From IMG/VR virus record IMGVR_UViG_3300033064_003894, positions 1 through 64,000 of that record: DNA of 64,000 nt, one strand, 5' to 3'. This DNA comes from a virus. Under the pieces are notes generated by a model. It searched no databases, was not told where the DNA came from, and was given only the letters and a program-made list of their open reading frames with translations. A program made the position numbers and the translations under genes. Positions 1 to 64,000 of the stretch are shown in pieces; position 1 is the stretch's first letter; each line of letters begins with the position of its first letter.

Positions 1-75
1 GGCAATAGAATAATCGGGTTCAGGTAACTCAGTAATAGTTAAATTTATTTTCTTTCCTTTGAACGGGTTATGCAC
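1..75 (-). CDS. partial hypothetical protein cut by window edge
   Basis: A minus-strand frame opens with GTG at 75, overlapping the TAA of the preceding gene (68-70), and stays open to the window edge. The visible peptide begins MHNPFKGKKINLTITELPEP. A purine-rich GGAAAG lies inside the frame rather than upstream, so the GTG start rests on coupling only. No family recognised. Confidence 0.4.
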   Translation of the reverse strand, partial: MHNPFKGKKINLTITELPEPDYSIA

Positions 76-418
76 TAGGTTTAGAGATTCTCTCTACAAT
101 GATGGCTTGCCATTCTTCATTTGTGTACCGAGCTTCGCTTAGAATTGAAGAACAGCACAAAAGTGCGACAAAAAGGACAAGACCCGATAGCGTTGCAAAT
201 ACACAGCTAACACCTTGTTTAGTATTCATATTAAATTCATCCTTATTGAATTTAATGCATCCGAAAATTGAAATCAAAAGGACAATGGCTGATATTATTA
301 TAATATAAGGCAATACCACTATTGCTGTTTGAGCAGCTGACATGGATTGAATAATCTCTGCTTGTATTAAAGCGTCCCAGTTAATTTGTTCTTGCATTGG
401 TTCTCTCATTGTTTCCAT
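68..418 (-). CDS. small two-TM membrane protein
   Basis: 116 aa. Two hydrophobic segments are visible, near residues 32-53 (IVVLPYIIIISAIVLLISIF) and 71-92 (SCVFATLSGLVLFVALLCC), separated by a charged loop. The N terminus carries ATGs at 418, 409 and 397; I keep the first. It overlaps the 3' end of the upstream gene by 38 nt and is the first AT-rich gene after the GC-rich island, so it is probably native to the phage and read through from the island. It may be a holin-like or inner-membrane accessory protein, but nothing shows this directly. Confidence 0.6.
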   Translation of the reverse strand: METMREPMQEQINWDALIQAEIIQSMSAAQTAIVVLPYIIIISAIVLLISIFGCIKFNKDEFNMNTKQGVSCVFATLSGLVLFVALLCCSSILSEARYTNEEWQAIIVERISKPSA

Positions 419-617
419 TTGATTCCGCGTGCATCCTCCGCAGCCGCTCGATCTCGGCGGCTTGGTCGGTGATGTGGGCGCGGATCGTCAGCGACGGATT
501 CTCGTTACGACCGATGCGGAGGCGGGCCCTGTCCCACGCCTCGTTCGCGTCCTCGAAGGCTTGCTCCACCTCGTCCGGCAGCGTCGGGGATTGGGTATCT
601 TTGGTGTGTTCACTCAT
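381..617 (-). CDS. truncated paralogue of the MSEHTKDTQ protein, running across the island boundary
   Basis: 78 aa from ATG at 617, which overlaps the upstream stop as ATGA. It shares its first nine residues (MSEHTKDTQ) and the block ITDQAAEIERLRRM with the neighbouring 614-1003 protein (ITSQAAEIVRLRRVLEW). Where the neighbour continues for about 50 more residues, this copy runs into AT-rich DNA at about 420 and ends with an unrelated tail rich in N, R and T. It looks like a gene truncated at the island edge and ended by a chance stop. Function unknown; the shared block is probably a short coiled coil. Confidence 0.6.
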   Translation of the reverse strand: MSEHTKDTQSPTLPDEVEQAFEDANEAWDRARLRIGRNENPSLTIRAHITDQAAEIERLRRMHAESNGNNERTNARTN

Positions 618-1003
618 TGTGCAGCCTCCGAGCGCAGGCGGGAGAGTCCGGCTGCGGCCATCTTGCGCCATGACCCCTTGTTGCCGAGTCCGCCGCGAGC
701 CTTCTCGTCCATCATCAGCACCCACTCCAGCGCCACGATCTGGCCTCGGCGGTGGGCCCCACCGTCTACTGCAATCCATTCCAGCACCCGACGCAGCCGC
801 ACGATCTCGGCGGCTTGGGAGGTGATTCCCGCGATCAGCGAGTCACGCGCAGGCTTCACGATGTTGCACAGTTCGCAGCGGTAGCACGAGACGTGGCAGC
901 CGCGCTCGCAGCCGACGCGCTCAAGCACAATGCGCAGCGCCTCCGCGAGTTCAGGCGGCCAGGTGGTAGTCGAGGGTTGGGTATCTTTAGTGTGTTCACT
1001 CAT
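614..1003 (-). CDS. hypothetical protein with C-x2-C pair and coiled-coil block
   Basis: 129 aa, ATG at 1003 overlapping the upstream stop by 4 nt. It has a cysteine cluster around residues 32-47 (CERGCHVSCYRCELC), a possible small metal site, then the ITSQAAEIVRLRRVLEW block shared with 381-617. The nine N-terminal residues and about 25 nt of DNA around the start are nearly identical to 381-617, so the pair arose by duplication. Function unknown. Confidence 0.6.
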   Translation of the reverse strand: MSEHTKDTQPSTTTWPPELAEALRIVLERVGCERGCHVSCYRCELCNIVKPARDSLIAGITSQAAEIVRLRRVLEWIAVDGGAHRRGQIVALEWVLMMDEKARGGLGNKGSWRKMAAAGLSRLRSEAAQ

Positions 1004-1221
1004 TGTTTTGCTCCGTCTAGGAATGTCTCAGTTATGAAATCTGGGTTGCCTGTGCCTAGAAACTCATCAATGCCTTTGGCGCATCCTAGCGCGACGATCT
1101 GGTTAAACGACCCGAGTTCATCTTGTCGTAGTGTGAGAATACCGGCTAGGGCACCGTTGATGAATACTGCAACTTGACAGTGTTGTGTGGTTGGGTTTCT
1201 GTAGTTAAGTGTGATTTTCAT
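1000..1221 (-). CDS. small hypothetical protein
   Basis: 73 aa starting MKITLNYRNPTTQHC at 1221. A longer frame extends upstream, but this ATG fits the protein-like composition and the island gene spacing. The sequence alternates short hydrophobic stretches (QVAVFINGALAGILTL), suggesting a small beta-rich fold. Its stop overlaps the next start as ATGA. No family recognised. Confidence 0.6.
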   Translation of the reverse strand: MKITLNYRNPTTQHCQVAVFINGALAGILTLRQDELGSFNQIVALGCAKGIDEFLGTGNPDFITETFLDGAKQ

Positions 1222-1274
1222 CTTGCCACGTTTTAGAGTTGTAGGTGCCGGAGGCCGTAGCCACCGGCGTTGTG

Positions 1275-1595
1275 TTACTTCTGGTGCGTTCCCTCCACGG
1301 CGCGTGCTTCGCGGCCAGCCGTGCGCTTGTTGAGCCAGAGCAGCGCCGTCTCCAGGTGAGTCAGCGCGATGGCGTTCTCGCGGCAACTGAACTTGGAGGC
1401 TTGGTAGTACGCGATGCGCTGGATTGCGGCAGCGATCACACCCTCCACGAACGCGCCGTTTGGTTCGATGCGCTCGGCGTCGCGACCCAGAGGGCCGTTC
1501 TGCCATTCGATGCTAATGCCCGTGCCGGACACCGAGCCGCCAGCGGGGTTCCCGTCAGCGTTGTTGTTGTTTTCGCAGGTGAGGTTTTGGTTCAT
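1275..1595 (-). CDS. probable Acb2/Tad1 hairpin-domain anti-defence protein
   Basis: 106 aa. The C-terminal half (about residues 45-103) reads NGAFVEGVIAAAIQRIAYYQ, then SKFSCRENAIALTHLETALL and ending RTAGREARAVEGTHQ. This pattern (conserved CRENA, a helix with LExAL and terminal REARxVEGTH) matches what I know of small phage proteins annotated as Acb2/Tad1 hairpin domain. Acb2 proteins sequester cyclic oligonucleotides and block CBASS and related signalling. The N-terminal 30 residues are low-complexity (NNNNADGNPAGG). Start at 1595 overlaps the upstream TGA. The family call is recalled from memory; sponge activity is inference. Confidence 0.65.
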   Translation of the reverse strand: MNQNLTCENNNNADGNPAGGSVSGTGISIEWQNGPLGRDAERIEPNGAFVEGVIAAAIQRIAYYQASKFSCRENAIALTHLETALLWLNKRTAGREARAVEGTHQK

Positions 1596-1945
1596 TTAGT
1601 AACTCCGATGGCCGCGCACACGGCGGCGAGGTGGGTTGCGGTGGGGGCGAGCATGGTTTCCACAACAGACATTTCGAAGCAAGGGCTACTCGCGTCGAGC
1701 CTGTTGATGAACTCAACTCCGTAGCGCCGACGCTGCTCCAGCGTCATCGCGGCGACGAGCGCGGCGTAGGTGTCGAGGGAGTCGGGGCGGAGTATGAGCA
1801 GGACGCCGGAAGTCCATTTCCCGAACCACGCGATGTGATTCTCAGACTCGTAGTCATTCACTTGCCAGCAGCGATCATGTAGCAGCACACGGCAGCAGTC
1901 GGCGAGGAGTTCGGCGGGAGTCTTGGTGGTGGATTCGTTACTCAT
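1592..1945 (-). CDS. hypothetical protein
   Basis: 117 aa from ATG 1945 (MSNESTTKTPAELLADCC). The frame is open far upstream, but this start overlaps the previous gene by only 8 nt and restores the usual island spacing. Visible features are a Trp/aromatic core (HIAWFGKWTSGVLLIL) and a segment MTLEQRRRYGVEFINRLDAS. It sits directly upstream of the Acb2-like gene and its stop overlaps that start, so the two should be translated together. Function unknown. Confidence 0.6.
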   Translation of the reverse strand: MSNESTTKTPAELLADCCRVLLHDRCWQVNDYESENHIAWFGKWTSGVLLILRPDSLDTYAALVAAMTLEQRRRYGVEFINRLDASSPCFEMSVVETMLAPTATHLAAVCAAIGVTK

Positions 1946-2162
1946 TTCGGTGCTCCGGGGCAGGTGCAACAAGGCAGACATGGACAGTACGACTATCGTG
2001 GGGTTCCCATAGACGCCATCCAGCCCTAGTCTTTGTCCACTCCAGCCCAGGTTTGCCGCAGTATCGACAGGACTTGGGCTCCCACTCGTAGAGCGGGACA
2101 TCCTCCCCGTCAATATTACTATCAAAGCCCTGCCCACTAAGCCAGTCGGCCATTTCTCCCAT
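1938..2162 (-). CDS. small zinc-ribbon-like protein
   Basis: 74 aa. A C-x2-C pair (KSCRYCGKPG, residues 31-37) is followed by a His and a later Cys (HDSRTVHVCLV), the spacing of a small treble-clef or ribbon with one atypical ligand. It starts at 2162, sharing one base with the upstream stop (TGATG). Small CxxC proteins like this are common accessory genes in phages. No specific role can be assigned. Confidence 0.55.
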   Translation of the reverse strand: MGEMADWLSGQGFDSNIDGEDVPLYEWEPKSCRYCGKPGLEWTKTRAGWRLWEPHDSRTVHVCLVAPAPEHRNE

Positions 2163-2587
2163 CAGACCACCTCCCCGGCCAGCGGCTCGTCGAGGGCGGC
2201 GCGGAGTTCGGCGGCGCAGGAGTTCAGGCCGTTACAGAATCCTTGCTCCCCTTGTGTAGCAGCGGGGAAACTTGCCGACGCCTTCCACCTCCCAACCAGC
2301 GCCCTTATCGTGTTGAGTTTATGCGCCGCCTCTTCTCGCACTTCTGCCATCTGCCGCTCCCACGCGAGCGCGGCGGCGCTGATCTGGCGGCAGACTTCCT
2401 TGGGTTCGCCGGACAGATGCACCTCGCGGATGGTGGTGTTTGCCGACGAGCCGTAAACAATAGAGCGCCCGCAGTGGCCTACTACGGACAGGCCAAGGAT
2501 GGGGTGTAGATAACTGGACACCGCGCCGTGGACGGTGAGGACCCACTCGGGGCCGGGGTGGTCGGGTTGGTGTTCGGTATCGTTCAT
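2162..2587 (-). CDS. hypothetical protein, helical C terminus
   Basis: 141 aa from ATG 2587 (MNDTEHQPDHPGPEW), which overlaps the upstream stop as ATGA. It begins with the same MNDTE as the neighbouring 2584-2817 protein, and the DNA before both starts is alike, another small duplication inside the island. The C-terminal half is helical and charged (AWERQMAEVREEAAHKL) with two late cysteines. No family recognised. Confidence 0.55.
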   Translation of the reverse strand: MNDTEHQPDHPGPEWVLTVHGAVSSYLHPILGLSVVGHCGRSIVYGSSANTTIREVHLSGEPKEVCRQISAAALAWERQMAEVREEAAHKLNTIRALVGRWKASASFPAATQGEQGFCNGLNSCAAELRAALDEPLAGEVV

Positions 2588-2817
2588 GCGGGCAGTTGGG
2601 GATTCGGATGATTCTGGGCTTCTGTCGGATGATTGTCGGATGGTTGTTGCTGGGTGCTCGGGCAGGGATTCGGGTGGAGGCATACGCGCTTGCCGTCTAC
2701 CATCGTGTAGGGGCCGGGGCAGCAGCGGGACCGCTGGTAGGCGTGCCACGCTGCTGAACCTACAGAAATCTTTCCCTCTCTGACGAGGCGTTCGACGTGG
2801 GTTTCGGTATCGTTCAT
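2584..2817 (-). CDS. small Pro/His-rich hypothetical protein
   Basis: 77 aa, first full gene of the GC-rich island. ATG 2817 overlaps the TGA of the 19-codon mini-ORF at 2814-2873 in the form AAATGA, so it is probably translated by coupling. It contains a CCPG and a CLHPNPCP segment that could bind metal, then a Gln/Asn/Pro-rich tail. No family recognised. Confidence 0.5.
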   Translation of the reverse strand: MNDTETHVERLVREGKISVGSAAWHAYQRSRCCPGPYTMVDGKRVCLHPNPCPSTQQQPSDNHPTEAQNHPNPQLPA

Positions 2818-2873
2818 TTCGTGTCCTCTGTCATGATTGATTTGTGTTTCTTATTGTTAAGGATTTTATCCAT
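2814..2873 (-). CDS. leaderless 19-aa mini-ORF heading the island operon
   Basis: The predicted peptide is MDKILNNKKHKSIMTEDTK. Its ATG (2871-2873) lies exactly 5 nt after the octamer GGGATAAA (2879-2886 on this strand), and its TGA overlaps the ATG of the next gene. The same layout occurs at 5307-5357 and 46459-46512. It probably recruits ribosomes for the downstream island genes; the peptide itself may be unimportant. Confidence 0.5.
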   Translation of the reverse strand: MDKILNNKKHKSIMTEDTK

Positions 2874-2878
2874 AAAGG

Positions 2879-2886
2879 TTTATCCC
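2879..2886 (-). promoter_or_regulatory. -10 promoter octamer GGGATAAA, leaderless class
   Basis: The octamer sits 5 nt before the mini-ORF ATG and overlaps the stop codon of the upstream gene (its last codons read ATGGGATAA). It belongs to the GGNATAAN family used across the window. Confidence 0.55.
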
Positions 2887-3272
2887 ATATTTTTATATAG
2901 TTTTGTTGATCCCAGTTGACTGAAATTTAGCTTAAGGCCCCTGCGTGACATTTCAATTAGCAAGTATTTGAATGAACTAACATTTGCTTTCCTTGGATTG
3001 TCTCCACCATGCCCGTAATAGCTATATCCATTGTAATAAATAAACGTCACAATGGTATATAATAAATCAATATTATTAATTTTTTCTATCTCGCGAATAA
3101 TACCTAGCCCCATACTCCAGACAGGCTTAAGGCCATTAATAGAAATTTCCTCATCAATACTTATATTTCTTATTTGGTGCTCTGCCGCTGATATGACTAA
3201 CATTCTATAAAATGCTGTTTCGTATTGTATATTATCCAATGTAGAATAATTAGCCACGGCTCTTTTATTCAT
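2880..3272 (-). CDS. hypothetical protein
   Basis: 130 aa from ATG 3272 (MNKRAVANYSTLDNIQ). A GAGGACA just upstream serves as ribosome binding site inside the end of the previous gene. AT-rich and helical, with an aromatic patch (IVTFIYYNGYSYYGHGGDN). Its stop codon lies within the -10 element of the next transcription unit. No family recognised. Confidence 0.6.
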   Translation of the reverse strand: MNKRAVANYSTLDNIQYETAFYRMLVISAAEHQIRNISIDEEISINGLKPVWSMGLGIIREIEKINNIDLLYTIVTFIYYNGYSYYGHGGDNPRKANVSSFKYLLIEMSRRGLKLNFSQLGSTKLYKNMG

Positions 3273-3693
3273 TGTCCTCAAGTCCTCGAAGCTTATCCAT
3301 AACGTTTTTCACCTTCACCTTAGAATCCTCCGAACGTGTAGGTCTGTTCCCATATCTGCGAGGAATAGGTGAACTGCGCTCAGCTTCAACAGATGCGATC
3401 CATCTTGCCATAGTACGGTCTGAAATGCCAAGAGAGCTTGCGGCAAGCCCTCGATGCCAATTTACAGAGGCTAAAACAGATAACATTACTCCATTTTGTA
3501 TTTCATCGTAGGTTAATCCAATTAAAGAGCGCAGCCTTGTAGGAATGCTTTCGAGCCAGTCAGCTTCACAGAACCCACACTCTCGCGGATCGTGACTCTC
3601 TGTGTAGGATTTCTGGCAATGATTGCACCCCTCTTCAGCCCCACCGCATTCGTACGGGTGTTTATCCATCTTAATGCTAACGTGTCCGATCAT
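3265..3693 (-). CDS. zinc-finger plus helix-turn-helix regulator
   Basis: 142 aa. The N-terminal third has C/H pairs (YECGGAEEGCNHCQKSYTES, then HDPRECGFCEADW) that look like one or two zinc-binding knuckles, residues 14-45. A Fis-like HTH follows, with WHRGLAASSLGISDRTMARW around residues 78-98. The tail is basic (PRRYGNRPTR and KVKVKNVMDKL). A GGAGG Shine-Dalgarno precedes the ATG. The combination suggests a DNA-binding transcriptional regulator; its target is unknown. Confidence 0.65.
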   Translation of the reverse strand: MIGHVSIKMDKHPYECGGAEEGCNHCQKSYTESHDPRECGFCEADWLESIPTRLRSLIGLTYDEIQNGVMLSVLASVNWHRGLAASSLGISDRTMARWIASVEAERSSPIPRRYGNRPTRSEDSKVKVKNVMDKLRGLEDNE

Positions 3694-3730
3694 CTCTTAA
3701 CCTCCAGTCCGCGCTTGTGAATTTATTCAT
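3677..3730 (-). CDS. possible 17-aa coupled mini-ORF
   Basis: The peptide MNKFTSADWRLRDDRTR starts at 3730 inside the TGA of the upstream gene (ATGA overlap) with AAGG in front, and ends 17 nt into the next gene. It spans the Shine-Dalgarno of the 3265-3693 gene, so translating it could regulate access to that site. Short length makes chance occurrence possible. Confidence 0.3.
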   Translation of the reverse strand: MNKFTSADWRLRDDRTR

Positions 3731-4110
3731 GACCTTATTACCTCCAAAATAGAAACTGACCTCTGCTCCCATGTTGCAGAAGCTAAAAGAATAAGCTGTT
3801 CAGTTTGACTGTCTACGCCAGTAAAACTCTTTCCGGTATATACGTATTCTTGTAAAATCTTAACCCACGTATGACCTTTGTCTTCATTAATAATCTTCTG
3901 CTCTACTAATGCTAGGTCCATTAAATTATGCAATGCGAAAACAGAACGAGCATACTTCTCACCATCTTTTGGTTTAGCTACAGCAGCAGGATAACTTGCT
4001 CCTATTAATTCACTCCACCCCCAATCGGGTTGAAGATAACTAGCAATTTCTATTGCATGTGAGCTTGTTAGTATTTTGCTTAGCGATGTCAGCATGTTAT
4101 TTTCGCTCAT
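3727..4110 (-). CDS. hypothetical protein
   Basis: 127 aa (MSENNMLTSLSKILTSSHAI). Helix-rich, with a central segment containing DWGWSELIGASY and ALHNLMDLALVEQK that could be a winged-helix-like fold, though no recognition helix is convincing. It starts 11 nt after the upstream stop. Function unknown. Confidence 0.6.
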   Translation of the reverse strand: MSENNMLTSLSKILTSSHAIEIASYLQPDWGWSELIGASYPAAVAKPKDGEKYARSVFALHNLMDLALVEQKIINEDKGHTWVKILQEYVYTGKSFTGVDSQTEQLILLASATWEQRSVSILEVIRS

Positions 4111-4120
4111 TTGTATCTTT

Positions 4121-4369
4121 TTATAAGGTGAAGCATACTGTCAGTACCCACGCCAGAACTGCGCCTAGTAAGAAGTAGAAAAGGTTTGCCATTATTTTAA
4201 GGTTACGGTTATGCTTCGACATTTTTTCCTCGTAAGCATTAGTTCTTAAAGTGTCAAACCGTTCATTTATTCGACCAACATGATAAGACAATGATTCCCT
4301 AAGATTTTTACTTTTTTCCTTCAAATAGGCAATTTCATTTTCAAACTTCTCTTCCTTTTTCTTTTCCAT
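4121..4369 (-). CDS. tail-anchored coiled-coil membrane protein
   Basis: 82 aa. The first 55 residues are highly charged and helical (KFENEIAYLKEKSKNLRESL), typical of a coiled coil. The last 22 form one hydrophobic helix (ANLFYFLLGAVLAWVLTVCF). The shape is that of a tail-anchored inner-membrane protein. AGGAGATCAA precedes the ATG. Its own promoter lies at 4404-4411 with a 34-nt leader. Confidence 0.6.
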   Translation of the reverse strand: MEKKKEEKFENEIAYLKEKSKNLRESLSYHVGRINERFDTLRTNAYEEKMSKHNRNLKIMANLFYFLLGAVLAWVLTVCFTL

Positions 4370-4403
4370 TTGATCTCCTATTGCACGGTATTGTGCTTAA
4401 GTA

Positions 4404-4411
4404 TTTATACC
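4404..4411 (-). promoter_or_regulatory. -10 octamer GGTATAAA with SD leader
   Basis: GGTATAAA lies 34 nt upstream of the ATG at 4369. The leader carries AGGAG, so this promoter belongs to the leadered class. Two CTTAAG palindromes flank it. Confidence 0.5.
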
Positions 4412-4460
4412 TGGTTGTCATATGGTTCTTAAGACTGTAGCTATCCACTGGAACTCAATA

Positions 4461-5015
4461 TCAAAGACCCTCTCTGGATACATCTTCAGTCTTGTCTTTC
4501 ATTTCTGCAATTATCATGTCGTGCGCATATACAGTTTCAATCTTGTAAATCTCATCTTTAACATACTTAGAGATAGCCGCTTCTCCTAGCCCATCTAAGG
4601 CCCTCACATCTTTAAGTGCAGAAAGTCTACCAGATTCTAGAGACTCTCCTATTTCAAAGCTTAGCTTAGATATGCACGAAGTAAGGCTCTCATTATTCAT
4701 GTACATTTCATGTCTGATGCGAGATATCGTGTGATGACATTCGTCTAATTTGTCATTGACCAACCCCTTTTTAAGCGCCTCAATCTGACTTATTTTTAAA
4801 GCCTCATCCGTAATGCGCCTCATCAAAAGATCCGTGTTAGCTTTCTTTAAAGCTTCTATGTCGCGCACTAGATATTTAATTGATGTCTCCTTTGTTTTCA
4901 TATATTCCAACGCCTCTTCGGAGCACGTGCAATTGCGGCATTCGCCTTCTTCAAGCAAATTCTCTGCACATTCGCATTCCCCAAAGCCATCAAACCAATC
5001 AGGCATTCTAATCAT
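4461..5015 (-). CDS. Cys-rich coiled-coil protein
   Basis: 184 aa. Near the N terminus six cysteines cluster (CECAENLLEEGECRNCTC, residues 14-31), a probable metal site. The rest is a long heptad-like helix (KYLVRDIEALKKANTDLLMR and onward). The ATG at 5015 is 5 nt after GGTATAAC, so the mRNA is predicted leaderless. Function unknown. Confidence 0.6.
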   Translation of the reverse strand: MIRMPDWFDGFGECECAENLLEEGECRNCTCSEEALEYMKTKETSIKYLVRDIEALKKANTDLLMRRITDEALKISQIEALKKGLVNDKLDECHHTISRIRHEMYMNNESLTSCISKLSFEIGESLESGRLSALKDVRALDGLGEAAISKYVKDEIYKIETVYAHDMIIAEMKDKTEDVSREGL

Positions 5016-5020
5016 ATCGA

Positions 5021-5028
5021 GTTATACC
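5021..5028 (-). promoter_or_regulatory. -10 octamer GGTATAAC, leaderless class
   Basis: Five nt (TCGAT) separate the octamer from the ATG at 5015; there is no room for a Shine-Dalgarno. Confidence 0.6.
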
Positions 5029-5053
5029 TTTTAAAAAATAAATTTATTTATAA

Positions 5054-5305
5054 TTAATCCTCTAGATCTTCGCCGTAAATTGGCTTAGGCTCTTTTGTCG
5101 CCTTTACCTTTTTCTTTCTGCAACGAGAGCACAAAGATTTTATAATAGACAAGACGCTATGCTTTGACGGATTATCATGCATACAGAACAGGCAGACAGG
5201 TCCGTCATGCAAATCGTCACTGTGACCAAAGATCCAGCACAACGGACGTTGATAAACAAACAGAATTCTATCTAAATAACAACCTAGCTTTTTGTGTATT
5301 TTCAT
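5054..5305 (-). CDS. small Cys-rich zinc-finger-like protein
   Basis: 83 aa. It has a CLFC pair (residues 38-41) and a CSRCRKKK pair (59-62), plus HSDDLHDG between earlier cysteines, consistent with a small zinc-binding domain and a basic tail. The ATG is one nt after the TAA of the mini-ORF at 5307-5357, and GAGGAC lies just upstream. Function unknown. Confidence 0.55.
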   Translation of the reverse strand: MKIHKKLGCYLDRILFVYQRPLCWIFGHSDDLHDGPVCLFCMHDNPSKHSVLSIIKSLCSRCRKKKVKATKEPKPIYGEDLED

Positions 5306-5306
5306 T

Positions 5307-5357
5307 TTAGTCCTCTAGTCCTATCGGAAGCTTTATTTCTTTTGGTTTATGCTGCAT
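5307..5357 (-). CDS. leaderless 16-aa mini-ORF
   Basis: The peptide MQHKPKEIKLPIGLED starts exactly 5 nt after GGTATAAT (5363-5370) and stops one nt before the next ATG (TAA-A-ATG). The same design as the mini-ORFs at 2814-2873 and 46459-46512. Its last codons also form the GAGGAC that may act as Shine-Dalgarno for the following gene. Confidence 0.5.
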   Translation of the reverse strand: MQHKPKEIKLPIGLED

Positions 5358-5362
5358 TACGT

Positions 5363-5370
5363 ATTATACC
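5363..5370 (-). promoter_or_regulatory. -10 octamer GGTATAAT directly after a terminator
   Basis: The octamer begins right after the T tract of the hairpin at 5371-5392, so one unit ends and the next begins within about 30 nt. Confidence 0.6.
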
Positions 5371-5392
5371 AAAAAGGGGGCTTTTAGGCCCC
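5371..5392 (-). terminator. rho-independent terminator
   Basis: On the minus strand a GGGGCC...GCCCC hairpin with a short TAAAA-type loop (5376-5392) is followed by TTTTT (5375-5371). It lies 6 nt after the stop codon at 5399. Confidence 0.75.
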
Positions 5393-5398
5393 AGGAGA

Positions 5399-5719
5399 TT
5401 ACCGCTCTCTCGACTTCGAGTAAGAGTCGAGTTCTTCGCAGCGTAGGAACCCTTGGAACTTGGCAATCATTGCAATACCAAGTGTGGCGGCAGGTCGTGC
5501 GTTGTCACCGCACTCACCATTGAGGACTGACTTTGAGATTTGATTGAAGTCAAAGCCATCCTCTGAATCAAGAAGATTTACGTCTTTCAACATCACCTTA
5601 GTCTTCTCAGACAGCTCCTTAGGAGTGTTGCCTCTCGACGTTCTCCACCCAAACTCGATGAGTTCAAGAAGGGCGTCTGTAATCAACATCTGTTTTTTTG
5701 TAAGTAGCTCAGTTCTCAT
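5399..5719 (-). CDS. hypothetical protein
   Basis: 106 aa (MRTELLTKKQMLITDALLEL). Mostly helical, with a TPKELSEKTKVMLKDVNLL segment and a conserved-looking NGECGDNARPAATLG. Predicted leaderless: ATG is 5 nt after GGTATAAA. A terminator follows the stop. No family recognised. Confidence 0.6.
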   Translation of the reverse strand: MRTELLTKKQMLITDALLELIEFGWRTSRGNTPKELSEKTKVMLKDVNLLDSEDGFDFNQISKSVLNGECGDNARPAATLGIAMIAKFQGFLRCEELDSYSKSRER

Positions 5720-5724
5720 CTGTA

Positions 5725-5732
5725 TTTATACC
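5725..5732 (-). promoter_or_regulatory. -10 octamer GGTATAAA, leaderless class
   Basis: Five nt (TACAG) separate the octamer from the ATG at 5719. Confidence 0.6.
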
Positions 5733-5751
5733 GTCCTAGAGAGCTCATTTT

Positions 5752-6069
5752 TCATCCAAGAGACACTAGAAGCCCATCTCCATTAAACTGAGCTTTCATT
5801 TTCAAAAGCTGTTCAGAGCATCTTACCATCAGGGAAGTCTTCGGATAATCCAGTGGGGCCTCTTGACACCACTTAATAAAGTCATATATTGCATAAGCTT
5901 GGCCGCTACTAAAAGAAGTGTTATTGTATAGCATGTCTAGCCGTATTTCAGCGATCATCCCCTTTATGCTTGATGCCCTAGAGTAGTTACCTTCAGCATG
6001 CTCCAGTTCATATAGCTTTTCCCATCTATCAAGTGTTCTATTTAAAGCATCTTCTATTGAGTCATCCAT
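5752..6069 (-). CDS. hypothetical protein
   Basis: 105 aa (MDDSIEDALNRTLDRWEKLY). Helical; a stretch FSSGQAYAIYDFIKWCQEAP follows a long N-terminal helix pair. Single-gene unit with its own leaderless-type promoter at 6075-6082. No family recognised. Confidence 0.6.
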   Translation of the reverse strand: MDDSIEDALNRTLDRWEKLYELEHAEGNYSRASSIKGMIAEIRLDMLYNNTSFSSGQAYAIYDFIKWCQEAPLDYPKTSLMVRCSEQLLKMKAQFNGDGLLVSLG

Positions 6070-6074
6070 TAATA

Positions 6075-6082
6075 ATTATACC
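6075..6082 (-). promoter_or_regulatory. -10 octamer GGTATAAT, leaderless class
   Basis: Five nt (TATTA) separate the perfect octamer from the ATG at 6069. Confidence 0.6.
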
Positions 6083-6131
6083 GCAAAAAGATGTAAAAAT
6101 AAATGAATTCGTTTAAATAACGCGCAACCAA

Positions 6132-6380
6132 TCAAGGCCTAAGCTGTTTACTCATGATAATTTTAGTCTCCAAATTTGCCACGGCATCACGTTTGCCATT
6201 TGATATCAATATTTCGTCTATGCAGTCAATCAGGGCAATTACAACATGTTCATTCAGCATTTCTTGTGATAAAGAAACAATCATGTTGTCTTCGATACCG
6301 ATTACAGCCTCTTTTTTTAATAGGCTATATTTAACCATTATGCTTCGTAGTGCACTTAAGTTTCTAGGCAGATTACTCAT
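6132..6380 (-). CDS. small hypothetical protein
   Basis: 82 aa from ATG 6380 (MSNLPRNLSALRSIMVKYSL), overlapping the upstream gene's GATGAGTAA end by 8 nt. A longer TTG-started version is possible but less likely. Third gene of the unit that starts at 7522. Function unknown. Confidence 0.55.
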   Translation of the reverse strand: MSNLPRNLSALRSIMVKYSLLKKEAVIGIEDNMIVSLSQEMLNEHVVIALIDCIDEILISNGKRDAVANLETKIIMSKQLRP

Positions 6381-6891
6381 CTTTTTTATTCCGACCAAAG
6401 CAATATTTTTTAATCTGTGTTATTAGATTCTTACACTGAGTCTCAACATAGGCTGTTGTCTTTATAGTTTCGGTACCTCTGTTATGGTTAAGTACATTAA
6501 GAAACGAATACTCCTCTGACATAAGTGATGGGTCAGGAAGGTCATTATGATGCCTGCAGTCAAAGCCTATCCACCATCCTGGACCTAGTTCAGCGAATTC
6601 ATTAGAATATGTGATACTTCCATGTACATTAAAAAGAACGTTCATTGGTATAGAATCTTCTTCATTTGGTGTCTCACTCATTGAATGCAACAGTATTGGT
6701 ATAACCCCCCTGTCGCCTATTTTCTCTTCCATTACTGATCCTATATTTAATCCAATCAATGGCTCACTCTGCTCTTTTCCGTACAGGTAGTGTCCATTTG
6801 GTATGCTTACATATCCGCACCTGTGTCCCATCTCTGTGCCAATAACAACATAATCCATTCCAAGGTATACTTTACGTTTTTCTATTAACAT
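6373..6891 (-). CDS. conserved phage protein with HG-S-TYS and W-GFDCxH motifs
   Basis: 172 aa. The signature GHRCGYVSIPNGHYLYGK near the start, VHGSITYS in the middle and WWIGFDCRHHNDLPD after it resemble a widespread phage/bacterial family of unknown function that I recall having VHGGLTYS and WWFGFDCAHxGD blocks. The conserved Cys/His/Asp residues suggest a metal-dependent enzyme, but the activity is not known to me. The gene overlaps the exonuclease gene by 20 nt. Confidence 0.65.
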   Translation of the reverse strand: MLIEKRKVYLGMDYVVIGTEMGHRCGYVSIPNGHYLYGKEQSEPLIGLNIGSVMEEKIGDRGVIPILLHSMSETPNEEDSIPMNVLFNVHGSITYSNEFAELGPGWWIGFDCRHHNDLPDPSLMSEEYSFLNVLNHNRGTETIKTTAYVETQCKNLITQIKKYCFGRNKKDE

Positions 6892-7522
6892 CTTTAATTA
6901 CCTCATAGGCGGCCCCAACAGAACATAGTATTTTGTGTATGGAACCGTAATCATTTAATATTATATTTAGCAAAGCGTGTTGAACTTTTGCATCATATAG
7001 AGCAGTATGTTTAAGCGTGTTTTCATTCATCGAGTGCACTGCAGCTCTCTTTTTTATCTTGTAAAGGTCTTTAGCTTTATGTAGACTTTCAGAGCCTTGT
7101 CCAACCTTTATTTCTAAAAGAGGATAAAACAAAGAAAATAGATCTAAGCTTCTTATCTTTTTGAATGGATAGAGCTCCTCTCCAAACCATGAGCGTAAAT
7201 ATGGAAGGTCGAACTGTGTTGGTTGTGCCACTATTACGTGCTCAACGTCTTTATCTCTGTCTATATATTCAATGAGAGCAGAAGACATTTGTTCTTTTGA
7301 AATGCCTGAGAGAAGGCAACCTATCTGGTTGTAAGAATGCGCCTCTTCGTTAATATTCTGAAACCAAGACATGGTATCTTCATGCCATCTCAAGTTTTCT
7401 TCCTTGTAAAATAGTTCCATGTCTTCGTCATTGGAGGTAATCCCTATTGATATAACATCATTCATGAGTGGGTTAGGCCCAGAACACTCTATGTCTATAG
7501 ACAAATACTTTACTGGCTTCAT
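6872..7522 (-). CDS. DnaQ-like (DEDDh) 3'-5' exonuclease
   Basis: 216 aa. Exo I is LSIDIECSG with D10 and E12, Exo II is AQPTQFDLPYL with D105, and Exo III is KHTALYDA with H172 and D177, the full DEDDh set of the RNase T/DnaQ fold. These enzymes remove nucleotides from 3' ends of DNA or RNA using two metal ions. As a stand-alone exonuclease it could act in genome processing, host nucleic-acid turnover or RNA maturation. It starts its unit with a leaderless-type promoter. Confidence 0.85.
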   Translation of the reverse strand: MKPVKYLSIDIECSGPNPLMNDVISIGITSNDEDMELFYKEENLRWHEDTMSWFQNINEEAHSYNQIGCLLSGISKEQMSSALIEYIDRDKDVEHVIVAQPTQFDLPYLRSWFGEELYPFKKIRSLDLFSLFYPLLEIKVGQGSESLHKAKDLYKIKKRAAVHSMNENTLKHTALYDAKVQHALLNIILNDYGSIHKILCSVGAAYEVIKDVNRKT

Positions 7523-7527
7523 TGTTT

Positions 7528-7535
7528 GTTATACC
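7528..7535 (-). promoter_or_regulatory. -10 octamer GGTATAAC, leaderless class
   Basis: Five nt (AAACA) separate the octamer from the exonuclease ATG at 7522. Confidence 0.6.
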
Positions 7536-7561
7536 AACTTTGCTTATTATTTTGTTAAGAA

Positions 7562-7567
7562 TATAAT
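7562..7567 (+). promoter_or_regulatory. -10 TATAAT, leaderless class
   Basis: TATAAT is followed by 6 nt (GATCAA) and the ATG at 7574. It is divergent from the promoter at 7528-7535. Confidence 0.55.
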
Positions 7568-7573
7568 GATCAA

Positions 7574-8071
7574 ATGTCAAGCTTGAATAAAGCATACCTA
7601 TTCAATGGAATGTTCAAAGAGGCACTTAAGAATGTCAGGCCTAAACTTACTCAGGCCGAATTAGACAAGATACCAAGACAGCCTCCGATAGATAGGTCAA
7701 AAGGGATCCTAGCGGCAGACGACTACAATTGGAAAAATAAGGGTGCTACTCCTAAAGGTCCGGGTCTTTGGAGCAGAATAAAAAATAGAGGCGTTACTCA
7801 AGAGCAGAAGACCTTAATGTCTGGTCTTAAAGCTGGACAAGTAGAGCGTGCTCAGGCTCCTGCTCAGGCTCCTGCTCAGGCTCAGAGGACTCCTCTTGAT
7901 CCTACAGAGGTTGCATCAAGGAAGGAGAGATACAAGAGGTCTGTAGGTAAAGCTAAGCTTGGAAGATTCATTAAGCATCCAGGAACAATTGCGGCTGGAC
8001 TTGGATTAGGTGCTATTGGTGCTATTGGTGCGTATAATTTATCTAAACCCTCTAGTAAGCAAGAGTATTAA
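7574..8071 (+). CDS. basic protein with C-terminal glycine-zipper TM
   Basis: 165 aa. N-terminal charged region, then an Ala/Pro/Gln repeat (AQAPAQAPAQAQ, about residues 93-104), then a basic stretch and one Gly-rich hydrophobic helix (GTIAAGLGLGAIGAIGAYNL, about 136-155). It resembles minor virion proteins that enter or span the membrane. It pairs with the next gene, 5 nt downstream, which also ends in a TM helix. Function unknown. Confidence 0.6.
   Translation: MSSLNKAYLFNGMFKEALKNVRPKLTQAELDKIPRQPPIDRSKGILAADDYNWKNKGATPKGPGLWSRIKNRGVTQEQKTLMSGLKAGQVERAQAPAQAPAQAQRTPLDPTEVASRKERYKRSVGKAKLGRFIKHPGTIAAGLGLGAIGAIGAYNLSKPSSKQEY
7850..7885 (+). repeat. 12-bp tandem repeat, three units
   Basis: GCTCAGGCTCCT occurs twice and then once as GCTCAGGCTCAG. 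It encodes AQAP-AQAP-AQAQ, so length changes would keep the frame. Confidence 0.8.
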
Positions 8072-8076
8072 AGTAA

Positions 8077-9234
8077 ATGGGAAAAGAGAAAAAAGGCGGG
8101 TCTTATAGCAAAGAGGTTGCAGTAGCTGCCGCGTCTTTGCCTGCCGCTGCAGCCGTGACAAGTGCAAGAGACGCATTAGATTTAACTAGACGTGTAAGAG
8201 CTGCAAAGGAGGTCAGAAATATAACCCAAGGCCTACAGGTCGGAGATCACTTATTTTCAGGAAGACATTTCGCTTCTAGGAAGAGCATGCTTAAGGGAAA
8301 GGTTTTAGCGAATGGAGCAATGATAGAGACTGCCGCAGAAATAGGATCTGGAGGAAGTCTAAGACACTCAATGCCCGTTGTCAAGACGAAAGAAGGCGTG
8401 ACTATAAATAGAAAAGCTGGACCATTCAAGACTCGTTTTGAAAAAAACAGACTTATAGAGAACCCTGGCGGATATACACCATCTAAATCGGAAACCAAGG
8501 GATCTATTTCTAGAAAGAATAGATTAGTAAGTGGAGGGGGCATATACAGAAGTTTAGAAATTAAGCTTGAGGCCCTATCTAAGGCTACTAAGGGAAAGGG
8601 CTTAGCTGAGAAAATAAAGAAATACAAGGATAATATTAAGTTACGTAATAGACAATATAATAAGACTGATAAAGTTACAGACAGAAGGATTAAGAGTAAA
8701 CCTAAAGGCAGTATGGGAATAGTGAATTCATATGATAGACATACTCCAAAGATACATATAACTCCAAGGAAGCCTCTTACGCTAGAAGAAAAGGGTAAAG
8801 TTAACGAGTTCTTGTTGAAAAGGAAGAACACAACATATGACGTAGATGGAGCTGTTAGCGGAGGAACGAGAAGGGTCTTCTTCCCTAGACTTTTCAGTAG
8901 AGGGGGAAAAAGCCTTACAGGTAAAAGCGGCGCTCTTAAGTCGTATCACTGTGGATCACTAGGGGCAGCGAGCTGTGCTCTTGTTGGTCGTGGACCGTTA
9001 AAGGATGTAAAGAGATCGCTACCTTCTGATTTATTGATGAACAAGAAGGATTACAAGATTGTAGCTGTTAATAATAGAAAAGCTGTAATTGCTGACATAA
9101 GTCACGGATTGAAGATGAGGAATAGGGCTCATCTAAAGGCTGGAATTGTTATGGCTGCAGCAGGGTTTGCTGGCGGAGCGCTGATTAAGAAAAAGAAAAA
9201 TGAGGGACTTAAGAGTCCCCATAGCGTAACTTAG
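8077..9234 (+). CDS. possible permuted papain-like (NlpC/P60-type) protein with TM anchor
   Basis: 385 aa, strongly basic. LQVGDHLFSGRHF (about residue 50) resembles the GD-start of permuted NlpC/P60/LRAT-like domains. A candidate catalytic His follows in SLRHSMPVV (about 92), and a candidate Cys comes much later in YHCGSLGAASCALVG (about 290), the His-before-Cys order of permuted members. A C-terminal hydrophobic helix (AGIVMAAAGFAGGALI) precedes a KKKK tail. If right, it could be a virion-carried peptidase or amidase. The order of motifs is seen; the fold is inference. Confidence 0.45.
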   Translation: MGKEKKGGSYSKEVAVAAASLPAAAAVTSARDALDLTRRVRAAKEVRNITQGLQVGDHLFSGRHFASRKSMLKGKVLANGAMIETAAEIGSGGSLRHSMPVVKTKEGVTINRKAGPFKTRFEKNRLIENPGGYTPSKSETKGSISRKNRLVSGGGIYRSLEIKLEALSKATKGKGLAEKIKKYKDNIKLRNRQYNKTDKVTDRRIKSKPKGSMGIVNSYDRHTPKIHITPRKPLTLEEKGKVNEFLLKRKNTTYDVDGAVSGGTRRVFFPRLFSRGGKSLTGKSGALKSYHCGSLGAASCALVGRGPLKDVKRSLPSDLLMNKKDYKIVAVNNRKAVIADISHGLKMRNRAHLKAGIVMAAAGFAGGALIKKKKNEGLKSPHSVT

Positions 9235-9593
9235 CTCACGCTTCTGACAAGCTCTAACCGTCTTGCTCTAGTCATTCTGCTGTATACGTCTTCTGCAAGT
9301 TCGTCACACAGACCTTCTTCTTCCAGTCCGCCAATGTCAAGTCCATGATCATATATTGCGATGTGAGCAATCTCATGAAGAGCGATAAGGGCAACCTTTT
9401 TCTTTGTTTCTAGGAAAGGACTCACCCAGAAAGTCCGGTTCGGGAAGTAAGAGGCTCCATATAGAAATCCGAGAAATACTGCAGGATTAAAGACATTTAT
9501 GAGCGGCGTATCAATTACCAAGCCTGAAATCTGATTCTTTGAGCTTAGTTTTTTAACCATTGAAACCAAAGACGAGAACGTTTTTTTATTCAT
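9231..9593 (-). CDS. small HEXXH zinc metallopeptidase-like protein
   Basis: 120 aa from ATG 9593, preceded by AAGGA. VALIALHEIAHIAIYDHG gives H73, E74 and H77; a downstream acidic block (GLEEEGLCDELAEDV) may supply the third ligand. Segment order and spacing match the 45400-45843 protein, so they are probably paralogues. The substrate is unknown. The stop overlaps the convergent 8077-9234 gene by 4 nt. Confidence 0.65.
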   Translation of the reverse strand: MNKKTFSSLVSMVKKLSSKNQISGLVIDTPLINVFNPAVFLGFLYGASYFPNRTFWVSPFLETKKKVALIALHEIAHIAIYDHGLDIGGLEEEGLCDELAEDVYSRMTRARRLELVRSVS

Positions 9594-9627
9594 GTAGTTT
9601 TCCTTTAGATGCTGCAAGATGCTGCAT
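9586..9627 (-). CDS. possible 13-aa mini-ORF
   Basis: The peptide MQHLAASKGKLHE starts 8 nt after GGCATAAA and overlaps the start of the protease gene by 8 nt. Its DNA contains two inverted GATGC/GCATC copies that can form a hairpin before the Shine-Dalgarno. Weaker than the 5-nt cases. Confidence 0.3.
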   Translation of the reverse strand: MQHLAASKGKLHE

Positions 9628-9635
9628 CTTATTAG

Positions 9636-9643
9636 TTTATGCC
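9636..9643 (-). promoter_or_regulatory. -10 octamer GGCATAAA
   Basis: The octamer lies 42 nt before the ATG at 9593 and 8 nt before the mini-ORF ATG at 9627. Confidence 0.45.
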
Positions 9644-9703
9644 ATTAAATATGAGGAGATTAAGTAGATTAATCGCCGCATGTGACACAATTTCTTGTCC
9701 GTG

Positions 9704-9709
9704 TATAAT
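9704..9709 (+). promoter_or_regulatory. -10 TATAAT for the receptor-binding cassette
   Basis: TATAAT ends 8 nt before the ATG at 9718. A TGACA 16 nt upstream may be a -35. No Shine-Dalgarno is visible. Confidence 0.5.
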
Positions 9710-9717
9710 AGTTAATT

Positions 9718-10167
9718 ATGGCGCTAGGAACTTGGAAAATATGGAATGACTATGAGCAGACAGGTGCCTGGGAAACGCTTGACTATACAAATTTAACGCA
9801 TTCAGCTCTCCTTACTTCACGTGCAGAATTTCATATTCAAGATGATGGCCTAGCTGGAAGTAGTGACCAAGTTACGGACGTTTTGCCTAGAATGCCGAAT
9901 TATGACCTATATATATTCCCAGTAGAAATTACTATATATTCCGCTGGTACGGCATCTTTTGCTGTTTGCAACCCAGCTGACATAGTAAATGATTATGTCC
10001 CTATGGATGGTGGCGGCTCATTTCACAGGCCAGCCGTGATATCAACCACGGCCCCTTCTGCAGGTTTGGCTAAAGGTCCGTTACCTCCAAACACAAGAAT
10101 TGTGGTAAGAGGCCTTACTGGTGAGGGAGCTGCCAAGATTAATGTTACCGGTAAAAAGATAAAGTAA
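9718..10167 (+). CDS. tail-fibre-associated protein, module A copy 1
   Basis: 149 aa. Beta-rich, with GAWETLDYTN, YDLYIFPVEITIYSAGTASF and AGLAKGPLPPNTRI. The same blocks recur in the 13749-14276 protein (GAWALYDPSN, YDIYILPLDTTSYVSGTLIA, AGIIKGPILPNMRI), so the two are paralogues. It is followed one nt later by the module B gene. Probably a small virion decoration or fibre-tip protein; the biochemical role is unknown. Confidence 0.65.
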   Translation: MALGTWKIWNDYEQTGAWETLDYTNLTHSALLTSRAEFHIQDDGLAGSSDQVTDVLPRMPNYDLYIFPVEITIYSAGTASFAVCNPADIVNDYVPMDGGGSFHRPAVISTTAPSAGLAKGPLPPNTRIVVRGLTGEGAAKINVTGKKIK

Positions 10168-10168
10168 T

Positions 10169-10840
10169 ATGGGAAAATACATTAGCCAAATAACAACGGA
10201 GTTAACTATAGCTCCTGCAACAGATGACTTGCTTCATATACAGGACATTTCTGATACTACAAATACGATATATGGAACATCTAAGAAGATTACTGTAGCT
10301 AATCTTCTAGAGGCAATCCCGTCAGAGACTGTATTTGGCTTGTCAGCTTTAGGGGCAGCACCAGCGATTGGTGATATATTAGAGATACTTGATATCTCTG
10401 ACACAACTGACACTGTAAATGGCACTTCAAAGAAGATGACTGTAGCTGAGCTGCAGAACGCAATGGCTCCTAGGTGTGTTCAGTTCACAATTGGTGATGG
10501 GACAAATGCCATTACTGCCGGGATTGTAGCAATAACGCAGGTCCCTTATGCTGGGACGATAACTAAATCCACTTTGGTGTCAATAGATGCTGCTGGAGCT
10601 GCTGTTAGTGGTAGTGTAGTTATAGATTTGTGGAAAGACACTTACGCGAACTTTGCTCCTACTGTGGCCGACACAATTACAGCTGCCGCAAAGCCTACAC
10701 TGTCTACGGAGACAAAATCACAAGACGCCACCCTTACTGGGTGGACAACTGCAATTGCTGCTGGTGATTATATAATTGCAGTCGTTGATAGCGCCACTAC
10801 AGTAAAACAAGTTATAGTAACACTGGAGGTATTAGTCTAA
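10169..10840 (+). CDS. tail fibre protein with DISDTT repeats, module B copy 1
   Basis: 223 aa. Two tandem N-terminal repeats (DLLHIQDISDTTNTIYGTSK and a matching DILEILDISDTTDTVNGTSK copy) resemble short shaft motifs common in phage tail proteins. The C-terminal 120 residues (from VQFTIGDGTNAI, with VVIDLWKDTYANFAP and WTTAIAAGDYIIAVVDS) form a jelly-roll-like domain I recall at the ends of many phage tail proteins. 14269-14784 carries one repeat and the same domain. Confidence 0.75.
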   Translation: MGKYISQITTELTIAPATDDLLHIQDISDTTNTIYGTSKKITVANLLEAIPSETVFGLSALGAAPAIGDILEILDISDTTDTVNGTSKKMTVAELQNAMAPRCVQFTIGDGTNAITAGIVAITQVPYAGTITKSTLVSIDAAGAAVSGSVVIDLWKDTYANFAPTVADTITAAAKPTLSTETKSQDATLTGWTTAIAAGDYIIAVVDSATTVKQVIVTLEVLV

Positions 10841-11970
10841 TGGCTGGTTTTCATGTAAGTACTGCTGGAGCGGGGTCTCACAATGGTGATGGAGAAGCTA
10901 ATGCATTCACATGGGCTGAGATGGTTTCCGATTTAGTTGCTGCAACGACTGTCTCTAATACATACTATGTAAAGTCTGACGCTGTTTATGATTTAACTTC
11001 GACTACCACATTTAACCAGGCCATGAGCTCTGGTCAGCAGCACTTTATCATTGGCTATAACTCTACTAATAGTGATGGATGGCAGGGGTATGACGCTAAC
11101 GGGTTTTTAGATACAACCAATTACCCAGTAATTTCTTATAGTGGCTCTACTATTCATTGCAATATAAATGGAAATAACTTGAAGATGGCCTGTTTAAATA
11201 TTAAGTCAGAAAAGAATTCCTCAGGGACTGTCTTATTAGCTGGAGTAGGATGTAGTATACTAGCTACTCGACTTGAGAATATATCAACAGTGTCTAACGG
11301 GTATTCTATTAGATTAAATAATGCGTATGCATCTATATCTGACTGCGATTTAATCCAGAGTGGAGCGTCAGGAGGGAGTCCGTGCACGTATTTTGGTAAT
11401 ACGATGACTATAAATAACGTACGCGCAAAATCAGTCAGTGGCCCTGGATTCTTTTCTTCATATGCGTTTGGTATGCCAAGTATCGTTAACTCCGTTGCGT
11501 ATGAATGCGGAACGCATGGAGTAGAACTTAATGGGGGTGGAGCTCACGTAAGGCTTAGATTAATTAACTGCACCATAGCCAATAATACTGATAATGGCAT
11601 AGAGATCCCTAGCACACAAACTGGATCTATGACAGTAATTGGATGTTCAATAACTGATAACGGAGGATACGCGATTGATCAAAATGGGGCAACGTCTGAG
11701 TTAAATTTTGCAAACATTAGAGCTGTCAGGAATAACGGTGGAGGCTCAGGTCTAAACTTTAATGTGTCTGTTGTGTCTGAAGCAAACGCATGGAATGTAA
11801 TTACAGCATCTGGATCTGACTATAATGATGATGCTAATTATGACTTCCGTATATTGCAGGGCGCTTTAGGCCAAGACACAAGCATTCGAGGTGCGAACAT
11901 CGGCGCGTGTTCTGCTGTGCCTAACACCTCAAGTGGTAGCGGTGGACTTATTGGATATGGGTGCGCATAA
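10840..11970 (+). CDS. right-handed parallel beta-helix tail protein
   Basis: 376 aa. The opening (FHVSTAGAGSHNGDGEANAF then TWAEM) is typical of phage pectate-lyase-like proteins. Repeated coils such as LRLINCTIANNTDNGIEI and MTVIGCSITDNGGYAID show the N/G-rich turns of a right-handed beta-helix. Such folds serve as receptor-binding tailspikes or polysaccharide lyases/hydrolases; no catalytic residues can be assigned. The start overlaps the previous stop as TAATG. Confidence 0.75.
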   Translation: MAGFHVSTAGAGSHNGDGEANAFTWAEMVSDLVAATTVSNTYYVKSDAVYDLTSTTTFNQAMSSGQQHFIIGYNSTNSDGWQGYDANGFLDTTNYPVISYSGSTIHCNINGNNLKMACLNIKSEKNSSGTVLLAGVGCSILATRLENISTVSNGYSIRLNNAYASISDCDLIQSGASGGSPCTYFGNTMTINNVRAKSVSGPGFFSSYAFGMPSIVNSVAYECGTHGVELNGGGAHVRLRLINCTIANNTDNGIEIPSTQTGSMTVIGCSITDNGGYAIDQNGATSELNFANIRAVRNNGGGSGLNFNVSVVSEANAWNVITASGSDYNDDANYDFRILQGALGQDTSIRGANIGACSAVPNTSSGSGGLIGYGCA

Positions 11971-13674
11971 ATGGTTGTAGTCCGCAAAGGCACATCCGGC
12001 CTTGTTCGTAGAAATACGACAGGAGGAATAGTTACGTCTACAAGAAATTCTCTTGTATACAAGTCTTCTTTAATGGGGACGAACTTAGTAGGTCTTGAAT
12101 ATTACGGATCTACTAGGCCATTTATTGACATGATGAAGTGCTCATCTGATTGGGTGAACAACCTACCATCTTTTGATCACGTTACATCTATAAGTACTGA
12201 TACAAATGGTTGGATAACTTCAATTGACTCAACAGCAAGTCAAAGAGTTATCTCTTATATTTTTAGTAGTGACAATAATGGCACTGAGGATATGAACACA
12301 GAAGGTAACTATTTAATAGTTTACTATTCTGGCGATGGGTCCAATTATGGATCAGGACTTGATTGGTGGTTTACTATAGACAGTGGGGGCTCTATATCTT
12401 TAATTGAGCACGATACTGATGCTAAAAGGCTTGTACTTAGCTGTTCGTTTGGAAATTACCTGCTTCTATATATAGATTACGTAAATGAAGGTGATCCAAT
12501 AAAAGATATAAAGATAATACCTGAGAGCCTTGAGGCGCTACATCTTTCTGGAGAAATATTCCATCCTGAGTACATTGAATATTGTGAACAATTCTCATGC
12601 CTCAGATTTATGGATTGGGCAAAATGTAACTCTAATGACTCTGAAACATGGGCAGAGAGGAGGGATATTAATTATAGAAATTATTCTGGCGGCTCTTGGA
12701 CTAATTCAAATGCGAACATAACTAAAAGTGCTATGGTGCCTTACGAGATGCAGGCTGAATTATGTAACATAGTTAAGGCTGACATGTGGGCTAATACTCC
12801 ATATGCTGCCACTTCGTCAGATTGGGCATCTAATTGTGCTACACAATTGTTGTCTCTATTAGATTCTGGTCTTGACCTTTATATAGAGAGAAGTAACGAG
12901 TGTTGGAATGGAATATTCCCTCAAAATCAACATGATTTTGATCAGGGTCAGGTGCTTTATCCAGCAGAGGGAAATATTTATTATAGAGGGTGGAAGTATT
13001 CAGCGCATGCCGCAAGATTGGTTATGGAGGAGTTTGAAGCGGTTTGGACAGGAAGCAATGAGGCTAGGCTTCACACCTTATATGCTTGGCAAAAGAACAC
13101 GGATGGAGTATCAGATTGGCTGTCTGACTGGGAAGGTTTAAAAGATCATATAAAACATTGGTCAATTGCTCCTTATGCTGCTGGTCAAAACGCAGGAGGC
13201 TCCGGCAGCAAGTTGGGCACAAACCCGCAAGCGACAGTTAGTCCTGTATCTCCTCATACAATGAGCACGATTAATTATACTGTTGATATGGTTGTAGATG
13301 ATCTATTTACTGATCTAACAACAGATCTCGCCGAACATGACTCAATGATCACCTTAATGGAAGGCAAGAGTCTTTCCGTTATAATGTATGAAAGCGGACA
13401 GCATTTAGTTGGAGTATCAACGCCTGTTCTTAATAATACAACGATTACAGACTTGTTTATTGCTTCTAATAGGCATTCAAGAATGCGCCAGTATTATCAC
13501 GACTATTATCAAGATGGACGCGATAGAGGGTATGCACTAATGATGGTTTTCACTGACCACTTCACTCCAAGCAAGTACGGATCTTGGGGGGCTAAAGAAT
13601 ATCAAGGTCAGCCAAACAATGAGTGCCCTAAATATTTAGGTATATTAGACTTCATAGCGGAGAACCGAGACTAA
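11971..13674 (+). CDS. clan GH-A glycoside hydrolase-like tail protein (depolymerase candidate)
   Basis: 567 aa. LYIERSNECWNGIFPQN places a candidate acid/base at E310 after strand 4, and VIMYESGQHLVG places a candidate nucleophile at E474. I recall families in which these appear as SNEVWN and YEGGQH. Spacing of 164 residues suits a (beta/alpha)8 barrel. Retaining glycosidases of this clan hydrolyse polysaccharides. Placed next to the beta-helix protein and abutting it, it is a good candidate for capsule or exopolysaccharide depolymerisation during adsorption. Confidence 0.7.
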   Translation: MVVVRKGTSGLVRRNTTGGIVTSTRNSLVYKSSLMGTNLVGLEYYGSTRPFIDMMKCSSDWVNNLPSFDHVTSISTDTNGWITSIDSTASQRVISYIFSSDNNGTEDMNTEGNYLIVYYSGDGSNYGSGLDWWFTIDSGGSISLIEHDTDAKRLVLSCSFGNYLLLYIDYVNEGDPIKDIKIIPESLEALHLSGEIFHPEYIEYCEQFSCLRFMDWAKCNSNDSETWAERRDINYRNYSGGSWTNSNANITKSAMVPYEMQAELCNIVKADMWANTPYAATSSDWASNCATQLLSLLDSGLDLYIERSNECWNGIFPQNQHDFDQGQVLYPAEGNIYYRGWKYSAHAARLVMEEFEAVWTGSNEARLHTLYAWQKNTDGVSDWLSDWEGLKDHIKHWSIAPYAAGQNAGGSGSKLGTNPQATVSPVSPHTMSTINYTVDMVVDDLFTDLTTDLAEHDSMITLMEGKSLSVIMYESGQHLVGVSTPVLNNTTITDLFIASNRHSRMRQYYHDYYQDGRDRGYALMMVFTDHFTPSKYGSWGAKEYQGQPNNECPKYLGILDFIAENRD

Positions 13675-13678
13675 ATGC

Positions 13679-13715
13679 TTCGCATAGGAAAATAACATGC
13701 ATGTAAGAATGCGAA
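13679..13715. repeat. inverted repeat in intergenic gap
   Basis: TTCGCAT (13679-13685) and ATGCGAA (13709-13715) form a 7-bp perfect stem around a 23-nt loop between the glycosidase gene and the next cassette. There is no T tract, so it may be an RNA processing or stability element. Confidence 0.5.
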
Positions 13716-13748
13716 AGTGTTGCCGGACTTCATGGAGAATTAAATAAA

Positions 13749-14276
13749 ATGGCCGAAGTCAACCTGCTATTAACTGACACCTTTGAGGTGTTCACTACCG
13801 CTGGCGAGAATGTTATTCTCACAGAGACAGAGACAGAGACAGAGGCTGTTGAAGAATGGTATATCTATGGTTCAACTGGTGCGTGGGCGTTGTATGACCC
13901 ATCGAATTCAGGTCATACTTCTATTTTACAAACAGGAAATAGTATATTTTGGAGGTATGACTCAATTTCTGGGAATAGCGTTCAGGTAACCCCAATTATT
14001 CCAGTTGCTGGAGATTATGATATATACATATTGCCTTTAGATACAACTTCTTATGTATCTGGTACTCTTATCGCTGCAGTAGAAGACACAGGTGGAAATT
14101 ATTACCCATTAAGTTCAAGCGGGTTATTCAACCGTGCTGCAATATTGGGCTCGGCAAGTGAGCTGCGAGCTGGAATAATAAAGGGGCCTATACTTCCTAA
14201 CATGAGAATATATGCAGACAATTTGTCTGGCGGAGGAAGCTCAAGTATAGTACTGGTGATTATTAAGAATGCATAA
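13749..14276 (+). CDS. tail-fibre-associated protein, module A copy 2
   Basis: 175 aa. The C-terminal 130 residues are paralogous to 9718-10167. It has an extra N-terminal arm (MAEVNLLLTDTFEVFTTAGE) and a TETETETE stretch encoded by a hexamer repeat. GGAGAATTAAATAAA precedes the ATG. The gene overlaps the following module B gene by 8 nt. Confidence 0.65.
   Translation: MAEVNLLLTDTFEVFTTAGENVILTETETETEAVEEWYIYGSTGAWALYDPSNSGHTSILQTGNSIFWRYDSISGNSVQVTPIIPVAGDYDIYILPLDTTSYVSGTLIAAVEDTGGNYYPLSSSGLFNRAAILGSASELRAGIIKGPILPNMRIYADNLSGGGSSSIVLVIIKNA
13821..13844 (+). repeat. (ACAGAG)x4 microsatellite
   Basis: Four perfect tandem hexamers encode Thr-Glu pairs near the N terminus of the module A copy 2 protein. 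Slippage would change length by two residues without a frameshift. Confidence 0.85.
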
Positions 14277-14784
14277 GTACATAAGCGACTTTAAATCAGA
14301 GTTAATCACTGCATCCTCTGGAGATATTCTATGGATACAGGACGTATCTGATATAGCAAGTACAGCAGCAGGAACTATAAAAAAAATAGCGGTAAGAAAT
14401 TTAATCAGCTCTCCTAGAGAAATTCAATTCACTCTTGGTGATGGGACTAATCTTATTGTGACCGGAAGTATTGCAACAACTAGAGTCTCTTATGATTGCG
14501 TTATTACAACGGCCTCTATAGTCTCTCTAGACGGAGCAGGAGCGCCTGTGTCTGGAGATATCGTAATAGACCTGTGGAAAGACACATATGCCAACTGGCC
14601 TCCAGACGACGCTGACACCATTACAGGAGGTGATGAACCAACATTGGTGTCGTCGGATAAATCACAAATATCTGACATGGCAAGCTGGAGCGTAACTGTC
14701 TCTGCTGGAGATTATATAATAGCTCATGTTGACAGCGTAGCTACCGTTAAGCAGGTAATATTAACATTAGATGTAATTACATAA
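14269..14784 (+). CDS. tail fibre protein, module B copy 2
   Basis: 171 aa. One shaft repeat (DILWIQDVSDIASTAAGTIK) and the terminal domain shared with 10169-10840 (IQFTLGDGTNLIV, IVIDLWKDTYANWPP, WSVTVSAGDYIIAHVDS). It lacks one of the two repeats of copy 1. Last gene of the cassette; convergent with 14796-14996. Confidence 0.7.
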   Translation: MHKYISDFKSELITASSGDILWIQDVSDIASTAAGTIKKIAVRNLISSPREIQFTLGDGTNLIVTGSIATTRVSYDCVITTASIVSLDGAGAPVSGDIVIDLWKDTYANWPPDDADTITGGDEPTLVSSDKSQISDMASWSVTVSAGDYIIAHVDSVATVKQVILTLDVIT

Positions 14785-14795
14785 AAAAATAAGAT

Positions 14796-14996
14796 TCAAA
14801 TATGAAATACTCTTTTTATAACATTTAACAACGGTTTCATCTCTTCCTTTATTCCTTCAACTTCTTTTATTATACTACCTGTGGCTGAGGAGGCTTTATC
14901 TGCAAATTGGCTTACAAGTCTAATAGCTTTTGCCATCTCTTCGAGCCTTTCCTCTATTGCTTTAAGACGATCAGTGACACTCGGATCTTCATCCAT
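14796..14996 (-). CDS. small coiled-coil protein
   Basis: 66 aa, nearly all helix with heptads (VTDRLKAIEERLEEMAKAIR). Monocistronic, with a leaderless-type promoter. It may be an oligomerising accessory protein. Function unknown. Confidence 0.55.
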   Translation of the reverse strand: MDEDPSVTDRLKAIEERLEEMAKAIRLVSQFADKASSATGSIIKEVEGIKEEMKPLLNVIKRVFHI

Positions 14997-15001
14997 ATTG
15001 T

Positions 15002-15009
15002 GTTATCCC
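15002..15009 (-). promoter_or_regulatory. -10 octamer GGGATAAC, leaderless class
   Basis: Five nt (ACAAT) separate the octamer from the ATG at 14996. Confidence 0.55.
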
Positions 15010-15063
15010 GTAAAAAAATAAGATTTAAAAGTAGAGATCTCTTGCGAGTTCTCCACTATGACG

Positions 15064-15291
15064 CTAGGAGTCTAGCATTTCTATGTCAGTGAGTTGGGAT
15101 GTAGATGCATCAATAGCTTCGCGTGCCTCTTGATCATCAGCAGTCCACTCGTCATCCTCTTTGAAGCTAGGAGACCAGTTGTCTATCCAAGACATCACAC
15201 GGACTAACGCATTGTTGGACTTACCAAGCAGCATCTCAGCCCGTCGCGCCCTCTCTTCCCAATTCATCTTGTGTATGTACCTTTCGGACAT
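15064..15291 (-). CDS. small acidic hypothetical protein
   Basis: 75 aa (MSERYIHKMNWEERARRAEM). An N-terminal helix is followed by a Trp-rich acidic part (SWIDNWSPSFKEDDEW). It has a strong AAGGAG ribosome binding site and a leader of 46 nt after GGTATAAA. Function unknown. Confidence 0.6.
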   Translation of the reverse strand: MSERYIHKMNWEERARRAEMLLGKSNNALVRVMSWIDNWSPSFKEDDEWTADDQEAREAIDASTSQLTDIEMLDS

Positions 15292-15337
15292 TTGAGTTCT
15301 CCTTTGTTAGCAGTTTGTGAAACTCTGCTGTCTATGT

Positions 15338-15345
15338 TTTATACC
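15338..15345 (-). promoter_or_regulatory. -10 octamer GGTATAAA with SD leader
   Basis: Leadered class: 46 nt lie between the octamer and the ATG at 15291, and AAGGAG is present. Divergent from 15386-15391. Confidence 0.55.
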
Positions 15346-15385
15346 ACGCCAAAAGAGGCAATTTAGACATTAATCATACACAATG

Positions 15386-15391
15386 TATAAT
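15386..15391 (+). promoter_or_regulatory. -10 TATAAT
   Basis: TATAAT lies 10 nt before the ATG at 15402; no Shine-Dalgarno fits in between. Confidence 0.5.
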
Positions 15392-15401
15392 GTATTGAGC
15401 T

Positions 15402-15866
15402 ATGTCAAGAAGTCAGAAAAATGGAGAGAACGTCTTCTTATATAGCAAGGCTAAGGATAGCGCAAGGTCTGTATATAGAGAGTACATGCAAGATAAAGCA
15501 ATGTCGTGGGCAGACAACATACTCTCAGAATTCATGAAAAATAAAAACACATTAAGGAATATTGCAAAGGTTGCGTCAATGAGAGACAGGCCGGATGATA
15601 TTAAAAGGAACTCAGTGCACTATCTTCGTGGACCAAAGTTTCATAAAAAAATGGACGCGAAAGAGATTGCCAAGATGATTCGCGATAACGAACGATCTAT
15701 TGAGAGCGGAGGAGAAGATAAGATGAAGGGGTACAGATTGATAACAAGGGCTAAGGGCATGGGAGAGAAGTCTACAAGCGTTAAGAAGATATATGATCAA
15801 ATGAAGAAGACTTCAGACGGGATGCATTTAAACTTGAGATATGTTAACGGAAGATTTATTATTTAA
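15402..15866 (+). CDS. basic hypothetical protein
   Basis: 154 aa, rich in Lys and Arg throughout (SVYREYMQDKAMSWADNIL then KAKDSARS-like and HKKMDAKEIAKMIRDNERSI). Likely nucleic-acid-binding or an internal virion protein, from charge alone. Convergent with the membrane protein gene at 15859-16218 (8-nt overlap). Confidence 0.5.
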   Translation: MSRSQKNGENVFLYSKAKDSARSVYREYMQDKAMSWADNILSEFMKNKNTLRNIAKVASMRDRPDDIKRNSVHYLRGPKFHKKMDAKEIAKMIRDNERSIESGGEDKMKGYRLITRAKGMGEKSTSVKKIYDQMKKTSDGMHLNLRYVNGRFII

Positions 15867-16218
15867 TCCCCACGTCTTTCCCATAGAAGCAGAAAAAGTG
15901 TATTAGTATTCCTATCACTACGAAGGATGCGCAAATGACCTTAACTGCCTCATTCCCTGATATGAATGGGTACATAAAAGAAGCCGTAACCCATGACATC
16001 CTTGCTAACGCTGCTGGATTTCTTGATAAGCAAGATAAAAGGAATTCCCGCATACCTCGTCCTTTAATGCTTCCTTTGTAGAAAAAGATTAAAGATATTA
16101 GCATCATAGAAACGCCTGACGCCTTAGATAATGTTGATACTATAAATTCAGTTATTGATACTCCAGATATTAACAGGAACATTTTTGGTCCATATACTAT
16201 TTTATTCAGTTGGTCCAT
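15859..16218 (-). CDS. membrane protein with three or four TM helices
   Basis: 119 aa. Hydrophobic segments occur around residues 12-30, 34-50, 73-90 and 92-112 (VICASFVVIGILIHFFCFY). It overlaps the upstream zinc-ribbon gene by 17 nt. Size and topology would fit a holin or a small membrane effector, but no lysis gene is adjacent, so this is left open. Confidence 0.55.
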   Translation of the reverse strand: MDQLNKIVYGPKMFLLISGVSITEFIVSTLSKASGVSMMLISLIFFYKGSIKGRGMREFLLSCLSRNPAALARMSWVTASFMYPFISGNEAVKVICASFVVIGILIHFFCFYGKDVGIK

Positions 16219-16393
16219 CTTTCCGTTTTTTTTTGCTTTTAGTCAAGATTATTTCTGTATTATCTTTTATCTTTCCACACAATTCGTTCATGCAGACGAA
16301 CTTACGTTCTCCCTTTTTAATGCCAGAACCGGTTTCATAATAAGATCGTCCTCCGCAGACTGGGCATGTTACACGCTCACTAAATATAGACAT
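16202..16393 (-). CDS. zinc-ribbon protein
   Basis: 63 aa. CPVCGG (residues 10-15) and CMNELCGK (34-41) form a typical two-knuckle zinc ribbon, followed by a basic tail (KSKKKRKDGPTE). It resembles small ribbon proteins such as those binding DNA or transcription complexes. It shares its first base with the stop of the upstream gene. Confidence 0.65.
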   Translation of the reverse strand: MSIFSERVTCPVCGGRSYYETGSGIKKGERKFVCMNELCGKIKDNTEIILTKSKKKRKDGPTE

Positions 16394-17301
16394 TACTTGT
16401 AGAGTTTATCTAGAACTACTAACGCATTATTCATAATGCCTTTACTCCATTCACAGTCTCTGTAAAGAATGTCAAGCTCCTTTAAGCCGGCCCTTATGGA
16501 TGGCTTTCCTATCTTACCTTTTTCGAAATACTCTAAAAGGTTCTTCATTAGCGACACAAGCGATCTTGATTTATACCAAATCCTCTTACTTTCAAGTTCT
16601 GCATGATAACCAGTACGATCTTTGAGTCCTATTGTATCGCCAGAATAGTTTAAAGTACTTTTTAAATAACGACTCATCCGAAATATAGTTGATTTGTGAA
16701 CGACTTTAGCACTATAACCTAGTAGGCTCTGCTCCATTACTAGCATTGCATAGTGTTTCTTTTTTAACTTTATAAGTCCAGGAAGCACTTTCTCAGCAAT
16801 CTCCCACGAAGTCGTCGCTACACAGTGCATATTAACGTGGTGCGCTCTAAATGCCTTTGAATAGAATACGCAGTACGTTTTACTGTAATCACCAAATGTA
16901 TCCACTAAATAGTCCATTTCTGACTTTTTATAATATGAACAATATACCGGGTAAAGATTAAAAAGTCTAGTTTCCATCATGCGTGCACCTAAGAATGTAT
17001 TTGGATAAAGTTTCTTAAAGTTAAAATTACGAAGTGTGATAAAAATACCTTTACTTGGGTAATGACAAGCGCGAAACGCGGTAGTCTCTTTCTTTTCTAT
17101 AAGAAGTTCAACAGTCCTATGAAGTATTTTTGTAACAAATGTACGGCGGTCACGTATCGTGTGATTTCCTGAATAATTACATTTTAGTATATATTTGTCT
17201 TTTGTCCGCGTAAGGATCGCCTTAACTGTCTTTGTTTCATATACAGTAAACTTTGGTTTTTCAGATGACGGGCTACATTTCGACTTTGATTTTATTTCCA
17301 C
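16393..17301 (-). CDS. hypothetical protein, basic
   Basis: 302 aa, rich in Lys, Tyr and Phe. N-terminal beta-rich part (KFTVYETKTVKAILTRTKDK), a central HH-containing segment (FRAHHVNMHCVATTSWE) and a helical C terminus (SLVSLMKNLLEYFEKGKIG). It abuts the following gene with no gap. No family recognised; the basic character would allow nucleic-acid binding. Confidence 0.55.
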   Translation of the reverse strand: MEIKSKSKCSPSSEKPKFTVYETKTVKAILTRTKDKYILKCNYSGNHTIRDRRTFVTKILHRTVELLIEKKETTAFRACHYPSKGIFITLRNFNFKKLYPNTFLGARMMETRLFNLYPVYCSYYKKSEMDYLVDTFGDYSKTYCVFYSKAFRAHHVNMHCVATTSWEIAEKVLPGLIKLKKKHYAMLVMEQSLLGYSAKVVHKSTIFRMSRYLKSTLNYSGDTIGLKDRTGYHAELESKRIWYKSRSLVSLMKNLLEYFEKGKIGKPSIRAGLKELDILYRDCEWSKGIMNNALVVLDKLYK

Positions 17302-18243
17302 TTAACCTCCATTGAGCTCTATTGCTCTTAATCCTTTGAATTCCTCAATACGTACAAGAATCTCATCCAGAATCTCATCCAGATCATTATATGCTGCTGT
17401 ATCACATCTAGCATTTTCTATTAGGGTTTTCATATTTATAGACATATTTATATTATGTATTCTTATAGGGTCCTTACTAAATAGACCCATAAGAGACATA
17501 ATTGATTTTATTATCTCAAAAAACTCCCTATATTCGCCACATTTTGCGGCCTCAATAATCAACGCGCGTCTTTTATTAATTATAATATTTACAGTATCTT
17601 TGCTGTTCGATATCTCAATAGACATCATCAAGTTAAGTGATTCAAAAATTCTGTCAGTTTCTTTTCTTGAAATATCGTAATTGCTTCCAATACAGCGACG
17701 ATACGTCATTTTATTATATTTCTCTACAAAACCTGGATTGGTAGATCCGGTATCTCTAGACATACATGAAAGAGCCTTAGCATCGTCCCCAAAAGCATGA
17801 ATCTCATATATACCCGACTGCGTATAAGGTATATTTAAATAATGTATTCTGCAAGAATCAGGAGAACATCCTCCGTCAAATCTAGCATTATTAAGTATAT
17901 ATACATTTATTTTCGGCATTCCTGAAAGGGACAATAATGGGCGACTCCCATTATATAACAACTGAAAGTTTAGATCAGATTTAGTGACATCAATAGTAAT
18001 ATTCTTTGACGGGTTATTGCGTCTATGCATATGGCAGCATCTCCACGCGCACGTGGAAGCATTGCACCATGATGTGCAAACGCCACAGTTGCAATAACCA
18101 AATCTAGGTATTTCTATAGTTATTGTTGAACAGCCGCTACTTTCAAAACTTCCTATTAGCTCTTCAACTGCATTTGAATTACAAAACTCTTTATAATCCA
18201 TCCCTTTATGCTCAATCAGTGCACAGCTTTCATTTACATCCAT
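17302..18243 (-). CDS. hypothetical protein with dense cysteine cluster
   Basis: 313 aa. Residues 49-72 hold nine cysteines and a His in about 25 positions (YCNCGVCTSWCNASTCAWRC then CHMHRR). Such density suggests a multi-metal site or a disulfide knot. A second cysteine group (FDGGCSPDSCRIHYL) follows around 125. The rest is alpha/beta. First gene of its unit, with a promoter 6 nt before the ATG. No family recognised. Confidence 0.55.
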   Translation of the reverse strand: MDVNESCALIEHKGMDYKEFCNSNAVEELIGSFESSGCSTITIEIPRFGYCNCGVCTSWCNASTCAWRCCHMHRRNNPSKNITIDVTKSDLNFQLLYNGSRPLLSLSGMPKINVYILNNARFDGGCSPDSCRIHYLNIPYTQSGIYEIHAFGDDAKALSCMSRDTGSTNPGFVEKYNKMTYRRCIGSNYDISRKETDRIFESLNLMMSIEISNSKDTVNIIINKRRALIIEAAKCGEYREFFEIIKSIMSLMGLFSKDPIRIHNINMSINMKTLIENARCDTAAYNDLDEILDEILVRIEEFKGLRAIELNGG

Positions 18244-18249
18244 TCATAC

Positions 18250-18257
18250 TTTATCCC
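18250..18257 (-). promoter_or_regulatory. -10 octamer GGGATAAA, leaderless class
   Basis: Six nt (GTATGA) separate the octamer from the ATG at 18243. Confidence 0.5.
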
Positions 18258-18284
18258 ACAATAATAAAAAAAATTGATTTAGTG

Positions 18285-19253
18285 TTACAATATCATTGAT
18301 TTAAAGATTGCGCTAAAATGAGATTCTCCTGAAAGCCTTAGAAGCCTATAGAGCGATTTTCTGTCAGTCTCTGGACTCCACGCGTTCGCATCAATCCTTC
18401 CAGATAAAGCCAATCCTGCGTCGTTAGGATTAAGGTCTTCATCAAAGAACATGTCTATTGTAAACCATGCCATTTCAACCTTAAGTTTGTCAGCTTCAGT
18501 TTTTAGCTCAAGTAGATATGCACCTGTTTCTGCAGTGAACAAATCATACCTGTCACCCCTTGTTGAATCTTTGCCTGGGAATCCCTTATGCGCTTCAAGG
18601 TATATTACGGTTACGGGATGCTTTAGCTGGTAATGTATGGCGTCATTGAACAGCGACAGGCTTCGTGTTGAAAAGCCGCTATCTCCATAATCGTGAGTTC
18701 CTATATGTGTTATCTCTCCGCCTCTAAAGATTTCTCTTTCAATTGCATGTGAGGCGTCGAAAACTGGGCCGCAATCGCTTGATGGCATAGTTAATTTAGA
18801 AGACTCATGCCAAACATCCACTGCTATCTTCTCTGCCGACAAGAACGAATTGAATGAAGAAAGCCAATTAGACGGACGATAGTTACCGAATGTAAAAATG
18901 TGTGTATATACTGCAAACTCATCTGAGAATGCTTTGGCAGCCTTACTTAGTGACGCACGTTCAGTATTGTTAAGTTCCTTTTGTGGGTTGTCATTTGTAA
19001 ATGGTATGTAAGAAACAATGTTTTTAAACCCTAAAGCTTTTGTCTCGGCCAACATATCGTATTGCCAAGGCATGACTTCAGGAACTTTTCCATGAGCCCA
19101 TTTATGAGCCTCATCATAGACCTTGTAATGGAACACAGCATCACCTGCGTTATCACATTTATGAAGCTTAAGCCACGCCTTTGCAGAGCCTGGTATCCAC
19201 TTCTTTGACCCAGTAGGGCCATGAATCCCTAATGATTTGACTAAGTATTTCAT
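18285..19253 (-). CDS. possible TIM-barrel glycoside hydrolase-like protein
   Basis: 322 aa. Alternating hydrophobic strands and helices (FKNIVSYIPFTNDN, FAVYTHIFTFGNYRPSNW, ITHIGTHDYGDSGF, VTVIYLEAHKGFPGKD, KVEMAWFTIDMFFDED) suit a (beta/alpha)8 barrel. The Glu in VIYLEAHKG is a candidate catalytic residue, but no matching acid/base is obvious. A non-catalytic or divergent member is possible. It is a single-gene unit after a strong hairpin (19276-19304). Confidence 0.4.
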   Translation of the reverse strand: MKYLVKSLGIHGPTGSKKWIPGSAKAWLKLHKCDNAGDAVFHYKVYDEAHKWAHGKVPEVMPWQYDMLAETKALGFKNIVSYIPFTNDNPQKELNNTERASLSKAAKAFSDEFAVYTHIFTFGNYRPSNWLSSFNSFLSAEKIAVDVWHESSKLTMPSSDCGPVFDASHAIEREIFRGGEITHIGTHDYGDSGFSTRSLSLFNDAIHYQLKHPVTVIYLEAHKGFPGKDSTRGDRYDLFTAETGAYLLELKTEADKLKVEMAWFTIDMFFDEDLNPNDAGLALSGRIDANAWSPETDRKSLYRLLRLSGESHFSAIFKSMIL

Positions 19254-19275
19254 TATTTTGTCACCAACAGAGAGT

Positions 19276-19304
19276 TTGGGGCCAGCCTGTTAGGTAGGCC
19301 CCAA
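19276..19304. terminator. strong GC hairpin between genes
   Basis: TTGGGGCC (19276-19283) pairs with GGCCCCAA (19297-19304), an 8-bp stem. It lacks a clear T tract on either strand, so it may be a weak terminator or an mRNA processing hairpin between 19311-19586 and 18285-19253. Confidence 0.5.
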
Positions 19305-19310
19305 TTAACA

Positions 19311-19586
19311 CTAATTCCCTTTTATTGATATAGGGCCCTTCATCTCTGACGTCTTTTCGTAAAACTCAGACCCTTTGCCATCAAGGATGAACGTAGCACA
19401 AGAAACATGCTCTATCACAGCATCAACGTCTTCTTTGGCAATACACTGTACTGTAGACCTATTTTCTTGAGCTACTAGAGTTTCTGTTAGAAGCTTTATA
19501 TATTGTCTTATTTGCTTTAATGCTGCTTCCTTTTCTTTCTCCTTGTTTACCGATGGAGTTGGCTGAATCTCTTTTGCCATTGTCAT
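19311..19586 (-). CDS. small helical hypothetical protein
   Basis: 91 aa (MTMAKEIQPTPSVNKEKEKE). A charged helix (ALKQIRQYIKLLTETLVAQE) is followed by an alpha/beta C terminus with three cysteines. Its first 128 nt overlap the 3' part of the HAD gene in another frame. AGGAATAAAG precedes the ATG. Function unknown. Confidence 0.55.
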   Translation of the reverse strand: MTMAKEIQPTPSVNKEKEKEAALKQIRQYIKLLTETLVAQENRSTVQCIAKEDVDAVIEHVSCATFILDGKGSEFYEKTSEMKGPISIKGN

Positions 19587-19986
19587 TTACTTTATTCCTC
19601 TTTTTGGTTGAACTTTGATCAATCCATGTTTCCGGAGTGGCTCCTGGAGTGCCTACATAATCCATTGCGCTCTTAAAGTTCCCATCAAACCTATAGGCAC
19701 GATCATCTATATAGACATCTGCCCATGGCTTTCTTTCTACTACGCGGATTTCCTTTGGGAATCCGTTCCGTTCAAGCCAGTTGCACATTGCAGGCTTTCC
19801 TAGCTTCGACCCTCCACGAGACGAGAATATTGCCACGTTGAACCCTCTACCAAGTAGTTCTTTGCAAAACTTCTTAGATCCAGGAATTGGAGGACCATCT
19901 ATCTCTTCAGCTACCGAGTAATTGACTGTCTTCATTTTATGAATGACTCCGTCGAAGTCTATAGCAATTGTGTTCTTGTATTTCAT
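19459..19986 (-). CDS. HAD-superfamily phosphatase with basic tail
   Basis: 175 aa. IAIDFDGVIHKM (residues 7-18) is HAD motif I with D10 and D12, VAIFSSRGG motif II, and ADVYIDDRAYRF motif IV. Hydrolysis of a phosphomonoester (nucleotide or 3'-end phosphate) is expected. The catalytic part ends near residue 125; the last 50 residues are low-complexity and basic and overlap the next gene by 128 nt, as if the original stop had been lost. Confidence 0.8.
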   Translation of the reverse strand: MKYKNTIAIDFDGVIHKMKTVNYSVAEEIDGPPIPGSKKFCKELLGRGFNVAIFSSRGGSKLGKPAMCNWLERNGFPKEIRVVERKPWADVYIDDRAYRFDGNFKSAMDYVGTPGATPETWIDQSSTKKRNKVNDNGKRDSANSIGKQGERKGSSIKANKTIYKASNRNSSSSRK

Positions 19987-20019
19987 CTTATTTGATTATC
20001 GTTTAAAGTTTGCCACTAT

Positions 20020-20033
20020 GGTAAAATTATACC
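20020..20033. promoter_or_regulatory. bidirectional -10 palindrome
   Basis: GGTAAAATTATACC reads as GGTATAAT leftward (toward the HAD gene, 39-nt leader) and GGTAAAAT rightward (9 nt before the ATG at 20037). The two divergent units therefore share one element. Confidence 0.5.
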
Positions 20034-20036
20034 AAA

Positions 20037-23000
20037 ATGGCCTGGACAGACATAGCCTTTCCGTCTGATCTCCCTGATCAGTGGGAATTTGCAACAGATG
20101 GTGCATCCTCTGTACAGACAGCTGATCAGCATGTTAGAGCAGTTTACATCAATCCTGACGCAGATTCAACAAATTTATCGAATTATCTTTTAGTCGACGG
20201 GTTAGATTTATCTACGAATGGAGGATTCACGTCTTACGTGCTTGGGCCCCCTGTGTCTTTTACAGACTGGACGTTAGCAGCCATAGCAACTTCTACTGTA
20301 TCAGTAGACCTAAACGGATATGCAGGTAAAAATTACTGCTCATTCGTTATAGACGCTAGCAACAATGAGGCATCAATTTCACACTCTATTTCTGGCGCGA
20401 CTGATAGGAAACACTACGTTATTAGTTTTGTGGCTAATGTTGACAATGCTGGCTCTCCTGGCTCGCGCCCAACACTGTCTCTTGAGTGCCCTTCTATTCG
20501 TGGTGGGTCGAACGATAACATTGATATTGAGATTACGTCAACTAGCAACTTTAGATATGCTGCCAATTTCTTTTCTCGTTCTGTCGCAGACGTTAAGATA
20601 AAGACATCTATTAACTGCACTAGTAGCACAATAAATATAACAGATGTAGAAATGTATGAATGCTCTCCTGTAGGTGTTTATATAAAGGATTACACGGATA
20701 GGGTTTTTCTTAGAACACAAGATGGGGTACTAGAGCCAAACAAGTTCTATTTCCTTGAGTGGGAGGTTATACCAAGAACTGCTGGAGATATTGACGAACA
20801 GGAATATGAATTCACATCAGTTGACTTCTATAATGGTATTGATGATTCAGGAGAGCGCTTGTCTATTGAGGCGTTACGGACGCCAGGCAAGAAAAGCGGA
20901 CGGTTTAAAGCTACTGTAGGACCTCTTGGAGCGAATGGGAAGATAAAGTTTTCCATATCAGATGTAACTGGATCTTCTGCTGGAAACGCATGCATAGGAT
21001 CTTTAAAAATAAAGAAAGTTCTAGCACCTTCTTCTTATTACGATCCTCAGTCGCAAAACCCAAACAACGTAAGGACTGCAAGAAGGGGGCTTCAAAAGCT
21101 TGGAGAGTATGAGATACCTAATCAGTCTTTCGCTACTCCGATAGCTTGGGCTCAAGACCATAAAGTCTTTGTAAGCGGTAATGATCCAGGTACAGTTTCT
21201 GCCTATCGCTTCTATGTAGGGAAAAACACTCCTGGAGGATCAGAGAGGCTTGAACCATTCTCTTCTGATATATCTAGTATTGCCGGATCAGCTTTAGGTA
21301 GCGGCATGCTTTCTGGAAGCATATCTGAGGTGTCAGTTCTACCAAGAGACTACATGTCTATAGAGGACGCAGCAGAGGCTGCGGTTCGTCCAACAAACGC
21401 TGTGTGGACTGAATACGGAACATCTGAGAATTTGATTGTAAACGGGTCATTTGAGGACTCAAATATTGAGGTAACATCTTCTGCTCTTTACCACAAGTGG
21501 TCTGTAACCTCAACCCTTGATCCATATGTAAATATATCTGACAACTATTTCAATGACGCCCTTCCTATTTTAGGGCAAGGGAAAGCTTTAAGACTTACCG
21601 CTTACGAGTCTGGCGCAACCAACGTATTTGGGCTTATATCACAAAAGGCTACTTTGTCAGGAAAGACTTCATACTCTCTAACTGGAGAAACTAGGCATGC
21701 GTTTAGAGGAGTTTATGAATTCTACAGCTCATACCCAGCACTAAGTATGAGCATAAAGGCACCAGATGTTGGAGGCTTTGATTATTATTACGACTATGAG
21801 AACCATACTTGGTCACAGACTACATTTAAATATACGCATTCAATTTATTCATATGGATGGAATGATTTTGAATACCAAATAACAAACCAAATGTCGAGGT
21901 CTTTGGGGTGTATATTTAATTTTAGTGTAACGTCTTCTTATGTAACACAATCTTCTGATATGGAGATATTAGTAGATAACGTTAGGCTGCATAAATCTAA
22001 AGGTCTACACAAGAACGTAATAAACGGTTCTTTCAATAATGGAGTAAAGAGACTTAGAGCTCTACAGGCTGAAAAATTTGAGGGTACATTTGCGCCACCA
22101 TGGATTGTGAGCCCAGGTGTAACTCAAGCAGCATACAATCCAATAGATGGGAGCTACGCTGTAATAGCTCCTGGTGCAGCTGGAGCCGGGCACAACACTA
22201 TGTCTCAAGTTGGCGTTATGGATTTTACGCAAAAATATATTGTCTCTTGCTATGCCAGAAATGAAGACGCCGTAGGGCTATCTAGGAGCTCAATTATTGT
22301 AGAAGGCAAAGCCCCAAGTGGAGATGGAATAATACAGCACTACCTTGGCCCTATTGTTACAAACTCATGGACTTACGTATCTACAATAATAAATGGAAAT
22401 CCTAGAGGGCCCGATAATGAGACTGGCGCATTGGTTGGTAGTTGCCCTATATTTATAACAGAATGCGCTGGGACAAATAATGTGCATATTGATGAGCTTC
22501 ATGTAACAAAATTGGGGGAGCATTACAGCCCTGATCCGTGGGTAATCGATGGCAGGGCTGAGAATATACTTCAGATGCCTCTAATTAATAAATTGATTAA
22601 TTACACATTTAGCGATTCTGTCTCTTATTGGAAGACGTCATCTCAGGCTAGCGGAGAGTGTGACATAATAAATAGAGAGTCTGATACCGGGAACGAAGAT
22701 AATTATTTGTTCTGGGGGAAGGTGGCTACTGCTGGAGCAAACTACAACTTCCAGCTATCCCAGGGAGGAGGAATGGACCCAAACCACGAGTATGTAGCTC
22801 TTGTAAAGGCAAAGGCTTCATCTATTCCTGATCCTGAAAACCCTCCGAGTTTAGACATAGTCGGCCTAAGTGCTTTCGGCGCACTTAACAGTACTGTAAG
22901 CAACTATATAACATTAAGCGATGAGTGGGAAACCTACATCACTGAGTTCATAGGAGCGTTTACCGGATCAGACTATAACACAGATATAGGTAGGTTTATC

Positions 23001-24545
23001 TTGAGAGGAGGAAACAATTTAACGGTTGATCTGGAGGTGTATGTTGACGAGATACATGTATATGAAAAGGAGGTGTATGACAGGGTTAAAAGGTCGCCAG
23101 CATCTTCTAAGAATGCGCACATGATGCTATACAACAACTATACATCTAGCGTATCACAAGAGCTTGGAAAGTTTAAGTTCATGCCTGGTGAGACATACAA
23201 TATTATGTATTCAGCTCACTCGACGCATTCTGAGTATCCTTCCGTTCCTCTATATATATCATTCTACAACAAGACTCAGGACAAGTCGTACATGAGCAAT
23301 AGCGCCTTTATTGGATACGGGTTCAAGCTTAATGTCAACAACACTGATGCGTCTACGGTTATAAAAAACGTTGGATGGCAAAGCGGTGAGCGTTACAACA
23401 GAGTTTTAGTCGAAACGCATAATCAAATAGAAACAAGATATGCCTCTACAGTACAGTACAATAGGCATGAGATCTCTGTAACAATTCCTGAAAGCTTCAA
23501 TGGTTCAGACGACTACAGAATAACATTTGACGGCCATATAGAGGACAACTCTCCTATATATGTTAATTCAACTTTCTCTGGAGATGGTGCTTCTTGGGAT
23601 TGGGCAGTAACAGGAACAGGAGCTACATCCTCTAATGCGACCGCTGGGATTAATGGAGGGTATCTAATTCGTATGAGTCCAGGCGCTGCAGGAAGTGTTA
23701 GTGCAGGACAGACAGTCCTTCCTGGTGCGTCTGATGCACTAGGCACAACACTGTTTAGGGTAATAGTAGACGTGTCTGCGACTGACGGAGCAAATTTAGG
23801 AAGCCTTGTAAACTCTCAAGAGCCTAAATTAGAAATTAGGGCAGGAACATCATACGGGAACACAGCCATTGTAGGTTACTACAACTCTAACACTTTATCA
23901 TACAACGCATATAAGAGCATTGTATTTAATGACGTATACAATAGCGTAGATGGAACTCTTGCAATCGTTACCGCTACAGACACTTCAGGCGACAACATCA
24001 TTTATAATTTATCAAGGGCTCGCGCGTACGAGAGAAGAGATATTGATGTAGATGGAGACTTCACGGTTGGCACAGGATGGTCATTCACGCCAGCTGGGGC
24101 GACTTCTGCTGGCCTTGACCCACTCGGCGGGATAGGTGGCAGTCAGTGCGCTTCAATAACTATAGATGATGATGGAAGCGATTTCGTAATTCAGACAGAT
24201 GTTACAACCTATTCATATACGGCTAGCGCATCATATGTATTAAGCTTCCTTGGCAAGTGTGACAAGGAGGGAGGACTAAGAATAGCGGTCTACGGAGGAG
24301 ATTCCATTGGTTCACAAACTGAAGGATATTATTCATCTGATCTTCTTACAAAAGAATGGAAAGAATACATGATTCCTCACTATGGACAAACAGCTGAGGT
24401 AGGACTTAAAATATCTGCTAAATCTATAACTCCTGGAGTGTCAACACAAATAGACAAAATCAGACTTTACAAGTTCCCATTTACAGCGTCTGACAATACA
24501 TACGAAACAACAGTTCACATTGACAGTGTCGAAATAAAGAAATGA
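20037..24545 (+). CDS. giant tail protein with repeated CBM-like jelly rolls
   Basis: 1502 aa. At least five modules begin with a NxSF/DGxF-type signature: near residue 466 (NLIVNGSFEDSN), 661 (VINGSFNNG), 851 (LINYTFSDSVSYW), 1171 (YVNSTFSGDGASWDW) and 1335 (DVDGDFTVGTGW). Each is followed by about 150 residues ending in an IDEIHVYE-type strand. This is the layout of carbohydrate-binding modules of the CBM4/9 jelly-roll kind. Expected role: fibre or tail appendage binding host surface glycans. It overlaps the next gene by 4 nt. Confidence 0.7.
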   Translation: MAWTDIAFPSDLPDQWEFATDGASSVQTADQHVRAVYINPDADSTNLSNYLLVDGLDLSTNGGFTSYVLGPPVSFTDWTLAAIATSTVSVDLNGYAGKNYCSFVIDASNNEASISHSISGATDRKHYVISFVANVDNAGSPGSRPTLSLECPSIRGGSNDNIDIEITSTSNFRYAANFFSRSVADVKIKTSINCTSSTINITDVEMYECSPVGVYIKDYTDRVFLRTQDGVLEPNKFYFLEWEVIPRTAGDIDEQEYEFTSVDFYNGIDDSGERLSIEALRTPGKKSGRFKATVGPLGANGKIKFSISDVTGSSAGNACIGSLKIKKVLAPSSYYDPQSQNPNNVRTARRGLQKLGEYEIPNQSFATPIAWAQDHKVFVSGNDPGTVSAYRFYVGKNTPGGSERLEPFSSDISSIAGSALGSGMLSGSISEVSVLPRDYMSIEDAAEAAVRPTNAVWTEYGTSENLIVNGSFEDSNIEVTSSALYHKWSVTSTLDPYVNISDNYFNDALPILGQGKALRLTAYESGATNVFGLISQKATLSGKTSYSLTGETRHAFRGVYEFYSSYPALSMSIKAPDVGGFDYYYDYENHTWSQTTFKYTHSIYSYGWNDFEYQITNQMSRSLGCIFNFSVTSSYVTQSSDMEILVDNVRLHKSKGLHKNVINGSFNNGVKRLRALQAEKFEGTFAPPWIVSPGVTQAAYNPIDGSYAVIAPGAAGAGHNTMSQVGVMDFTQKYIVSCYARNEDAVGLSRSSIIVEGKAPSGDGIIQHYLGPIVTNSWTYVSTIINGNPRGPDNETGALVGSCPIFITECAGTNNVHIDELHVTKLGEHYSPDPWVIDGRAENILQMPLINKLINYTFSDSVSYWKTSSQASGECDIINRESDTGNEDNYLFWGKVATAGANYNFQLSQGGGMDPNHEYVALVKAKASSIPDPENPPSLDIVGLSAFGALNSTVSNYITLSDEWETYITEFIGAFTGSDYNTDIGRFILRGGNNLTVDLEVYVDEIHVYEKEVYDRVKRSPASSKNAHMMLYNNYTSSVSQELGKFKFMPGETYNIMYSAHSTHSEYPSVPLYISFYNKTQDKSYMSNSAFIGYGFKLNVNNTDASTVIKNVGWQSGERYNRVLVETHNQIETRYASTVQYNRHEISVTIPESFNGSDDYRITFDGHIEDNSPIYVNSTFSGDGASWDWAVTGTGATSSNATAGINGGYLIRMSPGAAGSVSAGQTVLPGASDALGTTLFRVIVDVSATDGANLGSLVNSQEPKLEIRAGTSYGNTAIVGYYNSNTLSYNAYKSIVFNDVYNSVDGTLAIVTATDTSGDNIIYNLSRARAYERRDIDVDGDFTVGTGWSFTPAGATSAGLDPLGGIGGSQCASITIDDDGSDFVIQTDVTTYSYTASASYVLSFLGKCDKEGGLRIAVYGGDSIGSQTEGYYSSDLLTKEWKEYMIPHYGQTAEVGLKISAKSITPGVSTQIDKIRLYKFPFTASDNTYETTVHIDSVEIKK

Positions 24546-27211
24546 ACAAGCGCTCTATAAACCTTTCTGGAGAGACTGGGTTCAGTCGCGACCCTGATGA
24601 TAGTTGGGATTTCTCGTCAGACTATGCGGCTGACATTATTTTTTCCGCTAACATGTTTTATGGGACAGGATCTTATGTATTAAAGTCTTCCGGGAATGGG
24701 TCAAACGGTAAAGGAATACAGATAGACTTCGTGTCTATACAGGACACTGGATCGTTTTATAGCATCAGCGCATCTTTCGGGTCATCAGAGACAGGAAGTA
24801 CTCTTTTGTCATTTGTCCCATCTGCTGACATTATTGACAACGGCGATTTTGGTAATGCGTGGGGTGGTGTGTCAGAGAATGCCTTCTCTACTGTACCAGA
24901 CAGCTGGGGCTCATATAATGACTCAGCTAATGCCTATGTAACAGAGTCAACAATACACCCAGACGTAGCTAGAATTTACACAAACGGATCACATTCAGGT
25001 ACAGATACGTTCAGGTTTATACAACCACTTAGGCTTATTCCAAACCGCGTCTATTGGCTATCATACGACGTAGTTGAGAATTATAGTGCCAACGTTGACC
25101 CTTTAACATTATATTTAGGTCCTGGACTTACAGGAAGCGGACACTCTATTGGAACATCTTATTTAACGTTAAGCTGTGACCCAGGTAATCATTCTCTCAC
25201 CTTTTCGTTTGAAACGTACGATGACAGAACCACTCGTTCAATGGATATTGCATTTTACGCTAATGGATCTTATGTTGATGTTGGTATTGGGTCTGTAATA
25301 TTAAGAGAAGCCCATTCAAGTTCTAACCAAATAGTAAAGATTATCCCAGGTGATATTTATTATTCAGGGATATCAAGAAACATCTCTACGTTCTCTAACA
25401 CATCCAGCAATCTTCCTTTAAGCGCTGAGACATCATTCTTCGTATATAGATGGAACAGTGACTATGAGTCGCAATCATTTGATGTAAAAGGTTTTGCAAC
25501 ATCAAGCGCTTTTGAATACTCATCTGTCAGCCAAGCTAGATTCCCTCTTCAGCCGACATCTATAGGTCATGGTAGAAAGATACCATTTTCTCTAGATGGC
25601 TCTAGGCAATATCAAACTACAGTCTCTGGAATAGATACTTCATATCATCATAACTATCCATGTAATATATTCTACATGTTTAATAAGTATGGGCATACGG
25701 TTGAGAACATTGCGCATCCAAGCACTGAATCTATATTGACGATATATGACGAAGGAATATTTGTAGATGAAGACATATGGGGAAATGGCAGTATTGATCC
25801 AAGACTTGCTAAGGTAACAAGCAGCAATGTAGTCGCTGCTAATTACGCTGGAGTCACTAATAGTGTTATAAATTCATTTGGTAGTGTTGACGGTTCAACA
25901 TACGTCGTATTGCATGGATCATCGAACACTGATTCTCAGATGGCCGGTCTGTCAAGCGTTCATGGACATAAGGCATTTACAGTAGCGGCGTGGACAAAAA
26001 TAGATGAAGGTCAGTACTCTCCAACAGACATAGTAAACGATAACAATTGTATACTAAGGATTGGAGACGGAGACTATACATCTGCGTCTCTCGCAGCCGA
26101 ATTCGACGCATCTCCATACAGAACATTTACAGTCTCTGGATATACGAATAAAACAAATGCTCTTTGCTATTCAAGGAAGTGGTTACCGCCAGCAGCTACA
26201 TTTATGTCTGACGCTCCATATGCCTCAGCAAAGGGTACTAGTTCAACAGGGATATGGTTTGGATTAAGTAAAGATCAGTCTGCACCATTTGACGATGCAG
26301 GAATACTGCCAACGCTCTATTTTAACCTATATTCTTCTGACACATATCAAAACTCTCCTCTTAATGGAGGAGCAGCCACAGTTAATGATGAACCATCATG
26401 GACTCTATTTAGGGCTCGATATGGTGGCCTATCTTCTGGAGATGTCCATATGACTCAAAGCTCAAATGAATGGTGGCTTACACTATATTCAGTTAGAGTC
26501 AGCACATCAGACGCGACAAATTTAGATGGATATACACCAGTTGTTGGAGGTCGCTCTATCGAGGGCCTAATGGAGATATATATGTTTAGGGCTCCTGCTA
26601 GTCAAGTGTTCAATTTGGATGGGTCAATAACTTCTTCATCTATTTTTGATATGGAGCTTGGTGACAATAGATTTAGTGGCAGCAAAAATCAACTCTATAC
26701 TATAATAGCTCCACAACAAGATTTAGGTATATCATCTACAGCATCCTCTCTTGGAGGAGATTTACAGATGAGCGGTAGCAATGCAGTTGTTTTAACTTCA
26801 GAGTTTTGGTGCTCTGACATGACGGCGTCAACGGATACTGATTTCAAAAACAGTGATTATTATTCAGGATCATCCTTTTCTATAGGCACAGGCACTGACG
26901 GAAATGGTACGTTCAGCGGATTGATATCATCTGTGTTCTTCATGCCTGATACATACGTAGACCATAATAATATACAAAACTGGCTCAAACAGGTTGGACC
27001 GGGAGGGTTGACTCCTCCAATTCATGCCCCAGCCTCATTCTCAGTAATTGAATCAGGTACATATGGATATTCACTGCATGATGCTGGACATACTACTCTA
27101 TCAAGAAGCGTAATTTCGCAAAAAAATAGATATTTGAATTCTTTCATGCTAGACCAAGAGGCATTAAATATGGATGATTCTATAAGTAGTGGCCCTATTG
27201 GAATAATTTAG
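24542..27211 (+). CDS. large tail protein with CBM-like and LamG-like domains
   Basis: 889 aa. A CBM-like jelly roll starts around residue 98 (IIDNGDFGNAW). Near 478 the run KAFTVAAWTKIDEG resembles the start of a LamG/concanavalin-like domain, and the ending SGLISSVFFMPDTYVDHNNI fits its last strands. It is co-transcribed with the 1502-aa protein (ATGA overlap), so the two may form one receptor-binding complex. Convergent with 27208-27450. Confidence 0.65.
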   Translation: MNKRSINLSGETGFSRDPDDSWDFSSDYAADIIFSANMFYGTGSYVLKSSGNGSNGKGIQIDFVSIQDTGSFYSISASFGSSETGSTLLSFVPSADIIDNGDFGNAWGGVSENAFSTVPDSWGSYNDSANAYVTESTIHPDVARIYTNGSHSGTDTFRFIQPLRLIPNRVYWLSYDVVENYSANVDPLTLYLGPGLTGSGHSIGTSYLTLSCDPGNHSLTFSFETYDDRTTRSMDIAFYANGSYVDVGIGSVILREAHSSSNQIVKIIPGDIYYSGISRNISTFSNTSSNLPLSAETSFFVYRWNSDYESQSFDVKGFATSSAFEYSSVSQARFPLQPTSIGHGRKIPFSLDGSRQYQTTVSGIDTSYHHNYPCNIFYMFNKYGHTVENIAHPSTESILTIYDEGIFVDEDIWGNGSIDPRLAKVTSSNVVAANYAGVTNSVINSFGSVDGSTYVVLHGSSNTDSQMAGLSSVHGHKAFTVAAWTKIDEGQYSPTDIVNDNNCILRIGDGDYTSASLAAEFDASPYRTFTVSGYTNKTNALCYSRKWLPPAATFMSDAPYASAKGTSSTGIWFGLSKDQSAPFDDAGILPTLYFNLYSSDTYQNSPLNGGAATVNDEPSWTLFRARYGGLSSGDVHMTQSSNEWWLTLYSVRVSTSDATNLDGYTPVVGGRSIEGLMEIYMFRAPASQVFNLDGSITSSSIFDMELGDNRFSGSKNQLYTIIAPQQDLGISSTASSLGGDLQMSGSNAVVLTSEFWCSDMTASTDTDFKNSDYYSGSSFSIGTGTDGNGTFSGLISSVFFMPDTYVDHNNIQNWLKQVGPGGLTPPIHAPASFSVIESGTYGYSLHDAGHTTLSRSVISQKNRYLNSFMLDQEALNMDDSISSGPIGII

Positions 27212-27450
27212 CTTCGATGTCTTTTGTACCAGAAGTGAATTGCTATTAGACATATGGATGCAAAAACAATTATCGGAGCAAAAACAACGATAAGAGGAAG
27301 TAGAGTAACTACCCAGCCTTGAGTAAAGTCGGGGTCAGTAAGCTTTCTAGTAACAAGTACAGTCTGAACAAGAATTATTGTAATTGATGATAGGATTACT
27401 GTTCTCTTGAATGCACTAGAATCTTTAAGTCTTCTCCATTTATAGTTCAT
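27208..27450 (-). CDS. small two-TM membrane protein
   Basis: 80 aa. A basic N terminus (MNYKWRRLKDSSAFKR) is followed by two hydrophobic helices (TVILSSITIILVQTVLV and LPLIVVFAPIIVFASICLIA) and a basic end. A class II holin-like topology is possible. GGAGGACAAC precedes the ATG. Last gene of the unit starting at 28761. Confidence 0.6.
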   Translation of the reverse strand: MNYKWRRLKDSSAFKRTVILSSITIILVQTVLVTRKLTDPDFTQGWVVTLLPLIVVFAPIIVFASICLIAIHFWYKRHRS

Positions 27451-27820
27451 GTTGTCCTCCTTTTTTTAATGTATTCCATCCAACTAGTCGAGCAAATACA
27501 TGCCATTTGCACTCATCACAAATTAATGACGGAGTCACCTCACCATCTTCTGATATTCTGTGAGGTTGGCCAGGAATCGCACAAACTTCTCCACATTTAT
27601 TACATCCGATAAAAACAATTCCTTGGTGGTCGATCCATTGTCCTCTACCTACAGATGAAACATCTTTTGCCTTGAACGAATAAAAAGTGTATACGACATC
27701 ATTATAATACAATGGTTTGTGATCTGATTTTCTTAACTTAGATTTTTTTATATTTCTTCTTTTAATGAAGTCAACTAAGATTTTCTCAATCTCCATGAAT
27801 ATCCTACAAAAATAGCCCAT
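27440..27820 (-). CDS. zinc-ribbon protein
   Basis: 126 aa. CNKCGEVC (residues 75-82) and CDECKWH (about 103-109) form a four-Cys ribbon after a basic N-terminal half (RRNIKKSKLRKSDHKPL). The start is taken at 27820, 2 nt after the upstream gene; a later ATG at 27793 (MEIEKILVDF) is also plausible. Possible nucleic-acid-binding role. Confidence 0.6.
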   Translation of the reverse strand: MGYFCRIFMEIEKILVDFIKRRNIKKSKLRKSDHKPLYYNDVVYTFYSFKAKDVSSVGRGQWIDHQGIVFIGCNKCGEVCAIPGQPHRISEDGEVTPSLICDECKWHVFARLVGWNTLKKGGQHEL

Positions 27821-27822
27821 CG

Positions 27823-28761
27823 TTAAGATGAGCTAATCGTGCTTAGAAACCTTTCTGCCAAGGCAGATACGATTCCTATGAGCCTACCCTTACCAGAGTA
27901 GATTAGTGGCACTCCAGCAGATTTACACGCAGGAGTAATTATTTGTGTTGTTCTGTGAGACAGAAAATTTTCAGATACAACAACCATGTCATATCTTTTG
28001 TTTTTTATCCTCTCACCGTAAGAGTTCATGTTTGAGCAATCACATTCAGCAGTATCTAGGACTTTAACTCCTGTGACGGACTTTACTTTAGCCATCACAT
28101 GATTATCAATCCTGCTACTTATGATCAACATACTCTTACCCTCAGTAATGGCGCGAATCGCAGGAATGTTTTCATTCATTATACCGCAATCAGGAATCTT
28201 AATTTCCACAACAACCTTTGTTCTCTTCTTTTTTACAGGTGTACTCACTACAGCAATCTCTGTAATTTCAGCCTGATTTGCCGTCACCTGCTTTGCAGTT
28301 ACCTCAGAAGCAAGGTCAAGAAGCCGGTCGCTTCCATATTGAGCGATGAACAGAAGGATAACGTCTTCAGGAGATTCAGTTAGAATCCTGTCGACTACAT
28401 CCCAATCATCTTCTTTCTCTGTCTTTGCCTCACCAGGAACTCCTTTATTGACTATTAAGGAGCTCTCCTGCGCGGCAGACAAAACGGATCTTGTTATTCT
28501 TTTTTGTATCGGAGACAGCCCAAACTCTCCATTTAGAGTCTTCCTTTGAATGTGCGCACGGCATGCCCCTTTCTTGAGATTGAATTCGTAAGTCCTTCCA
28601 CAGAAGACGCCAATTCCTACTAGGCACAAGCATCCATTCTTATTTACCTTTCCGTAACGAGCGGCATCGTAGTACAGCTCTCCGTGAGACTTACAGAATG
28701 GGCCTGCAGAAGCCTCTTTCTTACACTCGTGGCCAATTGGCCAACCTATGCAAATGTCCAT
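27823..28761 (-). CDS. Cys-rich protein with C-terminal DUF2325-like domain
   Basis: 312 aa. The N-terminal 80 residues hold paired Cys/His groups (CKKEASAGPFCKSHGELYY and CLCLVGIGVFCGRTYEF), likely zinc knuckles. A helical linker follows. The last 115 residues alternate strands and helices: SMLIISSRIDNHVMAKVK, RYDMVVVSENFLSHRTTQII and AGVPLIYSGKGRLIGIV. These fit the small Rossmann-like domain I know as DUF2325. Strong AAGGAGG precedes the ATG. Function unknown. Confidence 0.55.
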   Translation of the reverse strand: MDICIGWPIGHECKKEASAGPFCKSHGELYYDAARYGKVNKNGCLCLVGIGVFCGRTYEFNLKKGACRAHIQRKTLNGEFGLSPIQKRITRSVLSAAQESSLIVNKGVPGEAKTEKEDDWDVVDRILTESPEDVILLFIAQYGSDRLLDLASEVTAKQVTANQAEITEIAVVSTPVKKKRTKVVVEIKIPDCGIMNENIPAIRAITEGKSMLIISSRIDNHVMAKVKSVTGVKVLDTAECDCSNMNSYGERIKNKRYDMVVVSENFLSHRTTQIITPACKSAGVPLIYSGKGRLIGIVSALAERFLSTISSS

Positions 28762-28807
28762 GAATCCTCCTTATTGTTAGATTCGCTAGAGTATTCTAGC
28801 TTATGAT

Positions 28808-28815
28808 TTTATACC
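28808..28815 (-). promoter_or_regulatory. -10 octamer GGTATAAA with SD leader
   Basis: The leader to the ATG at 28761 is 46 nt and carries AAGGAGG. Divergent from 28836-28843. Confidence 0.55.
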
Positions 28816-28835
28816 GCTAAATGTACTTTTTTGAT

Positions 28836-28843
28836 GGTATAAA
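28836..28843 (+). promoter_or_regulatory. -10 octamer GGTATAAA
   Basis: The octamer lies 14 nt before the lipoprotein ATG at 28858, with GGAG between. A 4-codon ATG...TGA frame in the leader ends on the start codon. Confidence 0.55.
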
Positions 28844-28857
28844 ACTATGGAGAAAAC

Positions 28858-29130
28858 ATGAAAAAACTTCTACTTCTAATTACACTTCTCTTAGCTTCAT
28901 GCGGAGAAGATTACTCTACCGGGAACTACCGTGGTCAGCATGAAGCTGACGGAGCAGTACTAAGCACAAGGCACCGCATGCAGGCTGTTTATGGAGCAAA
29001 GATTAGTGGTCACAAGATCACCTACTACGATTGGCACAAGGACGGGCAACAGTTCATTCTTACAAGCGACTGGAAATACCACAATTGGGACACAGGCAAA
29101 AAGGTCGACTGGCAAGGCAAAGCGTGGTAA
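28858..29130 (+). CDS. small phage lipoprotein
   Basis: 90 aa. A lysine-rich start and hydrophobic core (MKKLLLLITLLLASC) end in a clear lipobox LLASC with Cys15. The mature 75 residues are Tyr/Trp/His-rich and soluble (ITYYDWHKDGQQF). Small phage lipoproteins known elsewhere act in superinfection exclusion or as outer-membrane spanin subunits. It has its own promoter and terminator. No coiled coil typical of a spanin is visible, so exclusion or another envelope function seems likelier. Confidence 0.7.
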   Translation: MKKLLLLITLLLASCGEDYSTGNYRGQHEADGAVLSTRHRMQAVYGAKISGHKITYYDWHKDGQQFILTSDWKYHNWDTGKKVDWQGKAW

Positions 29131-29172
29131 AAAAAGTAGCCCTCCATTCTTTGTGGCGGGCTACTCTTTTTC
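29131..29172. terminator. bidirectional rho-independent terminator
   Basis: GTAGCCC (29136-29142) pairs with GGGCTAC (29158-29164). A run of A precedes and TCTTTTTCT follows, so T tracts exist on both strands. It serves the lipoprotein gene (+) and overlaps the end of the XRE gene (-). Confidence 0.8.
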
Positions 29173-29388
29173 TATAATGTGTATAGTTAATGGAAGTCCG
29201 AGAGATGATAATAATTTCTCTAGTTCATTTATGGAAATATCTTTTTTCTTATTTAAACGCTCCCTTAACTCTTTTATCGAAATTCCAAGGCCTTTAGCTA
29301 TGTCACTTTCTGAAAAAGTGTTTTTCTCCATAATACTTTTAACTAAATAATTAATATCCACGTTAACGTTGTTAATGTCTTCTTTCAT
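29161..29388 (-). CDS. XRE-family HTH protein
   Basis: 75 aa from ATG 29388 (MKEDINNVNVDINYLVKSIM). A Cro/C1-type HTH is visible: SESDIAKGLGISIKELRERL followed by KDISINELEKLLSSLGL. A longer frame runs back into the tRNA and is not used. It lies just downstream of tRNA-Arg. Likely a small transcriptional repressor or an antitoxin-like protein; no partner toxin is adjacent. Confidence 0.7.
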   Translation of the reverse strand: MKEDINNVNVDINYLVKSIMEKNTFSESDIAKGLGISIKELRERLNKKKDISINELEKLLSSLGLPLTIHIIEKE

Positions 29389-29400
29389 GGCTTTCCCGAA

Positions 29401-29478
29401 TGGCCTGGCTGGGAGGACTCGAACCTCCGACCGTCGGATTAGAAATCCGATGCTCATTTCCAACTGAGCTACAGCCAG
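29401..29478 (-). tRNA. tRNA-Arg (anticodon UCU)
   Basis: Every arm pairs perfectly on the minus strand: acceptor CTGGCTG/CAGCCAG, D stem GCTC/GAGC, anticodon stem TCGGA/TCCGA around loop TTTCTAA, T stem GGAGG/CCTCC around TTCGAGT. Discriminator G and an encoded CCA follow. It reads AGA, a codon favoured in this AT-rich genome. It is embedded in the operon running from the lysozyme gene. Confidence 0.95.
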
Positions 29479-29485
29479 GTATGTG

Positions 29486-29671
29486 TCATTCTGAGTTTTT
29501 CGTAAGACGACTAATGAGATCTTCTTGCTTATCTATAACTTCACGGTATTCCAAAAGCGCCTCACGAATCTTTCTAGCATACGAAGCTCGCGCCTGTGTC
29601 CTTGTTCTTGTCACGACATGTTTTAGAGAGTATTCGCATTCTAGCCAAAGCAGCGTTAACCTTTTATTCAT
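29486..29671 (-). CDS. small basic helical protein
   Basis: 61 aa from ATG 29671 (MNKRLTLLWLECEYSLKHVV), overlapping the end of the phosphatase gene by 8 nt. Arg-rich helix in the middle (TRTRTQARASYARKIREALL). The longer frame upstream would overlap the phosphatase by over 100 nt and is less likely. Function unknown. Confidence 0.5.
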   Translation of the reverse strand: MNKRLTLLWLECEYSLKHVVTRTRTQARASYARKIREALLEYREVIDKQEDLISRLTKNSE

Positions 29672-30125
29672 TGAACGCGTCCAACACACTCCTGTACACC
29701 CTTCGATTTGGCATGTATTTTTTGCTATTAAAAATTGCCGAATCGTCTCCAGTTTTCCTTTTAAGTATTGCAGCAACTACGCCTGGAGATCTTGAAAGCC
29801 CAGCGTCGCAGTGAACAAATAGATATCCGCGTATCCCTCCTATATAGCCCACTATCACTCTAGCCTGGTTTATTGTTATTGCTATTTCAGTGTCGGCGTC
29901 TGAGTCTACATCATCAAATCTAACCATTAGCGAGCTCTCAGTTCCTATAGGGACAAAAGGCTCTTTTTGGTATCCGTTACCGTATATTGAGAGAGAGTGT
30001 GTTTTGCCTATATAGTCAGGGTAATGCCCAAACCCAAGGTCAAGCTGAAAATTAGTAAACTCATTTTTGCTTCCAAGAACAATCCCTAGAAGTTTTTTTT
30101 CATCTAAAAGATCGAAGAATTCCAT
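29664..30125 (-). CDS. dual-specificity/tyrosine phosphatase-like protein
   Basis: 153 aa. YLFVHCDAGLSRSPGVVAAI holds the cysteine phosphatase signature HCxxGxxRS with C106 as nucleophile and R112 in the phosphate loop. An acidic run DDVDSDADTE (71-80) may carry the general acid. It is the length of compact dual-specificity phosphatases. In the cell it could dephosphorylate host or phage proteins or RNA 5' ends. It sits in the lysozyme-tRNA operon and shares a base with the upstream stop (TAATG). Confidence 0.8.
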   Translation of the reverse strand: MEFFDLLDEKKLLGIVLGSKNEFTNFQLDLGFGHYPDYIGKTHSLSIYGNGYQKEPFVPIGTESSLMVRFDDVDSDADTEIAITINQARVIVGYIGGIRGYLFVHCDAGLSRSPGVVAAILKRKTGDDSAIFNSKKYMPNRRVYRSVLDAFNE

Positions 30126-30334
30126 TATGCCACAATACAGAGTCCCCTATGATCGTCGTACACTACTTCGTACGACATGAATGTAAGTCGCGATGCCATT
30201 AGTTGCGCAGCGTACCTGCCCTTGTCATCTTTAGACGTGATTACCCATTTGTTGTCTGGATATTCAGCTCTAACAAGTTTTTTTATATTATCATCAGCGT
30301 CAACTAGACGCATTACTATAGCGGAATTTTTCAT
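30125..30334 (-). CDS. small hypothetical protein
   Basis: 69 aa (MKNSAIVMRLVDADDNIKKL). The pattern KWVITSKDDKGRYAAQLMAS and SYEVVYDDHRG suggests a small alpha/beta domain. Coupled to the phosphatase gene. No family recognised. Confidence 0.55.
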   Translation of the reverse strand: MKNSAIVMRLVDADDNIKKLVRAEYPDNKWVITSKDDKGRYAAQLMASRLTFMSYEVVYDDHRGLCIVA

Positions 30335-30340
30335 TTTTCA

Positions 30341-30676
30341 TTATAACTCTTCTGATACCGACGTTATGGCTGAGTCAACAGAATCAATTATTTGTGAAAT
30401 ATTTGTTAAATTTATATCAAAATCTGACAGAGGCTCAATAATTCCGTAGCTGTTTGAGAAAGATGACACAGTGCTGATTAAGCTATCTATCCTATTTCGG
30501 TAACTATAAGGCAAAGACCACTCATTTCTTCCTATACCAAGAGAATCATGCGCTATATCTTTCAATGTCGTGTGCATCTCATCTATCTCTTGATCATAGA
30601 AGTTTGTTCTATTAATGAGCTCAAGTGCAACCTTAATTATCCTTAAATCTTGCAGTAGCTGCTGTTTCTCTATCAT
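30341..30676 (-). CDS. helical hypothetical protein
   Basis: 111 aa (MIEKQQLLQDLRIIKVALEL). It is almost all helix with a short Trp/Tyr turn (NEWSLPYSYRNR). The ATG comes 4 nt after the T tract of the terminator at 30680-30705, so expression probably depends on read-through. Function unknown. Confidence 0.55.
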   Translation of the reverse strand: MIEKQQLLQDLRIIKVALELINRTNFYDQEIDEMHTTLKDIAHDSLGIGRNEWSLPYSYRNRIDSLISTVSSFSNSYGIIEPLSDFDINLTNISQIIDSVDSAITSVSEEL

Positions 30677-30679
30677 TAC

Positions 30680-30705
30680 AAAAAGGGCCCCACATTATGG
30701 GGCCC
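30680..30705 (-). terminator. rho-independent terminator inside the lysozyme 3' end
   Basis: On the minus strand GGGCCCCA (30705-30698) pairs with TGGGGCCC (30692-30685) around a 5-nt loop, followed by TTTTT. The stop codon of the lysozyme gene (30695) lies in the loop region. Confidence 0.8.
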
Positions 30706-31186
30706 CCGAATGAGCTGATAAGGCTTTTTCAAACCTGTACCAGTATTCATTCGTAGAGATTTTACGGTTTCCACGAGGTCCACCGTTATGGATCCGAGCG
30801 CAGGTTTCCCAGTCTCGGTTTTCCCATGCATCATAAGCGTACCTTTGCATGTACGCCATGACAACTCTTTCAGCGTATTTCCTGTCACGGCAATCGCTGT
30901 ATCCTCCGATGAACGACTTGTCGTACTCGGTTGCATCAATCCAGTAAACCTCCCAAATCTGGAATGGTCCAATTGCTTTTCCTCCATCGCCATCAGGAGG
31001 CGAGTCCATTCCAGAAGATTCGACAGAGGCTAGAGCGTCAAAGAATTCCTTGTAAGGGTCTTCTTTTTCGTTTACAGACTCTTTCTCAACATCTACGTTC
31101 ACTGGATCTACGTGCTTAACGCCACAAGACATCAGCATCGAAGTGATCCATATGATTGCGATTAACAATTCAGTTTTGTTCCACAT
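30695..31186 (-). CDS. lipoprotein-signal i-type (destabilase-like) lysozyme
   Basis: 163 aa. The N terminus (MWNKTELLIAIIWITSMLMS then Cys21) is a signal peptide with a lipobox-like LMSC. The catalytic-domain blocks ALASVESSGMDS (E56 candidate acid), AIGPFQIWEVYWIDA and CARIHNGGPRG match the pattern I know from invertebrate-type lysozymes and bacterial relatives. It should cleave peptidoglycan after export and lipid anchoring. That is unlike usual cytoplasmic endolysins and removes the need for a holin. Strong AAGGAGG precedes the ATG. Confidence 0.75.
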   Translation of the reverse strand: MWNKTELLIAIIWITSMLMSCGVKHVDPVNVDVEKESVNEKEDPYKEFFDALASVESSGMDSPPDGDGGKAIGPFQIWEVYWIDATEYDKSFIGGYSDCRDRKYAERVVMAYMQRYAYDAWENRDWETCARIHNGGPRGNRKISTNEYWYRFEKALSAHSGAP

Positions 31187-31206
31187 TTGTTTGTCCTCCT
31201 TAATAG

Positions 31207-31214
31207 TTTATACC
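31207..31214 (-). promoter_or_regulatory. -10 octamer GGTATAAA for the lysozyme operon
   Basis: It overlaps the TAA stop of the upstream gene (31208-31210). A 20-nt leader with AAGGAGG follows. Confidence 0.6.
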
Positions 31215-31687
31215 AACGAAATTACTGAATTTAAGAACTCTTCAGAGGTCTTTTTAAGTAGCTTCTCTCGCACAACACTATTGGCTACATTGAAGCCCAT
31301 TATCGAAAGTCTTGCAAGTCTATGCATTTCTGAGGCATCTATAACATTCACCTTTATAAATCTTATCATTGCCGCCCAATACCTAACTACTTCACAAAGT
31401 AACGTTTCAAAGGAAAGCGCCAGCCTTACAAGACTCTTACACGGAGAGACAGAATTTGTGTTTCTAAATTTAAGGTATTCTGCTCTATTTATAATACGCA
31501 TCATTTTTTTTAGATTCTCCTGTATTGACACAATCCCAAAAAATGACTTGCCAGAAATCTTTTCTGCCTCTCGGCATGCATCTATGGCAACCTGTATTCC
31601 GTTTGCAGAAGCAAACATCTGATCAAGAAGGTCTCTTGATATTAAATTTTTATCTGCAGTCAATCTCGTCTTATGAGAATTACCCAT
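31208..31687 (-). CDS. helical hypothetical protein
   Basis: 159 aa (MGNSHKTRLTADKNLISRDL). Long amphipathic helices (GIQVAIDACREAEKIS, SLVRLALSFETLLCEVVRYW) dominate. Monocistronic, with a leaderless-type promoter. No family recognised. Confidence 0.6.
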   Translation of the reverse strand: MGNSHKTRLTADKNLISRDLLDQMFASANGIQVAIDACREAEKISGKSFFGIVSIQENLKKMMRIINRAEYLKFRNTNSVSPCKSLVRLALSFETLLCEVVRYWAAMIRFIKVNVIDASEMHRLARLSIMGFNVANSVVREKLLKKTSEEFLNSVISLV

Positions 31688-31692
31688 AAGTG

Positions 31693-31700
31693 TTTATGCC
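31693..31700 (-). promoter_or_regulatory. -10 octamer GGCATAAA, leaderless class
   Basis: Five nt (CACTT) separate the octamer from the ATG at 31687. Confidence 0.55.
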
Positions 31701-31711
31701 GCTTAATTTGA

Positions 31712-34700
31712 CTAATTAAACATCTGAACTTTAAGAAGAACAGTCGTATGTCGCTCAATCCTTATTGATATTCCTTCATCCCATTGCTTTATATCTGAGG
31801 CTGCATAATTAAGGTCATAGAATGATATAGTTTTTGGGTCTCCTATAACGCGAGACTTTCCTCCTAGTCCTATGTATAGATCACATGGGCCATCCATTAA
31901 AGTCTGAATTTCCCAATATTTATCTTGAACGTCAAGAGCTTCGGTTAATCCAAATCCAGATGGAGCATCATCCCAAGACAGACCATATGGATCTAGTCCA
32001 TTCTCTACATTACGCGCTCTGACTATATGTGCAAACCTAGTCAAACCCTCCTCCCTGTCACATGTATCACATGGAGAAACTGCGCCTAGCCACTCAAAGA
32101 ATTCAATTGCCGCGCCCTCATACCTAAATACCATGTAATTGCCCATAAAGTTATTTATGCCCTTATCGGCTACCTGGAAGTTTGGAATGCTATTGTTTAT
32201 TAATATGTACCTTTCCGATCCATCTAAAGATTCCGTTATAAGAATATTGCATGTCCCATAACCCGTCCTGTCTACTGGAACAACCTTGTGCTGCAGGGCT
32301 TCCGCCATCAACAGATAGGCATCCTCTGTAGATTTTCCAAGAAGCTCGTTTGTTCTAAAGAATGTCCCATGAACTTTATTGTTCACTAAAGCAGTGTTCA
32401 TGGCGCTAAAATAAACGCCAGCTCTCTTGTCCGAAACCCACGGACGATCTTTAGCGTCCGGGTTCGCCTGACGTTTGAAGTCAATTGCCCATTCCGAACA
32501 CCAAACAGATGTAGAGGTAATGCCTACTCTTGGAGTTACACCATCCGACTTAAAGGCTTGCACCTTATGAACCCTCTCATGCGGCTTGAACACATCAAAA
32601 GTTACAGGATCAAACCAATAATCGTGTAAGGACTCAAACTCTGGCTGAAAACCAATATTTTCATATGCATCATATACAAATGGAAGCATATGATATAGCT
32701 GATTCCATGAAGACACTTGAAGTCCACCAAACTTAGGTACAGGTATTGTGCTTCCACCCCCTAGCGCGGTCAGCCACAATCCATCTACGTCTGCTGCCTG
32801 TCTTGCATGCACTTCTGCAGATATTGATGCGTACATATAGGCCGAGAATGTTGCATATGATTTCTGCTTGGCCCACTGATCACCGGATGAAGTTATATTT
32901 GTATAAAGCTCTTTGAACTCTATGTCAGGCTCATTCTCTAAGAAGATTCCATAAATTCTTCCAGAGTTTGAAACAGATTCAGTCGTGCACAACTCTTCTA
33001 TAAAGTCAGCCGCCCTAGATACAAACTTGTGTGTGCTATCTCCTTTCGGAAGAGTGGGTAAGTCAAAGTCATGAGGATATGCCCATAATTCATTCTTTGT
33101 TTCCACGTTAAAGCCTCTATACCCGACCATTGCGCTATAGCTAGTTTTTAACGCTTCTGATATTTGATTAAGTGCTAATTGTTGCGGGAAAGCAGGATTC
33201 TTGTATGTCCCAGGGGTTGATCTCCAAAGTGAGGCAGTGTCCGAAGAACTCCACCATGAACATACAAACTTATTAGCCCAATACTGTGTAGACCCAGCTG
33301 TATTGTATTCTCCTATACCTCCCGCTAGCTCATCCCATTTGGCCCTGAAATATTCCGTACCGCCAGTTGCATTCTGTGTACCCCAAATGGCAGTCTCATA
33401 ACTTATTGGATCCCTTGCTCCATCAGGGTCTAATACGTATCCGTCTCCAGGAAATGCTAGAGTTGATGGATATATATATGCACTATGAAATCCTGGATAT
33501 TGCTTACCATCATACTTAGAAGCAGATTCACTAATGTGATATGCATATCTGAAGCTTTCAGGATCTTCTGGAGGTACTTGCTCTTCTATAAATTCCGAAT
33601 TAAGAAGAGAAACGCCGCCATATTTTTCAGGGCACGCTACCTCTACGTGACCAGTTAGTAACCTAATACCTACAGCGTTTGAGTGCCTTGGAAGATATTC
33701 TTCTGAACCTATAGGAGTATAAGACTCAAGTGATGACATGCTGGTCCTGAAAAGCCTTACATATTCATCTATATAGTTAAATATACTAGACCCAACATTC
33801 AGTTTAAGCTCTGATTCTTTCTTATAATACTGCTCGTTGTCTGCAGCGTACTTCTTAAGAGAGAGCATTTCTGCTGCCTGCTCTAGAGAATTATACTCCT
33901 CAATTGTACCGAAATTAGGATCAGATACTTCTCGTATCATTCCGGAATATATCCCTTGACACTTTATTGCACTGCTTAGGCTTGTGCATCTCATTGTGTC
34001 GTCATTCATATTCAAGTGATACATCAAATCTCTTCCGTCTCTGTACTCGCCATCTATTTTGAAAAACGAACGTGCATTAGCGAAAAGGTTAGATCCATCC
34101 AAACTAACGTACTCTCTAGGAACAGTAAAGTTAACCCAGTCCCCAGTAGTATCTGACTTTCTATAGTTATTCCATGCGAATACAGTTGACCATCCGTGAG
34201 TAAAATCATAAATTCCAGATCCGTCGTTGTAGTGGCACGTAAAAGCCAACGCGTTTGGGTTGGTTTCTATTTGGCTCTTTACAAGTGGCCCTAAAAACCC
34301 ATTTAGAAGAATTCTGACTTTCCCATTCACAATAGTGAAAGAGGGACCTGCATCAAGAGTATACGTGTAAGTTACGCCTACCACGTCTGGGTCATATATC
34401 TTAATCTTTCTGTCATTTAGCATAGAGCTGAAATAAGCCTCTGTTTCAGCAAGCGCCCCAGATACATACGGAGAACTGCGTCTGTCGCAATTTACACCAA
34501 ACCCTTGCGGAGACTCAGTCCTAAAATCAGGGTCATTCATATAGTTTGGATCTATAATTAATTCATCTGCACCGCCAATATCTTCTACAGCCTCAATTCT
34601 TCCATTTATTGGGGCCATTATCGCCCAGGTCCCAAGCCCGATATCCCACGCGGTCTGCCTTAAAATATCCGCCGATACTCCAATTGGAGGTCCAGGATAA

Positions 34701-35371
34701 AGGTCTCCGTTAATATATACACCAAGGACTCCGTTAATATTTACAATCTCATCTCCTGTTATTACAGATAAATGGAACTCTGGACTTAGGACAAACGGCC
34801 CATCAGGTAACGGAATGCTTGTTGTAGTAAGATCCGCATTAATCGGGTTTAGAGTTCCAAATATACCAAGCTGCTTATAAAAGTCGTCTATAGGCGGTAT
34901 GGCTGAAGATGTATTAAATCCAGGCAGGTGCGCAGGGCTATATGGTTCATCTAAACCGCCAATCCAAGGAAGACTTGCAGTGTTTCCGTTTATCACTGCT
35001 CTACTTGCGGTGTTATACATATTAGTTAAAAGATTCTGCCCCCTATAAAGAACCCAGCTTCCAGCAATCCACCAAGGATAAACGGAAGAACTTATATTCT
35101 CCAGGTGCGCGGAAAGTATGTTGAGAGAGGCTGTGTTTAGTACGTTATCAGGATCATCGACTAAATTAAGCACATCAATGACTCCATCAAGGTCACTATA
35201 ATGCCTAGCAGTCGCCTCAGCGCATGCAATCTGAAACGACTGTACCCTATTAATAATCTCGTCACGTCTTGCTATGACTGAGTCATAAGAAGAATTAGCT
35301 CCAGAGAGTCGCCCGCCTTCCAGCGGACTCCTCTCTACAAGATAACTAAGAAAGCTATTTGTTGATCCCAT
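31712..35371 (-). CDS. large tail protein with clan GH-A glycoside hydrolase-like domain
   Basis: 1219 aa. The N-terminal 700 residues are beta-rich structural sequence. From about 730 a barrel-like region appears. GIFLENEPDIEF gives a candidate acid/base at E814, SLHDYWFDP a conserved His/Tyr pair, and VWCSEWAIDFK a candidate nucleophile at E960. Spacing of 146 residues suits GH39/GH5-like enzymes. A beta-sandwich end (SIRIERHTTVLLKVQMF) follows. Last gene of the 44942-31712 operon, so probably the terminal receptor-binding depolymerase. Confidence 0.65.
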   Translation of the reverse strand: MGSTNSFLSYLVERSPLEGGRLSGANSSYDSVIARRDEIINRVQSFQIACAEATARHYSDLDGVIDVLNLVDDPDNVLNTASLNILSAHLENISSSVYPWWIAGSWVLYRGQNLLTNMYNTASRAVINGNTASLPWIGGLDEPYSPAHLPGFNTSSAIPPIDDFYKQLGIFGTLNPINADLTTTSIPLPDGPFVLSPEFHLSVITGDEIVNINGVLGVYINGDLYPGPPIGVSADILRQTAWDIGLGTWAIMAPINGRIEAVEDIGGADELIIDPNYMNDPDFRTESPQGFGVNCDRRSSPYVSGALAETEAYFSSMLNDRKIKIYDPDVVGVTYTYTLDAGPSFTIVNGKVRILLNGFLGPLVKSQIETNPNALAFTCHYNDGSGIYDFTHGWSTVFAWNNYRKSDTTGDWVNFTVPREYVSLDGSNLFANARSFFKIDGEYRDGRDLMYHLNMNDDTMRCTSLSSAIKCQGIYSGMIREVSDPNFGTIEEYNSLEQAAEMLSLKKYAADNEQYYKKESELKLNVGSSIFNYIDEYVRLFRTSMSSLESYTPIGSEEYLPRHSNAVGIRLLTGHVEVACPEKYGGVSLLNSEFIEEQVPPEDPESFRYAYHISESASKYDGKQYPGFHSAYIYPSTLAFPGDGYVLDPDGARDPISYETAIWGTQNATGGTEYFRAKWDELAGGIGEYNTAGSTQYWANKFVCSWWSSSDTASLWRSTPGTYKNPAFPQQLALNQISEALKTSYSAMVGYRGFNVETKNELWAYPHDFDLPTLPKGDSTHKFVSRAADFIEELCTTESVSNSGRIYGIFLENEPDIEFKELYTNITSSGDQWAKQKSYATFSAYMYASISAEVHARQAADVDGLWLTALGGGSTIPVPKFGGLQVSSWNQLYHMLPFVYDAYENIGFQPEFESLHDYWFDPVTFDVFKPHERVHKVQAFKSDGVTPRVGITSTSVWCSEWAIDFKRQANPDAKDRPWVSDKRAGVYFSAMNTALVNNKVHGTFFRTNELLGKSTEDAYLLMAEALQHKVVPVDRTGYGTCNILITESLDGSERYILINNSIPNFQVADKGINNFMGNYMVFRYEGAAIEFFEWLGAVSPCDTCDREEGLTRFAHIVRARNVENGLDPYGLSWDDAPSGFGLTEALDVQDKYWEIQTLMDGPCDLYIGLGGKSRVIGDPKTISFYDLNYAASDIKQWDEGISIRIERHTTVLLKVQMFN

Positions 35372-36182
35372 TGGCTTTATTTTTGTGCTCTATGAACTTA
35401 TCTCTCCATCCGCCTGGAGAGAACCACATCTCTGGCTTGAACTCGTGAACTCCAACATGTCCAGTCCAGATGTCGGCATTAAGTCCAACCTTAAGATTAT
35501 GAGACTTAAGTATCTTACAGAAGGCCAAGTCCTCACCGAGCATCTTGGTATTCATCTCATTTACCTGCATATAGAATAACTTTTTGTTCTCATTTATTTT
35601 TTCCTGTCTAAGCAAATCTAAGTCTATTATTGTACACGCTAATCCTGTATGCATTACTTCGTGAACTCCAGAAGATGGTACGTCTTCAGGAGTAAGAATG
35701 GGTTCTCCTTCATCATCTAGCCTCATTCCTACAGTAGGACTAAACGGCGGGACTCTCTTTATCGCAAGAGCTGAACACATTACAAACCCATGGTCATAGC
35801 AGTTCTTTGCTAGAGTCACAGGCGTGTGTGCAGGGAAAGTCATATCATCGTCTATAAACCACAGCCAGCGCACTCCAGCCCTAAGTGCAGTATCAAGTGT
35901 CTCTTGCCTGGCAACGTGGATAAGGCTCCCTGCGTGGCTGTAAAACGACACCTGGTTGAACTGGGTAAGGAACTGCTGAGACGAGAACAAAGACTTTACC
36001 GTTGCAGTGTAAATGCTAGGTTTCCCGGTTGGTATTGCCACCATAAGAGGCCCTTTGCACTCTTGAGGAAGTATAACTTTCTCAGAAGACTTTTCAGGCA
36101 ATCCTGGCTGGCCCTGCATAGCCATACGTGTAGGCCTGAACGGCTTATTCTTAGGCTTATTCATTTTTATTATGTTTGTCAT
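35355..36182 (-). CDS. GT-A type glycosyltransferase
   Basis: 275 aa. MVAIPTGKPSIYTATVKSLF is the nucleotide-sugar-binding start, and RWLWFIDDDMTFPAHT holds the DxD metal motif (about residues 121-124). A later acidic residue in EMNTKMLGEDLAFCKIL matches the ED-x-x-F of family-2-like enzymes. It transfers a sugar from a nucleotide donor. Being inside the tail operon (ATGA and 17-nt overlaps), it may glycosylate virion proteins; host surface or DNA modification are alternatives. Confidence 0.75.
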   Translation of the reverse strand: MTNIIKMNKPKNKPFRPTRMAMQGQPGLPEKSSEKVILPQECKGPLMVAIPTGKPSIYTATVKSLFSSQQFLTQFNQVSFYSHAGSLIHVARQETLDTALRAGVRWLWFIDDDMTFPAHTPVTLAKNCYDHGFVMCSALAIKRVPPFSPTVGMRLDDEGEPILTPEDVPSSGVHEVMHTGLACTIIDLDLLRQEKINENKKLFYMQVNEMNTKMLGEDLAFCKILKSHNLKVGLNADIWTGHVGVHEFKPEMWFSPGGWRDKFIEHKNKANGINK

Positions 36183-36745
36183 ACTATGGCTATCTTTAAA
36201 GTGGCACTCATGCCGTTAGACCTAGATTCTACCGTAACGATACTGTTCTTGTCTACATTCTCTGCAAAAAATTCTGTTGAATATGATCCGTTAAAGAAAG
36301 GCATGAAGATTGTTTTAAGCCTCCCCCTTGTGGCAGTTATCCTAACAGTCGGCTGCTTTTTTTTAGAATCCAAATATTTGTACTGAACCCCGTTAACTAG
36401 TGTCTTTATTATGATACCGCACGACATGCCCACTGGCAATGCCGGGATCATATATCGATTCTCTGATGGATCTATTCCATAATATGGAGCGTCTGCAAAA
36501 ATAAATAATCTAGGGTCCTCCAACGGAATTATTTTTCCATTAACAAACTTCCTTCGCGCCGTTCTTGGATCTTCACCCTTGAACGGAGAAATTGAAAATC
36601 CCTGAAAGCTTGTTTTTATAGACTCAAGGTCAACGCTTTTTGCTAGAGGATAAATTGATTCTATTACTTCAAGCGTGTTTGAATTATAAATAACAAGTCC
36701 GTAATCATGGAATACTCTCCTGTCTTCTTGTAGCTTATTCTTCAT
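36179..36745 (-). CDS. tail operon protein, beta-rich
   Basis: 188 aa. Beta-strand pattern with DYGLVIYNSNTLEVIESIYP near the N terminus and VTVESRSNGMSATLKIAIV at the end. Start overlaps the upstream gene by 11 nt. Likely a virion component, by position. No family recognised. Confidence 0.6.
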   Translation of the reverse strand: MKNKLQEDRRVFHDYGLVIYNSNTLEVIESIYPLAKSVDLESIKTSFQGFSISPFKGEDPRTARRKFVNGKIIPLEDPRLFIFADAPYYGIDPSENRYMIPALPVGMSCGIIIKTLVNGVQYKYLDSKKKQPTVRITATRGRLKTIFMPFFNGSYSTEFFAENVDKNSIVTVESRSNGMSATLKIAIV

Positions 36746-37334
36746 TATGCTTTAATGCGCTCATTGGTATGGTACCGCATTCATAAAGCCTACTCAAGAA
36801 TATTCCGTATTGGTCCATTTTTCTAAAATTCCAAAAGATGTCTCTTATATGCGTTGTTAGGCACCTATCCATTACGGAATCATAAATTTCCATAAAATCA
36901 GGTATAACAAAATTTCCTTTGTACGGCTCCGCTTGCCTAAACCAGTAAGATATTATAGGAGACTCGTCAGACGATGACCACCCCCAACCTTTAGAAAAAT
37001 ATGCAGTTTGCTCTGTTCCAAAGTCTCCTTTTATTTTTTTTGAATAGAGTTTTGGGAAAGATTTTGTTACGTAATTAAGGATGATCATTTTGCATAATGC
37101 TGGGTGAGAAAGAATGGCACCATCAAGATTATGTATAACCTCCCACATCTTCTCCTCTTTAAAGGTTTCATCTATTGGCTCTACTAAAACATTAGCTCCT
37201 AGATTGAATGCCACCAGATTTATCCAAAAGACGTCTGCAGCTACATCAGTAACGAAGACTCGCCCTCCGAATGAGAGGCTGTTGCTATTAGTCAATTGGG
37301 GCAAATTCTTCATCAATTCTGTACCAGTTTTCAT
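36735..37334 (-). CDS. tail operon hypothetical protein
   Basis: 199 aa from ATG 37334 (MKTGTELMKNLPQLTNSNSL). GGAG lies 6 nt upstream; ATG 37337 and GTG 37346 are alternatives. It overlaps the upstream tail protein by 47 nt. Mixed alpha/beta with WGWSSSDESPIISYWFRQA. Could be a chaperone for the large fibres, by position only. Confidence 0.55.
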   Translation of the reverse strand: MKTGTELMKNLPQLTNSNSLSFGGRVFVTDVAADVFWINLVAFNLGANVLVEPIDETFKEEKMWEVIHNLDGAILSHPALCKMIILNYVTKSFPKLYSKKIKGDFGTEQTAYFSKGWGWSSSDESPIISYWFRQAEPYKGNFVIPDFMEIYDSVMDRCLTTHIRDIFWNFRKMDQYGIFLSRLYECGTIPMSALKHNEE

Positions 37335-40122
37335 CATTATCTCCACTTAAGAATCTAGAGCCCAAGCTGCTTGTAGCTTCTGTGTCTGTTGGGCCTATAA
37401 CCATCCACTTAGCTATTTGATATATCTTTGAGTTCCCCTGCGGCTTTCCATTGTCACAGTAGATCTTTAGACCCAAATCGGCATTTGTATTCTTAGGGTC
37501 AGCTTGAGTAATTCTGGCAGTGCCAGGAGTTAGATAGCAGAATTGATATTTACAGACATTCGCTCCTCCGCTACTAGGAGCAACGATTGCTACTATATTA
37601 TTAACAGTCAGAGCCCTATAACCAATTTCATCCGATCCGAACGGAACTCCTGATTGACCAGGAGTTATAATTCCAGCATACCATCTATTTGGGTCATTCT
37701 TAATCCCCGCAATTGCTGAGCTGTTGGTAAACACCTTGTATGGAGGTTCAAATCCTATATTCCCAAAATAGATTCCGTTCTTGAATTCAGTGTCGTCTGG
37801 GTGCCTTTTTGCTGTATTTGACGAACCCTCAAATCTGCCAATCTTCCCATTGTAAAGGTTTATAACACAGCCGCCGAATGCGTATCCATGTGAATATCCA
37901 AATGTGAACTCAGTAGTCCCAACGCCACGAACAACGTTTTCTATGCACTGTACAAGACTTAGATTTTTATTTAAACCAAGCTCCTCTCTGTTAGCCAGCC
38001 ACCCAGCAAAAGAAGACTTTACCTCACCTGATGCGCTATATGACATTCCAGCAGAGAAGTCATACTCTCTTGGAGTAACGTCTGGTGCATTTGCAAAACC
38101 AAGAGCGTCTGCCCAGTTAGACATAAACGCTTGAAGCCCTCCATATGTGATTATTGGATTTTTGTCACTAATGAATTCATCTGGCTCTATGCTACCAACT
38201 GTGTAAAGGCCAGTAGACGAAGTCAAAAGCTCATCGTTGTACCCCTTAGGTGGAGTCTTTAGCTTTAGGTATCCATTGGTAGAATAGTTAATAAGACTGC
38301 TTGCGCTTAGAGCAAGTCCTGTATATATTGGCACATCAGAGAACATTCCTACAGACATGGTTAGTGTAGTTAAAAGAGAAAGAGACGCTGACGGAGCACC
38401 TGACTCCATTCCTGCTAACGATTCAAATGTTACAAAATAGTTGCCGTTAAATGTTCCAAGCGAGGTCGAGTAAAATTCCGAGTCAGCCGGCGTTGGATCC
38501 CAATGTCTTACCACTTCCTCATTAAAGACGGCTTCAGCTATTCCAGGGCTACCTATGGATTCTTCAAGGCCAGCAAATGTTGCAGAACCATCGAACGCAT
38601 GCACAGTCTTTCCTAGAAGGTAGTTAGGACGAAGAACAGCAGATACAATAGTCTTTGCCTGAGAAGAGGTGTGGGTCTGTGAGGCAAACCTTGATGTTAC
38701 AACTGGAATTGTCCCTATCTCAAAAGAGCCTGCACTTAAGTCGTTAATATAAAACTGCTTTCCAGTTTTGTCGTCGTAGTGAGGAGTAGTCGACGCGGTG
38801 CAGTTCAGATGGTTAGCATAGAAGTGGTCTGACGGACAAAGTCTTCCATCAACCCATACCTGAAGCTGTCCAGTATTCGCCATATATGGTATTTTTGAAT
38901 CAACATATTGAACTTCATCTGTAGCATGTGCAGCATTTTTGTATACAACTGGGAGAGAAAGGGCTCCAGTTATGTTTGCTTCTCTGTAGTGTGTCTGTGA
39001 CCCCTGTAAAGCCTTAACTCCTATTATAGTTATTGTAGCAATCGCAGATGCAACATATTCATCTGACGTCCAGCCGTTGTTTAATTCATTCTCCCATCCT
39101 GGACGCTTGTACAGCTCCAATGACTCTCTTTCGTCACCACCTTCTGAATATTCAGACAGAGAATATCTATCAAATCCTACAAGAGTTCCTCCACCAACTT
39201 GCACGCGATCATTTGAAAAGATAAAAGGATAAGCCTCTCCATTTATTATGTATTCTTTATTGTTCTTGCCAAACTTTAACTTGTTATTACCGCCGTCTTC
39301 TGGACTAAGAAATCCGTGGCGTTCTCTAAATACGAAGTCGTCACTAAAAAGAATGTCGATGAAAGCGTCAGCATAATCGGCAAATGTTATATCTGATCCA
39401 TCCACTCTGCCTAACGATTCAGTTGCTCTAATTAAAATAGAGCCAGGAGATTCAATAACATAGTGAGTCTCTTCTTCTAAAAGCCCACCCATGAAGAACA
39501 CAAGTATTCGATGGTCTCCCTTTGCAAGAACAATATTGTCTACAAATATTCTGTAAAAGGCGCCAACTCTTGATGCAGCAAAATCGATGGCTTTCCGAGA
39601 AAAGATTTGCGTTCCATTAGACACCATGGCAGCCAAGTCTTTCATTCGTGCACGCGTAGAAGATCTGTATGATGGGAACTGCCCAGAAGATAAAGACTTC
39701 CTCGATGACTCATTAAGAGTAATAGACGAAGGGTAGTAATATCCAATAACCGCCATCTTATTTGTGACGCTAACTGGAGAGATCATGTCAACGATTACAG
39801 GCGTATCCTCTTTGTTGTCGTTTGTGTAGGCAACAACAACCTTGGGAGCTCTTGGGCTTTCTGTATAAGAAAACACCACTGTTTCCTTTATTGATATAAG
39901 AACTCCGTCGCTTGAGAATTTCCCTGGAGAAAGCTTTATCGTCAAGTTGGCTCCAGGAGTGCTCTCTCCAAGAGAATTCACCTCTTTAATGTCTTCAAGG
40001 ATAAAGCCGTCTATTAGGAAGCTTTCTCCATATATAATCTTATGTCCCTGGTTAAGATTAGACGAGTTGTACCTCGCGCCATATGGCACGCTCTTTTCAA
40101 CAATTCCTGAATTTATGATCAT
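37288..40122 (-). CDS. large tail fibre protein, paralogue of 40119-44942
   Basis: 944 aa. The C-terminal half shares an ordered set of blocks with the 1607-aa neighbour: GTFNGNYFVTFESLAG / KIFNGNYFLTINSLMG, MSVGMFSDVPIYTG / LTVDLMSDVPLRSG, NPIITYGGLQAFMSNWADAL / NPIMTYANLASMAALWGDAL, and FTFGYSHGYAFGGCVINLYN / ANFGYGSGMMWGTCAFNMED. The N terminus is a short IDGF-type attachment region. It lacks the carbohydrate-binding-like modules of the paralogue. Confidence 0.7.
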   Translation of the reverse strand: MIINSGIVEKSVPYGARYNSSNLNQGHKIIYGESFLIDGFILEDIKEVNSLGESTPGANLTIKLSPGKFSSDGVLISIKETVVFSYTESPRAPKVVVAYTNDNKEDTPVIVDMISPVSVTNKMAVIGYYYPSSITLNESSRKSLSSGQFPSYRSSTRARMKDLAAMVSNGTQIFSRKAIDFAASRVGAFYRIFVDNIVLAKGDHRILVFFMGGLLEEETHYVIESPGSILIRATESLGRVDGSDITFADYADAFIDILFSDDFVFRERHGFLSPEDGGNNKLKFGKNNKEYIINGEAYPFIFSNDRVQVGGGTLVGFDRYSLSEYSEGGDERESLELYKRPGWENELNNGWTSDEYVASAIATITIIGVKALQGSQTHYREANITGALSLPVVYKNAAHATDEVQYVDSKIPYMANTGQLQVWVDGRLCPSDHFYANHLNCTASTTPHYDDKTGKQFYINDLSAGSFEIGTIPVVTSRFASQTHTSSQAKTIVSAVLRPNYLLGKTVHAFDGSATFAGLEESIGSPGIAEAVFNEEVVRHWDPTPADSEFYSTSLGTFNGNYFVTFESLAGMESGAPSASLSLLTTLTMSVGMFSDVPIYTGLALSASSLINYSTNGYLKLKTPPKGYNDELLTSSTGLYTVGSIEPDEFISDKNPIITYGGLQAFMSNWADALGFANAPDVTPREYDFSAGMSYSASGEVKSSFAGWLANREELGLNKNLSLVQCIENVVRGVGTTEFTFGYSHGYAFGGCVINLYNGKIGRFEGSSNTAKRHPDDTEFKNGIYFGNIGFEPPYKVFTNSSAIAGIKNDPNRWYAGIITPGQSGVPFGSDEIGYRALTVNNIVAIVAPSSGGANVCKYQFCYLTPGTARITQADPKNTNADLGLKIYCDNGKPQGNSKIYQIAKWMVIGPTDTEATSSLGSRFLSGDNDENWYRIDEEFAPID

Positions 40123-43100
40123 GTCTTAGTTACAAGAATGTCCTTGTTTCGTACTGTGTAGAAGTTATCGGTTCTTTGACCAGAAGCACCTTCTACGTGG
40201 CCAGCAAACCTTGGTAAAAAGCCGCGAGTCGGTCCAATCAAAAAGAAGAACACAGGCTCAACGTAGTGTGAATAATTCACGTATGGCCTGACTGACAGTT
40301 TACCACCATCATAAATATCAAAATATTCAATGCACTTAGGATGAGCCTCAGCAGTGTCAGACTCTGCGTTGGTGTCACCCCAATGGTAATAATAGTCGGT
40401 AGTATGCCACGTTGATCCATGGTCCTCTCTCCACGTAGTCATAAATGACCCACGTAACTCTCTCATTGGAGACATCCAACAAATGATGTTGTTACGTACG
40501 CCTTTATTGTGCATATACATCCCAGACCCGCTCTTAAAGTTATTATATCCTGGAGTTTTTGGCAATCCATTATCCCCAAGATATGAAAAATCTATAAAGC
40601 CTGTTGACGGGTTTGCTTGTGCATAAGGTGTAGTCCATGGATCACTAAGATATGTATGAACCTTATATGTCTCTTTATCTTCCTTAAGGTCCTTGCTTGG
40701 CTTTGCATATCCAACGTGCCCTCCATACCAACCGTAGTCAAATGGAGAGCTTCTGTCCTGTTGATTGAATCTATACCACGCATAACTTGTATTGTTTGAA
40801 TATCTAGCATCATTCCTGTTTCTGCTTAATATGTCAGAAACGCTAGGAAGTCCAGATGAAGGAACCTTACACCATCCTTCATCTAACGTTGACGCAGACT
40901 TCCTTGACCAGTGAGGCCCATTTTCGCTGTAGTTAGTCCTCTGTGTGACGAAGTCATCATGATATTCTCTATAAACTCCACCAGAACCAACTATTCCACC
41001 TCTCTCAGTATATGGCGGTATGCCAAGTCTCGGGTAGCGCTCATTAGTCATCGGCTTGAAGAGCATTTCCCCGTCTTCCATATTGAACGCACATGTCCCC
41101 CACATCATTCCTGAGCCATATCCGAAGTTTGCCTTTATCTCTTGTCTATATCCAAGGAACTTCTCCATAACGATTACAACAGAATCTGTAGTAGATACAT
41201 TAAGAAGACCTCTTGTCTGCGGAGACAATAGAGCTCCAAATCCAGAAGATACTGACCCATCATTCGCATTCCGTTCAATCCCTGCATCAAGCATTGTATG
41301 CCTAATTCCGTCTTCATCAGTAGTATATAAACCAAGCGCATCTCCCCACAAAGCCGCCATAGAGGCAAGGTTTGCGTATGTCATTATCGGATTGTTTGGA
41401 CCAAAGTATATGTTGTTAGATACAGTTAACGTTGGCCTTCCTGTCACGGGATTCAAGAAGCTTGCACCGGTAGAGTCTAAAGCTTCTTTTTTGAATAATG
41501 TCTCAATAGCTTGATCTACCTGCATAATAGATCTAGACTCAACGATTGATTTGCCAGACCTCAACGGCACGTCTGACATTAGGTCAACCGTTAACTGAAG
41601 AACTCCAAATACGCTAAGAGCTTTATGTGGGTGATTCTGGTCTGAAGGTATATCTTCATATCCAACATACACATAGTCTCCAGTGTCAAGAGTTTTAAAC
41701 CCCATAAGGGAGTTAATAGTTAAGAAATAGTTTCCGTTAAATATCTTGCCTGTATCAGAAAATTCTGTGCCGTCAGAAATAGTGTCGTAGTGCCTAGGGG
41801 TTGGAGGGTTAGCTCCAGCTCCTTGCCATACCCCTGAACCAAATGTTGGAACACCAACTCTGTAAATTGCCTCACTAATTGATTTATTCGCATTTACACT
41901 AGCCTCTTCCAATTCTTCGAAAGAGTGCGGGAGCTTCACCTTTACCCGGTTTTCAGGCGACGACGCGGCAGACTCGAAAACTATTAGATTTATATTTCTA
42001 GAAGCCGTTGTTGCAAGGCTTACAGGTAGACCACCTTCTATCTCTAGACCTAACTGAGAATCTCTCTGAACGTTCATAGGATAAGATGCAAACTCAAATT
42101 TATCTGAGCCGGTTTTTACTGAATATAACTGGTCCGTGCGTCCGTCAAATTTCTCAACTGCATCAGAAATGGTATTCTTAGACGTATGGTCTGGGTAAGA
42201 TAGCCTTCCGTCAGACCATACTTGCCAGGAGTTGTTCTTGCCATAAGTTGCTACTGGAGACGAGACATAAGATCTAGATGAAGTTTGGTGCCAGACAACT
42301 CCTTTAGCTATAACCTCATTAGCATATAAGTTGTTTACGCATGCTACGGTTATTTTAAGGACGGCAGAACTTGCAGAAGTACTTGAATCTAAAAGTTGTC
42401 CAGCATCTAGTCCGCCCACTCCAGACTTGTTGTATAGAGTTGGGTGTATAGAAAGAAATGTACGGTTTTTGTCTATATTATACCGGTCTTTATTGAGCAT
42501 GAACCCGTCAGAGAATACAAGCAATGAGCTATCTGAATCTATGAACCCACGATCAGAGTCAGATATTTCAATAACAGAACTTCCAGTTTGATATATATAG
42601 TAATCACGAATGAACTTAATATTGTTTGATGATATTACGTCTATACTTCCAGTTATGAAATCATTGTCTGTAATCCCATGGCTTCCAGTAAAGTACGGCT
42701 GAACGATGTCAGATCCTGTCTTCCAAATAACAGCCCTGTCTATCCACGCAATATGCATATCAAGACCAGGACGCATTAGTTTGCCATTAACAAATACCAT
42801 TTGAGGCTGACCACCCATATCAAGTGGTGCACTAAAGAACATCTCATTACCTATGGTAATGCCTTCATTAATTACAGTATCTGTTTCTGTATTTATATAA
42901 ACAGAAGAGCCTGTCCATGTTTGAAGCGAAGACGTATAGTTGAAACCTGAATTTGTTATTCCTAATGGGTGCATGTCAGAGAAAACAGATGCATCTCTCT
43001 CTGGAGTTATAAACGACTTAAAACTTCCACTTGGAGCTGGCAGCCATTTAAGTCCTTTAAAATTAAATCCTGAATCATTCTCTAACTCTAATGGATATAC

Positions 43101-44942
43101 ACGAACATTAGCTATGTCTATGAATCCAGTTGCCGTTTTGTAATATGCAAGTATCACTCCGTTCTCTACAGCAGCAATAGCGGCAATTGGAACTCTGTAC
43201 TTCGTCCAAGTAGTTGTTGTAGTAACATCTACTGTATTTGCAGTGGCGCCCTTTCCGCACCATACAGTTAGCGTTTTTGTAGTCGTACCACATCTTGCAT
43301 CAAACTCAACGACAACGCTGTGAGCGTTTGTTATAAATCCGTCATCATTGAACCCCTGAGACACCGCAGCCCTTGTAGCAAATGTAGTTGTCGCGATAGA
43401 AAGCCTTACAGTGTTACTTATATGAGTAGTTTGGTTTTTTACCTTAACGACAGAAGCGCCAGAACCTTCATATACGTCCCATCCAACCGGCTTATCGTCT
43501 TTCCAATACTTAAAGTCTCCGTTCTTTACATGATTTACCTGAACATCCGAGAAGAACGCGAATCCAAGAAGTGCTCTATTATGTAGAGCGTGCACGGTTT
43601 TTTCAGTATTATCTTCATATGTAACAGAGACATTGTCAAGGAAGATTGATTCTCCGTCGTCTCCAATCATATAAAAGTCAAGAAAGCTATTTTCGTCTCC
43701 AGCTCCCTGATTAGGTGTAGGAATAATTGTTTGTGAGTATTTAGTCCATGTAGTAGTCAAAGAAAGAGCCGTATAAACCTGCTCTTCCAATTGTGGTCCA
43801 TTTATGGAAACATTAAGTGCTACGGCATTAATAGAAGCTTTCGCAAAGAATGAAACGATTACCTTCCTATTAGGCGGTATTGACCTTAATCCATTTGCCG
43901 ACAGAGTCCTAACTGACAACCTAGCGGGTGTAGCTGGAGATTCAATTCTAGTCATCTTTAGTGCAGCCCCATCTCCTGCCACAAGTGACAATGAGCTGCC
44001 GTCTAAATCAGCGCTCTCTTTGTAAATCTCCCAGTCAGAGAACAGTGAAGCACCGTCGTTATTGACAAAGGCTCCGTTAGATATGGCTTCAACCGTCTTA
44101 TATGACACTTCCGTCTTTGATACAGGTTCTGCAGATATATATACATTAGAGTCGTTTGAATTACTGTCAGTCCATCCATATATTGCTATACCTCCATAAT
44201 CATAATTTGGAACCTCTATCTCTGTATCGCCATTAATCTTTACGCCACACCCATTAGAGAAGAATGACCCTGGTCCAAGAACTATCTTGGCCCCGGCCGA
44301 TTCGTCAGTAACGCTCATAACCGTTACTTCGTCAATATCTATTTCTATAGGCGTCACACTTCCAACCTGGTCATATATTGCAAAAACTATATAACTATTT
44401 GCAGCAGACGTTGCCTGTACTTTAGCGGTATAGACTCCCCATTGATTTGATATTACAAAGTAGTCAAACGATTCTGTTTGCCTAACCTCTACGGGTGTGG
44501 TGCCGTCACTTATTGTTACCCTTAATTGAGAGAGGTCTGCAAGTGCCCTAGCCTTAAATGTTACATTTACAGTTGAAGACTTTGGAATAGTTGTAGTACT
44601 CTTAATTGATATCCTGTCTGCATATGTAGCCGCAGCGCCAGTATAGTAAAGCCGTACTCCTGTATTGTCTTCTGAGAATACAGGACTTATTGAGCCCTGA
44701 GGAAGACCGGCATTTTCAGATGACCAGTGCTCATAAGATGCTCCATTAAATACATCAAAGCTCCCATCGCTTATTAAGTTAGCCCTTCCGTGTATTAGTG
44801 AACTAGACTTAAGCTTGAACCCGTCAATCTTATACGCATCTCCTAGATACCCTGAATAATTACTACCTATGCCGCGAGAATGCAGCGGCTGGTCATAGTA
44901 TATGCTCTTTGAGGCGCTTCCTTGAGCGATTTTTATCGCCAT
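40119..44942 (-). CDS. giant tail fibre protein with three CBM-like modules
   Basis: 1607 aa. Three jelly-roll-like modules start near residues 55 (LISDGSFDVFNGASYEHW), 285 (ISNGAFVNNDGASLFSDW) and 470 (VKNGDFKYWKDDKPVGWDVY), each ending in a DEVTV/DNVSV/ANVRV strand. The C-terminal part is paralogous to 37288-40122. First gene of the operon to 31712, and it overlaps the next start by 4 nt. Likely the main glycan-binding fibre. Confidence 0.7.
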   Translation of the reverse strand: MAIKIAQGSASKSIYYDQPLHSRGIGSNYSGYLGDAYKIDGFKLKSSSLIHGRANLISDGSFDVFNGASYEHWSSENAGLPQGSISPVFSEDNTGVRLYYTGAAATYADRISIKSTTTIPKSSTVNVTFKARALADLSQLRVTISDGTTPVEVRQTESFDYFVISNQWGVYTAKVQATSAANSYIVFAIYDQVGSVTPIEIDIDEVTVMSVTDESAGAKIVLGPGSFFSNGCGVKINGDTEIEVPNYDYGGIAIYGWTDSNSNDSNVYISAEPVSKTEVSYKTVEAISNGAFVNNDGASLFSDWEIYKESADLDGSSLSLVAGDGAALKMTRIESPATPARLSVRTLSANGLRSIPPNRKVIVSFFAKASINAVALNVSINGPQLEEQVYTALSLTTTWTKYSQTIIPTPNQGAGDENSFLDFYMIGDDGESIFLDNVSVTYEDNTEKTVHALHNRALLGFAFFSDVQVNHVKNGDFKYWKDDKPVGWDVYEGSGASVVKVKNQTTHISNTVRLSIATTTFATRAAVSQGFNDDGFITNAHSVVVEFDARCGTTTKTLTVWCGKGATANTVDVTTTTTWTKYRVPIAAIAAVENGVILAYYKTATGFIDIANVRVYPLELENDSGFNFKGLKWLPAPSGSFKSFITPERDASVFSDMHPLGITNSGFNYTSSLQTWTGSSVYINTETDTVINEGITIGNEMFFSAPLDMGGQPQMVFVNGKLMRPGLDMHIAWIDRAVIWKTGSDIVQPYFTGSHGITDNDFITGSIDVISSNNIKFIRDYYIYQTGSSVIEISDSDRGFIDSDSSLLVFSDGFMLNKDRYNIDKNRTFLSIHPTLYNKSGVGGLDAGQLLDSSTSASSAVLKITVACVNNLYANEVIAKGVVWHQTSSRSYVSSPVATYGKNNSWQVWSDGRLSYPDHTSKNTISDAVEKFDGRTDQLYSVKTGSDKFEFASYPMNVQRDSQLGLEIEGGLPVSLATTASRNINLIVFESAASSPENRVKVKLPHSFEELEEASVNANKSISEAIYRVGVPTFGSGVWQGAGANPPTPRHYDTISDGTEFSDTGKIFNGNYFLTINSLMGFKTLDTGDYVYVGYEDIPSDQNHPHKALSVFGVLQLTVDLMSDVPLRSGKSIVESRSIMQVDQAIETLFKKEALDSTGASFLNPVTGRPTLTVSNNIYFGPNNPIMTYANLASMAALWGDALGLYTTDEDGIRHTMLDAGIERNANDGSVSSGFGALLSPQTRGLLNVSTTDSVVIVMEKFLGYRQEIKANFGYGSGMMWGTCAFNMEDGEMLFKPMTNERYPRLGIPPYTERGGIVGSGGVYREYHDDFVTQRTNYSENGPHWSRKSASTLDEGWCKVPSSGLPSVSDILSRNRNDARYSNNTSYAWYRFNQQDRSSPFDYGWYGGHVGYAKPSKDLKEDKETYKVHTYLSDPWTTPYAQANPSTGFIDFSYLGDNGLPKTPGYNNFKSGSGMYMHNKGVRNNIICWMSPMRELRGSFMTTWREDHGSTWHTTDYYYHWGDTNAESDTAEAHPKCIEYFDIYDGGKLSVRPYVNYSHYVEPVFFFLIGPTRGFLPRFAGHVEGASGQRTDNFYTVRNKDILVTKT

Positions 44943-44981
44943 GACCTATATTTTATTTACTTAAGAAAATCCGTTTTATTA

Positions 44982-45272
44982 TTACAGAACATTCATGTTG
45001 GAATTCTGCATTTGATTTGGATATAGCCCTATTGGACCAGTCTCCTCTTTCTTTTTGTTAATAAGATCCTGAAGTGCTTTAATTATTAAATATGTGCCAA
45101 TTGCTGTACCAGTTAGACCGGCAATACCTTTAAGTCCTCCAAAAGCTTTAGCCAGTGCTCCAGATGCGTCCTTAAGCTTATCTATATTCTTTACCGGATT
45201 CCCAGACAAATATAATACGCCAGACCCCAAAAGAAGCTTAAATGGGTCAATTAAGTTAGTCTCATTCTCCAT
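44982..45272 (-). CDS. small Gly/Ala-rich membrane-associated protein
   Basis: 96 aa from ATG 45272 (MENETNLIDPFKLLLGSGVL). It has one long hydrophobic Gly-rich stretch (LKGIAGLTGTAIGTYLIIKA) and a charged end. A TTG-started extension is possible. Resembles small virion membrane proteins such as the 7574-8071 product. Function unknown. Confidence 0.5.
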   Translation of the reverse strand: MENETNLIDPFKLLLGSGVLYLSGNPVKNIDKLKDASGALAKAFGGLKGIAGLTGTAIGTYLIIKALQDLINKKKEETGPIGLYPNQMQNSNMNVL

Positions 45273-45284
45273 AGCGTCCAATTG

Positions 45285-45292
45285 ATTATACT
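45285..45292 (-). promoter_or_regulatory. -10 octamer AGTATAAT
   Basis: It lies 12 nt before the ATG at 45272 and 3 nt before an in-frame TTG. Confidence 0.4.
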
Positions 45293-45385
45293 TGGTCAAT
45301 TACGATAAACAAAATGGCATAAATTTATAAGTAATACAATAATATGTAGGACTGGAGAGGGTGATCGCATTTTTTTAATAATTAT

Positions 45386-45393
45386 GGTATAAT
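45386..45393 (+). promoter_or_regulatory. -10 octamer GGTATAAT, leaderless class
   Basis: Six nt (CACCTG) separate the perfect octamer from the ATG at 45400. Confidence 0.6.
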
Positions 45394-45399
45394 CACCTG

Positions 45400-45843
45400 A
45401 TGAGCGGCAAAAAGAGAATATTAAAAAAATCTTCTGCAATCGTAGAGAGAGAACAGATTAATAAGATCGCAAAAATGGTTTCTTCATTTGTAAAGAGTCC
45501 AAGAATTCGTCCGGCGTCTCGTGCACATATACAGAGACTCCCTGATGAGTGGCTTGGGGCCTTTGACCATGGAACTCTAGACAACGGGGAAAGGCATTGT
45601 TCAAGAACATTTATTTTGCTGAATAAGAAGCATCTTAATGGAAAGAAGAAAAAGTCGGTTTCTGTTCTTATACATGAGATAACTCATCTTGAAATATACA
45701 GGTCAGGGTATGACAGCGTGATTACGTTGTCAGGTGAAGAGGTGATATGTGAAGTTGTTAGCGCAGTAGTCTCAGCATCACTCACTAAAAAAGATATAGA
45801 TCGTCTATATAAAGTCGCTGAAACTCTTTGGGACAGAGACTAA
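45400..45843 (+). CDS. small HEXXH zinc metallopeptidase-like protein
   Basis: 147 aa. SVSVLIHEITHLEIYRSGYD gives H92, E93 and H96, with a later Glu in LSGEEVICEVVSA as possible third ligand. The layout (strand TFILLN, a KKK turn, HEXXH helix, glycine, then an acidic E-x-x-C-[DE] helix) matches the 9231-9593 protein. Likely a divergent phage protease or a catalytically modified relative; the target is unknown. Convergent with 45840-46415 by 4 nt. Confidence 0.65.
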   Translation: MSGKKRILKKSSAIVEREQINKIAKMVSSFVKSPRIRPASRAHIQRLPDEWLGAFDHGTLDNGERHCSRTFILLNKKHLNGKKKKSVSVLIHEITHLEIYRSGYDSVITLSGEEVICEVVSAVVSASLTKKDIDRLYKVAETLWDRD

Positions 45844-46415
45844 TAAACAGAGTCGAACAGAATTTTCCACTCAACCACTAGTCCTACATTTACCGGGGCT
45901 GATGAGCTAAACAGAACTTCTGGGAACGTAATCCTAGCGAACAAATCCATAGTCCCTGAATTTGGAGATCCAATAACTTCCTTTGTCATAAGCCCAACCT
46001 CAGATATAGATGACACGCTAGGATGCTCGTCTGCAAGAGCAGCTGATGTAAAAGTGATAGAATATTCTGGAGCTCCATCATTGAATGTATAAGCAACTGG
46101 CTCACGGAACTCCTCGGTGGAAAGCTTGAAATCTGCCACCTCAGGAGGATAAAATGTGCTTCCAGATGCTCCGCCTGAACCAAAAGACATATATCGTATT
46201 GCTCCAGACGCCGGGTCTTGGCCAAGCAGGTGAGACATCGTTTTAAGTCCTGTATTAACTATAAGGTTACTGTCTTCATAAACCATTATACCTAATGGCT
46301 TCTTCCTAGACATTAGGTGAATATTAAATAATTCTACTCTATCATGCACATTTTTATATTTTATTATTTTTACATGTCCACGCATGCTAAAGGCGCTTCT
46401 TTGAATAATTTTCAT
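45840..46415 (-). CDS. virion/tail fibre-associated structural protein
   Basis: 191 aa. NLIVNTGLKTMSHLLGQDPA, YMSFGSGGASGSTF, SEVGLMTKEV and LFARITFPEVLFS form the order of blocks I recall in a widespread phage family of fibre-associated proteins (NLIVNxG, FGxG, ExGL, LFARxxF). The domain is beta-rich and likely at the fibre tip or baseplate edge. Its promoter is a TATAAT within 46423-46432, followed by a short leader. Confidence 0.65.
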   Translation of the reverse strand: MKIIQRSAFSMRGHVKIIKYKNVHDRVELFNIHLMSRKKPLGIMVYEDSNLIVNTGLKTMSHLLGQDPASGAIRYMSFGSGGASGSTFYPPEVADFKLSTEEFREPVAYTFNDGAPEYSITFTSAALADEHPSVSSISEVGLMTKEVIGSPNSGTMDLFARITFPEVLFSSSAPVNVGLVVEWKILFDSVY

Positions 46416-46445
46416 TTTTGTCCGTTCAAGATTATATCACATCAT

Positions 46446-46453
46446 GGTATAAT
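46446..46453 (+). promoter_or_regulatory. -10 octamer GGTATAAT, leaderless class
   Basis: Five nt (CCCAA) separate the perfect octamer from the mini-ORF ATG at 46459. Confidence 0.6.
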
Positions 46454-46458
46454 CCCAA

Positions 46459-46512
46459 ATGGGACGAACCTTGGAAACTGTACTTATTTTTTGTGTGGTT
46501 GACTTATGCTGA
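46459..46512 (+). CDS. leaderless 17-aa mini-ORF
   Basis: The peptide MGRTLETVLIFCVVDLC starts 5 nt after GGTATAAT, and its TGA (46510-46512) lies just inside the next gene, whose ATG is 46506-46508. There is no Shine-Dalgarno before the next gene (GTTGACTT), so coupling is the obvious way to start it. The hydrophobic centre could also be a tiny membrane peptide. Confidence 0.5.
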   Translation: MGRTLETVLIFCVVDLC

Positions 46513-46928
46513 AAACACCGTATAAAATAAAGACAATGAAAAACACCTTCATTGGCAGGGACAGAATATCTGCCGTAAGAATCAAGGTCGCATCTTCCGC
46601 TTTAGTTAGCGGAGAATGCCTTGACTTTGAAAATAAATTCATTAAAGTGTTCAATGTCACACCAAATGATCTAAAAAACCGGTACCTCTATATTGAGTAT
46701 CAAATCAAAAAGGCAGATTTTGATGACTATATATTTGTAAGAGACGCTGTTGTTGCAGGAGGCGCTATTGTACTTACAAAGGAAGAGGCCTTGGAGATGA
46801 ATGAACAAAATGGATCAAAAGAAACTAAAGTGCCCACAATGCAAGCTCCTAGTGAAAAGCCCATTGCTAAACGACGGAAGGCCGTGCGTAAAGTGCGAAA
46901 GCCTGATACTGAGAGCGGCGAGGTTTAA
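46506..46928 (+). CDS. hypothetical protein with basic C-terminal extension
   Basis: 140 aa (MLKTPYKIKTMKNTFIGRDR). The first 100 residues form a beta-rich domain (IKVFNVTPNDLKNRYLYIEY). The last 40 are low-complexity and basic (EKPIAKRRKAVRKVRKPDT), and their DNA also encodes the N-terminal half of a zinc-ribbon protein in the +1 frame. Function unknown. Confidence 0.55.
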   Translation: MLKTPYKIKTMKNTFIGRDRISAVRIKVASSALVSGECLDFENKFIKVFNVTPNDLKNRYLYIEYQIKKADFDDYIFVRDAVVAGGAIVLTKEEALEMNEQNGSKETKVPTMQAPSEKPIAKRRKAVRKVRKPDTESGEV

Positions 46929-47040
46929 TTCATGCCTATGCGGAGAGAGGGCCGAAAGGTTTAAAAAGATGCTCTCTTTAAAGGAAGTAAAAATTGGATG
47001 CAAGCGTTGCTTGTATTCTAGAATAGAGAAAATAAAGTAG
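46801..47040 (+). CDS. four-knuckle zinc-ribbon protein, overlapping gene
   Basis: 79 aa. CPQC, CVKC, CLC and CKRC give eight regularly spaced cysteines (LKCPQCKLL, RPCVKCESL, SCLCGERA, IGCKRCLYS), hard to obtain by chance. GGAG precedes ATG 46801. Its first 128 nt overlap the end of 46506-46928 in another frame. It probably binds two zinc ions; role unknown. Confidence 0.6.
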   Translation: MNKMDQKKLKCPQCKLLVKSPLLNDGRPCVKCESLILRAARFNSCLCGERAERFKKMLSLKEVKIGCKRCLYSRIEKIK

Positions 47041-47051
47041 CTTAGAAACAA

Positions 47052-47315
47052 ATGAAAAAAATAAATTACGGACTTGTTCCGGAAAAATTCTTAGTGTCTA
47101 TGCAAGCATGGATCTCTAAGGGAGAGTATCCTGGACCATTCATCGCCTCTGTATTAGAAAACAAGTTGTCTGATGCAGTTGTTAATGGAGGGAGAGATAT
47201 GGATCTTGTTCAAGACCTTATAGAGTTTCTATTGACAGAGGCTCCAAAAGAATGCTGGGGATCTCAAGAAACAATGAAATCGTGGACAAATGAACGACAA
47301 AGAATGCTTAGATAA
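47052..47315 (+). CDS. small hypothetical protein
   Basis: 87 aa (MKKINYGLVPEKFLVSMQAW). Compact alpha-helical sequence with several Trp residues. It ends inside the following 54-aa gene. Function unknown. Confidence 0.55.
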   Translation: MKKINYGLVPEKFLVSMQAWISKGEYPGPFIASVLENKLSDAVVNGGRDMDLVQDLIEFLLTEAPKECWGSQETMKSWTNERQRMLR

Positions 47316-47454
47316 ACAATTAGTCTCATCTGCTCAGGTTATCTCAGTAATACAAGTTGTTATAGACTTGGAAGATTCTAGGATAGTTGAGCTGTGGTCG
47401 CTAGAAGGAGATAAAATAGCAGAAAAGAAATGGCCAACACAAACACAGAAATAA
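47290..47454 (+). CDS. small 54-aa hypothetical protein
   Basis: The frame encodes MNDKECLDKQLVSSAQVISV and onward to a TAA at 47452. It overlaps both neighbours (26 nt upstream, 25 nt downstream), the pattern of a coupled operon gene. Composition (VISVIQVVIDLEDSRIVELW) looks like a real small alpha/beta protein. Too short for a family call. Confidence 0.5.
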   Translation: MNDKECLDKQLVSSAQVISVIQVVIDLEDSRIVELWSLEGDKIAEKKWPTQTQK

Positions 47455-47756
47455 ACTACTCTGAGGTTATAGCCCTTTGCTCGGCGATAAGTATAATCCA
47501 TGACAAGGTTGAGACTGCCGTATCTGTACAGCGGGCTATAAACGAAATCGATGAAGAAGAAGAAGAGGATGAGTTGAAGACGTCAATGTTTTCAGTTTTT
47601 CTAGGAGGACCGACAAAGGACAGCGAGCAGAATGTAGTAATACGTCTAGATGCAATTCTAGACGAACTAGTACCACTTGAGAGGCGTATGACCGAAAGGC
47701 TACAGGAACTTACGAATTCACTATGGATGACAAAGAAGAGCAAAGAAGAAAAATAG
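47430..47756 (+). CDS. small acidic helical protein
   Basis: 108 aa (MANTNTEINYSEVIALCSAI). It has an acidic run (NEIDEEEEEDELKTSMF) and a long C-terminal helix (LDAILDELVPLERRMTERLQ). Likely an assembly chaperone or structural accessory; this is a guess from composition. Overlaps the next gene by 34 nt. Confidence 0.55.
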   Translation: MANTNTEINYSEVIALCSAISIIHDKVETAVSVQRAINEIDEEEEEDELKTSMFSVFLGGPTKDSEQNVVIRLDAILDELVPLERRMTERLQELTNSLWMTKKSKEEK

Positions 47757-48367
47757 AGATTGACAAATCTCTTGATAAACTTATAGATCAGTTTTTAGAT
47801 GTAAAAAAGCAGCCTTACAAATCATACGACTACAGCTTAGGAAAAAGCGTAACAAAATATAGAATGGTTGAGACAATGTCCGAAAAGATTTCAAAAGTTA
47901 TGGAGTCACGAAAAGACGATGATATCTATATGATAATGGACATGTTCAGGGAGGGCAGAACAGAAATAGAACGTTCAATACTTCCTGAAAAGATTGCAGC
48001 CGTAATGAGGAGAACAATGAGGTTTGTAAAGGTGTCGTCTATGTATTTTGCATGTGTAGAGCAAGAACTTTTAGATTTAATTGGAGACACATACCAAGGA
48101 CTCTGCTATAAGAGTGTGCCTGAATACGATGCTGTAACTAAGACACACTTTGAGACAATGAGGTTTATAACTAGATCACAAGGAGTGATATCTCTACTAT
48201 TCATGAAGAACTTATACGAGGCCGTTTCAAGTCCATCAGTAACTAGAGATATAGAGTCTTGCTCGTTCGTATTTAAGCCTCTTATAGATTCGTGCAGCAA
48301 GACTATATCAGAAATATCTGAGATAGAATTAATGGTACAGTCAAGAGTTTATAGACTTTACACGTAG
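47723..48367 (+). CDS. helical hypothetical protein
   Basis: 214 aa (MDDKEEQRRKIEIDKSLDKL). Almost entirely alpha-helical, with a Met-rich central part (IYMIMDMFREGRTEIERSIL). No TM segment. Its position among probable virion genes suggests a structural or neck-associated role, unproven. Confidence 0.55.
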   Translation: MDDKEEQRRKIEIDKSLDKLIDQFLDVKKQPYKSYDYSLGKSVTKYRMVETMSEKISKVMESRKDDDIYMIMDMFREGRTEIERSILPEKIAAVMRRTMRFVKVSSMYFACVEQELLDLIGDTYQGLCYKSVPEYDAVTKTHFETMRFITRSQGVISLLFMKNLYEAVSSPSVTRDIESCSFVFKPLIDSCSKTISEISEIELMVQSRVYRLYT

Positions 48368-48384
48368 CAACTTAAACAATAAAA

Positions 48385-48564
48385 ATGGATGAACTATTCG
48401 ACGATGTAAATACGCCATATGATTTAGGCGTAGATAACCATGGAAGGCTGAAAATTGTCGTCGGAGGAGAAGAGCTTCTTCTGTCTGACGAGAACATCAT
48501 TCAGCTTATATCAGTCATATCAGACTTGGGGTTTAATATCACGATTTCTTTACCAGAAGACTAA
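48385..48564 (+). CDS. small 59-aa hypothetical protein
   Basis: MDELFDDVNTPYDLGVDNHG begins an acidic 59-residue protein ending in SLPED and TAA at 48562. A strand pair (RLKIVVGGEELLLS) and a helix (ENIIQLISVISDLGF) suggest a compact fold. It lies between two operon genes and has no competing frame. Confidence 0.55.
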   Translation: MDELFDDVNTPYDLGVDNHGRLKIVVGGEELLLSDENIIQLISVISDLGFNITISLPED

Positions 48565-48587
48565 TATACCCCTTTTTTTTATGTAAA

Positions 48588-48593
48588 TATAAT
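48588..48593 (+). promoter_or_regulatory. -10 TATAAT, leaderless class
   Basis: Six nt (ATCTTT) separate TATAAT from the ATG at 48600. Confidence 0.5.
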
Positions 48594-48599
48594 ATCTTT

Positions 48600-49067
48600 A
48601 TGGCGGTCTCTGTCTTATCGGAGTATACTAGCAATGAGCTTGTTGGTTTTATAAGACTATTATTGCAAGACTTTAAAGAGGTTAACGTTCTCTTGAGTGG
48701 AGAGGAGCTGTCTGATCTTCTAATAAAGATGAATCTTGCTATTACTGTAGACGAGTTCAATAAGTTCCCACCAAAAGAGACGGCATACGGCACTGACTTT
48801 CACCCAATACCGTCTGTCATAATACGTGGCACAATATTAAATCTTCTTCAGATGTCTGGAATTCTTATGAGCAGAAATGATCTGTCGTATAATGCTGGAG
48901 ATATAAGTCTCAACTTAAATAAATCCAAAGAGTATATAATGTGGTGTAAGATGTTTTACAAAAGATACGACGAAGAGGTTAGGGCGATAAAGCAATATAT
49001 AAATATGGCTAGTGCGTACAGTAGCGTAAGTTCTGGATATAAGATTGACAGGTCACAGACTATATGA
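48600..49067 (+). CDS. hypothetical virion protein
   Basis: 155 aa (MAVSVLSEYTSNELVGFIRL). Mixed N-terminal part and a helical C terminus with SLNLNKSKEYIMWCKMFYKR and YINMASAYSSVSSGY, a style seen in phage head-completion or neck proteins. Overlaps the next gene by 4 nt. No firm family. Confidence 0.5.
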   Translation: MAVSVLSEYTSNELVGFIRLLLQDFKEVNVLLSGEELSDLLIKMNLAITVDEFNKFPPKETAYGTDFHPIPSVIIRGTILNLLQMSGILMSRNDLSYNAGDISLNLNKSKEYIMWCKMFYKRYDEEVRAIKQYINMASAYSSVSSGYKIDRSQTI

Positions 49068-49606
49068 CTAAATTAAAAACACTTTCTAAGCGCTTCTGGG
49101 AAATAGATCAATACATGTCAAATGCTTGCCCATTCCTTAAACATGAACTTGATTTACTATCTCCAGGCTGGGACGATTTTGTGTGTGAGCTTTATAAAGA
49201 AAAATCAGTTGTTGACGGGCTAAAAACTAATGATGGGTTTAACGTAAAGATGTCTCCGTATAACTCATGGAAGTATAAAAGCAAACATGCTTCTGTAGAG
49301 TCTAATGTGTTTATGCTGTGCAGCGTTGGCCTTCTCGGTATCAATGAAGACGATTTTTGTAAAAAAAAAGAATGGGTTCTTTATTTGTTAAATGATGACT
49401 TCTTGCTCGCTAAGGGATATTTTGATATATTGAATAGCGGGGCAAGAAAGGCTAGCGGTGTTTTACTTCTAAAATGGATTCACGAATACTTTAAAAATGG
49501 CTTCACCAATCATAAAGTGGTATGTGGAGACGGCTGGGAAGACGTCGTCACTTTTGGCGTCCCCTCAGAACTGGGCAGAGATATCTTCGACTTCTGGGAC
49601 AGCTAG
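49064..49606 (+). CDS. hypothetical protein
   Basis: 180 aa (MTKLKTLSKRFWEIDQYMSN). Helical with several Trp and Cys. Its last 110 nt overlap the start of the next gene in the +1 frame. Likely part of the virion gene cluster. No family recognised. Confidence 0.5.
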   Translation: MTKLKTLSKRFWEIDQYMSNACPFLKHELDLLSPGWDDFVCELYKEKSVVDGLKTNDGFNVKMSPYNSWKYKSKHASVESNVFMLCSVGLLGINEDDFCKKKEWVLYLLNDDFLLAKGYFDILNSGARKASGVLLLKWIHEYFKNGFTNHKVVCGDGWEDVVTFGVPSELGRDIFDFWDS

Positions 49607-50279
49607 CCAGATATACTTTGCGTCTGCAGAGTATACAGAGGGTAAACTCTACCCAATGGAGAAATCACCTAATATTGTGATTGCCCCTGAGGCCCTTTAT
49701 ATAAAGAATAAGCCTGGAACATCAGAAGAGAAGTTTGTAAAAATAAACAATTGGGGTAAAGGTTCACCTGAAGGACTGTATAACTTTTGTATTAAATTTG
49801 AGAGCCCGAAAGACGTATTAGGTTATTACGATCCAGTGTCAATGCTAGGATATCCTAGAATAGAAGCATATGATTCTCAATATTCATTAGATATATACCA
49901 AACTCCAACCAAAGAGCTCTTAGTTGGGACAAAGACGGAATCTTTGCCTCTACTAAGAGCTATCGATTTGACTGAGGAGGCCGCAGGCCTTGTTGATTCT
50001 GGAGGATGGCCTCCAGATAATTGGTGGTTTAATGCTACATATGGATCAGGAGTTGGAAGGATAAAAGCATTAAGCGGAACATCTAGTTATTTGGAGTGCA
50101 GCTCTATTATTAAGCCTGCCGGAGGATACGTGTACCTTCCAGGAAACTCTTCTGCATATGTTGGTCAGTCTTACAGCGAGGCATTCTATTTCTCTGTTTG
50201 TGCCGTAATACCACCAGACAGCTACAGGGGTATGATCGGTCACGATATTATTTTGACATGCAGATCCCACTTCATTTAG
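49497..50279 (+). CDS. beta-rich structural protein
   Basis: 260 aa (MASPIIKWYVETAGKTSSLL). The sequence has the Gly/Ser/Tyr-rich strands of a virion or baseplate protein, with EEKFVKINNWGKGSPEGLYN and WWFNATYGSGVGRIKALSGT. The first 110 nt overlap 49064-49606 and the last 8 nt the convergent 50272-51423 gene. No Shine-Dalgarno is visible. Confidence 0.55.
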   Translation: MASPIIKWYVETAGKTSSLLASPQNWAEISSTSGTASQIYFASAEYTEGKLYPMEKSPNIVIAPEALYIKNKPGTSEEKFVKINNWGKGSPEGLYNFCIKFESPKDVLGYYDPVSMLGYPRIEAYDSQYSLDIYQTPTKELLVGTKTESLPLLRAIDLTEEAAGLVDSGGWPPDNWWFNATYGSGVGRIKALSGTSSYLECSSIIKPAGGYVYLPGNSSAYVGQSYSEAFYFSVCAVIPPDSYRGMIGHDIILTCRSHFI

Positions 50280-51423
50280 AGCAATTCAGGAAAACATCCT
50301 GAAGATCAGCCAAAGTGAGAATCTCTGAAATTGTAGTTCTTGCTGGATATACTTTGTAGTGATCGTTACCTGCCATTATTGATAGGTTAACAACTCCGCC
50401 AGATCTATTGCTTTGCAGGCCAGTTATAAATCCGTATTTCGCTACTAGCACTGCAGGAACAGTCATTTGGCTAAATATGTCATTTGGCGTGTATGCCTTC
50501 TTATACAGTGAGGTGTCAGAATGAAGCCTAGTTGATTTTGAAATACGTAAGTTTTGATTTACCTTCGACAGATGAGACATGAACCCAAAGGTGTCTATTT
50601 CTGATACAGTTGAAGTTGAATCTCTTATAATATCAGAATAGTCCGTTCCCATACACGGAATAATTGCCTCTGTTATGCTGGAATTGTAAAGAATTTCTTT
50701 TATCATAAGCTCAGCATACTCTTTATGAGTGTATGTATAGAGATAACGATTCATAATGTTTGACGACGGAAGAGACTCTATGCTCTTATTGTTTGAAGTA
50801 ATAGAAGTAAATGGTGACAGAATGTGAATAGCCACTCTTGAAACAAAAGAAGAGTCTTTCTCTGAGGCAAGCTCATTTACCACTTTACTGATAACTCCAT
50901 TCTTTCCTGCCTTCAAGTCTCTAAGGAAGTTTGGAACTCTATCGCTACTATCCTTTCCAGACTTCTTCCACTCTTTACCGTCTTCAGAAATCCTTCTGCA
51001 CACGTTCTCAATAATCTTGCATATGCCTGTTCCGTTTAGGTGTGATGCGTATATTTTTCCTGAAACGTTTAAATAGCATAGCATGTGTCCTGAACCGTCA
51101 TCAATCATTGCTCCTATGGCAGACAGCTCGTTTCTTCTTTGTTCGACTATCCCCATATGTTCGTCTACATCATTTGAGTACAAAGGGTATCCAACTATGG
51201 ATGGACCATCCTCAGTAATTGAAGTCATAATCATCCTCTGAAGCTCATCTGGAAGATTCTTAATGCTTCCGTATATATTCCCTCCTACTGCTATAGTTGA
51301 GTGTGATCTGTGAATTAACGAAATATGAGGCTTTATTCCAGTCTGGTCAGACACTGCCCTAACAAAATCTGTAATTTCTAAATCATCTGACAAATTAATG
51401 ATTTGTTGTTCTTCTCCTATCAT
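50272..51423 (-). CDS. hypothetical protein
   Basis: 383 aa (MIGEEQQIINLSDDLEITDF). Alpha/beta N-terminal domain with HSTIAVGGNIYGSIKNLPDE, a helical middle and a beta-rich end (NLSIMAGNDHYKVYPARTT). Monocistronic, with a promoter 6 nt before the ATG. No family recognised despite good length. Confidence 0.55.
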   Translation of the reverse strand: MIGEEQQIINLSDDLEITDFVRAVSDQTGIKPHISLIHRSHSTIAVGGNIYGSIKNLPDELQRMIMTSITEDGPSIVGYPLYSNDVDEHMGIVEQRRNELSAIGAMIDDGSGHMLCYLNVSGKIYASHLNGTGICKIIENVCRRISEDGKEWKKSGKDSSDRVPNFLRDLKAGKNGVISKVVNELASEKDSSFVSRVAIHILSPFTSITSNNKSIESLPSSNIMNRYLYTYTHKEYAELMIKEILYNSSITEAIIPCMGTDYSDIIRDSTSTVSEIDTFGFMSHLSKVNQNLRISKSTRLHSDTSLYKKAYTPNDIFSQMTVPAVLVAKYGFITGLQSNRSGGVVNLSIMAGNDHYKVYPARTTISEILTLADLQDVFLNCSK

Positions 51424-51425
51424 AC

Positions 51426-51437
51426 TATAATTATCCC
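51426..51437. promoter_or_regulatory. overlapping divergent -10 elements
   Basis: GGGATAAT leftward (51437-51430) lies 6 nt before the ATG at 51423. TATAAT rightward (51426-51431) lies 12 nt before the ATG at 51444. The two elements overlap. Confidence 0.5.
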
Positions 51438-51443
51438 GTAAAG

Positions 51444-51749
51444 ATGGAAAGTTTTGACAGAATATCGTTCGAAAATGAAAAGGGTCTCATTGTAATCAAA
51501 GATGCCTTCTTTGAAGATCTTGGAATAGCCGTTGATCTGACGGATGAAAGTATAGACATGGTTGGATATAAAAAAGACATTATGTCTGCGATGTCAAATG
51601 AGTATAATATTACATGCGTATATCTAATACACCGCAAAAATGGTATTTGGCACTGCGCAGAATCTAGAGATGACGAGAACCTAAAGTTCAAGATAATAAC
51701 AAATGAAGAGGTTTCTAATATGGAACCAGTCTTTTGGATAAAAAAATGA
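51444..51749 (+). CDS. small hypothetical protein
   Basis: 101 aa (MESFDRISFENEKGLIVIKD). Alpha/beta, acidic, with a CVYLIHRKNGIWHCAESRDD strand pair. It overlaps the next start as ATGA. First gene of the unit leading to the 694-aa... 52081-54135 tail protein. Function unknown. Confidence 0.55.
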   Translation: MESFDRISFENEKGLIVIKDAFFEDLGIAVDLTDESIDMVGYKKDIMSAMSNEYNITCVYLIHRKNGIWHCAESRDDENLKFKIITNEEVSNMEPVFWIKK

Positions 51750-52078
51750 GAACAGTAACAGGCACACTTCTATCGGCTTCTGGTTCCCCAATACAGGACA
51801 CAGCAATACTCTTCAGGCCTATGGCTGTATATGCCTACACAACAGCAGGAGAGTATATTAGTACAGCTCCTATCGCTGTATCAACAACTGTAGGAGGAAC
51901 ATTTTCTGTTAATTTGTACGCAACCGAAGATTTTTCTACTACTACAAGCAAGTTCCTGTACTGCTCAATGGGGTATAGAATTGAGATACCAAGCCTTGGG
52001 TTAGTTAGAAATGTTCAAGTTCCTTACGGTGATGGATCTGATATTTCATGGGGCGATTTAACAATGAGCTTAAATTAA
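51746..52078 (+). CDS. small beta-sandwich tail protein
   Basis: 110 aa from ATG 51746 (MRTVTGTLLSASGSPIQDTA). The pattern VTGTLLxxxGxP...ILFRP and VGGTFSVNLYATED...YRIEIPSLG resembles carboxypeptidase-regulatory or Ig-like beta-sandwiches seen on phage tails. It directly precedes the large 52081-54135 protein. Confidence 0.6.
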   Translation: MRTVTGTLLSASGSPIQDTAILFRPMAVYAYTTAGEYISTAPIAVSTTVGGTFSVNLYATEDFSTTTSKFLYCSMGYRIEIPSLGLVRNVQVPYGDGSDISWGDLTMSLN

Positions 52079-52080
52079 TA

Positions 52081-54135
52081 ATGTCAAAAAAAGCATTCGA
52101 TGTAAATAATTCTGTAACTAGCAGTGAAACCATTTCGGTGTCTTCTGGAGCATTCCTAGTACAGCAAGAATATACAACTACAGGCTTTACAAGACTGTAT
52201 TTGAATGACAATGCAATAAAGGGCACAGACGTAACTGACATATCTGGATATGCCATAGGAATGTATTCTAATAGCGTTACTCCTGGGTCTAAGTTCCCAT
52301 GGAACGCATCTGATCCTGTAACAGGAAGATGCATAGAATTTAACGGAACCTCTAGTTATATAAGAGTAGACACAGTTGAAGGAATACAGGACTACAAAGA
52401 TTTCACGATAAAAGCTCTTGTATACCCAGATAGTGTCGCGTCTGAGAGTACTCTTTTTTGCTCGTCACGAGACGCCTATTCACCTTATAGATTATATATT
52501 GATAGCGGATATGTAAAGTTTCAATGGAAAGACCTTTCTGGAGTGACAACAACAAAGACTGGACACGCTATTTCTGATAATGAGCTATCCGCTCTATACC
52601 TCTCATTTGGAGAATCAGAAATAGTGTTTAAGAAGTCTGGACAGTCCGATATATCTTTTACTGGGTCTAATCACTATTTAAGACACACTAATGAGCCTAT
52701 ATATGTTGGTGGAGACGGAGACTCAAAAGACAACTATTTTGATGGCTTTCTAGGGAAGGTTCAGTATGAAAAAGTAGCACTAGGATCAACCACTAGCTTT
52801 ACTGTGTCTTCTCTATATGACGTATCTGTTCCGTATATAACTTCAACCGCTAGTATAGATGCAAACTATGTCCCGTATAGAGTTGATATAAGCAAATACA
52901 ATGATTCAAGAAACTGCTCATTGGCTTATCTAATATCAACTAATAGCGGATCAACATGGCTTACAAACACGTCATCATCTTGGGCGTCCACAGACGGGAT
53001 TTCCGACTACTGTGACCTAGGACACATAAATGCCATACTTGACCAGTTAACATGCGGAAGTTCTACTGAGCTTTCACTGCGCGTGTTTCTTAAATCAGAC
53101 GGGACAGATGGAGGAGGCATTCTGTCTTCATCTATTTCTTATATCTATGACAATTCCGTAACTTCATTTGACAATCCAGATGTTACTTTCGGAACCACTG
53201 AAAATATATTTAATTCTGGGTATGTTAGCTCGTCTATTCGGCCAGGAGATGTCCCAATAATATTTATTGGAGACTCCATCTCTGGCCCATTTACTACATA
53301 CTCACCATCTATTTCTTTTTCTGGATATGACGACAGAAATAGCATGATTAGGGATCTTGAGGTGTCATTCGATGGTCAGTTCTGCTCGTCTGATTTGATA
53401 ATATCCACCTCTGCTGACTCAGTAGAAAAATACTTATTCTTGAGTATTGGTGATAACGCAGGAGTCCCATACAGTGACTCTGGCGGATCAACCGTGTCAA
53501 TACGTGGACATTACGTTACAATTTCTTCATATGCAAATACTGGTGTATATGATTCTCCTACATTGTCAGTATTTGATATATCACGTGTTGACCCAATAAG
53601 TATTATTGATTCATATAAAAGCACATCATCAGGCCCAATAGAAGTGTCTCTTCCATCTGGCAGCTATAAGTTTGAATTAATACAGGAGGATGGAGGAGTA
53701 TTCACGATCTCAAAAACAATATCATCTGATGATCAGTTCAGCATAAATTCTCTTCCTCCTAAGAGGTCTTCATCTCAGCCGCTAATAAGCATAAATATTA
53801 TAGATGTAATTGTAGACCAGCTTTCATGCGTTAAAGGCGACACTCCAACGATATCTCTTTATATAGTAGATAAAAAGACAAGAATACCTAAAGACATAAC
53901 AGACTTTAATGTGTTCTTCAGACTAAAAGAGGCGTATGGAGATACCGTAATTGTTGACAGACAATGCTCAAATATACAACCATCGTACGGAAAGTGCTCC
54001 GTACAGCTAACTTCTGATGACACAAATACAAACGGAAAGTTCATTGGTGAGCTTAAATTAATAAAAATAAGCGGATCAGAGGAGGTAATCACTTCACTCC
54101 CTAGATTTATTTTTTACATAAACGACAGCTTCTAA
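52081..54135 (+). CDS. tail fibre protein with LamG-like and BppU-like domains
   Basis: 684 aa from ATG 52081 (MSKKAFDVNNSVTSSETISV). A LamG/concanavalin-like domain spans about residues 80-230 (DFTIKALVYPDSVASESTLF, FDGFLGKVQYEKVAL). Beta-sandwich repeats follow. The last 110 residues (VIVDQLSCVKGDTPTISLYI, ITDFNVFFRLKE, FIGELKLIK) match the N-terminal fold I know from BppU baseplate proteins, here placed at the C terminus. Likely a receptor-binding or baseplate protein. Confidence 0.65.
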   Translation: MSKKAFDVNNSVTSSETISVSSGAFLVQQEYTTTGFTRLYLNDNAIKGTDVTDISGYAIGMYSNSVTPGSKFPWNASDPVTGRCIEFNGTSSYIRVDTVEGIQDYKDFTIKALVYPDSVASESTLFCSSRDAYSPYRLYIDSGYVKFQWKDLSGVTTTKTGHAISDNELSALYLSFGESEIVFKKSGQSDISFTGSNHYLRHTNEPIYVGGDGDSKDNYFDGFLGKVQYEKVALGSTTSFTVSSLYDVSVPYITSTASIDANYVPYRVDISKYNDSRNCSLAYLISTNSGSTWLTNTSSSWASTDGISDYCDLGHINAILDQLTCGSSTELSLRVFLKSDGTDGGGILSSSISYIYDNSVTSFDNPDVTFGTTENIFNSGYVSSSIRPGDVPIIFIGDSISGPFTTYSPSISFSGYDDRNSMIRDLEVSFDGQFCSSDLIISTSADSVEKYLFLSIGDNAGVPYSDSGGSTVSIRGHYVTISSYANTGVYDSPTLSVFDISRVDPISIIDSYKSTSSGPIEVSLPSGSYKFELIQEDGGVFTISKTISSDDQFSINSLPPKRSSSQPLISINIIDVIVDQLSCVKGDTPTISLYIVDKKTRIPKDITDFNVFFRLKEAYGDTVIVDRQCSNIQPSYGKCSVQLTSDDTNTNGKFIGELKLIKISGSEEVITSLPRFIFYINDSF

Positions 54136-55523
54136 TTGTAATTAACTCTATATCCTGTTAAGACCTCATCGTTTAGCCTTGATGGAGTTGTAAGAAGCCA
54201 CATTATTCTTTCGAAAGGGACTTCTTTCTCAAACCCTTGGTCTGCGTTGTACCCGTCAGTAAACATTACAATTAGGTCTAATCCTCCTATCTCTCCGTTT
54301 TCGTATAATTCATTTATTCTTTTTAGTACTGGGCCGAACATTGTTCCTCCTCTACCAAAAGCTTTTTTAGGCAAATCATATTCGTCTCCAATTTCAGACT
54401 CATACTGAACATCTGTATCGAACATTATAAAATACAGTTCTGCATTATTGGTTTCACAAATTCCTTTAGCTTCAGATATAGCTCTTGTGATCTCTTCATC
54501 TGACATCGATCCGCTTGTGTCTACAGCAAACACAACGTAAGACCTGTTTGAGTACAATGATGGTAGGAAAACCTCTTGCCCTATTGATTTTCTAGATCTC
54601 TTTGACCAAGAGTAGTCTTCTTTGTCGTTTGATGCCATGCTAACCAATTTGGAGAGAGCTTCACGCCAGTCTATCTTTGCCTCATATATTTCGTTAAGTT
54701 CTTGGAAGTGAAGTCCAGGTATTATTCCAGCAGTACGCTCTCTTTCATTAGATAGAGTTGACCTCTCCATCCAATAGTTTTTCCATCTTTCTTGCTCTTC
54801 GTGACTCATTTCGTTAGTAGCAGGAAAGCTTATGTCTCCAGAATCACCGTATCTGTCCATGAAGCTCTTTGATGAAGATGACTCATGAGGACCCTTCCCG
54901 CCCTTCTTTCCATCACCTGATGAACCTTTTTGTTTGTACTTTAATTTGGAAGACTTAATTAATAGATTATACACAACTTCCGTAGTGTACGACCTCATGA
55001 ATTCTTCTTCTTTTACTACAGTGACTATCTCATTAAATTCTTTTAAACCTAGCATGTAAGGGATGCTGTAACCTAATACCTTAGAGAGTATTATATTTAT
55101 AACAATGTCTCCAGAAATATTCCATATCAAAGCATCTCTGTCATCCTTTCTTAGGGCATGAAGGTATACACAATGAAACAGCTCATGAAGCAATAGAAAC
55201 AGTATCCCCTTTGAATAATACACCTCTTTGCTATAAAAAGGACCTTTCACTTTTCCTTTTTCAGACGTATAGCAGTAATCCAGATACTTACCTAAATTAG
55301 TTATATTGAAATATATTGTTCTTTGTCCGTCCGTAAATGCAGGTGCATTTACAAACTCTTCGTGTTTAAATATTTTAACTATTTTGCAACCAAGTACAGC
55401 TGACGCCCAGTATGAATAGTTCTTTGCTAGGTAAACCCGTGCAGCTCCTAAGTATTTATTAAAGTCATCTTCTGATAAGTCTGTATTTATTAATAAAGCC
55501 TCATCTGGAATATTGACGCCCAT
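54132..55523 (-). CDS. VWA-containing putative metallopeptidase (DUF2201-like)
   Basis: 463 aa. FLLLHELFHCVYLH gives HEXXH with H113, E114 and H117. A Ser/Gly/Lys-rich linker (about 195-225) follows. A von Willebrand A domain starts at 329 with the MIDAS motif DTSGSMSDEE (D335, S337, S339), and LIVMFTDGYNAD lies further on. This is the DUF2201 architecture (peptidase-like N domain plus VWA-like C domain). It is paired with a MoxR-like ATPase, the usual genomic partner. Likely a chaperone-like complex acting on a specific substrate. Confidence 0.8.
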   Translation of the reverse strand: MGVNIPDEALLINTDLSEDDFNKYLGAARVYLAKNYSYWASAVLGCKIVKIFKHEEFVNAPAFTDGQRTIYFNITNLGKYLDYCYTSEKGKVKGPFYSKEVYYSKGILFLLLHELFHCVYLHALRKDDRDALIWNISGDIVINIILSKVLGYSIPYMLGLKEFNEIVTVVKEEEFMRSYTTEVVYNLLIKSSKLKYKQKGSSGDGKKGGKGPHESSSSKSFMDRYGDSGDISFPATNEMSHEEQERWKNYWMERSTLSNERERTAGIIPGLHFQELNEIYEAKIDWREALSKLVSMASNDKEDYSWSKRSRKSIGQEVFLPSLYSNRSYVVFAVDTSGSMSDEEITRAISEAKGICETNNAELYFIMFDTDVQYESEIGDEYDLPKKAFGRGGTMFGPVLKRINELYENGEIGGLDLIVMFTDGYNADQGFEKEVPFERIMWLLTTPSRLNDEVLTGYRVNYN

Positions 55524-56567
55524 TTACAAAACACTCCTCTCCATGTCCTGAGCTATGCCAAACTCTTTGGCGGTTTTAAGGTAATCCACTATTTTTCTAG
55601 TAATTATATGCCTCTTTCCTTTTATATCCCTAGCTGACCTTATAACAAAAGCTATAAGCTCTTTAGGTGCGTCAGCCAGCAACACAACGTTTTCAAATGC
55701 AGAAATGTCTTCTTGTTTTCTTCCTACAACCTCTACTACATTCTGAAGGCAGAAGAAAATTAATGCGGCATCTTTTTGCTTGTTTACTTCTTTAATAAGT
55801 TGAGGGTTTGCCAGTATCTCTTCAGGAGGCGGAACCTTCTTTGTCAGCTTAGTGAAAGCGGAAAACCTTGCCCCATGTTCTTTCCCGACTGATCCATAAA
55901 TTGAGTTCTGCGTGCCCAAATCTTCAATGTCTTCAAATGCATTCAATACGTGACTTACAAAAGTCCACGTTCTTGGAGTAGGGTATGCATAGAAGTCCTT
56001 AACCTCTTTTGATGGGATAGAAATAAGATCTTTAGGATTTGCTGCGATGAAGCTAACAACTTCATTTCTAATGTTTGAAGTAATTGCCCAATCTATCCAC
56101 TCTCGATGATTGCACTCTACTGTATAGTGTATAAATCTGTTCTTTAAAGGAAGAGGTAGCTCGTATCCAAACATACCAGCACCCTTCTGGTTACTTGCCG
56201 CACAAACAATAGTATCTGCAGGCAGACGCAACTCTCCGCACCGCCTGTCTAGAATAAGTTGATATGCTGCAGCGAGTGTTGCATTTGTTGCGTGGTTTAG
56301 TTCATCTAAAAATAGAATTGTTTTTTCTTTAAATGATAAGAATGATGGCGGGCACCATGTAGCATGACCGTTATGAACTACAGGTAGTCCTCTAATTTCT
56401 GTAGGATCTATCTGTGAAAGTCTTATATCTTGTACGTTATATCCCATCTTTTTCCCTGCTTCCCTTACGGCATCTGACTTGCCTATCCCTGGATGCCCCC
56501 AAAATATCATAGACATAGGAAGCTTTTTTGTAATAATGCTTATCATCTCATTTGTAGTTATTGCCAT
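55524..56567 (-). CDS. MoxR-like AAA+ ATPase
   Basis: 347 aa from ATG 56567. Walker A is GHPGIGKSD (24-32), Walker B ILFLDELNHA (D88, E89), and sensor-type IVCAASNQKGAGMFG follows. It abuts the VWA-metallopeptidase start with no gap. In bacteria, MoxR ATPases work with VWA proteins to remodel or mature substrates (RavA-ViaA is an example). The pair in a phage points to assembly of a viral complex or manipulation of a host target. Confidence 0.8.
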   Translation of the reverse strand: MAITTNEMISIITKKLPMSMIFWGHPGIGKSDAVREAGKKMGYNVQDIRLSQIDPTEIRGLPVVHNGHATWCPPSFLSFKEKTILFLDELNHATNATLAAAYQLILDRRCGELRLPADTIVCAASNQKGAGMFGYELPLPLKNRFIHYTVECNHREWIDWAITSNIRNEVVSFIAANPKDLISIPSKEVKDFYAYPTPRTWTFVSHVLNAFEDIEDLGTQNSIYGSVGKEHGARFSAFTKLTKKVPPPEEILANPQLIKEVNKQKDAALIFFCLQNVVEVVGRKQEDISAFENVVLLADAPKELIAFVIRSARDIKGKRHIITRKIVDYLKTAKEFGIAQDMERSVL

Positions 56568-57274
56568 CTTTCGTCCATTTGCTGTATTCCTTTTAGTCCA
56601 ACGTCTACATGACCAGACTGACATTCACCGAGTCCGTTTTTCTTGATTATTCTTGAGAACCCTTTAAATGAACCATCTTCACTAAAAACTGTTTCACATC
56701 TAATAACAACATCTGCCCAAAAAGGGACTCTTTTATAACAGTCAATTATTCTTTCTCCTGTCCTTCCAGAAGCGAACTCATCCTTCATTTGAGCTGTTGC
56801 CACTATAATTGCATTAAGAGATCTTAATATGAACATAACCTCATCTATCATAGATGAAACCTCTGTCCACATTATAGTTGGCTCTATTTGAGAAGGGTTC
56901 TTTCTTGCGTACTCATCTTGAGCAAACTGAACCAATGTAGTAATTGAGTCAATTACAAGAGTTGGCTTTGCATATTGTTCTTTGCACCCCTCATAAGGAA
57001 TTTTAGACTTAACTGAAGTAGTGAGCGAGGCAAACTCTTTAATAACAAGTACTAGTTCTTTCCAATTTCTTGGACTATGGACTAACACGTCTTCATCATT
57101 TATATTCAATACATCATAGACCGTGGAAGCTCTTTGATCAAAGTCTATAATTACTGTTGGGCGTGTAAAATTAAATGCGTTAAATGTTTTTCCTGTTCCT
57201 GGTTCTCCATAATAAAGAATTGCTCCAGGGCAGGCTCTATCTATTTCTGCTAACTTTTTAAGTATCTTTGCCAT
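56558..57274 (-). CDS. RecA-like AAA_24 ATPase (Sak4-like)
   Basis: 238 aa. Walker A is YYGEPGTGKTFNAF (G23-T30), Walker B PTLVIDSITTLV, and NAIIVATAQMKDE fits the next strand. Length and motifs match the phage nucleotide-binding proteins known as AAA_24, which include Sak4 single-strand annealing ATPases. A role in recombination or replication is likely. It overlaps the MoxR gene by 10 nt, so all three ATPase/VWA genes form one unit. Confidence 0.75.
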   Translation of the reverse strand: MAKILKKLAEIDRACPGAILYYGEPGTGKTFNAFNFTRPTVIIDFDQRASTVYDVLNINDEDVLVHSPRNWKELVLVIKEFASLTTSVKSKIPYEGCKEQYAKPTLVIDSITTLVQFAQDEYARKNPSQIEPTIMWTEVSSMIDEVMFILRSLNAIIVATAQMKDEFASGRTGERIIDCYKRVPFWADVVIRCETVFSEDGSFKGFSRIIKKNGLGECQSGHVDVGLKGIQQMDERWQ

Positions 57275-57278
57275 CTGT

Positions 57279-57284
57279 TAGAAT
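57279..57284 (+). promoter_or_regulatory. -10 TAGAAT, leaderless class
   Basis: Six nt (GTAACG) separate TAGAAT from the GTG start at 57291. Only 16 nt lie between the two divergent genes. Confidence 0.4.
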
Positions 57285-57290
57285 GTAACG

Positions 57291-57860
57291 GTGACTTCCG
57301 TGCTTGACTTCACAGCCAAGAAGATCAAACTAATAAGGCCAACGAAGCCTGGGTTTTTGCTTCTTCAGTATGCTAATGGAGAAAAAGAGATAATAAGCGT
57401 GTTTGACGCTCCAAATCTTTCAAGTGTAATTACTGAATCTCCTGATCTCGTTGGGCACTCATTTTCTTTATGCCCTTATTGTTCTGATTTTTTGAATGAG
57501 AAATACAAGTATATATACTACGCAAAAGTAATTAAGGGTCGCGTATATTCATACAGATCAAAGGAGTTCAAAGAGATAATACTTGAACGTTCTTGTGACT
57601 CATGCAAAATATCTCTATTTGAATGGGAAATAGACTCTCCATTCATTGAGGCAGAACATATAACCTTCCTAGGTGTAAGAACCTTAATTCGTAAGGAAAT
57701 GGTAATCATGTCTCCAAATGTATGCCCAGGAGTAAGGCTTGTGGCAATTGGAAATAAGCAGCACGTTTCTACATGCGAAGAGTTCCCAAGATGTAAAAAT
57801 ACTATGGTTTGCTTGCCCGATTGGCATATTACTATAAATAAGAGTAAAATAACTATATAG
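57291..57860 (+). CDS. hypothetical protein with zinc-binding cysteines
   Basis: 189 aa from GTG 57291. CPYC (about residues 61-64) and CDSC (about 101-104) likely bind zinc between two beta-rich parts; two further Cys groups lie near the C terminus (STCEEFPRCKNTMVCLPDW). Divergent from the RecA-like gene. No family recognised. Confidence 0.55.
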   Translation: MTSVLDFTAKKIKLIRPTKPGFLLLQYANGEKEIISVFDAPNLSSVITESPDLVGHSFSLCPYCSDFLNEKYKYIYYAKVIKGRVYSYRSKEFKEIILERSCDSCKISLFEWEIDSPFIEAEHITFLGVRTLIRKEMVIMSPNVCPGVRLVAIGNKQHVSTCEEFPRCKNTMVCLPDWHITINKSKITI

Positions 57861-57897
57861 TCGGTAATAAAATAATCATACTGTTTTTTCTGATATC

Positions 57898-58554
57898 TTG
57901 AAAAACCTTATAGAAAAATTAGGCAGGTGCAGAAGGTGCCAGGCACTAGCGATTGATGGCCAGACAGCCTGCTCTGATTGTGCCAAAAATAAAAGAGCTG
58001 AAATGAAGTCTCTTAATAAAGAAAGAAAAGAAAATGGATTATGCACTTCATGTGGGGGCATTATAAACTCTTATTTCATTACATGTAAAAAATGCAGAGA
58101 TAAAAGCTTACAATGGAGGAGATCAAGAATCGCCAAAGGACTTTGCTATACTTGTGTGAAAAACACTCCAGTATACTGTAAAAGGCAATGTTCTTCTTGT
58201 ATCGAATCTAGAATCAGTAAAGAGTTAACTCCATCTGGTAGATATAGGAAAGCCGTAACTCAAGCAAAAGTTCGTGCAAAAAGTAGGAATATTTTGTTTG
58301 AAAATGAGATAATTTTATTTTTTACAAATAATCCACCGATGTATTGTCTTTGTTGTTGAGTTGAGTTTGATTTTTCTCTTGGTAATGGAGGCTCTAATAA
58401 AAATAAAAGCCCTTCTCTTGATAGAGTAGATAATTCTAAAGGATATACCGTAGATAATGTAAAGGCTATTTGTTTTAAGTGCAATACAAGAAAAAATAAT
58501 ATGTCTATAAAAGACGTTGAAGATCTCTTGAATTATATGAAACTTAATACATAA
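57898..58554 (+). pseudogene. HNH-type endonuclease with multi-CxxC N terminus, interrupted by in-frame TGA
   Basis: The frame starts at TTG 57898 and runs 153 codons to a TGA at 58357-58359, then stays open in the same frame to TAA at 58552. Before the stop lie seven paired Cys groups (CRRC, CSDC, CTSCGG, CKKC, CYTC, CSSC, CLCC). After it come SPSLDRVDNSKGYTVDNVKA, ICFKCNTRKNN and a terminal helix, the signature of phage HNH homing-type nucleases. The TGA falls where CxxCG usually has Gly, so a single GGA-to-TGA change would explain it. Readthrough cannot be excluded. Confidence 0.7.
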
Positions 58555-58582
58555 GTCTGATTGGCGCATATTAAATATTTAC

Positions 58583-58590
58583 GGTAAAAT
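58583..58590 (+). promoter_or_regulatory. -10-like GGTAAAAT
   Basis: It lies 28 nt upstream of the ATG at 58619. The leader is A-rich without a clear Shine-Dalgarno. Confidence 0.4.
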
Positions 58591-58618
58591 AATCTTGTAA
58601 ACCAAACCAAAAATAAAA

Positions 58619-59497
58619 ATGTTTCGATTAGCTTCTAAAATAATAGACTGGGTTGACGAGGGGAACATACCTCTTTCTTCCGTCGCATTCCCACATAGCT
58701 TTGACGAATATGCGTTAATAATTGAAGATGAGGATGGTGTTATAGGCCGTAAGTTTCCAGTTAATAACAAGCAGAATCTAGTCAAGTCACTTGACAGCTT
58801 CTCTAAATACGCAAGCAGGCTTCTCCCTCTACATAGAAGAACGGCGGCACATTATATACACCAGGAGTGCTCAAGATACGAAATGCCTACAACAGATGTA
58901 GTAAATAAATATAATGATCCGGAAATTAATTCTAGGATGGTCTCATATAAAGAGGCATATGTTGACTATCAGCCAGAGATGTTTAAAAAGTACGCTAGCA
59001 GCCTAATATCAAATAATAATGAAACATCAGCTCCTTCTGAATATGTAGTTGACTCCAACTTTTTAAAACAGGCTTATTATGATTTTAAGGACATTCTTCT
59101 TGAATCTGGACTAATAAAAACTGCTAACGATCCTGAGCTTTCTGTAATTAAATCAGAGCTTTCAGATGACATAACAAATGAAGTTCTTCATAAGATAGCA
59201 GAATATATATATAACAAAGTATCTCCTACACTATTTGAAAAAACTAAGTATTTCTATAAAACTACATATCCAAAACATGTAATAGAAAAAACTGCTTCCA
59301 AAGTAGACCAACGCATATTAGAATACATTGAAGACAATGCACACAAGCTTCATGGATATTTTGATAACGCATTTATACATAAGCTAGCAAATGATGCAGA
59401 AGTTGTTTTATCTGACACACCAGATAAAGTTTGCTTAAAAATAGTGGAGATACTAAATGGACAACCAAAGTGGAAAGGCTCTCGTAAGTCTAGTTAA
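58619..59497 (+). CDS. portal-cluster hypothetical protein
   Basis: 292 aa (MFRLASKIIDWVDEGNIPLS). Alpha-helical, with FSKYASRLLPLHRRTAAHYI and a C-terminal helical part (LEYIEDNAHKLHGYFDNAFI). First gene of the cluster ending in the portal. It could be a head-assembly factor or internal protein; no terminase or protease motif is visible. Overlaps the next gene by 41 nt. Confidence 0.55.
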   Translation: MFRLASKIIDWVDEGNIPLSSVAFPHSFDEYALIIEDEDGVIGRKFPVNNKQNLVKSLDSFSKYASRLLPLHRRTAAHYIHQECSRYEMPTTDVVNKYNDPEINSRMVSYKEAYVDYQPEMFKKYASSLISNNNETSAPSEYVVDSNFLKQAYYDFKDILLESGLIKTANDPELSVIKSELSDDITNEVLHKIAEYIYNKVSPTLFEKTKYFYKTTYPKHVIEKTASKVDQRILEYIEDNAHKLHGYFDNAFIHKLANDAEVVLSDTPDKVCLKIVEILNGQPKWKGSRKSS

Positions 59498-60293
59498 GTA
59501 TGGATTCGATCCTGAAGACTCAGATCTTCATTCTGCCCTAATAGGTGATGAGGATTCTGGGACAATTGTCGGCTCTGTTCCTATAGTATCAAAAACAAAT
59601 ATAGACGAGATTATGGACATCTCTAAGTCTCCAACTTCTGGAGACTTGTTTCTTCAAGAAAATGATTCTACAATAGATCAGGACGAAGAAGAAATAGACA
59701 CTTTAGAGGAGCTTTCAGGAGCACAACAGTCTGACATTTATAAGTTTTTGAAGTCACATTATGGAGACTCTTTCATAAGGTGGGAGCCAGAAACTTTAAG
59801 GGTGGTCTTGGCTGACGATCTTAATTCTACAGATATACCAGACAATGTTTGGGAGACTATCTTGGCAATAAAAACAGCCGCTGTAGGAGTATCTTGGGAT
59901 AACTATATCGCATTTGAAAAGTCATCCTTGGCAATATCTGGTATGCCAGTGGACCCAGGATCTATACAATATGTATCACCTAAGCAAATGTACAGAATGT
60001 ATACTTTTATGAAGGAGATAGATCCTGGACAGACATTCAGTGATGAAGTACTTAGGTATATAGCAGCACGATTATTTTCTGACAATCTTGTTTACTCAAT
60101 AGGAGCATTCCCTGATGATGTTCAAACACATATAGAGAGTCTTGGAGTGTCAAGAGATTTAGTTACAAAGGTTTCAGAGAAATTGCACTCTTTTGGTGAC
60201 CTTTCTAGAGATAGCATTCCTTCATTCATTGGTGAATTATCAGAGAATGCTGTTGATATACAAATAGCCAGGTATCTTGATATGATCTCATGA
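59457..60293 (+). CDS. portal-cluster hypothetical protein
   Basis: 278 aa (MDNQSGKALVSLVKYGFDPE). The N terminus is acidic and Ser-rich (SPTSGDLFLQENDSTIDQDE); the rest is helical (KQMYRMYTFMKEIDPGQTFS). Likely a virion or head-assembly protein by position. It ends in ATGA overlap with the next gene. Confidence 0.55.
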   Translation: MDNQSGKALVSLVKYGFDPEDSDLHSALIGDEDSGTIVGSVPIVSKTNIDEIMDISKSPTSGDLFLQENDSTIDQDEEEIDTLEELSGAQQSDIYKFLKSHYGDSFIRWEPETLRVVLADDLNSTDIPDNVWETILAIKTAAVGVSWDNYIAFEKSSLAISGMPVDPGSIQYVSPKQMYRMYTFMKEIDPGQTFSDEVLRYIAARLFSDNLVYSIGAFPDDVQTHIESLGVSRDLVTKVSEKLHSFGDLSRDSIPSFIGELSENAVDIQIARYLDMIS

Positions 60294-60511
60294 TAACACC
60301 AATAATAATAGACAAAAAAGATATCCTACCTCAAAAGTCTAAGGAGTATCTTTATGACCACTCTATTAGCACTCTAGGAGGGATTGAGCGTAACAAACCT
60401 GTAAAGTTTTGGTTAAGTCAGGCCCTTAAAATATTAAAGATAAGGGCAAAGCCTGCAAAGAGAATATTGTCTAATATTGGGGAAGCGTATGAAGAAGAGA
60501 ATAAAAAATAA
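60290..60511 (+). CDS. small basic protein before portal
   Basis: 73 aa (MITPIIIDKKDILPQKSKEY). Short strand, then a basic helix (QALKILKIRAKPAKRILSNI). Its last base is the first base of the portal ATG. Function unknown. Confidence 0.5.
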   Translation: MITPIIIDKKDILPQKSKEYLYDHSISTLGGIERNKPVKFWLSQALKILKIRAKPAKRILSNIGEAYEEENKK

Positions 60512-62295
60512 TGTCAATAAATTCTAATGACCTAGTGTTTGGCAAGTCAAGAGGGGGATATTATCAGTCTCCTTATTATGATATAGCAAGAACGTATCTT
60601 CCAAAGAACATGGAAGACCTAATTCGTTGGTGCAGATATTATTTTGAGAACAACCCAATTATTCACCAGGCCATTAGGCGTATGTCTTCATATCCAGTAA
60701 CTGACATTATGTTGTCAGATGAAATATCAAAAACTGCAAAAGGCAGAGCAGAAGACCTAGTCTCTCAGCTAAAGCTTAGAGACCATTCAATAGATATAGC
60801 AATACAATATTTTACATTTGGCAATGCATTTTCTTCTGTTTCTCACCCATTTCTAAGATACTACAAGTGCTTAAAGTGCACAAAAGAAAACTCACAGGCG
60901 ATGATTTTGCAGACGAGGGGATACAAGAAGTCTATATTTAAAATAAGAACAGTCAGCGGTAAACAGATTATAACACTAGACAGGTGTCATTTCTGCAGAG
61001 AGACTAATGTACCAGTAGATATAATAGATAAACCAGTTAGCGATATTAGTAAGATTAAGATTATCTTGTGGGATCCATCTTATATTCGTATTGACTACAA
61101 TGAGGTATCTGGGGAGAGAAATTACAGATACATACTCCCAGAATCTTCACGTAAATCTATACTTGATGGATTGACGTTTCCTATAACTACTTCACCTAAA
61201 ATATTCATTGATGCGGCACTTCAAGATAAAGACATTATAATAGAGAAGTCGTCATTCTTCCATTTCGCCAGAAACACTGTTTGTTCATCTAACGGATGGG
61301 GAATACCAATAATTCAGCCAGTATTAAGAGAACTGTTCTATATGCAGGTTCTTAAGAAAGCTAGCGAGGCTATTGCTATGCAGCACGTTACGCCTTTGAC
61401 AATATTGTTCCCTGGAGACTCTGGCGGTTCTAATGTATACCAAACACTTGACTTGGGAAACTGGTCAAAGAATGTTGAGGATCAAATTAAGAAGTGGAGG
61501 AGAGATCCTAACCACATGCCAATAATGCCATCACCAGTAGGAGTTGAGTATGTTGGTGGACAGTATAGAACACTTGATCCTCACCCACTAATTGAGCAAT
61601 CAGCTAGTGACATATCTGTAGGCATGGGTGTACCTAAAGAGTTTCTTTATGGAGGGACGTCATTCTCTGGAGCGTCAATTGCTTTGAGAATGCTGGAGAA
61701 TGATTTCATTAACTTAAGGACCTCTCTACTTGAGTACATGAATGAATTCTTAATACCTAGAATTTCAAAGATAGCAAACGTTTCCACTTTCACTCTTAAG
61801 TTTGGAAACATGAGGACTGCTGACGATATTCAAATAAAAGAAACTCTGCTTAGGCTTGCACAGCATGGGTTGATATCAAAAACTACAGTTCTTGCAGAAC
61901 TTGGATTTGATTACGCTAAAGAAACCGATAACATGCTATCAGAGCAGAAAGACCTAGCAAATCTTCAATCTACAATTACATCTGACGAGGGCGGAATTCC
62001 TACAACGCTTTCTAATATTAATGTACCGTTTGGTGACGGATCAATGATGATAGGACAAGTTGGAGAAGAGGCTATATCTGTTATATCTAAGATTATATCT
62101 ACAGCTGACCCTCTAATAGGAACTCAGATACTAGAATATATGCAGTCAATATCTCCAAACGTTCACGGCGCAGTTTCATCCTTTATAGCAAACAATTCAA
62201 GATCTTCTGTCCCTAAAGAAGATAAAGAAGGAGGAACAGACATGAGGCCAACACCAAGTCAGAAACCACCTAGACGTACTAAGTCAACAATATAA
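60511..62295 (+). CDS. portal protein with inserted zinc ribbon
   Basis: 594 aa. Portal-like features in order: NPIIHQAIRRMSSYPVTD, GNAFSSVS, the wing region IILWDPSYIRIDY, WGIPIIQPVLRELFYMQVLK, PIMPSPVGVEYVGG, DISVGMGVPKEFLYGG and SGASIALRMLENDFINLR. Twelve copies form the head vertex for DNA entry and tail attachment. A four-Cys zinc ribbon (C120, C123, C159, C162) interrupts the N-terminal half. The tail is Ser/Pro/Lys-rich. Confidence 0.8.
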   Translation: MSINSNDLVFGKSRGGYYQSPYYDIARTYLPKNMEDLIRWCRYYFENNPIIHQAIRRMSSYPVTDIMLSDEISKTAKGRAEDLVSQLKLRDHSIDIAIQYFTFGNAFSSVSHPFLRYYKCLKCTKENSQAMILQTRGYKKSIFKIRTVSGKQIITLDRCHFCRETNVPVDIIDKPVSDISKIKIILWDPSYIRIDYNEVSGERNYRYILPESSRKSILDGLTFPITTSPKIFIDAALQDKDIIIEKSSFFHFARNTVCSSNGWGIPIIQPVLRELFYMQVLKKASEAIAMQHVTPLTILFPGDSGGSNVYQTLDLGNWSKNVEDQIKKWRRDPNHMPIMPSPVGVEYVGGQYRTLDPHPLIEQSASDISVGMGVPKEFLYGGTSFSGASIALRMLENDFINLRTSLLEYMNEFLIPRISKIANVSTFTLKFGNMRTADDIQIKETLLRLAQHGLISKTTVLAELGFDYAKETDNMLSEQKDLANLQSTITSDEGGIPTTLSNINVPFGDGSMMIGQVGEEAISVISKIISTADPLIGTQILEYMQSISPNVHGAVSSFIANNSRSSVPKEDKEGGTDMRPTPSQKPPRRTKSTI

Positions 62296-62663
62296 TGTCA
62301 AACATATTCTTCGCTGGAGAAACAGTACCTAGAACACTTGAAACTAAAAATCACGCTGAGTCTCTTGATAAATCAATAAACCCTGACGATATAATAGCAA
62401 AGGCTGCTGAGGATAATAAGGGTAAAAGAGCTATAGCCTCTGAAGAAGTTAAGGCTCCTGAAGAAATGAGACCTTCATATTTGAAGTATCACTTTTTTGA
62501 GCTACCTAAAGACTCCGTTGAATACGAAACCGTTTGTAAGAAGATCTCTGAAAAAAAATATTCATTTGCTAAGGAAATAGTCAGGGATGTTAACGATGAC
62601 ATTGGTTCAATCGCTATTCATTTGTTCCTTACAGAGACTAGGATTGCGAGTAGTATTCATTAA
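62295..62663 (+). CDS. hypothetical protein after portal
   Basis: 122 aa (MSNIFFAGETVPRTLETKNH). An acidic/basic N-terminal half and a folded C-terminal half (PSYLKYHFFELPKDSVEYET). It shares one base with the portal stop. Could be a head-assembly accessory. Convergent overlap of 26 nt with 62638-62784. Confidence 0.55.
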   Translation: MSNIFFAGETVPRTLETKNHAESLDKSINPDDIIAKAAEDNKGKRAIASEEVKAPEEMRPSYLKYHFFELPKDSVEYETVCKKISEKKYSFAKEIVRDVNDDIGSIAIHLFLTETRIASSIH

Positions 62664-62784
62664 TAGTTTCTTCTCTAATCTCTTCTACTAATTTATCTCG
62701 TTCGCTTATTTCTTCTTCAATTTCTTGGCCAGACATGTCATTAGCTACTTCTATAAAGCAAAAGTGCCCATCTTTTTCGTCCAT
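62638..62784 (-). CDS. small acidic 48-aa protein, leaderless
   Basis: MDEKDGHFCFIEVANDMSGQ begins a highly acidic helix (EIEEEISERDKLVEEIREET) ending in TAG at 62638. Its ATG is 5 nt after GGTATAAA, which supports it as real. No family recognised. Confidence 0.55.
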   Translation of the reverse strand: MDEKDGHFCFIEVANDMSGQEIEEEISERDKLVEEIREETINEYYSQS

Positions 62785-62789
62785 AACTG

Positions 62790-62797
62790 TTTATACC
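62790..62797 (-). promoter_or_regulatory. -10 octamer GGTATAAA, leaderless class
   Basis: Five nt (CAGTT) separate the octamer from the ATG at 62784. Divergent from the RNA promoter at 62817-62844. Confidence 0.6.
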
Positions 62798-62816
62798 ATT
62801 TTTTTAAAAAAAGTAT

Positions 62817-62844
62817 TTGACAAACAGTTTGTAGTCATTAGAAT
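62817..62844 (+). promoter_or_regulatory. canonical sigma70 promoter for a non-coding RNA
   Basis: TTGACA (62817-62822), 16 nt, then TAGAAT (62839-62844). It is the best -35/-10 pair seen in the window and points into a region without a credible gene. Start of transcription is expected near 62850. Confidence 0.65.
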
Positions 62845-62849
62845 TTCCG

Positions 62850-63380
62850 CGTCCAACTAAGGTTGGAGGGGAGACCCGAGACGATTCGGGGCAAGTTAAT
62901 ACTTGGATGGACGGGGGGAAACACCTCAGCTATACAGGCATACGTTTAACAATTAGAGGTTCCCGAAACCTCCAAAACAACGGCGTTACTGAACGAACAA
63001 TCTGGACATTTTAAATAGAAGATCAACAAATCAAGTGGTGGAAATTCTAAATTCAGGAGCATGCCCTGAACACGTTGTTCTATTCATTCAACATATTTTA
63101 CTATATAATTGCCATATCATCACAGATACAGAGATTTCCTTATTCTGCAGAGAGCAGCGCAACATATGCACCAGCATCGCCTCAGACATGCCTGTATTCA
63201 CTTGTGCGGCTACATAATATGAAAAGTGGCATCTCACTCACCTTTTGTATGAAAATCGATTACAGGGCATTACAGACGCGTTTAAGCGAATGTGCCATTT
63301 TTCGGCCCGTAAATTATATGCTAGTCTTTCTATCGAAGGTCTCTCGCACGCGTAAGAGCTGCACGCGCTCGCGTAAGAGT
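62850..63380 (+). ncRNA. probable structured non-coding RNA
   Basis: The region after the sigma70 promoter lacks a credible CDS but holds consecutive perfect hairpins: CCAAC/GTTGG (62853-62866), CCCGA/TCGGG (62875-62890), CAAGT/ACTTG (62892-62905), GAGGTT/AACCTC (62956-62972), CGTT/AACG (about 62984-62995) and TTCAGG/CCTGAA (63052-63070). The 3' end is not defined; a direct repeat CGCGTAAGAG (twice, near 63350 and 63370) lies near my limit. I could not match it to a known RNA class. Confidence 0.5.
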
Positions 63381-63418
63381 TAACTGTTAATTGTATGCTT
63401 GGTAGCTAGGTAGGAAAC

Positions 63419-63466
63419 CCTCCTCTATCCTCCCCCCTATAGTCCCCCCTCCTTCCTCCTCCCTTT
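63419..63466 (+). repeat. pyrimidine tract with five CCTCC motifs
   Basis: About 48 nt of nearly pure C/T contain CCTCC five times. On the plus strand this matches the anti-Shine-Dalgarno; on the minus strand it is a G-run-rich purine tract with two GGGGGG blocks. The intergenic remainder (63381-63500) shows nothing else I can name. Confidence 0.6.
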
Positions 63467-63500
63467 AATCCGCATGCACCATATTTTTAAAAATAAAAAT

Positions 63501-63522
63501 GGAACACCCGTGTGGATGTTCC
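63501..63522 (-). terminator. rho-independent terminator
   Basis: On the minus strand GGAACATCC and GGGTGTTCC form a stem with one mismatch around ACAC, followed by ATTTTTATTTTT. It ends the 63543-63812 gene. Confidence 0.75.
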
Positions 63523-63542
63523 AAGCCCGATAGGCATTTGGC

Positions 63543-63812
63543 TTAGCCTTCGTCTTCGTCGTCCGGGCTCTTCGGGCTACTCGTCCGAGCTTTCTTGTCG
63601 GCAGCGCTCTTGCGGTTGAACAGGCGCGAGCCTCTCACTCCGTCGATTGCGTAGCCGCCTCCGGCGACGATCGCAGTTCCGATGGCAACGGCGACACCAA
63701 CGGCGACGCCGAGTCTCAATCCGGTGAGCAGGGTGTTTCCAATCCCGCCAGTCGCCAATCCGGATTCGGAAACGACAGCCGAGGGTTCGGTGGGAAGTTC
63801 GATTTCGTTCAC
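63543..63812 (-). CDS. GC-rich small glycine-zipper membrane protein
   Basis: 89 aa from GTG 63812 with AAGGAG upstream. One long Gly/Val/Ala hydrophobic region (LGVAVGVAVAIGTAIVAGGG, about residues 34-53) is followed by a basic then acidic tail (PKSPDDEDEG). Codons are GC-rich (line 63661-63720 has 39 G/C of 60), unlike the flanks but like the 420-2820 island. Leader is about 66 nt. Function unknown; glycine zippers often oligomerise in membranes. Confidence 0.6.
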   Translation of the reverse strand: MNEIELPTEPSAVVSESGLATGGIGNTLLTGLRLGVAVGVAVAIGTAIVAGGGYAIDGVRGSRLFNRKSAADKKARTSSPKSPDDEDEG

Positions 63813-63878
63813 AGGTCTTTCTCCTTAATTTCGAGTTCTCAGTAGTGCGAAACTTTGTTATGGTTTCACTTACAAGAT

Positions 63879-63886
63879 TTTATACC
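63879..63886 (-). promoter_or_regulatory. -10 octamer GGTATAAA with SD leader
   Basis: Leadered class: 66 nt to the GTG at 63812, with AAGGAG near the start codon. Confidence 0.55.
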
Positions 63887-63919
63887 ACTCAATGTTAATA
63901 AATTGACTAGTTTTAGGCC

Positions 63920-63947
63920 TTGAAAAGGACTGGAATGATGATAAGAT
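63920..63947 (+). promoter_or_regulatory. sigma70-like promoter, leaderless class
   Basis: TTGAAA (63920-63925), 16 nt, TAAGAT (63942-63947), then 6 nt (ATTGTT) to the ATG at 63954. Confidence 0.45.
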
Positions 63948-63953
63948 ATTGTT

Positions 63954-64000
63954 ATGAAAAGAGTAGTAACTAACGGCGTCAGAAGGGTCGTTGAGAGCTC
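63954..64000 (+). CDS. partial basic protein cut by window edge
   Basis: ATG 63954 opens MKRVVTNGVRRVVESS and runs off the window. The start is supported by the promoter 6 nt upstream. Nothing more can be said. Confidence 0.45.
   Translation, partial: MKRVVTNGVRRVVES

Follow-up and report, generated by a model that had tools for sequence, protein, structure and literature searches.

Leaderless messages and short coupled leader ORFs both have precedents, the former in the cI message of phage lambda and the latter in tap-repA of plasmid R1. In mycobacteria, leaderless transcripts open unannotated small ORFs whose stop overlaps the next start (RTGA); the arrangement is over-represented, and in some cases the leaderless start and the linkage are conserved and the peptide is not (Shell et al. 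2015, PMC4633059). A synthetic leaderless bicistronic cassette has been built in C. glutamicum, and its full output depends on translation of the fore-cistron and on the SD of that fore-cistron (PMC10367133). Among phages with their own multisubunit polymerases, AR9 has leaders of 26-491 nt, and, as the AR9 paper notes, leaderless transcripts are common in phages (PMC5312081); the mReC lineage (PMC7481178), also phages with a multisubunit RNA polymerase, resembles the present phage by polymerase type alone.

Here we describe three ORFs of 16-19 codons (mini-ORFs 1-3) from a virus record of 139,837 bp with 40% GC; the window is a stretch of 64 kb of this record, and genes were called on the whole record. 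Like the mycobacterial small ORFs, they are putatively leaderless and end on or beside the next start, but the former are bacterial genes with mapped transcription starts and ribosome profiling (PMC4633059), whereas the phage mini-ORFs are known from sequence alone. The exact RTGA overlap occurs in one of the three, and conserved examples, which the mycobacterial type has, were not found here. With the C. glutamicum design (PMC10367133) they would share a leaderless promoter and a short fore-cistron followed by the target gene, but that fore-cistron carries a strong SD, whereas two of the phage mini-ORFs have only a GAGG and the third lacks even that. A short nonsense ORF that boosts the next gene (PMC13255528) is alike in that the peptide is irrelevant and ribosome recruitment counts; unlike the phage mini-ORFs, it is synthetic, works in E. 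coli and has a strong internal RBS beside its stop. The first-pass annotation knew of no described system of this kind, which holds for phages, in which a limited open-access literature search found no description of the mini-ORF arrangement, but not for bacteria, given the mycobacterial (PMC4633059) and C. glutamicum (PMC10367133) examples. The leaderless small first cistron is already known in bacteria, and it is the lineage, a phage, that is unexpected.

Octamer promoter, probable leaderless genes and relatives

The window contains 22 copies of the octamer GGKATAAW, where 9.9 are expected (none of 100 shuffles was as high), and of all 7-mers GGTATAA shows the strongest enrichment upstream of genes. 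Over the whole record the octamer, with at most one mismatch, lies at a fixed 4-6 nt (mostly 5-6 nt) before the starts of some 13-15 ordinary genes, with a sharp peak at +5/+6 in both this phage (G000) and a relative, G001. On the minus strand of the window, the ATG stands at +5 in the genes at 5399-5719 (octamer 5725-5732), 5752-6069 (octamer 6075-6082), 4461-5015 (GGTATAAC, 5021-5028), 6872-7522 (GGTATAAC, 7528-7535), 31208-31687 (GGCATAAA, 31693-31700) and 62638-62784 (48 aa; GGTATAAA, 62790-62797), and at +6 in those at 17302-18243 (GGGATAAA, 18250-18257) and 50272-51423 (383 aa; GGGATAAT, 51430-51437). A plus-strand gene at 45400-45843 (GGTATAAT, 45386-45393) also has its ATG at +6. In each of the two phages, 10-15 ordinary genes have an octamer whose predicted transcription start falls on the AUG, and the gene of the 2464-aa RNA polymerase is among the octamer-led leaderless genes. 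A TATAAT-like box located 5-7 nt upstream of first genes reaches 0.88 per gene per 10 nt in this phage and 0.79 in G001, compared with 0.05 and 0.21 before contact genes, an enrichment of about 18-fold and 4-fold, respectively; before first genes of the distant relatives G004 and G006 the box is absent.

SDs of at least 4 nt are near the control level in every gene class of this phage, and at or below it in the leaderless class; in D69, Arash, G004 and G006 they precede roughly 60-100% of genes. About one third of the genes of this phage start touching the stop of the preceding gene, with ordinary spacing and mostly without an SD.

Octamer promoters without an ATG mostly have a pyrimidine at +4 followed by a purine, and because of this step in the leadered promoters the transcription start is placed on the A of the ATG. 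A weak TTnAAA-like element at -20 to -15, about 17 nt upstream of the octamer, makes the promoter layout sigma-70-like. The GGTATAA/GGCATAAG element is also present in distant phages with related polymerases, and this recurrence favours the phage enzyme over that of the host as its reader; no Pfam sigma region 2, as expected of a phage sigma factor, was found in the genome. We infer that the octamer serves as the -10 element in a promoter of this phage lineage and that transcripts begin 5 nt after it. An ATG is lacking at +5 behind leadered and intergenic octamers, and for this reason we rejected the idea that this ATG acts as a promoter element in its own right, as TATG does in phiKZ. With the octamer 5-6 nt before many ordinary ATGs, SDs near background and the pyrimidine-purine step at +4/+5, the leaderless starts proposed by the first-pass annotation are well supported, and leaderless expression in this phage clade is very probable.

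Relatives were found by alignment of three polymerases; seed scans with single window proteins or with the polymerase alone returned none, and a genome scan with the polymerase gave nothing useful on the host. The nearest relative, G001 (156 kb), has a polymerase 48-49% identical and the same octamer arrangement before its own genes; G002 is the same phage (99.998% identical), so that the relatives found within the leaderless clade amount to this one phage. PHROG hits and tblastn, with about 30% identity to D69 and Arash, place the polymerase among phage beta/beta' enzymes. Salmonella phage Arash and Vibrio phage D69 are alike in having a related beta/beta' polymerase and terminase, and the GGTATAA element is common to Arash, several virus records and this phage. 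Most genes of Arash, D69 and the distant records tested are preceded by an SD, whereas here many genes are leaderless and the polymerase is one chain of 2464 aa; the more distant phages with related polymerases have kept the octamer and use leaders with an SD. In the distant polymerase-encoding phages (L009-L086) the element reads GG[TC]ATAAG, and in many cases position +5 is T and position +6 a purine. An ATG at +4 in distant relatives was considered as leaderless translation and discarded, a T-R initiator with the start at +6 being its probable explanation.

The genome has further features of its own. RNA polymerase beta and beta' are fused in the 2464-aa chain (L001:6515-13909, record 70515-77909), whose NADFDGD/TMNIHAPVS catalytic motif is, from the alignment, split by about 460 intein-like residues, also in G001. 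The large chain of ribonucleotide reductase (L004:9053-12520) carries a LAGLIDADG/Hint insertion, probably an intein. Fifteen tRNA genes lie on the minus strand within one 12-kb stretch (L002:7520-19818), and a tRNA-Arg is found at 29401-29478 of the window.

Three mini-ORFs and the genes behind them

The coordinates, lengths (16-19 codons) and junctions of the three mini-ORFs were checked in the sequence and agree with those first given, and in all three the ATG lies exactly 5 nt after GGKATAAW. Mini-ORF 1 (MDKILNNKKHKSIMTEDTK, 19 codons) occupies 2814-2873 on the minus strand behind the octamer GGGATAAA (2879-2886), and its stop overlaps the ATG at 2817 as AAATGA, an ATGA junction at 2814-2817. 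Mini-ORF 2 (MQHKPKEIKLPIGLED, 16 codons) lies at 5307-5357, also on the minus strand, behind GGTATAAT (5363-5370); a terminator-like hairpin, GGGGCCTAAAAGCCCC-CTTTTT (5377-5392), stands directly upstream of this octamer, and the next ATG, at 5305, follows the stop after a gap of +1 (TAA-A-ATG). Mini-ORF 3 (MGRTLETVLIFCVVDLC, 17 codons) is on the plus strand at 46459-46512 behind GGTATAAT (46446-46453), with its TGA 4 nt inside the ORF that begins at 46506, a 7-nt overlap provided that this start is correct. The peptides are unrelated, and their coding scores are 2.2, 5.9 and -3.6. No slippery site that would fuse a mini-ORF with its gene by frameshifting was evident.

It had been proposed that each mini-ORF serves a gene lacking its own loading site. 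This clearly applies to the third gene, mini-ORF 3 having no SD-like site within it, but the claim is not clean for the first two, as a weak SD-like GAGG lies at SD distance inside the mini-ORF on the minus strand, 7 nt before ATG 2817 in mini-ORF 1 (2825-2828) and 6 nt before ATG 5305 in mini-ORF 2 (5312-5315).

The ORF behind mini-ORF 1 (2584-2817, minus strand, 77 aa) opens a GC-rich gene chain with ATGA/TGATG junctions; mini-ORF 1 heads this cassette (401-2860, 60% GC), in which small genes are joined by ATGA and TGATG overlaps, and its junction is of the same kind as the others. The first 15 nt of ORF 2584-2817 recur at the next gene start, 2587. Gene starts in the cassette, which lies in a phage of 40% GC, are partly repeated (MSEHTKDTQ twice, MNDTE twice), and no match to it was found in phage DNA. 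Behind mini-ORF 2 lies an ORF of 83 aa (5054-5305, minus strand), with a coding score that is weak although the best of the six frames. The ORF behind mini-ORF 3 (46506-46928, plus strand, 140 aa) has an ambiguous start, at 46506 or, 30 nt later, at 46536, the latter with a -10-like CGTATAAA of its own at 46519. Coding scores are weak for two of the three downstream genes, one of which lies in the GC-rich cassette, where the coding model fails because of the base composition. No homologue of the genes behind mini-ORFs 2 and 3 was found in 32 related virus records, and phage records yielded none for those behind mini-ORFs 1 and 2. The close relative G001 contains no mini-ORF of 16-19 codons; it has a 55-codon leaderless ORF that overlaps the next gene by 17 nt.

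An ATG at +5/+6 opening at least 8 codons, with the stop at most 12 nt from the next start, was seen three times among 16 leadered promoters versus 0.079 expected in dinucleotide-shuffled leaders with starts kept (P 4e-5), a value to be read with criteria and downstream starts picked post hoc. In a softer control, ORFs of 8-30 codons touch any ATG of an ORF of 70 or more codons in 6% of all cases and in 20% of intergenic cases, the latter figure counting the three mini-ORFs themselves; contact in three of three then has a P of about 0.003. These tests suggest that the arrangement is likely to have been selected. A fourth ORF with its ATG at +5 (34 codons, behind GGAATAAT at 123559, minus strand) runs past the gene start, which has an SD of its own.

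Three weaker cases of the first-pass annotation dropped out. The 4-codon ORF before 28858 has its ATG at +3, upstream of the predicted transcription start, and the TTG ORF before 46415 has its TTG at +1. The ATG of 9586-9627 is at +8, inside a 5' hairpin (z -3), and AAAGGA precedes the gene; here the relative has the promoter without the short frame, the likely homologue in G001 being directly leaderless.

Leadered octamer transcripts tend to have a stem-loop within roughly 25 nt of their 5' end, and a strong SD often follows it. On the minus strand of the window, the promoter at 4370-4411 has the hairpin GCAC-aatacc-GTGC and then AGGAG before gene 4121-4369, that at 28762-28815 has CTAGA..TCTAG and then AAGGAGG before gene 27823-28761, and that at 15292-15345 has a weak hairpin (z -0.6) and then AAAGGAG before gene 15064-15291. 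With both phages pooled, the first 30 nt of leadered transcripts fold better than shuffles (mean z -1.9, n=26), whereas those of leaderless transcripts do not (mean z 0.0, n=23; p 5e-5), the leadered class having been compiled by hand and including some G001 members that may be RNA promoters rather than mRNA leaders. Stem-loop leaders are found in G001 as well (28141, 31715, 104212), and the trend extends to distant relatives. One metallopeptidase-like gene differs between the two phages: in the window (9231-9593) it has a leader with a hairpin and an SD, and its likely homologue in G001 (L087:5151-5525) is directly leaderless. The first 38 nt of the mini-ORF leaders are unstructured (z -0.65, 1.5 and 1.3 for mini-ORFs 1, 2 and 3), and these transcripts, having neither a 5' fold nor an SD of 5 nt or more, therefore resemble the leaderless class (n=3 only).

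Possible function and its meaning

The reading that we find best, and to which we give an even chance, is that the mini-ORFs are leaderless first cistrons, the shortest of their kind, and that each is coupled to the gene that follows and delivers ribosomes to it. An ATG 5 nt after the octamer would yield a leaderless mRNA, on whose 5'-terminal AUG the ribosome would begin; most ATGs at the transcription start would open ordinary genes, and in three operons the first ORF would have no more than 16-19 codons. On termination the ribosome, or one of its subunits, would then start the next ORF, whose start codon touches or overlaps the mini-ORF stop, and the weak GAGG inside the mini-ORF would help the restart in two cases; the peptide itself need not matter. 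Such stop-start delivery is plausible and fits the many SD-less contact pairs of this genome. The sequence itself shows where the promoter lies, the leaderless geometry of many genes here and in a relative, the scarcity of SDs, the contact of stop and start, and mini-ORF transcripts free of a 5' hairpin; the exact transcription start, the polymerase used, leaderless initiation and termination-reinitiation are inferred.

Alternatively, and as the main rival, tentative but serious, the ATGs at the transcription start may be accidents within ordinary leaders of 50 nt, with the genes loaded directly, by GAGG in two of them, and the mini-ORFs either untranslated or translated to no effect. It is not unusual for TG to follow an A at +5, the GAGG 6-7 nt from ATG 2817 and ATG 5305 could serve with its 4 nt alone, the further ORF with ATG at +5 (123559, minus strand) ignores its gene start, and the ATG at +4 that arises from the T-R initiator in relatives shows that chance promoter ATGs occur. 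Against such accidents, all three frames stay open along the full leader and end at the gene, where 0.08 were expected, and the mini-ORFs do not have the 5' hairpin or strong SD (5 nt or more) of many other leadered transcripts.

It is improbable that the mini-ORFs are small genes with functional peptides, their coupling being the ordinary operon junction seen genome-wide: the -4 and +1 junctions are of the same kind as those of neighbouring genes, and leaderless genes of 48 and 55 aa exist, but the peptides are unrelated and their coding scores (2.2, 5.9, -3.6) give no clear support. Short ORFs just upstream of genes are also the usual form of regulatory leader peptides, acting by attenuation or as stalling uORFs; this we regard as very improbable here, since the first 38 nt have no folding potential and regulatory codon runs are absent. 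In an attenuator, a terminator or alternative hairpins would be expected within the leader ORF or behind it, and the leaders are unstructured over those 38 nt; no terminator-like site is listed between mini-ORF 1 or 2 and its gene.

If the mini-ORFs are indeed coupled leaderless first cistrons, they would provide a case of leaderless bicistronic expression occurring naturally in a phage, and gene finders will overlook small leaderless first cistrons in such phages. A wider proposal, which we consider doubtful, is that a clade with its own fused RNA polymerase swapped SD initiation for a promoter that prints leaderless mRNAs, with contentless ORFs of 16-19 codons loading ribosomes for genes that are not leaderless themselves, and with the same promoter alternatively yielding mRNAs that have a stem-loop at the 5' end and, in many cases, an SD behind it. 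If the coupled-cistron reading is right, the clade would differ from its relatives by leaderless starts versus SD leaders while the promoter element is common to both, and the cost and benefit of leaderless translation would therefore be testable by comparison.
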